37,666 bases of DNA from Methanomassiliicoccales archaeon (GTDB lineage: Archaea; Thermoplasmatota; Thermoplasmata; GCA-020350865): contig CP070739.1 in the NCBI GenBank assembly GCA_020347705.1, positions 2,541,158-2,578,823 on the forward strand. Direction: 5' to 3'. The translations under genes and the position numbers were made by a program. The notes beneath the pieces are model-generated. The model did not search any database and was not told the DNA's origin. It saw only the letters and a program-made list of their open reading frames with translations. Numbering within the stretch: the first letter of the stretch is position 1; each line of letters begins with the position of its first letter. This document shows positions 1-37,666 of the stretch, in pieces.

Positions 1-1233
1 CTCATTTTTATAATACTTGGAATAAGGCCTGGGGCCCTCCTCAAAACCGATTTGTACCGGCATTTTCGGATGGCGATAACGTTCAAAGAATCTTTTTTCG
101 TAGCGGTATACGATGGGGCGGTGGATGGATTCAGGTCCTGTGTAAAAAAATGCACTGCTCTTACTGGTATTTTCGAACCTCTCAAGGTATTTTTTGTATC
201 GACGAAGCTTTTTTAATGCCGACAGCAGGCTAGGATGATTTCTTGCACGCACCTCAACGTACTCCCATAACCTTCCCTCGTAAATGCTCTGTTTGATCCC
301 CGCGATTTCAGCGAAAATGACATAAAGATTGTGCATTGCAAGGGGCTTATAATCACCTTCCTTGTGGGATTTTTGAAGACTATTAACATCATTCTCGCTG
401 CATACAGGACATGAGCATGGCAACTCCATCATCTCAGTAAGTCGTCTCGTACCATCTGAAAAAAGGAGGCGTCCGTCCTTGGCGAATTTTACATATGAGG
501 CTGAGTCGAATAAATCGCATCCCAAGAGCACCGCCAGACCCAGGAACATCGGATGACCGCAACCGAAAAGATGCACTGCCTTTCCAGGGCTCAGACCTTT
601 TTTGGATGCGATGATGATATCCACTATTTCCCTGTACCTGTAACTTTCCATTAATGGAACCACCCCCCCAATAGGATAAAGCTCGCTTTTCAGCTCCGAC
701 AACCTCTGTGCACAGTATCTCCTGATCTCGGGGAAGTTACCTCCCTGGACGGTTAAGGCCAGGGCCATATCTCCTTTGATATTCACCGCCTCTGCGGCCC
801 TTCTCAGGGTCTCGTTCATATCTTCCCTCACTTTGTCTTCATCATCCCCTATTTCGGAAAATACATCGAGTATCGTCCCCACATCCGAGCCTATCCTTTT
901 TTGGAAATCCACTATCTGCAGGGGGTCCACTTCCACATCCTTATAAACATGGGTTTGGAATGTGCCGGAATCGGTCATTATAGCGCCATCAAAGTCTAAA
1001 AGCTCGTGAACTCCACTTTTTTCTGATTGTTCCCTCAACGCATCATCTTTGTGGATGATGTAAGCGTTCGTTATCACCATCTTAACGCCAAACAACTTCT
1101 TCATTTCCGAGGGGGAGATGATCATTTGATTGGGATTGATTACCGGTAATACTGCAGGGGTGTCAACATCCTGATGCCTGGTATGGAGTATTCCTATCCT
1201 GCCTAGTCCATCTCTGGCCTTTAGCTCGAACAT
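1..1233 (-). CDS. tgtA: archaeosine tRNA-guanine(15) transglycosylase, partial
   Basis: The frame is open from an ATG at 1233 to the left edge, so 411 codons are visible and the 3' end is missing. The enzyme exchanges guanine-15 in the tRNA D-loop for preQ0, the first step of archaeosine formation. Visible hallmarks are TDSGTFQ (about residues 87-93), the nucleophile segment GCDLFDSASY (about 238-247), and a zinc site CSCPVC (273-278) with a histidine near 301. The family usually runs to about 490-660 residues with a C-terminal PUA domain, so that part probably lies off-window. The next gene to the right is on the same strand, 55 bases upstream of this start. Family assignment is firm; the exact length is unknown. 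Confidence 0.93.
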   Translation of the reverse strand, partial: MFELKARDGLGRIGILHTRHQDVDTPAVLPVINPNQMIISPSEMKKLFGVKMVITNAYIIHKDDALREQSEKSGVHELLDFDGAIMTDSGTFQTHVYKDVEVDPLQIVDFQKRIGSDVGTILDVFSEIGDDEDKVREDMNETLRRAAEAVNIKGDMALALTVQGGNFPEIRRYCAQRLSELKSELYPIGGVVPLMESYRYREIVDIIIASKKGLSPGKAVHLFGCGHPMFLGLAVLLGCDLFDSASYVKFAKDGRLLFSDGTRRLTEMMELPCSCPVCSENDVNSLQKSHKEGDYKPLAMHNLYVIFAEIAGIKQSIYEGRLWEYVEVRARNHPSLLSALKKLRRYKKYLERFENTSKSSAFFYTGPESIHRPIVYRYEKRFFERYRHPKMPVQIGFEEGPRPYSKYYKNE

Positions 1234-1288
1234 GCATTGAGAATAACGATGTAGGATATTATTTTTGTTGTGATATCAGTAACTGAGG

Positions 1289-3226
1289 TTATCCTTTACC
1301 TTTTTTCTTAAAAAGGATTACCAATAAAATAAGGACTATCACAATTATCGGGATTATTATCAAAATGAGGTAAGTGGGATCAAATTCCCCCTTATCTTCG
1401 GCTGGTGCAGATCCGCTTTCAGTTGTGAATGTGAACGAATAACCAGAGGATATCCTGTTTCCTGCAAAATCCTGGGCATTTTCAGATATCGATACAGTAT
1501 ATGTTGTTCCTCCCGTAAGCGATGCCTTTAAAGTTAGCCTGGTTCCGTCAGCGCTCCAAGTCCTTTCTGAAATCGACCCTGGTGAAATCGATACTGCGCT
1601 TTCTGTTGCAGCCGTATCCATGGACTCGCTGAATGTTATTGTAATGTCTATCGTCGAATCAACTTCGTTTGCATCATTCGCTGGGTTCGTATTAACAACT
1701 GTCGGTGAAGTGAGATCCTCAATTGATCCCGAGGTAAACGAGAATGAATACGGTGATGCAAGATTCATATCATCGGTGCACTTAGCAGCGGTGCTGATCG
1801 TAAAGGTGTACTGAGTATCCTGGTCCAGAACAGAAGAAGGAGTAAGCGTAATAATTGTATCTTGCTCTGTCCAAGCTGATGTCCAGGTAATAGAGGGGGA
1901 GCTCGAGATGGCATTCTCTGTTGTTGAGGTATCCATGGACTTGCTGAATGAAATGGAGATCCCGGTATTGAGGGGAACATCTGTTGCACCGTCATTTGGA
2001 GAAGTAGAGGAAATGGTGGGTGGAGCAACTTGGCCCGGTGAATTTTGCCAGACTTCCAACCCTCCTCCTTTGTATCTTCCAAAGAGCAGGTCCAATTTTC
2101 CGTCACCGTTCATATCACCAACGTGATTGCCGACATACTCGTTATCGGCTGGAAAATCCCCGGAGTTCTCGGTCCATGATCCCGCTCCATCCCCGTGATA
2201 CACATGGATGCCTGTGGTTCCATAACCCCCTCCGGTGGCAATGTCTGTGTTTCCATCACCGTCAAAATCATCGGCAGATATATCTAGATAGTCACCCGAT
2301 GTGGGAAGATTTCCGGATACGCTGGTCCATGATGTTGCATGGTTGACGTTCCTGAAGGCCCGTATTCCTTTCCCAGAACCTGCTCCGTAGGAAGAAATAA
2401 CCAAGTCCATTTGTCCATCATTATCTATATCCGTTGCATTGATTCCTGTAAACCTTTGGGAAGGTAATCCAGTGGATGATTCAATCCATGACATGGTGCC
2501 GCCGGTCCCCACATTGCCGAGAAAGACGGAAACACCTGCACTGCCACCGGCTGCAAGATCTAGATCGCCATCACCATCGAAATCCACGAGTACAACACCG
2601 CTGTCCCTGTCCTGATCATGGGGTATACCGGCCGAATTGTCGGTGAATACACCGGTTCCGTCACCAGTAAAAACATTTATTCCTTCCGTCGATTGATAGC
2701 CGCTTGTTGCGGCCAGATCAAGATTGCCATCGTTGTTGACATCACCTACCGCAACACCTCTCCAATAATCCGAGGTCGGCAATGATGTTGAGGATGTAAC
2801 CTCGGTAAATCCTCCTGAACCATCCCCTTTGAAAACATGAAGGCCGGTTGGAGTCGAGGCACTGTTACCCGGTGAACCTGCAAATATGTCCAAATTCCCG
2901 TCTGCATCATAATCCCCGCAGGCCACACCACCGAAACCACCGCTTGTGGCAGGATGCGAAGCTACTGGTGCCCAGTTTCCGGCCCCATCACCCAAAAAAA
3001 CACGAAGGCCGTTTCCATCCGATGCGGCAATCACATCCAAATGGCCATCGTTATTTATATCTTGGAAAGTGACCCCAAAATAGGTTCCTGATTTTGGAAG
3101 ATCGCCAGATGCGTCCCGCCAGGAACTCTCGTTACCGTCCTGTGCATTGGAATCCCGATGCTGAGAAATCAACATATACGAAAAGAGCATCACTAACACG
3201 ATAATTACAGATGTCAGCTTTCTCAT
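1289..3226 (-). CDS. secreted FG-GAP/VCBS beta-propeller protein with Ig-like domains and C-terminal membrane anchor
   Basis: I chose the ATG at 3226 because AGGAGG lies just upstream, giving about 645 residues; an in-frame start at 3274 would add 16 residues before the signal peptide. The N-terminus MRKLTSVIIVLVMLFSYM is a typical signal segment. Seven calcium-loop motifs of the DxDxDGxxD kind follow (DINNDGHLD, DYDADGNLD, DVNNDGNLD, DFDGDGDLD, DIDNDGQMD, DFDGDGNTD, DMNGDGKLD), about one per predicted blade, consistent with an integrin-alpha-like seven-bladed propeller. Two Big_5-type Ig-like domains follow (segments beginning STSPNDGATD and NTNPANDANE, each with FSxSMDT). A single C-terminal helix (LILIIIPIIVIVLILLVILF) and the tail KKKGKG anchor it with the bulk outside. 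The ligand is unknown; adhesion or surface binding is an inference. Confidence 0.88.
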   Translation of the reverse strand: MRKLTSVIIVLVMLFSYMLISQHRDSNAQDGNESSWRDASGDLPKSGTYFGVTFQDINNDGHLDVIAASDGNGLRVFLGDGAGNWAPVASHPATSGGFGGVACGDYDADGNLDIFAGSPGNSASTPTGLHVFKGDGSGGFTEVTSSTSLPTSDYWRGVAVGDVNNDGNLDLAATSGYQSTEGINVFTGDGTGVFTDNSAGIPHDQDRDSGVVLVDFDGDGDLDLAAGGSAGVSVFLGNVGTGGTMSWIESSTGLPSQRFTGINATDIDNDGQMDLVISSYGAGSGKGIRAFRNVNHATSWTSVSGNLPTSGDYLDISADDFDGDGNTDIATGGGYGTTGIHVYHGDGAGSWTENSGDFPADNEYVGNHVGDMNGDGKLDLLFGRYKGGGLEVWQNSPGQVAPPTISSTSPNDGATDVPLNTGISISFSKSMDTSTTENAISSSPSITWTSAWTEQDTIITLTPSSVLDQDTQYTFTISTAAKCTDDMNLASPYSFSFTSGSIEDLTSPTVVNTNPANDANEVDSTIDITITFSESMDTAATESAVSISPGSISERTWSADGTRLTLKASLTGGTTYTVSISENAQDFAGNRISSGYSFTFTTESGSAPAEDKGEFDPTYLILIIIPIIVIVLILLVILFKKKGKG

Positions 3227-3500
3227 ATGAACGATCCTCCTGCTATTTTTTACCTCAAATTCTACCTTCATCAAACCTTATCCGTTGAAAATCTTTACGG
3301 TATAGATATGATTTTTGCTAATAATGACTATTTTGATAATGATCTATGGCGGTTTTTCACAACAAGGCTATTTTGTGGGGCTTCTTCACTAATAACTGCC
3401 ATTATTGGAAAATAACTACATCTGGTGGCATTATCAGAATTTCATGTAAGAATAACAAGCATTAAATAAGAGGCTGGCCTCTTCATGACCGGTAATTCCC

Positions 3501-3722
3501 ATGCCCGAAAAGATATGCTGGACATTGGCGGGACGTAAGAAGGTCTTCCTGGTGGATGATGAAAACAATATCATAAAGGAATTACGCGATCTCGGCCCCC
3601 TCTCGGAGATAGAGATGAAATGGGTAAAATCCAACTCCGGAATGCCGTACAAGGAATGGCTTAAAATTCAGGAGGAGAAGGAAGGGGAGGATGTGGAGGA
3701 AGGGGAAGCAGAAATAGAATAA
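3501..3722 (+). CDS. small acidic hypothetical protein
   Basis: Seventy-three codons from an ATG to TAA. The N-terminal half (ICWTLAGRKKVFLVDDENNIIKEL) looks like a small beta-rich domain, and the C-terminal 17 residues are almost all Glu, Asp and Gly. I do not recognise a family. Third-position pattern and residue mix look coding, and the opposite-strand frame across the same bases is less plausible. It stands alone: the surface-protein gene diverges from it and pepT converges on it 53 bases downstream. The ribosome site is weak (GGTAA), and a short inverted repeat (GAGGCTGGCCTC) lies about 25 bases upstream of the start. Confidence 0.55.
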   Translation: MPEKICWTLAGRKKVFLVDDENNIIKELRDLGPLSEIEMKWVKSNSGMPYKEWLKIQEEKEGEDVEEGEAEIE

Positions 3723-3775
3723 AGCACATTGGCAAATCCCAAAGGAAAGCCCCTCACATTGAAGTAACTTTCTTT

Positions 3776-5002
3776 TTATCTTTCCGAGACCAGCTTTGCG
3801 AGCTCTATAATCACCTCAACGGTTTTTTCCATGGATTGGACTGGTATAAATTCCTTTTTACCGTGGAAATTAATGCCCCCTGCAAAAATATTGGGAGTGG
3901 GAACTCCCATAAAGCACAACCTGGCACCATCTGTACCTCCTCGAATATTTCTCAGCTTCGGCTCGATACCCGCTCTCCTACAGGCCTCAAAGGCCATATC
4001 CATAACATGCGGATGTTTGTCTAAAATGATCTTCATGTTCTTGTAGGACTCTTTGATTTCCAAATTAATGTCTATATCTTGATATCTTTCATTCACCCTT
4101 CCCTTTATGGCTTCTAATTCTTTCTTCTTCTCTTCCATTCCTTCGTTCTTAAAATCACGGATAAGCACCTTTATTGTAGTCTCCTCGACAGCACCTTTAA
4201 AATTGTTTGGATGGAGATATCCCTCCCATCCTTCGGTGGTCTCAGGGGCCATATCCTCTGGAAGCAGGGTAATAAAATAACCTGCGGCCCTAATCGAGTT
4301 TCTCATCTTATTCTTGGCATAACCCGGGTGAACATTATAACCTTTAAATTTGCATATGGCAGTGGCCGCATTAAAAGTCTCGTTTTCAACCTCACCCAAC
4401 TCACCGCCATCTATGGTATATGCGAATTTGGCACCGAACCTGTCCACATCAAAAAATTCCGTGCCCTTTCCCACCTCTTCATCAGGCGTGAAAGCAATCC
4501 GTATTTTGCCATGCTTTATAGTTGGATCTTTAACCATCAATTCCAGTGCGGTCATTATTTCAGCCACACCGGCTTTATTATCCGCACCCAGTAAAGAAGT
4601 GCCATCCGAAGTTATGATGGTCTGGCCTACGTAATTCTTAAGCTCCGGGTTTTCATTCGGGGATATTACTATGTCTTCTTTTGGAAGTTTTAATTCCTTC
4701 CCGTTGTAATCTTTCCAGACTACCGGATTTGCACCACCGGGGGCCTCAGGCGAGGTATCCATATGAGCTATGAAGCCAACTACCGGCTTCTTCTCAAAGC
4801 CAGGGCTGGCAGGAAGGGTGGCCATGACATAGCAGTGCTTGTCTACATCGACATCCTCAAGTCCTATTGCCTTTAACTCCTCAACCAGCATATTAGCTAA
4901 AGTGAACTGCTTGTCAGTTGAAGGAACTTTTTCCACATCATCCTGCGATTGTGTATCGATTTTAACGTATCTGAGAAACCTATTTTCAACGGATTCTGAC
5001 AT
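3776..5002 (-). CDS. pepT: peptidase T (tripeptide aminopeptidase, M20B)
   Basis: This is a cytoplasmic di-zinc aminopeptidase that removes the N-terminal residue from tripeptides. I place the start at the ATG at 5002, preceded by GGTGAT; a GTG at 5011 is a weaker alternative. The protein is 408 residues, the usual family length. The metal and catalytic signature is complete: HMD (His80, Asp82), GADNKAG (Asp141), PDEEVGKG (Glu175, Glu176), IDGGELG, and GGTDGARL with INFHGKKE near the C-terminus. The gene is monocistronic. PepT is mainly a bacterial enzyme, so presence here suggests transfer and a peptide-degrading diet (inference). Confidence 0.95.
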   Translation of the reverse strand: MSESVENRFLRYVKIDTQSQDDVEKVPSTDKQFTLANMLVEELKAIGLEDVDVDKHCYVMATLPASPGFEKKPVVGFIAHMDTSPEAPGGANPVVWKDYNGKELKLPKEDIVISPNENPELKNYVGQTIITSDGTSLLGADNKAGVAEIMTALELMVKDPTIKHGKIRIAFTPDEEVGKGTEFFDVDRFGAKFAYTIDGGELGEVENETFNAATAICKFKGYNVHPGYAKNKMRNSIRAAGYFITLLPEDMAPETTEGWEGYLHPNNFKGAVEETTIKVLIRDFKNEGMEEKKKELEAIKGRVNERYQDIDINLEIKESYKNMKIILDKHPHVMDMAFEACRRAGIEPKLRNIRGGTDGARLCFMGVPTPNIFAGGINFHGKKEFIPVQSMEKTVEVIIELAKLVSER

Positions 5003-5246
5003 CAATATCACCTATCAAGATCTTGACCGACATTGGCCCAAGTGTTTATTTAACCCCCATATGATTTTAATAATTTAATTCCTTCGCATGAACTATTATA
5101 ATACATCGTATCATTTCAAAGTTAATACACCAATACCAATATATAGGAGATTTACGAGAATATTCCCTGGATACTTTCGATTTAGATTCAAGATTGTATA
5201 GAAAGATTTATACTTTGATATGACTTTTACCATCACAGGTGAATCG

Positions 5247-5480
5247 ATGGCGATAGGTTTTATCCTGATTAGCACCGCTCCAGCAAAGGAACATGAGGTC
5301 TACAACGAGTTGAAAAAGATTAAGGAGATCGTGGAATTACATCCTCTGTTTGGAGAGTACGATCTCATTGCGAAACTTGAGGCAAAGAACTTCAATTTGC
5401 TGGGCCAGATAGTGGTGGACAAAATCCGCACCATACCGGGTGTGGTCGATACGAAAACACTAACTGGGATAAAGTTCTAG
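5247..5480 (+). CDS. stand-alone Lrp/AsnC-type ligand-binding (RAM) domain protein
   Basis: The start at 5247 is supported by AGGTGA six bases before the ATG; the upstream in-frame start at 5220 lacks a good site. The 77 residues cover only the alpha-beta ligand-binding domain of Lrp/AsnC regulators (pattern AIGFILIST, then GEYDLIAKLEAKN, then IRTIPGVVDTKTL). There is no helix-turn-helix. Such single-domain proteins bind small molecules, often amino acids, and can assemble with full-length Lrp proteins. The next gene follows after 16 bases, so they are probably cotranscribed. What ligand it binds cannot be read from the sequence. Confidence 0.88.
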   Translation: MAIGFILISTAPAKEHEVYNELKKIKEIVELHPLFGEYDLIAKLEAKNFNLLGQIVVDKIRTIPGVVDTKTLTGIKF

Positions 5481-5496
5481 AAAGGAGGGATAAAAA

Positions 5497-5802
5497 ATGG
5501 TTGGAACTTGGCATTTCATAACGGTTTTAATATTGACTTTTGCACTCTTTACACTCATTGCCGGGATTTTTACAGCCTATTTCGGGGCTGGGAAGAGTAG
5601 AAAAATCGGCGGAGTATTAATCATCATTGCGCTCATCGTGGGCCTGTTCTATACGCTCCCTCCTATAAGGGAGGTGACTGGTGTGGTAGTTGGGGTGGAC
5701 ATATCTTCCATCATCATCGACGCGGTGATAATCCTTGTCGCTGCCATAATCGGAGCAGTATGTGCTTTGGCGCTGTTCCTTGGTGCGATAATGAAATCTT
5801 AA
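5497..5802 (+). CDS. small three-helix membrane protein
   Basis: The gene starts with a strong site (AAAGGAGGG, six bases before ATG). The 101 residues hold three hydrophobic segments at about 6-30, 37-55 and 71-97; the first two are joined by GAGKSRK and the last two by a short polar loop (PPIREVTGVVVGVD). I do not recognise a family. It sits 16 bases after the AsnC-like gene and 60 bases before purE, so one transcript may carry all of them. A role in sensing or transport with the AsnC-like protein is only a guess from adjacency. Confidence 0.8.
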   Translation: MVGTWHFITVLILTFALFTLIAGIFTAYFGAGKSRKIGGVLIIIALIVGLFYTLPPIREVTGVVVGVDISSIIIDAVIILVAAIIGAVCALALFLGAIMKS

Positions 5803-5862
5803 ACTGAATTCTATTTATTACATAAAATTGGAGGCCTGCAGCGATTTCATTGGGTGATATTC

Positions 5863-6330
5863 ATGGATGTCATGATAATTTTGGGCAGCGAGACCGATAT
5901 GGAAGTGGCAGAGAAGGCCATGAGCGTTTTTGATCTCCTGGGTGTGGATTATGAGATCAACATCGCCTCGGCGCATAGAACCCCCGAGCGAGTTAAGAAG
6001 CTCGTGAAAGACTCGAAAGCAAAAATATTCATAGCAATTGCTGGCTTATCGGCTGCGTTACCAGGGGTTATTGCCTCCTACACATTGAAACCCGTGATAG
6101 GAGTGCCAGTCAGTGGAAAACTGAACATAGATGCGGTTTTTTCGATTCTTCAAATGCCTCCTGGCGTTCCTGTGGGTGCTGTTGGACTTGACAACGGGCA
6201 GAACGCTGCATTATTTGCCGCTGAAATATTGGCTATTAAAAATAAAAAAATCGATAGAAAGTTGATGGAATACAGAAAACGGATGAAAGATAAAGTGATT
6301 GCCGATTCAAAAAAGATTTCCTCAAATTGA
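5863..6330 (+). CDS. purE: PurE, AIR carboxylase / N5-CAIR mutase family
   Basis: This enzyme makes CAIR in de novo purine synthesis. I use the ATG at 5863 (GGTGAT upstream) rather than the GTG at 5854; the product is 155 residues. Motifs present are GSETDMEVAEK near the N-terminus, SAHRTPE, IAGLSAALPG and a NAALFAAEIL helix. The IAGLSAALPG segment lacks the histidine of the bacterial class I AAHLPG motif and, with the SDM-like first motif, resembles class II enzymes that use CO2 directly, which would fit the lack of purK here. That class call is tentative. The GMP synthase gene follows after 61 bases, forming a small purine cluster. Confidence 0.92.
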   Translation: MDVMIILGSETDMEVAEKAMSVFDLLGVDYEINIASAHRTPERVKKLVKDSKAKIFIAIAGLSAALPGVIASYTLKPVIGVPVSGKLNIDAVFSILQMPPGVPVGAVGLDNGQNAALFAAEILAIKNKKIDRKLMEYRKRMKDKVIADSKKISSN

Positions 6331-6391
6331 TAAAAATACATGGGAGATTGCTACCACCTGATCCTCATTAAATGATGAAGGTGTCTTCATT

Positions 6392-7339
6392 ATGTTCGAT
6401 CCTGAAAAATTTATAGAAGAGAAGATTTCAGAACTAGGAGAGCAAATTGAAGGTAAGGCCATAATCGGTGCATCTGGCGGTGTAGACAGCACCGTAGCCG
6501 CTGTGTTGGTAAGCAGGGCCATCAAAGAAAATCTCATGGCCGTATATGTTGATACTGGCTTTATGAGAAAAGGAGAAACCGAATTCGTTTCCAATATGCT
6601 CCGTGAACTCAACGTGAATTTTAAGGTCTATGATGCGGAAAACGAATATTTTGAAGCGTTAAAGGGGGTATCGGATCCCGAAGAAAAAAGAAAGATCATA
6701 GGTGAGAAATTCATACGTAATTTCGAGCAGGTGGCAAAAGACGAGACGGCGGAGTATCTGGTCCAAGGGACAATAGCTCCAGATTGGATAGAATCTGGTG
6801 GTGGTTTGAGAGACACTATTAAATCACATCATAATGTGGGTGCCCTGCCGAAAGATATTGGTTTGAAACTCGTTGAGCCACTGAGGGATATCTACAAAGA
6901 TGAAGTAAGAAAGGTTGCAAGAAAATTGGGGGTTCCTGTGGCTGAAAGGCAACCGTTTCCTGGGCCAGGATTGGCCATTAGAATAATAGGGGAATGCACC
7001 CCCGAGGCCACTGACACCATCAGAGAGGCCTGTGCTATTGTAGAGGAAGAAATCGATTCTGCCTCTGAAAAAGGTGAAATGGAAAGACCATGGCAGTACT
7101 TTGCAGTTCTTCTCCCAGTAAAGAGTGTAGGTGTGCAAGGGGATGTTCGGGCATATGGGTATACCATTGTGGTGAGATCCGTTCAATCCGTCGATGGAAT
7201 GACAGCAGCTTATTCGAAAATCCCCCATAATGTGTTAGAACGTATATCAACAAGGATCACTAATACCATGAAGGATAAGGTCAACCGAATCGTTTATGAT
7301 ATAACCAATAAGCCTCCTGCGACTATAGAATGGGAATAA
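6392..7339 (+). CDS. guaA: GMP synthase, ATP-pyrophosphatase (synthetase) subunit B
   Basis: The 315-residue protein is the synthetase half of the archaeal two-subunit GMP synthase, which aminates XMP to GMP with ammonia supplied by a separate glutaminase subunit. The pyrophosphatase loop SGGVDST is at residues 28-34. The C-terminal dimerisation domain is intact (RQPFPGPGLAIRI, then VRSVQSVDGMTA, ending NKPPATIEWE). There is no N-terminal glutamine amidotransferase domain, and no gene for that subunit is in the window. It lies downstream of purE on the same strand. Confidence 0.95.
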   Translation: MFDPEKFIEEKISELGEQIEGKAIIGASGGVDSTVAAVLVSRAIKENLMAVYVDTGFMRKGETEFVSNMLRELNVNFKVYDAENEYFEALKGVSDPEEKRKIIGEKFIRNFEQVAKDETAEYLVQGTIAPDWIESGGGLRDTIKSHHNVGALPKDIGLKLVEPLRDIYKDEVRKVARKLGVPVAERQPFPGPGLAIRIIGECTPEATDTIREACAIVEEEIDSASEKGEMERPWQYFAVLLPVKSVGVQGDVRAYGYTIVVRSVQSVDGMTAAYSKIPHNVLERISTRITNTMKDKVNRIVYDITNKPPATIEWE

Positions 7340-7399
7340 TAAAAAACCGCTAATTATTCTATTTTTATTGGTAACGAAATCAGTATTTCTAACGGGTAA

Positions 7400-7416
7400 A
7401 AAACGTCGAAAACGTT
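7400..7416. promoter_or_regulatory. possible operator upstream of fhs
   Basis: AAACGT is followed after a few bases by AAACGTTT, itself a perfect 8-bp palindrome. The element lies about 55 bases before the fhs TATA-like box. A repeated, partly palindromic site in this position could bind a regulator, but nothing else supports it. Confidence 0.25.
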
Positions 7417-7466
7417 TGAAAAATTGTTGTTTTACAGAAAATAATGTTTCGTCATTTGACGATAAT

Positions 7467-7478
7467 TTTTATATATTC
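7467..7478 (+). promoter_or_regulatory. TATA-like promoter element for fhs
   Basis: The run TTTTTATATATT lies about 37-46 bases before the fhs start codon. That leaves room for a short leader containing the strong GGAGGTGA ribosome site. Confidence 0.6.
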
Positions 7479-7513
7479 ATAGATGTATGCCCCGCAACAC
7501 AGGGGAGGTGAAT

Positions 7514-9232
7514 ATGAAATCTGACCTTGAAATAGCACAAGAAGCGAAGCTAAAACCGGTTGTCGAAATTGCGAAGAAAATTGGATTGGATGAAGATGAC
7601 ATAGAGCTGTATGGGAAATACAAGGCGAAAATAAAGCTGGAAGTTCTCGAGAAACTGAAAGACAGACCAAACGGTAAATACATAGACGTAACAGCGACAA
7701 CACCTACACCTCTTGGTGAAGGAAAGACCGTAATCAACATCGGTCTTACACAAGCTCTGGCAAAGATAGGAAAGAATGTTATAAGCACGCTCAGGGAACC
7801 CAGTATGGGACCTGTTTTCGGAATCAAGGGGGGTGCTGCAGGTGGAGGTTATGCACAGGTTGTACCAATGGAGGATATAAACCTGCATTTTACAGGGGAT
7901 ATCCATGCCGTGGGTGTGGCAAACAATCTCCTTGCAGCCATGATAGATAACCAGATATTCCACCCGAGATTCAAGAGAAAAAATCTTCTGAACATCGATC
8001 CAGATTCCATTACCTGGAGAAGAGTTGTGGACTTAAACGATTCTGCATCTACCAACGTGGACCTTGGAACAAAAGCTAGATTTGAGACTGAAGGATACCC
8101 GAGAGACACAGGATTTGATATCACTGTGGCATCCGAGGTAATGGCAATTTTGTCTCTGGCAAATGATCTAAAAGATCTTCGACAGAAACTAGGAAAAATA
8201 ATCGTGGCAAAGAACAAGGAAGGCAAACCTGTTACCGCAGAGGACCTGAAAGCTGCAGGCGCCATGTGTGTCGTGATGAAGGAGGCAATAAAGCCAAATC
8301 TCGTTCAGACAGTGGACAATGTTCCATGCATAATGCATGCAGGTCCTTTTGCGAACATTGCAATTGGAAACAACTCAATAATTGCCGATCGAATCGCTCT
8401 GAAACTCGCGGATTATGTGGTAACTGAATCTGGATTTGCTGCGGACTGCGGGGCAGAGAAGTTCCTGGATATCAAGTGCCGTGCAAGCGGACTTAAACCG
8501 GACTGCATAGTTCTTAACACCACAATCAGATCACTTAAGATGCATGGCGGCGGTTATGAGTTCCCACCGGGTAAGACCCCACCAAAAGAGGTCATGTTCG
8601 GCGAGAATGTTGAAGCTGTAAGAAAAGGCTGTTTGAACCTTGCTAAGCATATCGAAAACATGAACAAATTCGGTGTTCCAACCGTGGTTTGCATAAACAG
8701 ATTCACACCAGATACCGATGCTGAGGTTGAGGCTGTAATCGAGGAAGCGAAAAAAGCTGGTGCCGAGGCCTGTGTTCCAGTAACTGTTCATGCAGACGGC
8801 GGTGATGGAGGAATTGAGCTTGCCAAAGCAGTTGTTGAAGCATGTGACAAACCAAACAACTTCAAATTCCTGTACCCTGATGAAGCAACAATTAGGGAGA
8901 AGATCGAGACATTGGCAAAGGAGATCTACGGTGCAGACGGTGTGGAATTCTCGGAGCTTGCTGAGGAGAAGATGAAGCTGTATACAGAGTGGGGTCTTGA
9001 TAAGTTACCCATCTGCATGGCAAAGACACATCTTTCCATAAGCCACGATCCATCTAAATTGGGTGCACCCAGCGGCTACATGTTTCCTGTAAGGGATATC
9101 AGACCTTCAGCTGGTGCTGGCTTCCTCTATCCACTAGCCGGCGAGATGAGGACAATGCCAGGAATGCCTTCTCACCCTGCCTCAGAGAATGTGGATATCG
9201 ATAAAACCGGCAAGACCTTGGGGCTGTTCTAA
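7514..9232 (+). CDS. fhs: formate--tetrahydrofolate ligase
   Basis: The start at 7514 has GGAGGTGA four bases upstream, giving 572 residues; an upstream in-frame ATG at 7487 would swallow the ribosome site and is less likely. The enzyme joins formate to THF with ATP, giving 10-formyl-THF. The ATP loop TPTPLGEGKT is at 63-72, followed by the conserved segments REPSMGPVFGIKGGAAGGGY and FTGDIHAV; the C-terminus ends with MPGMPSHPASENVDID. The length matches the family (about 557). In this window 10-formyl-THF would feed PurH and, with the AcsE-like enzyme, the methyl branch of a THF-type Wood-Ljungdahl route (inference). Most methanogenic archaea use tetrahydromethanopterin and lack this enzyme. 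Confidence 0.97.
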   Translation: MKSDLEIAQEAKLKPVVEIAKKIGLDEDDIELYGKYKAKIKLEVLEKLKDRPNGKYIDVTATTPTPLGEGKTVINIGLTQALAKIGKNVISTLREPSMGPVFGIKGGAAGGGYAQVVPMEDINLHFTGDIHAVGVANNLLAAMIDNQIFHPRFKRKNLLNIDPDSITWRRVVDLNDSASTNVDLGTKARFETEGYPRDTGFDITVASEVMAILSLANDLKDLRQKLGKIIVAKNKEGKPVTAEDLKAAGAMCVVMKEAIKPNLVQTVDNVPCIMHAGPFANIAIGNNSIIADRIALKLADYVVTESGFAADCGAEKFLDIKCRASGLKPDCIVLNTTIRSLKMHGGGYEFPPGKTPPKEVMFGENVEAVRKGCLNLAKHIENMNKFGVPTVVCINRFTPDTDAEVEAVIEEAKKAGAEACVPVTVHADGGDGGIELAKAVVEACDKPNNFKFLYPDEATIREKIETLAKEIYGADGVEFSELAEEKMKLYTEWGLDKLPICMAKTHLSISHDPSKLGAPSGYMFPVRDIRPSAGAGFLYPLAGEMRTMPGMPSHPASENVDIDKTGKTLGLF

Positions 9233-9296
9233 GCTAAACCAAAATGGGTGTAAGAGGCATCGCCCTCAACCCCAATTGCGTTCCCATAATTGGCCC

Positions 9297-9331
9297 TTTT
9301 TTTCTTTTTTTTCTTTTTCAAATTTTTTTTT
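9297..9331 (+). terminator. poly-T terminator after fhs
   Basis: Several runs of 4-9 thymines broken by single C bases begin about 65 bases after the fhs stop. Archaeal RNA polymerase terminates at such T-tracts without needing a hairpin. Confidence 0.6.
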
Positions 9332-9429
9332 AAAACCTTTATTTTTGCTATCTTTTAGTTTTAATAGAAATTATTAAGCCATATGCCTACCATTGGGTTA
9401 ATAAGGACCCAAAAACGGGGAGGAGAACT

Positions 9430-12360
9430 GTGAATCGGGATTTCGGTCTAACGTTCGCGTTGACGATTCTGATAATGATACCAACAATAGGTTTGATTCC
9501 AATCGTGGAGGCAAAGGTCACGGTACACAGTGTAACCGTTACCACTGATAAAAGCGAGTACCCATTGGGAACGGAGGCCATTGCAAGGGCCGAGCTGGAC
9601 TTCACAGGTGCAAAAAAGGATCTACTTGGCGTGAATTTCACTTGGTATTACCCCAACGGCACAGTCGCAAAATCGGATTTGGAAGTTATGCCTGATGGTG
9701 GGGGTGTGGCTTATAGCTCATGGTGGTTAGACGAAATCGGCAATAACTATGTCGTAAACGCTACATACTCAGGAGATGAGACGAAATTCGATGAAACCAG
9801 TTTTGATGTCATAGATCCTCCTCTAATAAACGAGGTGAGCGGCCCAATAACTGTCGATACTATATGGCGCTCCTCTGATGGCCCATACATAGTGGTTGGT
9901 GATCTATTCGTGGAGCTCGGAGTCACATTGACAATCGAGCCTGGTGTTGTTGTGGAATTTTATAATGATACGGTCCTGAAAATAAACGGTACCATTATTG
10001 CGAGAGGAACCGAAACAAATATGATCACATTCACCTCGAACAACACAAACCCAGAACCAGGGGATTGGCAAGGTATTGAATTTAACAATGCGCATTCGAG
10101 CTCAGAAATCAGTTATGCCAGGATAGAATACTCCAATATCTGTATCGATATCTTCGATTCCTCCCCAACGATAACCAATAACCTGATCAGGGATGTGAAC
10201 CGTGCAGGGATACAGGCCTACAAAAGCTCTTCTTATATCGCTTACAATACAATCACCCACATTGTTTATGATTATGCCAGCAACAAAGGTATCAATCTAT
10301 TGGGTGAATGCGATGTTACGATCTACAAAAACACGATAACAGATGTGCAGGAATACGGTATAAAAATCAAGGACTCGGAACCAATTGTAAAAGAGAATTA
10401 TATTTCCGGAAGCATATATAATATATACTGTAATCAGAGCAATTCCATTATTGAAAAAAATACGTTGACAGACGCCGCAGATGGGATTTGGATAGATGGT
10501 TGCGAGGATGTACTGATAGCGAACAACACGATATCTGATTGTTATCAAAAAGGGATTCGCAGCGGAGGTTCCTCGTTGAGGATACTCAATAACCTCATTT
10601 CAGGCAATGGGGACAGTGGAATATATTTATACCATTGCCAAAACGTATTCGTTCTGAACAATAATTTCGAGGAGAATGAAAGAGGGATACACGGAAAATC
10701 CTCGGACATTTTAGTAATATTCGGAAATGGGGTGAACAACAGCATAAAAGACGGTATCTACCTCGAAGATTGTACGGATATCGACATATCGAACAACATC
10801 ATAGATGGCAACGAAAATGGAATCAATATCAAGGACACAGATTTTGTAGTTTTGAATTTAAATATCGCCTCCAACAACACAGAGAGGGCCCTATTCGCCT
10901 ATAACTCAATTGGAAACACCTTCGAGGAAAATTTCTTTTCAGAAAACAAACATGGTGTTTTTCTGTACTCAGCCAGCGCGAATATCGCGAATTGCACGTT
11001 TTCAAGCAGCTCTGATAGGGATATCTATTTGACCCAAAACTCGGGATTGATTGCCATAAACTCATCTTTCCATGACGAGAAATTACTGGTGTCCGGTGGA
11101 TGTGAGCTCACAGTGAAAAATTACCTCCATATATTCGTCCAAAACTCAACCTTCCATCCATTTCAAGGTGCGGAGGTTGAAATCAGGGATGGTGAGAAAA
11201 CGATTTACTCTATCCTAACTGATGACGAGGGATACTGTAGATATTTACTGCTCACAGACAGAACCTATTCCGGAAGCACCACACCCATTGAAAATATCAG
11301 TGTCGTGGAGGTAAATAGCGGCAATGTATTTCTCCTTGATAATCCCAGGGAAGTGGATATGTCATATTCTCATCTCGAAGTATTCAGTCCAGGCAATCCT
11401 TTATCCCTGGAAATAGTCTACCCTGCAAACAATTCCTTGGTTTTTGAAATTATCAATATCACAGGTACGGCCTCAAGCCAAAGCGGCCAAATTATAAAGG
11501 TTGAGGTGAGCGTGGGTGGAGGGGAATGGTTCTTGGCAAATCGAACTGGCGGCGATTGGTCTTTCTGGTGGTTCGAGCTTGATACGCAAACACTTGCTGA
11601 TGGATACCACAATATTTTGGTTAGGGTTTCTACCCAATACCATACCAATGAAACCTCTATCGAGGTTCTGGTGGATAATATCGGCAACAAGCCCCCAATG
11701 GTATCTATTACATCACACAACTCTCATGATGCGGTAAACGGTACCATTGTATTGGAGGGAACCGCTTTTGATTACGATGGAACAGTTAATTATGTGGATG
11801 TAAGAATCGATTTCGAGAAATGGAAAACTGCAGACAAATTAACCTGGAATTGGTCAGAATGGAGCATTGAAATAGACACAACAGACTATTCCAATGGCGA
11901 ACACAATATATCTGTGATGGCCGTTGACAATGCTACAGAGAGCATGGTTATTACCATAGTTCTCGTATTCGATAATAAAGACCTGCCTGAAGAGAATGGC
12001 GAAACTGATGATGGAATTGGACCCTTTCCCTGGTGGACCGTTCTGGGTGCACTGCTACTCATTATCGCGATCATCATGATTTTGATATTGATAGGGAGAA
12101 AGAGGGGAGAGGGTGAAAAGAGAGAGGAAGAAGGGCAAGTAGTGGAGGAAAAGACAGAAGGTGAAGCGGTAGAAGTAGAGGAAAAAGGGGAAGGAGAAGG
12201 GTTGGATGAGGAGGAAAAGGCAGAAGGTGAAGGGTTGCAGATGGATGAAAAGGGGGAAGGAGATGGATTAGATGAGGGTGTGGAGGGGGGTGAAGAACCA
12301 ATGGAGGAAGGACAAGGTATAGATAAGGAGATTGGAGGGAATGACAAACTAGGAGAATAG
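9430..12360 (+). CDS. large secreted right-handed beta-helix (NosD-like) surface protein with membrane anchor and acidic cytoplasmic tail
   Basis: The start is a GTG at 9430 after GGAGGAGA. A signal peptide covers about residues 1-28. An N-terminal Ig-like stretch (about 30-130) leads into a long parallel beta-helix (about 150-540) with recurrent NNxI and NxIxxN turns such as IANNTISDC, ISNNIIDGN and LNNNFEENERG, typical of NosD/CASH repeats. Two further Ig-like domains lie at about 650-850. A single transmembrane helix (WWTVLGALLLIIAIIMILILI, about 868-890) is followed by a Glu/Gly-rich tail with four 11-residue repeats. The expected topology is a cell-surface ectodomain with the tail inside. 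Beta-helices of this kind often bind or process polysaccharide; no catalytic site is recognisable. It converges with xpd 33 bases downstream. Confidence 0.88.
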   Translation: MNRDFGLTFALTILIMIPTIGLIPIVEAKVTVHSVTVTTDKSEYPLGTEAIARAELDFTGAKKDLLGVNFTWYYPNGTVAKSDLEVMPDGGGVAYSSWWLDEIGNNYVVNATYSGDETKFDETSFDVIDPPLINEVSGPITVDTIWRSSDGPYIVVGDLFVELGVTLTIEPGVVVEFYNDTVLKINGTIIARGTETNMITFTSNNTNPEPGDWQGIEFNNAHSSSEISYARIEYSNICIDIFDSSPTITNNLIRDVNRAGIQAYKSSSYIAYNTITHIVYDYASNKGINLLGECDVTIYKNTITDVQEYGIKIKDSEPIVKENYISGSIYNIYCNQSNSIIEKNTLTDAADGIWIDGCEDVLIANNTISDCYQKGIRSGGSSLRILNNLISGNGDSGIYLYHCQNVFVLNNNFEENERGIHGKSSDILVIFGNGVNNSIKDGIYLEDCTDIDISNNIIDGNENGINIKDTDFVVLNLNIASNNTERALFAYNSIGNTFEENFFSENKHGVFLYSASANIANCTFSSSSDRDIYLTQNSGLIAINSSFHDEKLLVSGGCELTVKNYLHIFVQNSTFHPFQGAEVEIRDGEKTIYSILTDDEGYCRYLLLTDRTYSGSTTPIENISVVEVNSGNVFLLDNPREVDMSYSHLEVFSPGNPLSLEIVYPANNSLVFEIINITGTASSQSGQIIKVEVSVGGGEWFLANRTGGDWSFWWFELDTQTLADGYHNILVRVSTQYHTNETSIEVLVDNIGNKPPMVSITSHNSHDAVNGTIVLEGTAFDYDGTVNYVDVRIDFEKWKTADKLTWNWSEWSIEIDTTDYSNGEHNISVMAVDNATESMVITIVLVFDNKDLPEENGETDDGIGPFPWWTVLGALLLIIAIIMILILIGRKRGEGEKREEEGQVVEEKTEGEAVEVEEKGEGEGLDEEEKAEGEGLQMDEKGEGDGLDEGVEGGEEPMEEGQGIDKEIGGNDKLGE
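12145..12276 (+). repeat. four tandem 33-bp coding repeats
   Basis: Four imperfect 33-base units begin at 12145, 12178, 12211 and 12244. They encode EEKTEGEAVEV, EEKGEGEGLDE, EEKAEGEGLQM and DEKGEGDGLDE in the cytoplasmic tail of the beta-helix surface protein. The in-frame period suggests expansion by slippage or unequal exchange. Confidence 0.8.
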
Positions 12361-12393
12361 AAAGTCAATTCATATATATTTACCAATCCCAGC

Positions 12394-14313
12394 TCATCCA
12401 TTTTTGAAAAAATCCCTGCATTCTTTTATTACATCAGGACTTAATTTCAGATCTGGTAAAAATTCCTTAAAATGACTTGCTCTTTTGTCGAGAATTACAG
12501 CCACACCCCTGTCCTTCTCGTCTCTGATGAGTCTACCTATGGTTTGAAGGAGTCTTCTTGTGGTAGGGGCCTTGACTGCGTACTCCCAGCCCTTTTTGAA
12601 TTTCCTATCATAGAATATCTCCTGTGCTTTTTGTTTTGCCGAGGGTTTGGGATAGGGAATGCCCACGATCACCAGTATTTCCATCTGCTCTGAGGGGTAG
12701 TCTATACCCTCGCTCAGCCTTCCACCGACAACAGAGAGAAGTACGGCACCTTCTTGGGATCGTGATTTAAACCCCTCTACGAGATCCATTATCTCCCTTT
12801 GGTTCATACCCTGTTCTTCCACATAAAACCTTTTATTAATCCCAAAATATAAACCGTCGGCAAGAAAAAGCTTCATGATCCGAAAGCTCGGAAAGAAGAT
12901 GGCCGTATTTCTCTTAAATGCGGTGCTCAAACCCAGAAGATAATCCTCCATTTTCGGAATTAAAGTGCGGTCCTTTGACAAATCCTCATACCTCGTTGTC
13001 ACATCCTCTACATATATAACAACCCTATTTTCCATGGGAAAGGGCGAGGGAAATGAAGCCAAAATTGAATCTGATGGAAGGCCCACTGAGTCACGATATT
13101 CCTCAAGCGGCGTAAGTGTTCCCGACATATGGATTGAAGAGTGACACTCAAGCACTGCTTTTGATGCAATTGCGGGTTCAAGACAGTATATCTGAAGCTG
13201 CGTTTTTCCGTGATTGTGTATCAATTTCACGAATTCTCCGTTCTGCTGCTCAATCCAGAACGATAAAAAATGCCCAACTGAGTGGATATAGGAACGGGGA
13301 AGGACTCCGTCTTTTAATCTAACATCTTTTATTATCTCACCGTGAATGATGAGATCGCTTGCCATGGCTTTTAACTTCCTGCTCGTGATGTTATACTCGT
13401 GCATCAGTTCACCAAGAAATTCCCCAGGAGGAATAAAGGCATCCTCTTCTTCCTTTAAGTAATCCTTCTGAAAAACGGAGATAATATCCTTTATTCGCCT
13501 CATCAGTTTAGCAATATGAAAGCCATCCGAGGTGCGTAAATCCCCGAATTCCCTTGCCTCGGATTTGGCCATATCCAATGTTTTGATACCGAGTTCCATT
13601 GATTCGATATCTCTTGCGTAATCGGGCAGGTTGTGGGCTTCATCCACGATCAATATGATATCGCTTTCAGTGCAGCCCATCCATTCGAGGACCCGGGTTC
13701 TGATGAACTGATTGAAGAAATATATGTATGGTGCGGTCACTAAAACGGCATCCCTCACTAAGGATTTATTCGCTTCATAGGGACAGATACCTTCATCTTC
13801 ACATCGCTTAGTGAACTCCTCCACGGTTGGATGTGTTTCAAATGCCCAATTTCTTATAGAGGACGTATCTTCGATGCACACCTTCGCATAGTATTTGCAG
13901 GATTTTGGTTTAGTACCCTCGGAAATGGATTTTAAAACTTCCATCTTTCTTTTGCCGCATATCTTTGAAAGCTCATCAGGAGATCCTTTTGCCATCATCG
14001 AATCCTGCTTTAAGGAGGGACACATCTGATGCCTGCCTTGAATGCCCAAACCAAATATCTTCTCCTTTGCATTTATTTTCCTCAGCTCGTATATGACCTG
14101 CCTCTGCTGAGAATTTGTTCGTGTTAGGTAAAGCACCCTTTTATCCTGCTTTAGAGCGTATCCTAATGTAGGCACAAGAGTACATATCGTCTTGCCCGAG
14201 CCTGTTCCTGATTCCATGACAAGATGCGATTTCCCCTCAACGCTATCCGCGATAATTGTCATTATCTCGGACTGTTTCTTTCTTAATTCGTAGGGAAATA
14301 AAGAATCCACCAT
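12394..14313 (-). CDS. xpd: XPD/Rad3-family iron-sulfur DNA helicase
   Basis: This is a 5'-3' superfamily 2 DNA helicase of the repair type, 639 residues, a normal archaeal XPD length. Motifs in order are FPYELRKKQ (Q-like), Walker A ESGTGSGKT (35-42), DEAH (224-227) and QTIGRLIRDEKDRG (motif VI). Between motifs I and II lie cysteines 98, 119, 139, 146, 171 and 177; four of these should hold the 4Fe-4S cluster, with 98, 139, 146 and 177 the best guess. The ATG at 14313 has no clear ribosome site. It follows the small gene at 14347-14769 by 33 bases on the same strand, so the two are probably cotranscribed. Confidence 0.92.
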   Translation of the reverse strand: MVDSLFPYELRKKQSEIMTIIADSVEGKSHLVMESGTGSGKTICTLVPTLGYALKQDKRVLYLTRTNSQQRQVIYELRKINAKEKIFGLGIQGRHQMCPSLKQDSMMAKGSPDELSKICGKRKMEVLKSISEGTKPKSCKYYAKVCIEDTSSIRNWAFETHPTVEEFTKRCEDEGICPYEANKSLVRDAVLVTAPYIYFFNQFIRTRVLEWMGCTESDIILIVDEAHNLPDYARDIESMELGIKTLDMAKSEAREFGDLRTSDGFHIAKLMRRIKDIISVFQKDYLKEEEDAFIPPGEFLGELMHEYNITSRKLKAMASDLIIHGEIIKDVRLKDGVLPRSYIHSVGHFLSFWIEQQNGEFVKLIHNHGKTQLQIYCLEPAIASKAVLECHSSIHMSGTLTPLEEYRDSVGLPSDSILASFPSPFPMENRVVIYVEDVTTRYEDLSKDRTLIPKMEDYLLGLSTAFKRNTAIFFPSFRIMKLFLADGLYFGINKRFYVEEQGMNQREIMDLVEGFKSRSQEGAVLLSVVGGRLSEGIDYPSEQMEILVIVGIPYPKPSAKQKAQEIFYDRKFKKGWEYAVKAPTTRRLLQTIGRLIRDEKDRGVAVILDKRASHFKEFLPDLKLSPDVIKECRDFFKNG

Positions 14314-14346
14314 AGCAGGTGAATCAATGGGCCAGAATAAAAATGT

Positions 14347-14769
14347 TTACTCTTCTTCATTCCTTTTCCAGATATCATCCGGAATTTCCGAGTATACGAG
14401 ATTTTCCTCTTCGGCCTTGATTCTTTCCTTCTCCTCTGCGGCCTCCACGAGCTCTCTGATCTTTTCCTTTCTGAACAGCCAGTAATGTATCCGCCATTCC
14501 CTTCCATCATAAAGAGTGGTTTCTTCCCTCTCAGTAGTAAGAAGGCCTGAATCTTCAAGCATGTAGAAAGCGTCCCTATCCTCAGGCTCTAAAACATTGT
14601 CTATGATCCTGTCGCTGTAACCGAAGAAATTCAAAACATGTTTTGCCATGGCTCTTGCTGCCTCGGTCTCCATACCGCTTTTGTCGATACTGTTTTTGAT
14701 CGCTTTGGTTAGGTCCTCGACAGTCAACGTGTCTACAGGTCCTTTTTTTAGTTTTGTCTTAAATGCCAT
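14347..14769 (-). CDS. small winged-helix-like protein upstream of xpd
   Basis: I use the ATG at 14769, nine bases after GGAG, rather than the TTG at 14775; the product is 140 residues. The N-terminal half is helical (LTVEDLTKAIKNSIDKSGM, then ARAMAKHVLNFFGYSD). The middle looks like a winged helix: a helix (RDAFYMLEDSGLL) followed by a two-strand wing (TEREETTLYDGREWRIHYWLF). The C-terminus is a charged helix. I cannot name a family with certainty; it may belong to a Thermoplasmata-restricted domain of unknown function. Being first in a likely operon with xpd, it may regulate or assist the helicase (inference). Confidence 0.78.
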   Translation of the reverse strand: MAFKTKLKKGPVDTLTVEDLTKAIKNSIDKSGMETEAARAMAKHVLNFFGYSDRIIDNVLEPEDRDAFYMLEDSGLLTTEREETTLYDGREWRIHYWLFRKEKIRELVEAAEEKERIKAEEENLVYSEIPDDIWKRNEEE

Positions 14770-14840
14770 TTTCAACAGCTCCTTACCTCACATATATCTG
14801 AGTACTTGTTTAGGTCACGCTACAGATATTACTAGGTAGG

Positions 14841-14850
14841 TATATTTATA
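14841..14850 (-). promoter_or_regulatory. TATA-like element for the winged-helix/xpd pair
   Basis: On the minus strand the sequence TATAAATATA lies about 72-81 bases before the ATG at 14769. It is the best TATA-like run in this spacer and implies a leader of roughly 45-50 bases. Confidence 0.5.
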
Positions 14851-14904
14851 TTTTTCGTGTGTGTGAACCCAAATTGAAAATTTTAAAGATGTATATAAGG
14901 GGGT

Positions 14905-15657
14905 TTAATATAACGATAAATCCCCATTTTTTATTCGTTTTAATGTACAAATTAGGTTCTTTGAATTGTCGAATGCTTCTATATCACCCTTCATCACTTC
15001 TTTACCCAATCCTTTTTCTCTGGCCCTCTTGATATCTTCGATGATCCTAGGCATGGCCCTCACAACATCGTCAACGATGGTGATATTGGCCGCCTTTGAG
15101 GTCCTGGAAAGAGGATTTAGGTCTATTGCTATCACGGTCTTCCCCATTTTCTTGAGGGCCATGGCCCTGTCTCCGTCCTCCAAGGGGATTAGAATGACAT
15201 CGGCCCTCATCGTGCCCTCCTCTGAGCATACGCCCCTTTTGTGCTCCAATCCTGGGATTGTCGCGTCAGGTTTCTCTCCCAACACCTTCTTTGCACCGTG
15301 TTTTATTAAAAGTTCGGCGATTATCCTCACCCTTTTTTCGCTTCTGTAAAACAGATTGATTTCCAAATTCGCAGGAAGTAGCTCTGAAAGCTTTACCAAC
15401 TCATCCGGGACCAGTACCGCAGTGTTTCCGTTCACCGAGATCACAGGATGTTTTGCCATAATAAGATGATAGGCGGCGATTTTTTCGGCCAATTCGGCTT
15501 CCGGTATCGTCCTCTCTCCAATAAGATAATCAAATGCCTCCCCGCGGCCGTGTGCAATCAATCCTGCCTCGGCCACAATGCCAGCCTTCATCCCATCGAT
15601 GATCTTCTCTCTCTTTTTAAGGGATTCATATCTTGGATGGGATTTTGGAACATGCAT
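14905..15657 (-). CDS. 4-phosphopantoate--beta-alanine ligase (archaeal phosphopantothenate synthetase)
   Basis: The enzyme condenses 4-phosphopantoate with beta-alanine using ATP, the archaeal route to coenzyme A that replaces bacterial PanC/PanK. The 250 residues match the family from end to end: HPRYESLKKREKIIDGM near the start, GRGEAFDYLIGE, ISVNGNTAVL, LEINLFYRSEKR, and IAIDLNPLSRTSKAA with ITIVDDVVRA towards the C-terminus. The start ATG at 15657 has little ribosome site, and a TATA-like TTTTATAAAT about 50 bases upstream implies a short leader. The usual partner, pantoate kinase, is not in the window. Confidence 0.93.
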   Translation of the reverse strand: MHVPKSHPRYESLKKREKIIDGMKAGIVAEAGLIAHGRGEAFDYLIGERTIPEAELAEKIAAYHLIMAKHPVISVNGNTAVLVPDELVKLSELLPANLEINLFYRSEKRVRIIAELLIKHGAKKVLGEKPDATIPGLEHKRGVCSEEGTMRADVILIPLEDGDRAMALKKMGKTVIAIDLNPLSRTSKAANITIVDDVVRAMPRIIEDIKRAREKGLGKEVMKGDIEAFDNSKNLICTLKRIKNGDLSLY

Positions 15658-15740
15658 ATCAAGGTGATTGTAATGAATTGAATTAATGTTTTTTGCTACA
15701 TCATTTATAAAATTGAGTTATCATCGGATTCAGATTGCGG

Positions 15741-16787
15741 CTATACGGTCCAAACGTACTCGATCCCGCCTGCAATCCTCAACCTCAGGTACGCATTTCC
15801 CATGAGGGTTACTTGGGTGCTCAATTCCTCGGATGGACTTGGGATGGTTCCGAGAGAATTTTCGAAGATATTTGGACCGAAAACTCGTCTCATGGCCTCT
15901 GAAGAGGAGGTGGGGTCTTTTAATATAAGGGTTCCCCCAGAACCGTCCCCGGTTGAAACCTCGAAGTGATAGATTAGGGATTCAAAGGGTCCCCAATCAG
16001 GATGTCCTTCTATCAAGGTATTGTCAACCTGTAATACGGGTGCTGTATACATCTGATCAATAAGGTCTACCCCACGGACGAAGAACACATCCCCAGAAAA
16101 GCCCTTCCCACAGGACACCAGGGTCATTTCGACTTGTGGGGATCCGTTTGCGTCTTCCAGAACAAGCGAATGAATCCATTGGGCCTGGGAATCGTACGAA
16201 TAGGTGAGCCTCTCACCTGATGGAGATGTCGCGAGAATGTCCACGATATAGGTGGTTCCACCATCGGGTAGGTCCGCGGTTCCTATTTCGCTTATGTAGG
16301 CCTTAAGATCATTGATGCCGAACATCGTAAAAGTCCATTCCTTCCCTTTTTTCAGGGGAAAGGATAACAGGGATTGGGGTATTCCCTTCTCATATATCCC
16401 CAAATCCTCCATCACCACCCTGCCGAGCATTGGATTGTAGTTGAGCACTCCATGACGCTGCGCGTCGGTTCTTGAAGATACACCTACTTGATAATCAGTT
16501 CCATCGTCCGAGGCCACCACGATTCTTGAGACTAAGTCCTCTGTATCCGGGGTCTTGAAGGAATAAGTCCAATACTGCCCCTTCTCCCATGTTGGAAGGG
16601 AAATTTCCGATGGCACCTGGCCCTCATCCGAGTACTCGATATATCCAGTAAGAATAGCACCCCCCAATAAAAATCCCACTATGAAGATAACGATTATAGT
16701 CAACATGGAAACCGATATCTTCCTCTTGATGTTCATATTCCTCAACCGCAGTAACATATTTGCTATCTTCACTATAAATGTTTTCAT
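15741..16787 (-). CDS. membrane-anchored extracytoplasmic protein of unknown function
   Basis: The 348-residue protein has one N-terminal hydrophobic helix (ISVSMLTIIVIFIVGFLLGGAIL, about 24-46) with positive charges before it, so the remaining 300 residues should be outside. The ectodomain is beta-rich, begins WEKGQYWTYSFKTPD, and contains one cysteine. I do not recognise a family. Two starts are possible: the ATG at 16787 (GGAAGG close upstream) and the ATG at 16736 (GAGG upstream), which would sit nearer the helix. It is on the same strand as the phosphopantothenate gene, 83 bases upstream of it. Confidence 0.75.
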   Translation of the reverse strand: MKTFIVKIANMLLRLRNMNIKRKISVSMLTIIVIFIVGFLLGGAILTGYIEYSDEGQVPSEISLPTWEKGQYWTYSFKTPDTEDLVSRIVVASDDGTDYQVGVSSRTDAQRHGVLNYNPMLGRVVMEDLGIYEKGIPQSLLSFPLKKGKEWTFTMFGINDLKAYISEIGTADLPDGGTTYIVDILATSPSGERLTYSYDSQAQWIHSLVLEDANGSPQVEMTLVSCGKGFSGDVFFVRGVDLIDQMYTAPVLQVDNTLIEGHPDWGPFESLIYHFEVSTGDGSGGTLILKDPTSSSEAMRRVFGPNIFENSLGTIPSPSEELSTQVTLMGNAYLRLRIAGGIEYVWTV

Positions 16788-16876
16788 TCCTTCCCGAAAA
16801 GCAGTTAAGACAATAATTTAAAATTATGATGAGGGTTTCTTAAAACTGTTTGCGGCAGAAAAACGATTACCTTGGT

Positions 16877-16890
16877 CATATATATTTTTT
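16877..16890 (+). promoter_or_regulatory. TATA-like element for purP
   Basis: CATATATATTTTTT lies about 40-53 bases before the purP start. The purP ATG lacks a ribosome site, so a short-leader transcript is expected. Confidence 0.5.
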
Positions 16891-16929
16891 CGCAAAAATT
16901 TCATTTACTAGAATGCTCATATCCCTATA

Positions 16930-17997
16930 ATGGTTGGAGACAGCGAGGCGTTGAAAAGGCTTGAAAGTTATGATATGGACGACTTGGTAATAGCCACGTT
17001 GTGCTCTCATACCAGTCTGCAGATTTTTGACGGTGCCCGAAAGGAGGGATTCAAAACTCTTGGCATCTCCATTGGCCCTCCATCCAAATATTACGATGCC
17101 TTTCCAAATGCAAGGCCTGATGAATTCCTGGTTGTGGATAACCATGTGGATATCCTATCAAAAGCTGATGAGCTGTGTGCCAAAAACGCGATATTGATCC
17201 CTCACGGCTCATTTGTGGAATACCTAGGGCCAGATAACTTCGAGAATCTAACGGTCCCCACCTTCGGGAACAGAAAGGTTCTCAAATGGGAATCCTCCAG
17301 AATCAAGGAAAGGGAGTGGCTGGAGGGCGCAGGTATAAAAATGCCGAGGCTGTTCACCAAACCCGAAGAAATCGATAGGCCTGTTGTGGTCAAGTTCGAC
17401 GGTGCAAAAGGGGGCAGGGGTTTCTTCATAGTCAAGGACTATGAGGAATTCAACAAGGTAGGACCAACACAGAGGTACACGATACAAGAATACGTTCTTG
17501 GGACAAGATATTACCTGCACTATTTTTTCTCGCCTCTAAAGGAGGAGGGATATCGCCTCTCTAATGGTTCCTTGGAGCTCCTCAGTATCGACAGGCGGGA
17601 CGAGACGAACATAGACGAGATGTACAAACTTGGCTCCCAGGAGGAATTGAAGAAATTGGACCTCTATCCGAGTTTTGTGGTCACTGGCAATGTCCCGTTG
17701 ACCATTCGAGAATCGTTACTTGCCGAGGTTTTTAATATGGGAGAAAAGGTGGTGGAAAAATCCTTCGACCTGTTCGGAGGCATAATCGGACCGTTCTGCC
17801 TTGAAACCATAGTGAACGACAAACTTGAATTCAAGGTGTTCGAGGTATCCGCCAGGATAGTTGCCGGAACGAATCCATTTATTTCAGGGTCACCGTATTC
17901 CGATTTTATAGAACCAAATCTCTCGACAGGAAGACGGATCGCACAGGAAATCAATATCGCCTGCGAATTGGACAGACTTGATGAGATTCTCAGCTGA
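16930..17997 (+). CDS. purP: FAICAR synthetase (formate-dependent AICAR ligase), PurP
   Basis: PurP uses ATP and free formate to convert AICAR to FAICAR in archaeal purine synthesis. The 355 residues match the family: IATLCSHTSLQIFDGA near the N-terminus, then IPHGSFVEYLG, VPTFGNRKVLKWE, the ATP-grasp loop VVKFDGAKGGRGFF, and FEVSARIVAGTNPF near the end. The ATG at 16930 has no ribosome site but no better in-frame start exists upstream. The gene converges with purH, whose AICAR transformylase domain does the same step with 10-formyl-THF; only 30 bases separate them. Confidence 0.95.
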   Translation: MVGDSEALKRLESYDMDDLVIATLCSHTSLQIFDGARKEGFKTLGISIGPPSKYYDAFPNARPDEFLVVDNHVDILSKADELCAKNAILIPHGSFVEYLGPDNFENLTVPTFGNRKVLKWESSRIKEREWLEGAGIKMPRLFTKPEEIDRPVVVKFDGAKGGRGFFIVKDYEEFNKVGPTQRYTIQEYVLGTRYYLHYFFSPLKEEGYRLSNGSLELLSIDRRDETNIDEMYKLGSQEELKKLDLYPSFVVTGNVPLTIRESLLAEVFNMGEKVVEKSFDLFGGIIGPFCLETIVNDKLEFKVFEVSARIVAGTNPFISGSPYSDFIEPNLSTGRRIAQEINIACELDRLDEILS

Positions 17998-18027
17998 AGG
18001 TTTCTTTTTCAATATTTTCAATAACCC

Positions 18028-19593
18028 TCAATGTTTAAACAGCCTTACACCCGAGAATACCATGGACATGCCGTGCTCGTTTGCAGCTGCAATGACCTCC
18101 TCGTCTCTCACCGACCCTCCTGGCTGGATTATCGCTGAAACCCCGACTTTTGCCGCGGCATCCACACCATCCCTGAAGGGGAAGAAGGCGTCAGAAGCCA
18201 TCACGCTGCCCTTGGCCGCTTCCTTTGCCTTGCGCGCTGCGATCATGGAGGCATCCACCCTGCTCATCTGCCCTGCACCGATTCCCACCGTCCGCTCCCC
18301 TTGGGCCAGAAGGATGGAATTCGATTTCACATGTTTTAAAACCTTCCAGGCAAATACCATTGTTTTAAGTTCAGCCTCGGTGGGTTTCTTCTCTGTGACC
18401 ACCTTCAGCTCCTCAACTTTTAAATCTGGAAAATCGCCAGTTTGAATGAGCAAACCACCTTTTACCTTCATCACCTTGTGCTCAACAGGAGATTCCCTGA
18501 TGATTGGCGTTCCGGTTTTAAGCAGTCTTATGCTCTTCTTTTTCGATAGTAGGCTGAGGGCATCTGGATGAAAATCTGGGGCGATCACCGCCTCGACGAA
18601 GTGCTTTTTGATCTCTTCTGCAGTGGCAAGGTCGCAATCCCTGTTCAATCCCACCACACTGCCAAAGGCAGATAGGGAATCTGCTGCCTCCGCGATGATA
18701 TAGGCCTCGGAGATGGTCTCGGCACTTGCCACGCCGCAAGGATTCGTATGTTTTATGACCGATGACGTGGGCCTTGTAAAGTCCATCACTATATCCAAGG
18801 CTGAATCCAAATCGATGATGTTGTTGAAGGAGAGTTCCTTTCCATGTAGCTTTTGCGCATTGCCTACGCATACACCAGTGAACCTCGTGTTTTTGTAGAA
18901 CGCGGCCTTCTGATGCGGATTTTCCCCATATCTGAGGTCCATTGCCTTCTCGTATCCCAGGTTTATAACCTCCGGGAAGGGTATTGTGGGTGTGAAGATC
19001 TTCTGAAGATAATCAGATATCACGCTGTCGTATTTTGCAGTATGCTCAAAAGCTTCCAGGGCCAGCTTGGAGGAAAACTCAGCGGAAATTCCCCCTCCGT
19101 TGCTCTTCAATTCTTCAAGCACATCATTGTATCTTCCTGGGTTTACTACCACTGCGACTCCATTATGATTCTTCGCGGCCGATCGTATCATCGTGGGTCC
19201 GCCTATATCTATATTCTCAACGGCCTCCTCCACACTGACGTCCTTCTTTTTAATCGTCTGCTCGAACGGGTAGAGATTCACCACGACCATATCAATAGGT
19301 GTGATGCCATGTTCCTCCAGCTGTGACATATGTTCTTCAGAATTCCTTATCGCAAGTATCCCGCCGTGGACTGCTGGATGTAATGTCTTTACACGTCCGT
19401 TCAACATCTCTGGGAACTTAGTATATTCAGATACCAGTGTGACCGGAACTCCTTTTTCTTTCAAGAGTTTTGCAGTTCCCCCGGTAGAAAGTATTTCCAC
19501 ATCATGATCCGTTAAGCCTTGTGCAAATTCGACGATTCCATTCTTATCCGAAACACTAATCAAAGCGCGTCTTATGTTGATCAATTTTCTCAC
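18028..19593 (-). CDS. purH: bifunctional AICAR transformylase / IMP cyclohydrolase
   Basis: The 521-residue protein is a full bacterial-type PurH. The N-terminal cyclohydrolase (about 1-200) shows ALISVSDKNGI, STGGTAKLL, GRVKTLHPAVHGG and NIDIGGPTMIRSAAKNH. The C-terminal transformylase keeps the catalytic Lys-His pair (SSVIKHTNPCG, K281-H282), RYGENPHQKA, FFPFRDGVDAA and IIQPGGSVRDEE, ending MVFSGVRLFKH. It turns AICAR into IMP using 10-formyl-THF. The start is either GTG at 19593 or TTG at 19584; GGGAAGTGAG fits the TTG better. It faces purP tail to tail. Both halves look active, so PurP is redundant with it on paper. Confidence 0.96.
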   Translation of the reverse strand: MRKLINIRRALISVSDKNGIVEFAQGLTDHDVEILSTGGTAKLLKEKGVPVTLVSEYTKFPEMLNGRVKTLHPAVHGGILAIRNSEEHMSQLEEHGITPIDMVVVNLYPFEQTIKKKDVSVEEAVENIDIGGPTMIRSAAKNHNGVAVVVNPGRYNDVLEELKSNGGGISAEFSSKLALEAFEHTAKYDSVISDYLQKIFTPTIPFPEVINLGYEKAMDLRYGENPHQKAAFYKNTRFTGVCVGNAQKLHGKELSFNNIIDLDSALDIVMDFTRPTSSVIKHTNPCGVASAETISEAYIIAEAADSLSAFGSVVGLNRDCDLATAEEIKKHFVEAVIAPDFHPDALSLLSKKKSIRLLKTGTPIIRESPVEHKVMKVKGGLLIQTGDFPDLKVEELKVVTEKKPTEAELKTMVFAWKVLKHVKSNSILLAQGERTVGIGAGQMSRVDASMIAARKAKEAAKGSVMASDAFFPFRDGVDAAAKVGVSAIIQPGGSVRDEEVIAAANEHGMSMVFSGVRLFKH

Positions 19594-19719
19594 TTCCCTT
19601 TCGTTTTACCCCCCTTGTGGGCCTTTTACCATAATGGGATGTTAGTAAAAAAACTTGTTGCTAAAACCTGTTATCGCAATTCTCTCACATGATAAGCGAA
19701 CACACATAAATAGCCGAAG

Positions 19720-19730
19720 CATATTTAAAT
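19720..19730 (+). promoter_or_regulatory. TATA-like element for the acsE-like gene
   Basis: CATATTTAAAT lies about 39-49 bases before the ATG at 19769. The leader would contain the GGAGAGGAG ribosome site. Confidence 0.5.
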
Positions 19731-19768
19731 CAAAAAGGCATTAGCGTGGCTCAAGGAGAGGAGCTAAG

Positions 19769-20545
19769 ATGATTGTAATAAGCGAACGTATCAACGGTTT
19801 GTTCAGGTCTGTTGGGAAAGCCATCGAAACTAAAGACGAAAAGGCGATACAACAGTTAGCATTGGATCAGATTAAGGCAGGCGCAGACGTTCTGGATCTG
19901 AATACAGGTCCCGGTATGGACAACGAACCAGAGGTCATGGCATGGCTGGTGAAAACGATTCAGGATGTCACAGATGCCCAGCTCTCCATAGATACACCAA
20001 AACCCGAGGCTATGGAGGCCGGTTTAAAAGCGGTGAACAAGAGGGCCATGCTGAATTCCACAACAGCTGAGCTGAATAGAATGGAGGCCCTTTTTCCTCT
20101 TGTTAAGGAATACGATGCTGAGATAGTGTGTCTCACACTTGACGAGAAGGGCATACCCAACGATGCCATGAAAAGGAACGAGCTCGCCATGCTGATGATT
20201 ACCACAGCCATGGGGTACGATATCCCTGTGGACAATATCTTCATAGACCCTTTAATTCTTCCTGTGGGGGCGGCGCAGAATCAAGGTCCTGCGGTGATCG
20301 ATGCCATAAACATGTTCAAGATGCTTTCCGATCCTCCACCTAAAACCGTGGTGGGACTGAGCAACATCTCCAACGGAACAAAACAGAGATCACTTATCAA
20401 CAGAACATATCTATCCATGCTCATGGGTGCAGGCTTGACGGCTGCAATCATGGATCCAAACGATGAAGAATTGATGAAGGTGGTGAAAACTGGAGATATC
20501 CTGTTGAATAAGAAGTTGTACGCACATGGATATTTACAGGTTTAG
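19769..20545 (+). CDS. acsE: methyltetrahydrofolate:corrinoid/iron-sulfur protein methyltransferase (AcsE-like)
   Basis: The 258-residue single-domain protein is a pterin-binding TIM barrel. It matches Moorella AcsE (from memory) nearly without gaps: ISERINGLF at the start, LDLNTGPG, Asp75 in SIDTPKPEA, Asn96 in AMLNSTTA, Asp160 in FIDPLILP and Asn199 in GLSNIS, the same residue numbers as the pterin-binding residues there. It would transfer a methyl group from methyl-pterin to the cobalt of a corrinoid protein. The ribosome site GGAGAGGAG supports the start. No corrinoid protein or CO dehydrogenase gene is in the window, so an alternative role with another corrinoid methyl acceptor is possible. 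Confidence 0.9.
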   Translation: MIVISERINGLFRSVGKAIETKDEKAIQQLALDQIKAGADVLDLNTGPGMDNEPEVMAWLVKTIQDVTDAQLSIDTPKPEAMEAGLKAVNKRAMLNSTTAELNRMEALFPLVKEYDAEIVCLTLDEKGIPNDAMKRNELAMLMITTAMGYDIPVDNIFIDPLILPVGAAQNQGPAVIDAINMFKMLSDPPPKTVVGLSNISNGTKQRSLINRTYLSMLMGAGLTAAIMDPNDEELMKVVKTGDILLNKKLYAHGYLQV

Positions 20546-20606
20546 AGCCCAGGTTACAAAAAGTTAAATAATCAAATAACCCTCTTTGTGTTCAGAGGGA
20601 ATTTAC

Positions 20607-21296
20607 ATGGTTCATCGATACAAAAGTTATATAAGAGGCTTTGATGAAGAACTGGGTGGAGGCATACCCGAGGGCCATATAATCCTAATATCCGGTACAC
20701 CGGGTACAATGAAGTCGTCTGTGGCCTACAATATACTCTATAATAACATCAAACACGAAGACTCCGTGGGTGTGTATGTTTCTCTCGAGCAGAGCAGAGA
20801 GAACCTTTTGTTCCAAATAAATAGTTTGGGACTGCAGGATGTGGAGGAGCTCAAACTCACTATTTTAGACATGGCAAAAATCCGCAAGGAGGTGGACATG
20901 ACCAGGGAGAAACCCTGGCTCGATGTTTTGAAAAGACATCTGAATTACCTGAAAGAAACCCTCAGCTTCGACTTACTGGTGATCGATTCATTGCCTGTCG
21001 TGGAGATGATTTCAAAGGTCGAGGACGCCCGTGCTTATCTGTTTTACTTTTTTGAATGGCTACGAGATCTGAAAGTTACAACCTTCATCATCTCGGAGAT
21101 ATCCACTGATCCCACAAAGGTATATCCCGAAGAGTTCTTGACCGATGGCATCATACTGTTGACCATGGAAAGGGTCAACGAGGTGGATGTACACCGCCGC
21201 ATCAGATGTGTTAAAATGAGGGGAGTAAACCACAATACAGGCTATTTCACATTGGAGTTCAAAGACGATGCGTTTCAGGCCAGCCAAGCGATCTAA
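20607..21296 (+). CDS. KaiC/RAD55-like RecA-superfamily ATPase
   Basis: I choose the ATG at 20607, preceded by GAGGG, over the TTG at 20586; the product is 229 residues, one RecA domain. The opening RYKSYIRGFDEELGGGIPEGHIILISG is typical of archaeal KaiC-like ATPases. The Walker A is GTPGTMKSS (usual form GxPGTGKT), with Met in place of the second-last Gly. A catalytic-type Glu lies in VSLEQSRENL, and Walker B is LLVIDSLP. There is no DNA-binding domain. Such proteins act in signalling or regulation in archaea; the partner is unknown. It starts 61 bases after the acsE-like gene and converges on the P-loop regulator. Confidence 0.87.
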   Translation: MVHRYKSYIRGFDEELGGGIPEGHIILISGTPGTMKSSVAYNILYNNIKHEDSVGVYVSLEQSRENLLFQINSLGLQDVEELKLTILDMAKIRKEVDMTREKPWLDVLKRHLNYLKETLSFDLLVIDSLPVVEMISKVEDARAYLFYFFEWLRDLKVTTFIISEISTDPTKVYPEEFLTDGIILLTMERVNEVDVHRRIRCVKMRGVNHNTGYFTLEFKDDAFQASQAI

Positions 21297-21312
21297 AATG
21301 ATATAAGACCAT

Positions 21313-22539
21313 TCATATCTTATCCATGGTTTTAAGATACTTAATGAGGGTCAGCTCATCAGGAGTATACTTACCGCTCTTCTCAAGTTCACCTACATCC
21401 TCTGATTTGATCAATTTCAAAGCCAGGGGATTGCCCTCCGTCAACCTGAATATTCTCTCGAATTCATCCTTTTCGAGCTTCTTCTTGCCTAAAATGACCT
21501 TACAACTGGTTCTGTCCAGGCCTTTTAGGTGCATTTCTCTGAAACGCTCAGAATCCATGACTTCTTTGGTATAATACTTGACAGGTTTTCTGTGTAAGAA
21601 TATTATTTTTGCTCCACCAAACACATTTAGATCAGAAGACAAAAGTAACAAAAATCTTTTAGATCGTTCGTCAACTTCATCCAGGGAATCGAATACCAGC
21701 AATGAGTTCGTACCGCAAATGGCCGATTGCGTCCCCTTCAGAAGCTCCCCAATACCTTTTTCTTTTACCCTAAGAGCCGCCTTTAGCTCCCCTCGATTGA
21801 GTCTGACAAAGAATTCGGATAGATACTCCATCATCTTATCATATTTCTCACCTTTTTCGAATCCGAACCAAAAAACGCTGGCTTTGTTTTTAAAACTCAA
21901 GAGAGTCTGGGCAATGAGAGCGGATTTGCCTATTCCTTTATTTCCGTGCACCGATATCAGCGCGACCTTCTCATCCGCAAGCCATTTTTGCAGTGTGGCC
22001 ATCTCGTTTTTCCTTCCGATAAAATTCTTTGTTATCGGTACCTTATGCGGAATATCAAAGAGTCTTTTTTCCTCCAGATCTGCATCCGTTTTCGGGACTT
22101 TTGACAATAATTCCATGGATCGTTGGTTGATAATGCCCTCCCTGTCTATAAGCCTTACCAGATCTAATATGTCGAGTTTTATCCCCGTGATATCCCCTAT
22201 ATCGGATATCTTTACATTTTTTACCTTTCCGTTTAAGTCTCTTAATGGTATCCTTCTTTCCTCGAGATTTCTCTTGATCTCATTGGCCTGGTACATCCCC
22301 TTTTCCGTTAAAAAATATGCCTTGCGCCTCTTGTCCAATCCCTCAATATGCATCACACTTTCATATATGAGGCCCTCATCATCCAATTTTTTTACAGACC
22401 TTGGAACATGGGTTACCCTGATATCGATGGCGTCCGCTATGCCCTTTTGGGTTACAGCTTGTGGAACCTCCACCTCCTTTTTTGCGGTGTAATATCTTCT
22501 GAGATGAAGGAGTATGCGTTCGTTTACTGTCAGCTTGAT
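21313..22539 (-). CDS. winged-helix plus P-loop (STAND/AAA-type) ATPase regulator, probable non-AUG start
   Basis: The first ATG/GTG/TTG in frame is a GTG at 22473 (386 residues), but the coding pattern clearly continues upstream as TVNERILLHLRRYYTAKKE, the usual first helix of this archaeal winged-helix family, up to a TAG at 22552-22554. No canonical start lies in that stretch. The best site is GGGGGAT followed six bases later by ATC at 22539; a CTG at 22533 is the other choice. Domains: winged helix (HVPRSVKKLDDEGLIYES, then a wing), a linker with a second helical DNA-binding-like part, and an ATPase with FIGRKNEMATLQ, Walker A VHGNKGIGKSAL and Walker B LLVFDSLDEVDE. It is probably a signal-dependent transcription regulator. 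Confidence 0.75.
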   Translation of the reverse strand: MKLTVNERILLHLRRYYTAKKEVEVPQAVTQKGIADAIDIRVTHVPRSVKKLDDEGLIYESVMHIEGLDKRRKAYFLTEKGMYQANEIKRNLEERRIPLRDLNGKVKNVKISDIGDITGIKLDILDLVRLIDREGIINQRSMELLSKVPKTDADLEEKRLFDIPHKVPITKNFIGRKNEMATLQKWLADEKVALISVHGNKGIGKSALIAQTLLSFKNKASVFWFGFEKGEKYDKMMEYLSEFFVRLNRGELKAALRVKEKGIGELLKGTQSAICGTNSLLVFDSLDEVDERSKRFLLLLSSDLNVFGGAKIIFLHRKPVKYYTKEVMDSERFREMHLKGLDRTSCKVILGKKKLEKDEFERIFRLTEGNPLALKLIKSEDVGELEKSGKYTPDELTLIKYLKTMDKI

Positions 22540-22642
22540 TGTGATATCCCCCTATCATTCGGATAATCCACTTCTTTGTATTTTATTGTTTCTTAATCAA
22601 CAAATGATGGATATACCATTTTGGGTAAATCATAAATTTAGA

Positions 22643-22716
22643 ATGATGGACCTGCCCGTGCTTCGGCTTAAGACAGGAGTAAATATAAACATAACCGAAG
22701 CGCTAAGGGCCATCAT
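22643..22716. repeat. two-tier stem-loop carrying a copy of the tRNA-Pro 3' end
   Basis: 22643-22653 pairs with 22706-22716 (10 of 11 positions), and inside it GCTTCGG (22660-22666) pairs with CCGAAGC (22695-22701) around a 28-base loop. The left arm GAATGATGGACCTGCCCG (22641-22658) matches the tRNA-Pro 3' end region at 22738-22755 in 17 of 18 bases. It does not fold as a full tRNA. Confidence 0.6.
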
Positions 22717-22743
22717 GTATTTAAGATAATAAAATTTGAATGA

Positions 22744-22818
22744 TGGCCCTGCCCGAATTTGAATCGGAGTCACAGCGTCCCGAACGCCATAGGATTGACC
22801 AAACTACCCCACAGGGCC
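22744..22818 (-). tRNA. tRNA-Pro(CGG)
   Basis: On the minus strand the acceptor GGCCCTG pairs with CAGGGCC, with discriminator A. The D arm has the tRNA-Pro-typical TGGGGTAGTTTGGTCA. The anticodon stem-loop is TGGCG-TTCGGGA-CGCTG, so the anticodon is CGG. A four-base variable region and the T arm TCCGA-TTCAAAT-TCGGG follow. CCA is not encoded. There is no intron. Confidence 0.95.
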
Positions 22819-22950
22819 ATTTTTATGGTTGAATGAGATAATACCTTAAAATGATTGCTCTGCATCATATTCTACCCAAACATATGAAATATCAAGACAT
22901 GAGTACATTGCCAATGCTAATCATATATTAGTGTTATCTGAAAAACTTGT

Positions 22951-23181
22951 TCAAAATGTAGGCTCTTCGGTCCGCCTTTTAGGCCTTTTACGTCTGTAAC
23001 CATCACCCAATGGAACCCTTACAACCTGGTAGGTGGGCTCCCCATGTACATCCTTCTTCTTTTCGATATAAGCTATGTAACCCCAATCTGCATTGAGGTG
23101 CAACACTGAAATGTCCTTCCCGGGAGGTATGAGGGAGGTCATGTTTTCATCTCTTATCTGCGATTTAAGTGGAAATACCAT
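22951..23181 (-). CDS. small basic hypothetical protein
   Basis: Seventy-six codons from an ATG at 23181. The middle (ISVLHLNADWGYIAYIEKKK) looks beta-stranded, and the C-terminus (YRRKRPKRRTEE) is strongly basic, suggesting contact with nucleic acid. No family is recognised. A strong TATA-like run sits about 26-39 bases before the ATG, which would give an almost leaderless message; this supports it as a real gene in spite of the missing ribosome site. It lies alone between tRNA-Pro and a long spacer. Confidence 0.6.
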   Translation of the reverse strand: MVFPLKSQIRDENMTSLIPPGKDISVLHLNADWGYIAYIEKKKDVHGEPTYQVVRVPLGDGYRRKRPKRRTEEPTF

Positions 23182-23206
23182 TAAAGCGAGTGCTCTGTGG
23201 CAAATT

Positions 23207-23220
23207 AATATTTAAATATG
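23207..23220 (-). promoter_or_regulatory. TATA-like element for the small basic gene
   Basis: Minus-strand CATATTTAAATATT ends 26 bases before the ATG at 23181. The spacing predicts a start of transcription at or within a few bases of the start codon. Confidence 0.55.
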
Positions 23221-23585
23221 ATAAGATAAACTCTATCCTCTCATTACCAAAATAGATAATAACAACCCGAAATTGGATTAAAAAAAACCTATAAACCGAG
23301 GAATATCACATAAAAATCACGGTTTTAAGCCTTTACCGCCCCGGCAATCACCAGTAAAACTTATATTCGATAAACAGCGTTTTTAACCCCAAGGTAGAAA
23401 AAAACCTGGTAAAAAAAGGAGAAGATCATTCAAATTGGATTATTAAGATAATCGGCCATTTGTAAGGGACACTGATGAATGTAGCAAATAAATACGAGGT
23501 CAGTTATACCCCATCTACCGTGATAACAGAAAGAAACGGTATTATACGGTATTAGGGCACAGCCAAAATGTCATGAGGTATCGTG
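23221..23585. other. gene-free spacer before the thioredoxin-CcdA gene
   Basis: About 365 bases, A+T-rich, with no plausible reading frame. The only ordered signal is a direct repeat ACGGTATTA at 23536-23544 and 23546-23554, one helical turn apart and 32 bases before the downstream start. It may be an operator or overlap the promoter. Nothing else is seen. Confidence 0.5.
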
Positions 23586-25397
23586 ATGAATTATACCAAG
23601 CTATTAAGGGGATGGATTCTGATAGGGATAATCATATGTCTACTGCTTCCCCTTCCCAACGCCCTGGCTGAGTCCAACATCAAAACTGTTAGACATACCC
23701 CTCAAAATCCAGAAGTAGATCAAGTTATCACCGTTTTTGTCGATATAAACGATACCACCAATATCTCCAAGGTAAGTCTGCTATACTGCCAAATCGAGCC
23801 TTCTTATTTATGCTACACCCCACTTGAGATGACTCTCGATGCAAACGATAACTACACGGCCAGCATCACGCAAAATCTTGAGGGCATCACTCGATTGGGT
23901 TACAACATCACCATATTATATGACAACGGCTCCAAGGAATACTCTCCCGAAGAGGGCACTTATCATTACCTGAATATAACGGGCGGGGAAGATAAAACAC
24001 CACCCAGTCCCGCTGAGAACCTTCTCGCCTTGCAGGTTTTGGGAGGGGCAATAATAGTTGTTTTAGTTTTTCTGATCCTGAGGCATGTGAGAAACAAGAA
24101 GAAGGCCACATCTGGTAACAAAAAATTAACTGTGGTTTTAGTTGCTATATTTCTCATATTATCCGGTGCAGCGGTCATTCTTTTCTTTCTTGGTCAAGAG
24201 AGCGGTGAAATCGAAGAAGCCCCTGATTTCACATTAGCAGATATCGATGGCAATACTTTCAATCTCACGGATTTCAGGGGCCAGGTGGTCCTTTTGGACA
24301 TGATGTCCATTCCCTGTGAGAGCTGCAAAATAGTTGAGAAGGATCTAAAGGATATATATCCTGAGTACAAGGATGAGGTTGTCTTCATCAGCATAGACAT
24401 TCTCGCCGACGATACAGACGAAATGCTTCGCGATTATAGGGTTTCTCACGATATAGAGTGGACCATAGCAAGGGATACCGACGAGATCATTTTAAAGTAC
24501 AGCTCCGAGGCCATACCAAAGATCGTGATCATCGACGCAGACGGCTACGCAACTTACGAACACACTGGCACCACTGATAAGAGCGAGTTGAAAAGCGAGC
24601 TTGATCGAGCCATATCAGGTGAGGCTCAGGCTATATCCATCACTGAGGCAAGCCTTTTCAGTCTCGCCATCTTTGCAGGGATCGCCTCCTTCTTCTCTCC
24701 ATGCGCCTTTCCCATGCTCCCAGGTTATATCGCCTATTATCTTAGAAAGGATGTCGAGGCAGGGGGAAAGATCCCCATGAAGAGGGCTGCGCTGTCAGGA
24801 ACCATCTCAGCGACCGGTATTATCATAGTATATCTTATCATTGGGATTATTATGGTGTTCGCTGGGACATCTATAGAAGAATATACTGCATTCTTTACTC
24901 TCATCGTGGGCATTATTTTGATCGCACTCGGTGTGCTGATGTTCACACCGTTGCAGTACTGGAAGATCGTGCGTCCATTCCAAAACCTTTGGGCCCGATT
25001 AAAAGGCCTTGGTAAAAAAAAGAGCAAGGAAAAAGAGGGTAAAGAAACTGATTCAATTACCACGGGAGCAAGCGAACCAGGTTTTTACTCAGGCCTTTTC
25101 TTATACGGTCTCGGGTATGGCGCGGCCGCAGCGGGATGCACCGCACCTTTGTTTATTGCTGTGGTGCTTGCAGCCATGGCAATCGGGTCGTTTCTTATGG
25201 GCATCCTAATCCTCATTCTTTACACTGTGACTGCTGCCCTCCTGATGCTGGCTGTGACCATGGCTATAGCATATTTCGGGGCTGGAGCTGCACAGAAACT
25301 CTCTAAGCATACTGAGAAGATCAAGAAGATAAGCGGCGCCGTATTGGTAGTGGTGGGAGTGTATCTAATCTGGTTCTATTTGGCGGCTGCTGGGTAG
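23586..25397 (+). CDS. Ig-like / thioredoxin / CcdA (DsbD-type) fusion, membrane thiol-redox protein
   Basis: I use the ATG at 23586 (GAGGT upstream), giving 603 residues. In order: signal peptide (1-28), an Ig-like ectodomain (about 30-135), two transmembrane helices (about 146-166 and 181-202) joined by the positive loop RNKKKATSGNKK, a thioredoxin-like domain (about 208-345) with CESC (C244, C247) and cis-proline P311, then a CcdA-type bundle with C373 in SPCAFPMLPG and C518 in AAGCTAPLF. By the positive-inside rule the thioredoxin faces outside. The CcdA cysteines would take electrons from cytoplasmic thioredoxin and pass them to the external CxxC. A role in reducing exported or cytochrome-c thiols is inferred. 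It stands alone. Confidence 0.92.
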   Translation: MNYTKLLRGWILIGIIICLLLPLPNALAESNIKTVRHTPQNPEVDQVITVFVDINDTTNISKVSLLYCQIEPSYLCYTPLEMTLDANDNYTASITQNLEGITRLGYNITILYDNGSKEYSPEEGTYHYLNITGGEDKTPPSPAENLLALQVLGGAIIVVLVFLILRHVRNKKKATSGNKKLTVVLVAIFLILSGAAVILFFLGQESGEIEEAPDFTLADIDGNTFNLTDFRGQVVLLDMMSIPCESCKIVEKDLKDIYPEYKDEVVFISIDILADDTDEMLRDYRVSHDIEWTIARDTDEIILKYSSEAIPKIVIIDADGYATYEHTGTTDKSELKSELDRAISGEAQAISITEASLFSLAIFAGIASFFSPCAFPMLPGYIAYYLRKDVEAGGKIPMKRAALSGTISATGIIIVYLIIGIIMVFAGTSIEEYTAFFTLIVGIILIALGVLMFTPLQYWKIVRPFQNLWARLKGLGKKKSKEKEGKETDSITTGASEPGFYSGLFLYGLGYGAAAAGCTAPLFIAVVLAAMAIGSFLMGILILILYTVTAALLMLAVTMAIAYFGAGAAQKLSKHTEKIKKISGAVLVVVGVYLIWFYLAAAG

Positions 25398-25486
25398 TGA
25401 TTTCACGTTGAATATTGCATATGCTGTGTTTACAGATAAAAAAGATTTTCATTTTGTGTATCATTTCTTAATAGGTGTAACAAGAT

Positions 25487-26170
25487 TTAAGGGCCTTCCA
25501 AATCCCCACCGACCTCATAGCCGAATCCAAGGGCAGGGAATGGGTAAAGTACACCGGTACAAATATTGGCCAAGTGGGCATTGACCCTCCTGAAATAACC
25601 TGTTAAAAGTGCGTAACTTATCGCATTTGTCGTAGAGATTTTCTCATCTTCATTCAGCCTTTTTATTATGTTGTTGTGGATTTCTTTGACTCTATCGTGT
25701 AAGCCTATGACTTCTTTTGCCTTCTCATCATCAGATTGCTCTATGGCTATCAACGTCAAATCGAACATTTTGGAAAGATGATTTTTCATGCTGTTGATAT
25801 CCATGACATATCTTTCGTCCCCGAAATCTGCAGGGTACTCTATGCAAAGCTGGGCTATGTTTTTGCACAGGTCTCCGATTCTTTCATAATCTATAACGAT
25901 GCTGATCAGGACCAATGAAGCATTAAGGTTGGGTGCGGAAGTGACGGCCAGGTATTCCATGACCTCCCTTCGAATCATTTTCTCGCATTTATTGATGCGT
26001 TTGTCCTCCAAAGAGAGTCTTTTTGCCACATCTATATCGCATCCAATCAGGCATTTTGAAGATTCCTCGAACATCTCCTTCGCGAGCTTATGCATGTTCC
26101 AGGCATCGTCATAGGCCTTTTCAAGCAGTGGGGCTTTCGTCAAAGCATCGTAAATTTTTTTGAACGCCAT
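25487..26170 (-). CDS. phoU: PhoU-domain protein
   Basis: The 227-residue helical protein carries two PhoU repeats, with metal-type acidic segments such as EDKRINKCEKMIRREV and VIDYERIGDLCKNIAQ in the first and HDRVKEIHNNII with YALLTGYFRRVNAHLANI in the second. GAGGTGG upstream of the ATG supports the start. PhoU proteins restrain phosphate uptake. Here the gene follows the Na/phosphate symporter by 49 bases on the same strand, so it very likely modulates that transporter rather than a Pst ABC system, none of which is present in the window. Confidence 0.93.
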   Translation of the reverse strand: MAFKKIYDALTKAPLLEKAYDDAWNMHKLAKEMFEESSKCLIGCDIDVAKRLSLEDKRINKCEKMIRREVMEYLAVTSAPNLNASLVLISIVIDYERIGDLCKNIAQLCIEYPADFGDERYVMDINSMKNHLSKMFDLTLIAIEQSDDEKAKEVIGLHDRVKEIHNNIIKRLNEDEKISTTNAISYALLTGYFRRVNAHLANICTGVLYPFPALGFGYEVGGDLEGP

Positions 26171-26219
26171 GTTCTTTCCACCTCACATATGATGTGAATT
26201 ATGACTCTCATGAAACCTC

Positions 26220-27539
26220 TCAACTAAGAAGCAATATGATCAAACCCGGTATGATATAGAAGGCAATGAATATATATATTATCGCGACCTTCTTATTATT
26301 GATTACATAGGCACCGATTTTCTTTGCCATCCCTATTGGCACCCTTTTAAAAGGATAGATTATGCAAATGGCTATGGTATTGAATAACAAATGGGCGAAT
26401 GCAATTGAAAGTGCCGCTACAGCACTGCCTGTTTGACTTGTACTACCCCATTCCACAAATGCTGCCAATAAAGCGGTTACCGTAGTTCCAATATTGGCTC
26501 CTAAAGTGTAGGGGAATATTTGCTCTACAGTTAACACCCCGCCCCCGACCAACGGGACAACTAGGGAGGTTGTAATGGAGCTGCTTTGAATGAGAGCGGT
26601 TAACAACACCCCGAAACCAAAGCTGATATACGAGGTTTTGAACAGATATTTGCTGATGATGATCTGAAGTCTGCCCTCTATCAATATCCTCATAGAACTC
26701 GTTATGAATTTCAATGCAATGAAGAGTAGAATTATACCGATTACCACGGAAAGCCATTCTGCATTGGCACTTTTTGAAAATTCTCTAATCGGGGTTTCAA
26801 TAGGTTTGACAAGATCGTTAATCAGGGTGAATTTCCCCACACCCACACTTCCCACGAACCTTTCAGCAAAATAGGTGGAGAGCCTTTGAAGAAGGCCTTT
26901 ACCACCCCAGAAAAACTGGGTGATCAACTCTACGGGAAAGAGTATCGATGCGGCTATAACATTGAAAAAATCATGCACCACCGCTCCGGAGAACGCTCGC
27001 TCAAACTCTTTACCTCTGGTGATATGTCCAAAAGAAACGATTATGTTCGTAACCGATGTGCCAATGTTCGCTCCGATTATGATGGGGATGGCCAAAGGGA
27101 GAAAATCCGGCTCTGCGGCCACCATCCCCACAACCATTGATGTGGTGGCTGAGGAGCTTTGTATAATAGATGTGGCCAAAATCCCTATGAACAAACCCAC
27201 CAACGGGTTCGAAGCGGTTTTAATCATCCCTTCGGAGAACCCAGAGCCCATATCCTTGAAACCGCCGCTCATGGTTTTTATGCCGACAATGAAGAAATAG
27301 AGGGCCAGGATGAGGATAACAGCCCTCACATACCTATTGTTCAGGTATGGGGAAATCCTCTTGTTTATTTCCAAAATCCCTGCCTTTAACTTGGATCGAG
27401 GTTTCCTCAGGAAATAATCGTCTTTTAATACTCGATACTTCTTTTTTCTGGGGGGTATGGAATCTTTGGGGGAGGTCACATTCTGACCATTTGCTGGGCC
27501 TGTTGTCCCTGTATTACCCTCGTTTGATGAGTGCTCCAT
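26220..27539 (-). CDS. Na+/phosphate cotransporter (NptA / Na_Pi_cotrans family)
   Basis: The 439-residue protein has a polar N-terminal region of about 70 residues, then at least eight hydrophobic helices arranged as two inverted repeats. Each repeat carries the family signature: IIQSSSATTSMVVG in the first and LIQSSSITTSLVVP in the second, followed by GANIGTSVTNI and GANIGTTVTAL. It should import phosphate with sodium. phoU lies directly downstream. The start ATG has no ribosome site, and a clear TATA-like element lies about 52-61 bases upstream. Confidence 0.94.
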   Translation of the reverse strand: MEHSSNEGNTGTTGPANGQNVTSPKDSIPPRKKKYRVLKDDYFLRKPRSKLKAGILEINKRISPYLNNRYVRAVILILALYFFIVGIKTMSGGFKDMGSGFSEGMIKTASNPLVGLFIGILATSIIQSSSATTSMVVGMVAAEPDFLPLAIPIIIGANIGTSVTNIIVSFGHITRGKEFERAFSGAVVHDFFNVIAASILFPVELITQFFWGGKGLLQRLSTYFAERFVGSVGVGKFTLINDLVKPIETPIREFSKSANAEWLSVVIGIILLFIALKFITSSMRILIEGRLQIIISKYLFKTSYISFGFGVLLTALIQSSSITTSLVVPLVGGGVLTVEQIFPYTLGANIGTTVTALLAAFVEWGSTSQTGSAVAALSIAFAHLLFNTIAICIIYPFKRVPIGMAKKIGAYVINNKKVAIIYIFIAFYIIPGLIILLLS

Positions 27540-27590
27540 AAGAATTCAAAACCCGATTGGAGAAAAGCATACCCAGTATATTATAGTAGC

Positions 27591-27600
27591 TTATATAAAA
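27591..27600 (-). promoter_or_regulatory. TATA box for the Na/Pi symporter-phoU operon
   Basis: Minus-strand TTTTATATAA lies 52-61 bases before the ATG at 27539, in an A+T-rich divergent spacer. Confidence 0.6.
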
Positions 27601-27871
27601 TATAGTCTCTATATATTGGTAAGGAATCTATATAGAATTAAATAATTTGATAATACCAAAATGTTAACAATTTTGGATACAATAATTTCAATAGGGTAAT
27701 TCTTCATCGCTCATTCTTGACCTTCAATTGTCCTTGTAATTTTTTTTATCTTTAAATTACCCCTTTATTCTTTTAAAAACCCCCCAATAAACTCCAATAA
27801 CCTTATATAATAAAAATCGCTTAAGGGGGACTTGCTTTCCAAATTATCTTGTAAAACCTGGAGGATACGGT
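27601..27871. other. divergent spacer between phosphate and ribosomal operons
   Basis: The full gap between the two start codons is about 330 bases. It is A+T-rich and carries a TATA-like box for each side. I see no reading frame, repeat or stable hairpin in the middle. Confidence 0.5.
27803..27811 (+). promoter_or_regulatory. TATA box for the rps13-rps4-rps11-rpo3 operon
   Basis: TTATATAAT with flanking CC and AAAAAT lies 61-69 bases before the TTG start of rps13. The predicted leader of about 40 bases contains GGAGGA. Confidence 0.65.
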
Positions 27872-28402
27872 TTGGCAGATGAAAAAAAGGAAAATGCAGA
27901 CGTCAAAGACCCAGCTAAGCAGTCTGAGAAAGAGAAGGATCAAAAGGACGATTTTAAATACATCGTGAGGATTGCAAATACGGATTTGGATGGGGACAAG
28001 GTTGTGGTCCAAGCATTAACCGCAATAAAGGGCATCGGAGATCGTGTGGCGAAGGTTGTGGTCAATAGGACCAAAATCCCGAAAAATGAAAAGATAGGTA
28101 ATCTATCGGATGAGGATATAGAGAAACTCGAAAATTTCGTTTTAGAACTCTCGGACAACACTCCAGGATGGCTGATGAACAAGCAAAACGATGTATGGAC
28201 AGGGGAAGATATACATATTTTAGGCTCTGAAATGGAAATGCGAATACAAGAGGACATCAATATATTGAAAAAGATCAGATGCTACAGAGGGATAAGGCAT
28301 GAAAAGGGCCAGAAGGTAAGGGGACAGAGAACAAAGGCACACGGTAGAACAGGCCTAACCGTTGGTGTGGTGAAAAAAGCGCAGAAGCCAGGTAAAACTT
28401 AA
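27872..28402 (+). CDS. rps13: 30S ribosomal protein S13
   Basis: Start is TTG at 27872 with GGAGGA seven bases upstream. The conserved core begins at about residue 28 (FKYIVRIANTDLDG) and runs through IKGIGDRVA, DIHILGSEMEMRI and RCYRGIRHEKGQKVRGQRTK to AHGRTG. S13 binds the head of the small subunit. The first 27 residues are a charged Lys/Glu/Asp extension (DEKKENADVKDPAKQ) absent from most archaeal S13 proteins. First gene of the canonical S13-S4-S11-Rpo3 order. Confidence 0.97.
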   Translation: MADEKKENADVKDPAKQSEKEKDQKDDFKYIVRIANTDLDGDKVVVQALTAIKGIGDRVAKVVVNRTKIPKNEKIGNLSDEDIEKLENFVLELSDNTPGWLMNKQNDVWTGEDIHILGSEMEMRIQEDINILKKIRCYRGIRHEKGQKVRGQRTKAHGRTGLTVGVVKKAQKPGKT

Positions 28403-28453
28403 TAGATATTCGTTGATCGAGATCAAATTGGATTTCATAGGATAAGTGAATGA

Positions 28454-29170
28454 ATGGGCGACCCGAAATTCAGCAGGAGAAAATACGATACGCCCTCGCA
28501 TCCTTGGCAGGGGGAGAGAATCAAGGAGGAGAATGAGCTTTTAAAAAAATATGGGCTGAAAAATAAACGTGAACTTTGGAAGGCACAATCCATGCTCAGG
28601 AATTATCGGAGACAGGGAAGAAACGTATTGGCTAGACTCCGGTACGGTGATGTGCAGGCAGAAAAGGAGAGAAAAGGTTTACTTACGAAGCTCGCTAACC
28701 TTGGGTTGCTACCAGATGACGCATCATTGGACGATGTATTGGGCCTGGAACTGGAACGGATATTGGAACGAAGGCTGCAAACCCTGGTTTATATGAAAGG
28801 TCTTGCATATACACCTTCCCAAGCGAGACAGCTCATCGTTCACGGGCATACCGTTGTTAATGATCGAAAGGTCACTGTACCGGGATATTTAGTTAAGAGA
28901 AACGAAGAGCCGACCATCTCTTACAATCCATACTCACCAATAGCAAATGAATTGCATCCGATAAGACCTACACCCGAACATGTAGAAAGAGTGACAAGAG
29001 AGTTCTCTGGGCAGAAAGACGCTTTGGTAGAGGAAGAGAAGATGGTAGATACTCCCAAGGATAAGGGTGAGGAAAAAGTGGTAAAAGAAACAGGACCTAA
29101 ACCTAAGGACGAGGAGAAAACAGGTAGGAAAAAAGAAAGTGATAAAACCGCCGCAGGAGGTGCCACCTAA
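28454..29170 (+). CDS. rps4: 30S ribosomal protein S4
   Basis: The conserved core opens [19 protein letters not shown] and contains the S4 RNA-binding domain ([19 protein letters not shown], then [18 protein letters not shown]). The total of 238 residues is longer than the usual archaeal length of about 170-180. The final 50 or so residues are a Lys/Glu-rich low-complexity tail ([19 protein letters not shown]). S4 is an early assembly protein. The stop codon overlaps the next start by one base (TAATG). Confidence 0.97.
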
Positions 29171-29553
29171 TGGGAAAGCGCGGTATTGCCCATATCCATG
29201 CCTCATTCAATAATATAATCATCACCATAACCGATTTAACAGGGGCCGAGACCATCACCCGTTGCTCAGGGGGAATGGTTGTAAAGGCCGCAAAGGATGA
29301 AGCTTCCCCTTATGCTGCAATGAAAGCCGCGGAAAAAGCCGCAGACGCTGCAAAAGAGAAGGGGATAGATACCATACACATTAAAATAAGAGCTCCTGGG
29401 GGTAATAAATCCACCTCCCCAGGCCCGGGTGCACAGGCCGCGATAAGGGCCTTGGCAAGGGCCGGAATTCGAATCGGCCGTATAGAGGATGTCACCCCGA
29501 TTCCACATAATGGAACGAAAAAGAAAGGTGGACGGAGAGGCAGAAGGGTCTAA
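29170..29553 (+). CDS. rps11: 30S ribosomal protein S11
   Basis: The 127-residue protein is full length: [20 protein letters not shown] at the start, [16 protein letters not shown], and [17 protein letters not shown], ending in the basic [13 protein letters not shown]. It forms part of the small-subunit platform around the 3' end of 16S rRNA. It is translationally coupled to rps4 by the one-base overlap. Confidence 0.98.
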
Positions 29554-29633
29554 AGCTGTAGATGGCTCGCACGAATCAATATTAGCATTTATGATAGAAA
29601 ATTCAACGATTTATAAAACAGAAGGGGATTGAT

Positions 29634-30521
29634 ATGGAACTCGAAATTTTAGAATTGACGGATACAAAAGCAAAGTTCATCGTCTCCGAAATATCACCTC
29701 CAGCTATCAATGCACTGAGAAGGACGTTGATTGCGGATGTCCCAAAGATGGCCATCGATAATGTGGAATTTCACCTTGGTCCCATCAGAAACGAGCACGG
29801 GAAGGAATATGAAAGTATCACTCCATTATTCGATGAGATCATTGCCCACAGACTTGGAATGGTTCCCATTCCCACTGATCTTGATTTATTCGTATTCAGA
29901 GATGATTGCGTTTGCAAAGGAGAGGGATGCCCGAATTGTACCATCATGTACTCCCTCAATAAAAAGGGCCCGTCAGAGGACGATAAGAAGGAAAATCTTA
30001 CCGTATATTCCGATGAATTGCAGCTTGTGGTCCAAAAGGTTGAAGGAGTTTCCGAGAAAAAATATGCTGAAAAGTTCCAAATCAATAAAAAAATACCTCT
30101 TGTTAGGTTGAACAAGAGCCAGGCATTATTACTATATGCCACAGCTGAATTGGGCAGGGGAAACGACCATGCAAAATGGCAGGTAGCACAGGCGGTGGGT
30201 TACCAGTATTATCCAATCATAAATATCGATAAAAAGAAATGTGACAGCGGTGGCTCATGTGTGGAAAGCTGCCCCAAAAATGTACTTGAGCAAAAGAAAA
30301 AGGAAATCATTGTTGCTAATCTGGAGAATTGTAATATGTGTGGAACTTGCGAAGAGGTGTGTTCCCTTGGGGCTGTCAAAGTTGATGGCGACGATTCAAA
30401 GTTCATTTTCCAATTCGAAACCGATGGGGCGCTCTCCGCAAAAGAGGCTATAACCCGGGCACTGGTCATTTTGGAGGATGAGTTCGAGGAATTGCGTGAT
30501 CTGGCAGGCAAACTAAAATAA
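29634..30521 (+). CDS. rpoD: DNA-directed RNA polymerase subunit D (Rpo3) with ferredoxin-like domain
   Basis: Rpo3 is the archaeal alpha-like assembly subunit, 295 residues. The dimerisation part shows SPPAINALRRTLIADVPKMA; a zinc-type loop DCVCKGEGCPNC is at about 91-102. A ferredoxin-like insert spans about 200-250. Its second motif is complete (C233, C236, C239, C243), while the first has C203, C209 and C213 but Gly206 where the second cysteine belongs, so only one 4Fe-4S cluster should form. The conserved C-terminal helix ends LRDLAGKLK. The downstream partners rpl18e, rpl13, rps9 and rpoN common in archaea are absent. Confidence 0.97.
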   Translation: MELEILELTDTKAKFIVSEISPPAINALRRTLIADVPKMAIDNVEFHLGPIRNEHGKEYESITPLFDEIIAHRLGMVPIPTDLDLFVFRDDCVCKGEGCPNCTIMYSLNKKGPSEDDKKENLTVYSDELQLVVQKVEGVSEKKYAEKFQINKKIPLVRLNKSQALLLYATAELGRGNDHAKWQVAQAVGYQYYPIINIDKKKCDSGGSCVESCPKNVLEQKKKEIIVANLENCNMCGTCEEVCSLGAVKVDGDDSKFIFQFETDGALSAKEAITRALVILEDEFEELRDLAGKLK

Positions 30522-30628
30522 CCTCCACCTTTTTTTAATCCTCAGCAGGTTCTCGCATACGATATCGATTCATCTGCTTTTTTAAAAGACGGGCATCGTA
30601 AATTCTATCTGCTTTTAAGTGATACGTA

Positions 30629-30693
30629 TTGCGCCACGATGAAGAAGAACGCTAATCTGAAAGATGATGAGTGATGGGCGATCTGAGTGGCAA
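30629..30693 (+). ncRNA. candidate C/D box sRNA guiding 2'-O-methylation
   Basis: All boxes occur in order with archaeal spacings. Box C is ACGATGA (30636-30642, one change from RUGAUGA). The first guide is 14 bases, followed by box D' CTGA (30657-30660) and a 3-base spacer. Box C' is ATGATGA (30664-30670), followed by a 12-base guide (30671-30682) and box D CTGA (30683-30686). The flanks TTGC...CCAC and GTGGCAA can pair as a terminal stem. The second guide, GTGATGGGCGAT, is complementary to the universal 16S sequence ACCGCCCGUCA, with one G-U pair and one mismatch near the end. The fifth base from box D (30678) faces C1402 (E. coli numbering). Confidence 0.65.
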
Positions 30694-30787
30694 CCTCAGG
30701 TTATTCAACGACCTTGACTAAGCGAGTCTCTCTTCCATATTACCGAAATTCATTAATACAATCTTATCGGTATACTCGCTGATATTG

Positions 30788-31711
30788 ATGGCAAGGCTAG
30801 AGGGCGTTGAATTTCTTTCTTTAGATAAAACCGAAGACCAACTCGTTTTAGTGGTATTCGCTTGCCTTATCATTTCCTTTTTTTTCGGCCTTCAGCCCGG
30901 AGGATTGTACGCCATTTTGTGGGCGGCCACAGGTCTGGCAGCCCTAATCTGCATATATTTCGCCTTTCCCCATATGTGGCAGTCCGGGCTGCTTTTATAT
31001 GCTAGCTACGGAATCTCTGCCTTCGGGGTGATTTTTATCGTCTTTTGGTATGACTTGGTGATGTTATTTGGGATTTCCATCCCCTTGTTGATCGGGTTTT
31101 TTTTTATTGCATCTGCATTTTATATAGCTTTCCACATCATTCAAAATATCAAGAAGGTTAGAGATGCGTCAGTAAAGAAAGATGGTTATCCTACCCTGGG
31201 TTTTTGGAGTATAGGGGTATTTTCCTTCGTCATTTTTTCGATTCTGTCCATCCTAGGTTGGGCATTATGGGCCGACTCGGGTGGAGGGGGGATTCGATTC
31301 TACCAAATCTTTGAGCCAGTGATCGCATTCCTGCTGGTTTATACTCTATGGCTTCCGGACAGAAATATCGACTGGAGCGGCGAAAAACTGCCAGAATCAA
31401 CGGCCGCGAAGTTCATTACCGATAAATCCAAGGCCATAAGGAAAAAGGTTGTAATGACGAAAAAGATCTGCCCCGAGTGTGGCTCGAAGTTAAGGATTGA
31501 GAAAAAGATATGTCCATCCTGCAACAACACCCAGAAATTCGGTTGGTGTGTGACTTCCGAAGCTTATGTCCTACCCTGTACCAAATGCGGGAGCATGTCC
31601 CTTTATGGGAAGGAAAAATGCAGCCAGTGCCAAAATCAACTCTTTGATAAAGTTGTATGCAGTGCCTGCCAAAAGGCATTTCCAATAAAGGAATGGATTG
31701 TTGAAACCTGA
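30788..31711 (+). CDS. multi-helix membrane protein with C-terminal zinc ribbons
   Basis: I use the ATG at 30788; there is no ribosome site. The 307 residues begin with about six hydrophobic helices between residues 15 and 195. A basic linker (SKAIRKKVVMTKK) leads to a cysteine-rich tail with five CxxC pairs: CPEC, CPSC, CTKC, CSQC and CSAC, plus a single Cys in FGWC. These look like double-zinc-ribbon modules and should lie in the cytoplasm. No family is recognised beyond that; scaffolding or regulation at the membrane is a guess. It stands alone downstream of the sRNA candidate. Confidence 0.82.
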   Translation: MARLEGVEFLSLDKTEDQLVLVVFACLIISFFFGLQPGGLYAILWAATGLAALICIYFAFPHMWQSGLLLYASYGISAFGVIFIVFWYDLVMLFGISIPLLIGFFFIASAFYIAFHIIQNIKKVRDASVKKDGYPTLGFWSIGVFSFVIFSILSILGWALWADSGGGGIRFYQIFEPVIAFLLVYTLWLPDRNIDWSGEKLPESTAAKFITDKSKAIRKKVVMTKKICPECGSKLRIEKKICPSCNNTQKFGWCVTSEAYVLPCTKCGSMSLYGKEKCSQCQNQLFDKVVCSACQKAFPIKEWIVET

Positions 31712-31727
31712 TTTCACCACAAATGGG

Positions 31728-32618
31728 CTATATTTTTTTAATTCTACCCAACACAGGTTCGTATATCAGTCCTTTATCCAGGAGGGAATTTGTGGCTTCC
31801 TCGATTTGCATTTTGTTCATGCCCTTCTTCTCGGCTTTTTCGACGATCTCTTCCCAAGATGCTCCCTTTACATTCGTGTCTAGGGCCTCTATTATCTCCA
31901 TGAATAAATTCTCGTTCTCCAAATTGCCCTCGGGGCTCTCAGGCTCTTCTTGCCCCTCTGCCTCGGTGATTTTTTCGCTTTTGATGTCTTGATATTCTGG
32001 TAGAAGGCATTTGAGGGCGTCCTGCAACATGCCGTTGAACCTCGCAATATCGATGTAATCGTAGTGCTCGATTGCCGAAAGGATCCCCTCTGCATTATTC
32101 CGACTTGCACCAAGAGAGATTATATTCTCAACCTCAGGTTTTTCCATCCGGAGGGCTTCGCCCATGATATCCAGTCTTTTTTGGAGATTCCGGCATGCAT
32201 CCATAATCCAGTAATCACGTATCTGTGAGTTGACCTCCTTGACGGTCTCAGGTCTTATGGAAACATATATCACACCTTCTTCCGGGGAGTAGGTGCGGCT
32301 TTTACCGATTACAGCAACGAACTTAGGGGGTTTGATCTTGGACAGCACCTGCGCAGCCTCGGGTTGGTACTGGCCTGCGGAGATATAGAAAACACCTGTG
32401 GGATCGGCGAGTCTCGCTCTCCACATAGGTTCGGTATCGGTCCCAATATTTTCCACGTCGGTTATGACGCCCACGACCAAAAGTCGGTTGATCTTCGCAC
32501 CTAAAGGGGTTATAACATAACTTGGAGCTCTTTCTTCCGCACTTATTTCGATATGTGTGGAGGAGTTATACTCACCTGCAAAAATCCGCCAAGCAGTCTC
32601 CCTGGTGATCATTTTCAT
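31728..32618 (-). CDS. RPA-associated protein (COG3390-type, OB fold plus winged helix)
   Basis: The 296-residue protein has the conserved archaeal RPA-associated N-terminus (TRETAWRIFAGEYN) and an OB fold (NRLLVVGVITDVENIG to WRARLADPTGVFYISAGQYQPE). A central helical region (MDACRNLQKRLDIMGEAL) follows. The C-terminal winged helix (SWEEIVEKAEKKGMNKMQIEEATNSLLDKG) resembles the RPA32 tail. It overlaps the rpa gene by four bases (ATGA), so the two are translationally coupled and probably form one complex on single-stranded DNA. Confidence 0.88.
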   Translation of the reverse strand: MKMITRETAWRIFAGEYNSSTHIEISAEERAPSYVITPLGAKINRLLVVGVITDVENIGTDTEPMWRARLADPTGVFYISAGQYQPEAAQVLSKIKPPKFVAVIGKSRTYSPEEGVIYVSIRPETVKEVNSQIRDYWIMDACRNLQKRLDIMGEALRMEKPEVENIISLGASRNNAEGILSAIEHYDYIDIARFNGMLQDALKCLLPEYQDIKSEKITEAEGQEEPESPEGNLENENLFMEIIEALDTNVKGASWEEIVEKAEKKGMNKMQIEEATNSLLDKGLIYEPVLGRIKKI

Positions 32619-33937
32619 CCCTCCAGCTTCTCGAGCATTGCTTGTGCCTCTGCTTGTACGTCGATGCTCATCAATTGCGCGTCCTTCGAAATTAACATTA
32701 TGCCAAAATCATCTGAGGTGGCATCCCCGGTGATTCTGATAGGCGTGGCAATGAGCAATTTTTTAAGCTCGTCCTCTATCACACTGTGATCCATGGCATC
32801 CTTGGCCATTTTCCTGCATTCATCCACGTCCTTGCCAAGTAACTTTTCGGTAATCTCCCTTCCCATAACGGCAGTCAGGGCCCCTGTTCCGTCATCCAGC
32901 ACCGCTTTGATCCTCAAATCCGCTTTTCCCTCCACCTCGCCGTGGATTCTGCACACTCCTTTTTGAAGCACACGTTTGCATTCAGGACATCTGAATATCA
33001 GCCCACTTCCGCATCTAACATCTATTATTATCCCCTCAACGTCCACGTCAATTGCCCCGCCCCTTTCCATTAATTCCTCTATACTGTGAACCTCCCTCTC
33101 TGCCAGTTCTTTTAATGGAGGCAGTTCATCCTTTTCCAGAACCTCAACCTTGGCCCTTTCGTCGAAACTGAACTGAGGAATACCGCGCCAGGTTTTAACA
33201 TAACCTCCTTCTATCCTGATCACCATTCCCTCCTTCATTTTGAAGTCATGCCATGCAGAGAACTGGACCTTTCCTGTCTTATCTGCCATAACTCCAGAGA
33301 AGACCTTTTTCTCCTCACCACCTACATTTACTGTACGTGATTCCACAAAAAGCACTCTGGCAGTAAGTGATACATTGCTGATTCCTCCCCTAAGGTCCTT
33401 AACCTCAAAACTCTTGGGATTCGAAAAGGAGGGGGCTACGAACTTCGGCAGCGCATCCTTCGGCTCCAGTTTTATCGTCGTCCTTTCACCGAAATTAATT
33501 TGAGGTTGGCCTTTCCATTCTTTTGTGTACGCATTGTGAACTCTGATAACATCCCCTTTCTGGAACTGCCAATCGGAAACCTCCCAGGCCGTGAATGACA
33601 CACTGGCGGTTTGATCCCCTAAGATGCCATACACTATCGGTTTCTTCTCTCCACCCACGTCCACCTCTTTGTGGTTTACAGCTATCAACCTGCATAGTAA
33701 ATCGACACTTGACTCGTTTGGAGCAAGCTGTTCTATCGTCTTTGAAACACCTAGCCCAAGTTCAGATGGTGTGCCGCCGTACTTTTTAACAAGCATCTGC
33801 TTGGCCGTGCCAAGTGGTATTCTGTATTCTGTCAAATACTGTCTCAGCTCCTTCTCTATATCTTCACTATCGATCTTATCTTTCAGCACCCGTGCAATGT
33901 CTTCTACATGGGGTGCGATTTCTTCATTTCTCATCAT
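32615..33937 (-). CDS. rpa: replication protein A (single-stranded DNA-binding, multi-OB with zinc finger)
   Basis: The 440-residue protein carries about three OB folds. The segments VYGILGDQTASVSFTAWEVS and FSGVMADKTGKVQFSAWHD are clearly duplicated modules, each followed by an exit strand pattern (PQINFGERTTI, PQFSFDERAKV). The last fold contains a zinc finger, FRCPECKRVLQKGVCRIHG. It coats single-stranded DNA in replication and repair. AGGAGG seven bases upstream supports the ATG at 33937. The RPA-associated gene overlaps its end. Confidence 0.94.
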   Translation of the reverse strand: MMRNEEIAPHVEDIARVLKDKIDSEDIEKELRQYLTEYRIPLGTAKQMLVKKYGGTPSELGLGVSKTIEQLAPNESSVDLLCRLIAVNHKEVDVGGEKKPIVYGILGDQTASVSFTAWEVSDWQFQKGDVIRVHNAYTKEWKGQPQINFGERTTIKLEPKDALPKFVAPSFSNPKSFEVKDLRGGISNVSLTARVLFVESRTVNVGGEEKKVFSGVMADKTGKVQFSAWHDFKMKEGMVIRIEGGYVKTWRGIPQFSFDERAKVEVLEKDELPPLKELAEREVHSIEELMERGGAIDVDVEGIIIDVRCGSGLIFRCPECKRVLQKGVCRIHGEVEGKADLRIKAVLDDGTGALTAVMGREITEKLLGKDVDECRKMAKDAMDHSVIEDELKKLLIATPIRITGDATSDDFGIMLISKDAQLMSIDVQAEAQAMLEKLEG

Positions 33938-34146
33938 TTGGATTCCTCCTTATCTTTATAGGAATTGTCAGAGAACCTGAATGCTGTATCCGTTTATATA
34001 ATTGAGGGAGAGGGGTGAGTGAAAGGATTGGCTCCGCAAATTCATATAAGATAATCATACCAGAAATATTCTTATACCAAAAATCTATATCATATAATTG
34101 TATCAAAATCGCAACAAATACACGTTTTAGGTTGGAATGTGTTTCA

Positions 34147-34905
34147 ATGAAAAAAAACGAATACAAACGTCTATGTGAACAGCTGAATAGCCAAGAGGAT
34201 GTACCACGTATCGCCCAAAAAACAGGTTTGGACAGGGAGTTGATTCTGGTTCTCTATACCCAAAAAACGGTTCGAAGGGCCACGAAAAGGTTCTACAAGG
34301 TCAAGCACAGAGCCAAGAACCTTCTTAAAAAATGGAATGAGGGCAGAACTTTCTTGAGACTCTCGAAGGAACTGGAATTCCCTCCCATTCTCACGGCGTA
34401 TCTCATACTTCTGGAGAGCAACATCACCAGAAAACGATTTTGGGATTACGTAAAAAACCCTGATAACATCAAGGACAACCGCCTGAGAAAGGAGATTACA
34501 GAGGTGGTAAAAAACGATATTGTGTACTCGCCTGAAGGAAACCAGATGCAGTATACACGGGGGAAGAGCGGCGAGAAGCGGCTTTGTGAGTGGCTGGATA
34601 GGCAGGACCTAAAATATCGAACCGAGGATCAATTGAAAGGCCATTACCAAAAAACTCCGGATGCACTTTTAAGTAAACCCATTAAAACCAACGGCATGAA
34701 CATTCACTGGATTGAATCAAAGGCCAGCTTTGGAGATGAAATCGAAATTCGAAAGAACATGAAAAGACAGCTTAAGGCCTACACCGAACTTTTCGGGGAG
34801 GGCATGGTGGTCTATTGGTTCGGTTTCATCGAAGGAGTGCATTTGCCTAAAAACGTGCTTATAGTTGATGGTAGCTTTTTTGAGAAGAATCTTGATGCAA
34901 CCTGA
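34147..34905 (+). CDS. TPD-motif nuclease-like protein (CDIN1/C15orf41 family)
   Basis: I place the start at the ATG at 34147, giving 252 residues, because the upstream in-frame extension from 34015 does not look coding. The N-terminal half is a helical, helix-turn-helix-like region (VPRIAQKTGLDRELILVLYTQ). The C-terminal half is a PD-(D/E)xK-type fold: E143 in SGEKRLCEWL, the family's TPD at 170-172 (KTPDALLSKPI), and E190/K192 in HWIESKASFGD. Eukaryotic relatives bind Codanin-1 and are linked to a congenital anaemia; the archaeal role is unknown. It diverges from the rpa operon. Confidence 0.87.
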   Translation: MKKNEYKRLCEQLNSQEDVPRIAQKTGLDRELILVLYTQKTVRRATKRFYKVKHRAKNLLKKWNEGRTFLRLSKELEFPPILTAYLILLESNITRKRFWDYVKNPDNIKDNRLRKEITEVVKNDIVYSPEGNQMQYTRGKSGEKRLCEWLDRQDLKYRTEDQLKGHYQKTPDALLSKPIKTNGMNIHWIESKASFGDEIEIRKNMKRQLKAYTELFGEGMVVYWFGFIEGVHLPKNVLIVDGSFFEKNLDAT

Positions 34906-35354
34906 AAGGACAATATTTTACATTCAATTTTCCAATAAGTATATTGGGTCTCATGTCGAGTCCCACCTGTCCAATATCAAATCACGATCCGATACGCTTC
35001 CAGCCATTGTAATGCGCCTCAACAGTTTCAGATGCCAAATGGTTCAAGGCCTCAAAAGCCGTAAGAAGTACATAACCTCTGTCCTTGGGGACAATGAACA
35101 TACTTTTTTCACCTCCTACCGTTTTTCTTCTATGTAGGCAAAAAGTTACTATGGAAGGAAACCCTATTAATCCTGAGGCTTGGAGGGGAATGAAAGTAAA
35201 GGGCCCAAAACGAAAGCTGGCATATCGAGGAATCTGTAAAAGTGCAGATCATAAACTGCTTCACCTATTCATTCTTGTCTAATCATTAACATATCCATGG
35301 CCTTAATTTTTTTTACAATTCAAAAAATGTTCTAAAACCGTTAAGTAGTAGATG
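34906..35354. other. long spacer after the TPD gene
   Basis: About 450 bases. Two short plus-strand frames here (a 90-codon one at 34865-35137 and a 65-codon one at 35085-35282) have no ribosome site, and the residue mix looks random. I see no repeat or relic of a known gene. T-rich runs near 35308 may end upstream transcription or mark the start of the RNA candidate that follows. Confidence 0.45.
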
Positions 35355-35488
35355 CAGCATTAAGACATAGTCAACGCACTTCGCAGTATCCTACCCAACC
35401 TCTTACTGCGTGAAGTGAATAATAAGCGGCGTGGGCAAAACTCGCACCTACTTGAAGACCAATAAGTTTTCAAGTAGGTTTTTATTAT
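35355..35488 (+). ncRNA. candidate structured RNA ending in an intrinsic-style terminator
   Basis: A hairpin at 35377-35417 pairs CACTTC+GCAGTA with TACTGC+GAAGTG (12 bp, with a two-base bulge and a 15-base loop). A linker of about 28 bases leads to the terminator hairpin. The spacing and order suggest an independent small transcript on the plus strand. I match it to no known RNA family. The 5' end is approximate. Confidence 0.4.
35446..35488 (+). terminator. hairpin plus T-tract terminator
   Basis: ACCTACTTGAA (35446-35456) pairs perfectly with TTCAAGTAGGT (35469-35479), followed immediately by TTTTATTATTT. The T-tract is on the plus strand only, so it terminates plus-strand transcripts. 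Such a bacterial-looking terminator is uncommon in archaea. Confidence 0.7.
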
Positions 35489-35489
35489 T

Positions 35490-36173
35490 TCACAACTTCC
35501 TCAACCTCTTTTTTGCCATATCCCAAGCATAATCGTAGAGGTGCAGGCCTTTACTTGAGGCTATGATCTCTCCGTCTTCAACTCCGATTTCTTTTGCCAT
35601 CCATTCCTTGACCATTTGCAGTGCGGCCAGATTGGACGGAAAACCGGCCCAGAGATCCCATGATCTGAAATATAGCATGAAATGCAGTTTGCCGTACCTA
35701 ATCCTCGTATCCACTCCTCTCAGACACTGCGGGTCGTTTAATAGAAGGGAATCTGCATTTCCCACGGCCATGTAGGCCTGATTGGTGCCGAAACCGTCCT
35801 TCTTGTACATCTCGATAACTCTCGGGATCTGCCTCTCCAGATCTTCGCCATAGGTGTAGTCTTCCTCTGGACTTTTTATCGAGGTGATGATCTTCTCCAG
35901 ATACTTCTCGACATACTCCATGGAGGACGGTGGAGGAACGCCCAGGCCCTCTGGGATGTCAGGAACCAAGGGCTTGACAAAAGGGTGCGTTATTTGGACA
36001 GTTATGTAATCGAATTCGAGCCGCCTCTGGCCCTCATAGCTTCCCCTGTCGATTGTGTATTCGTGCCCGCTTTCAAATATCTTGGTTAAGCATTGATACC
36101 ATGCATCGGGGAGGCTGAAGGCCTTGATATGCACGAATTTAAGCTCATCTTTTTCTCTCTCTTTCTCACTCAT
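35490..36173 (-). CDS. thyA: thymidylate synthase, archaeal/methanogen type
   Basis: The 227-residue protein resembles the short ThyA of methanogens. The catalytic cysteine is C150 in NDPQCLRG. Phosphate and substrate contacts lie in YFRSWDLWAGFPSNLA (R170, S171, D173, N181). The C-terminus keeps SKGLHLYDYAWD. It methylates dUMP (or, in some relatives, hydroxymethylates) using a methylene-pterin; whether the carrier is THF or methanopterin cannot be read here, though fhs and purH point to THF. The ATG at 36173 has a weak site (GGAAAA). Confidence 0.92.
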   Translation of the reverse strand: MSEKEREKDELKFVHIKAFSLPDAWYQCLTKIFESGHEYTIDRGSYEGQRRLEFDYITVQITHPFVKPLVPDIPEGLGVPPPSSMEYVEKYLEKIITSIKSPEEDYTYGEDLERQIPRVIEMYKKDGFGTNQAYMAVGNADSLLLNDPQCLRGVDTRIRYGKLHFMLYFRSWDLWAGFPSNLAALQMVKEWMAKEIGVEDGEIIASSKGLHLYDYAWDMAKKRLRKL

Positions 36174-36295
36174 GAATTTTCCGTATAAGTGTGTATTGAT
36201 TTGTAATTTGTGGTTTTACTGAGACGGACGTCCATAAAAAATCAACAGCAATTGACTTAAACAACCTTGTCTATTAGGGTTATCGCCTTCTTTTA

Positions 36296-36379
36296 GCGAG
36301 GGTAGCTAAGCTTGGTCAACGGCGCAGGATTGAGGGTCCTGTCCATAGAGGTTCTTGGGTTCAAATCCCAACCCTCGCA
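36296..36379 (+). tRNA. tRNA-Leu(GAG)
   Basis: Acceptor GCGAGGG pairs with CCCTCGC, with discriminator A. The D arm is GCT-AAGCTTGGTCAAC-GGC. The anticodon arm CAGGA-TTGAGGG-TCCTG gives anticodon GAG. A long class II variable arm (TCCATAGAGGTTC) precedes the T arm TTGGG-TTCAAAT-CCCAA. No intron, and CCA is not encoded. Confidence 0.95.
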
Positions 36380-36416
36380 TCGTATTAAATTTTTATATAG
36401 TCAAAGATGCGAGGGT
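36371..36416. repeat. inverted repeat overlapping the tRNA-Leu 3' end
   Basis: ACCCTCGCATC (36371-36381), which includes the 3' acceptor strand, is followed by its exact complement GATGCGAGGGT at 36406-36416. The 11-bp hairpin would compete with the tRNA acceptor stem in a read-through transcript. Confidence 0.7.
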
Positions 36417-36419
36417 TTC

Positions 36420-36465
36420 GTGTTTGAGTTATGCTGGGACGTTGCTATGTCTTAAACTCAAACAC
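36420..36465. repeat. 11-bp stem-loop
   Basis: GTGTTTGAGTT (36420-36430) pairs perfectly with AACTCAAACAC (36455-36465) around a 24-base loop. It lies between tRNA-Leu and the convergent surface-protein gene. Confidence 0.7.
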
Positions 36466-36494
36466 CTAACACTTGGTTCCAATTAAATCTGTCA

Positions 36495-36529
36495 AACTCG
36501 GTCACCCAAAAAAGCTGTTTGTCCGAGTT
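36495..36529. repeat. 7-bp stem-loop
   Basis: AACTCGG (36495-36501) pairs with CCGAGTT (36523-36529). It is the third hairpin in the spacer and ends 22 bases from the stop of the convergent gene. An A6 run in the loop reads as T6 on the minus strand. Confidence 0.55.
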
Positions 36530-36551
36530 ATGTTATTATTCAACCTAAATC

Positions 36552-37666
36552 TTAATCTTCAGGAGGAGGTGGAATTTCCTCACTCAAATCCTCAGGAGGG
36601 GGAGGCAGGGGTTCAGATGGGGGCTCAGACGGGGGTTTAGATGGAGGTTCAGATGGGGTTTCAGGTGAAGGTTCTTGAGCCGCTTCTTGGCTTTCATCAG
36701 CGGTTTCCTCTAATTGTGCATCCTCACCATCTACTGGTTCCGGGCTTTGTTTTATCTCGGGGCCCCTTTTCCTCAAAGCAACCCAAAGGTTGATGACAAA
36801 CAAAACGATTATTACAATTATTAAGAACCAAATCCACAATAGATCCTCTGGCTTAGAGTCCTCGGGCTCTTCTTCAACTATGTCTTTGGATTTTATCGTT
36901 ATCATGACACTTGCACTCTTTCCACCGGCTGTTACGTTCACATAACAGGTCCCTGTAACCGATGATGCCTTGAAAGCTGCAATCTGTAAATCCTGTGAGG
37001 TGATTGTTCCAAGATCATTATTTATACTCCAGGTATAGGTAATATCGTCTATGGGATTGTTTTGCGAATCGTAGGCCTGGGCCAATAAAACCACTGTTTC
37101 GTTTGCATTAATGCTCACCTCGGATGGAGTGATAATAATAGAATTCACGGAGATTGTTGAAAAATCCCATGAGTGAGGAATCAACCCAGAAGTCAAATCA
37201 TTACCAGCCATATCTTTTCCCGTGGTAATTTGGAACGTGTAGGTGGTTCCCAGAGCAAATGGATTATGGAGTAATGTAAGAACTATGTTTCCATTGCTCC
37301 AACCTACAAACCATCCTCCCGGATCAGGAGAACATACATAATCGATAGAGGAAGTATCCATTTTTTCGCTGAATGTTACGATAATATGCGTGCTCAGATT
37401 TACATTGGCCTCATCATCAGCTGGTGAAGTGGAAATAATTATAGGTGCAACCAGGTCTCCCAAAGTGGTAAATCTCCAGGGATTCTGAGCTCCATCGGGA
37501 TCAAGGTCATTTCCCGCAATATCCCTCCCATCGATAATATAAAAATCATAGAGGGTTTGAAAAGCAATCTGATTGTGTGAAAAAGTCACAACCGTATCAC
37601 CACTGCTCCAACTCTCAGACCATCCCCCTGGATCGGGAGCACAAAAATATTTAATCGATGACGTAT
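36552..37666 (-). CDS. secreted Ig-like (Big_5) surface protein with membrane anchor and Pro/Glu-rich tail, partial
   Basis: The frame stays open to the right edge, so the N-terminus is off-window; about 371 codons are seen. Two copies of a Big_5-type module are visible (SIKYFCAPDPGGWSESW at the edge and SIDYVCSPDPGGWFVGW further in), each ending in a DxAGNDL segment. Another Ig-like domain follows (SIIITPSEVSINANETVVLL), then one transmembrane helix (LLWIWFLIIVIIVLFVINLWVAL) and a cytoplasmic tail built of repeated PSEPPS units and ending PPPPED. It shares the MDTS-type Ig motif with the propeller protein at 1289-3226. Likely a cell-surface protein; the ligand is unknown. Confidence 0.87.
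   Translation of the reverse strand, partial: TSSIKYFCAPDPGGWSESWSSGDTVVTFSHNQIAFQTLYDFYIIDGRDIAGNDLDPDGAQNPWRFTTLGDLVAPIIISTSPADDEANVNLSTHIIVTFSEKMDTSSIDYVCSPDPGGWFVGWSNGNIVLTLLHNPFALGTTYTFQITTGKDMAGNDLTSGLIPHSWDFSTISVNSIIITPSEVSINANETVVLLAQAYDSQNNPIDDITYTWSINNDLGTITSQDLQIAAFKASSVTGTCYVNVTAGGKSASVMITIKSKDIVEEEPEDSKPEDLLWIWFLIIVIIVLFVINLWVALRKRGPEIKQSPEPVDGEDAQLEETADESQEAAQEPSPETPSEPPSKPPSEPPSEPLPPPPEDLSEEIPPPPED

Follow-up and report, generated by a model that had tools for sequence, protein, structure and literature searches.

The window analysed here, a 37,666-nucleotide stretch contained in a single-contig Thermoplasmata genome, carries a small RNA element on the + strand (30633-30691), located between rpoD and an ORF of unknown function. 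The nearest named record found, CP070751.1, belongs to the same genus as the window genome. The element reads GCCAC-G-ATGAAGA-AGAACGCTAAT-CTGA-AAG-ATGATGA-GTGATGGGCGAT-CTGA-GTGGC, and there is strong support for it encoding a box C/D guide sRNA of ~60 nt. The features of the locus are as follows, with rpoD being the upstream neighbour and lying outside the sRNA.

29634..30521, + strand: rpoD, RNA polymerase subunit D with a 4Fe-4S domain (Pfam RNA_pol_L, RNA_pol_A_bac and Fer4)
30594..30631, + strand: conserved stretch directly 5' of the sRNA, 84% identity with the same-genus genome, putative promoter
30633..30637, + strand: terminal K-turn stem, 5' arm GCCAC, covarying pairs in 46 distinct sequences
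from 30638, + strand: 3-nt bulge GAT, formed by G30638 and the first box C bases, placed by the covarying stem register
30639..30645, + strand: box C, ATGAAGA, register set by the covarying stem
30646..30656, + strand: D' guide AGAACGCTAAT, 11 nt, weak candidate target at 16S ~1082, varies between families
30657..30660, + strand: box D', CTGA, from the sequence, invariant among relatives
30664..30670, + strand: box C', ATGATGA, from the sequence, kept in relatives
30671..30682, + strand: D guide GTGATGGGCGAT, 12 nt, found in 106 of 400 class genomes, probable target 16S C1402 (9 pairs), alternatively 23S C2558 (10 pairs)
30683..30686, + strand: box D, CTGA, from the sequence, invariant among relatives
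30687..30691, + strand: terminal K-turn stem, 3' arm GTGGC, covarying pairs

The 38-base stretch immediately upstream of the sRNA contrasts with the spacer that precedes it, for which identity to the same-genus genome is 35%, and its conservation suggests that it is probably the sRNA promoter. A separate 48-base block (30743-30790), lying before the following ORF, shares 96% identity with its same-genus counterpart, compared with 68% for the rpoD 3' end; this block is probably the promoter of the ORF that follows the sRNA.

The four boxes occur in order, with D', C' and D exact, and both guides are close to the ~12 nt common for archaeal box C/D sRNAs (12 nt before D, 11 nt before D'). The D', C' and D boxes, the 3-nt D'-C' spacer (AAG) and the 12-nt C'-D spacer are all as given in a preliminary description of this DNA. 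Box C, on the other hand, had been placed three bases too early in that account. In relatives, the covarying stem stops one base 5' of box C (RTGATGA), and comparison with 45 other distinct sequences thus fixes the window box C at 30639-30645. The alternative register, ACGATGA, was rejected because the bulge would then contain CAC, which belongs to the stem. The corrected box C consequently shortens the D' guide to 11 nt, in place of the 14 nt (30643-30656) previously proposed. The resulting K-turn consists of the GCCAC:GTGGC stem, the GAT bulge and tandem G-A pairs. Box C, AUGAAGA, is one base off the RUGAUGA consensus, with A replacing U at the fifth base, in contrast to known archaeal box C/D sRNAs; the same ATGAAGA is found at locus L141 in the same genus and at L143 in another family.

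Since the boxes are short and Rfam yields no match for the element at gathering thresholds, the possibility that the boxes had come together in a spacer by chance, with no RNA gene present, had to be considered. A four-box scan of the 37.7-kb window identified this as the single such element on the + strand. A looser scan of 864 kb of DNA gave 12 matches (5 of them copies of this element within the genus), compared with 1 in the reversed sequence. Alignment of the spacer following rpoD with that of the same-genus genome reveals the element at the same position with the boxes kept and identity at 58 of the 61 bases from 30632 to 30692 (95%), whereas 35% of bases match in the initial part of the spacer and 28% in the 50 bases that follow the element. 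Across the class, the pattern of box C', conserved D guide and box D is matched in 106 of 400 Thermoplasmata genomes, spanning 17 of the 35 families sampled (our own count), while the reversed pattern gave 0 control matches in the same 400 genomes. In G002, a genome of the same order, the rpoD region showed no matching sRNA.

The terminal stem provides a further line of evidence. Among 46 distinct sequences, aligned by their boxes as opposed to by folding and with many rows derived from family f10, 89.9% of cells are paired compared with 52.7% after shuffling, and two-sided changes occur in all six pairs. The covariation score of 0.837 exceeds both the shuffled value (0.196, with 0 of 500 shuffles reaching that observed), a control that ignores relatedness, and that of slid partners (≤0.164), a control that retains it. 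A covarying terminal stem of this kind is strong evidence for an RNA. Below threshold, Rfam returned matches from numerous C/D families, the best with E = 7.6e-5. Class-wide conservation and the covarying stem refute the chance arrangement, which we regard as wholly improbable.

The genome itself encodes fibrillarin (G000 C1:2460408-2461046, E = 1.2e-80), and this, together with conservation in genus and class and the covarying K-turn stem, bears out the initial assignment as a C/D box sRNA. The element resembles archaeal box C/D sRNAs (Rfam RF00095 snoPyro_CD and the sR families) in having four boxes, a K-turn terminal stem, two ~12-nt guides and D+5 target selection. Its best Rfam score, for RF00095, is 31.1 bits and thus fails to reach the 45-bit gathering cut-off, for which reason the element is not filed under that family. 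Two further own-genome matches to the strict C-D'-C' pattern (C1:215340-215369 and 2698275-2698305; L169 and L170) might represent additional C/D sRNAs.

Searches by family and by pattern found neither a 16S nor a 23S gene in the window genome's assembly; target pairing was read from relatives' rRNA, where the guide shows complementarity with a target at D+5 in both subunits (C1402 and C2558). The same-genus 16S (L117; G001 C1:690000-694500) is a 3' fragment only, joined across 100 N to unrelated sequence, which indicates a break in that assembly at the rRNA. On this fragment (CACACCGCCCGTCAAACC), the D guide forms nine continuous pairs, including one G-U, with 16S 1400-1408. The number of pairs agrees with the preliminary description, although the segment is not 1399-1408 as stated there. 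The box D+5 rule indeed selects C1402, in helix 44 at the decoding centre, when applied to the same 16S. However, the fact that the match was not sought in advance does not make chance less likely: shuffled 12-nt guides reach nine pairs (with at most one G-U) somewhere in 16S and 23S in 22.8% of trials, and we therefore rejected the rRNA match on its own as evidence. The significance of the D guide derives from its conservation and not from the pairing. Pairing alone is thus insufficient to prove C1402 as the target, yet C1402 is the probable one.

It was found that the same guide also pairs with 23S 2555-2564 over ten positions, again with one G-U (TTCGCCCATTAA, from the same-order genome G002), in a segment beginning in the A-loop. 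Here D+5 corresponds to C2558, beside the A-loop, a site that the preliminary description had missed. Positions were numbered manually by reference to U2552 and C2556, which are bases one and five of the A-loop (PMC4644070). Hence, while C1402 remains the best-supported target across the class, it does not stand as the sole candidate, given the longer pairing at C2558 (10 versus 9). C2558 is a plausible second site in lineages such as that of the window.

The D guide could alternatively serve 23S C2558, in the A-loop stem (helix 92), with C1402 not a target and the 16S match a by-product of a shared CGCCC core. In addition to the longer helix, which counts against the C1402 explanation, the A-loop region is a known hotspot of archaeal methylation (PMC4644070). 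Three positions of the guide, numbered backwards from box D, discriminate 16S from 23S, namely 2, 8 and 10. Position 2 is A in nearly all guides other than those with G described below; it mismatches 16S C1399 and pairs with 23S U2555, in line with a 23S target and at odds with C1402. Position 8, left free in the class search, is solely T or C, both of which pair with 16S G1405. In ten genomes of families f6, f12 and f33, position 8 is C and 23S retains A2561; the C-A opposition reduces the 23S helix to 6-7 pairs, whereas the 16S helix is Watson-Crick throughout. Position 2 nevertheless remains A in these three families, and as it persists where the 23S pairing is broken, it does not track 23S and is not decisive. 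One genome (G008) combines C at position 8 with a matching G2561 in 23S, as a 23S target would predict, and fits both sites.

At position 10, 106 genomes carry G, which is Watson-Crick to 16S C1407 and a wobble to 23S; with positions 8 and 9 left free, all position-10-G guides still pair with 16S 1400-1408. In contrast, 12 genomes of family f10 have A at position 10 and G at position 2. These guides mismatch C1407, leaving eight 16S pairs, and fit 23S better, which argues against C1402 and for C2558. The 5 of these 12 that were read out all share their relatives' D' guide, AGAACCAG, and so look like the same gene changed; one genome (G212) carries both guide versions. The paired positions of the 16S target segment are unchanged in all genomes read except for position 1404 in genus g20. 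In four genomes of this genus (family f10), 1404, adjoining the target, is U and not C while the guide keeps its G, which would pair with U1404 by wobble.

At least eight continuous pairs are retained at the 16S site in every lineage seen. As this is true of 16S alone, C1402 is favoured, and evolution on the whole favours 16S, with some genomes of one family (f10) instead drifting towards 23S. An exclusive role at C2558 is accordingly unlikely in our view. A combined possibility, to which we lend tentative credence short of an even chance, is that a single D guide reads two universal CGCCC-core sites, 16S C1402 and 23S C2558, with lineages carrying C at position 8 specialised on 16S, those with A10 and G2 on 23S, and G212 provided with both.

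A role outside either rRNA was also weighed, in which the element is a C/D or K-turn RNA retained for some different function, for example a non-rRNA target or binding of L7Ae, and both rRNA pairings are non-functional. The rRNA match is by itself within chance, and many RNAs have K-turns that are bound by archaeal L7Ae (PMC5539422). However, the D guide stays near-invariant in 17 families, in contrast to the freely varying D' guide, implying selection on the D guide sequence itself, and in all cases this guide matches one or more universal rRNA sites with the D+5 base correctly placed. Such a role is therefore very improbable.

The D' guide differs between families. Its best site common to the genus is 16S GGCGUUCU, with 8 pairs and a target G near E. 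coli 1082 (numbered by hand), although 37-44% of shuffled D' guides do equally well in 16S and 23S. For the D' target that the preliminary description left unrecognised, 16S ~1082 is thus a weak candidate; the D' guide length given there was wrong. Family f10 (L144-L168, L180-L183 and L197) shows strong conservation of its own D' guide, AGAACC(A/G)G; for this guide, AGAACCAG, no target was found in the 16S or 23S of one member.

In archaeal C/D RNPs, L7Ae binds the K-turns, followed by Nop5 and fibrillarin, with one methyl group placed per guide at D+5. By analogy, L7Ae would bind the K-turns of this sRNA, and Nop5 and fibrillarin would assemble on it. The D guide would then pair with 1400-1408 of 16S helix 44 and, under the D+5 rule, probably direct 2'-O-methylation of C1402. 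In this lineage the same guide could form a second duplex with 23S 2555-2564, next to the A-loop, with C2558 at D+5, while the lineage-specific D' guide may act on 16S ~1082. RsmI is the bacterial 2'-O-methyltransferase for nucleotide 1402; in bacteria this nucleotide is modified to m4Cm1402 by the stand-alone protein enzymes RsmI and RsmH instead of a guide RNA. No RsmI match was found in the window's own genome or in 12 relatives, and a protein enzyme in place of the guide was rejected for C1402.

Methylation at this nucleotide has precedent. In a 2024 review, bacterial Cm1402 shares a row with Cm in yeast, human and plants and with Cm1369 of the archaeon Pyrococcus abyssi, which corresponds to E. 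coli Cm1402 (PMC11542601, Table 2); the Haloarcula cell is empty in its Table 1. The plant C/D snoRNA AtU43 (At1gCDbox192), comparable by target site although eukaryotic, guides methylation of the same nucleotide at 18S Cm1645 (PMC11542601). As the review lists Cm there for P. abyssi, the C1402 site is not new, and the kind of gene and the methylation site are both already known. A seven-species archaeal survey describes helix 44 predictions as sparse, with A1408 and G1494 named in the text (PMC4644070), and a survey of archaeal C/D guides lists no target site common to all seven of its species (PMC7994747). In contrast to known archaeal box C/D sRNAs, the D guide described here is retained across the whole class. 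A limited literature search found no description of the class-wide guide conservation or of the two-site ambiguity.

Bacteria use a protein and plants a snoRNP to ribose-methylate C1402; together with the presence of this guide in 17 families of one archaeal class, this suggests strong selection on the mark in all three domains. The two-site ambiguity provides a clear way of testing if a single guide is able to act on both ribosomal subunits. If the reading of both sites is true, the element would represent a dual-target guide caught in the process of splitting its function.
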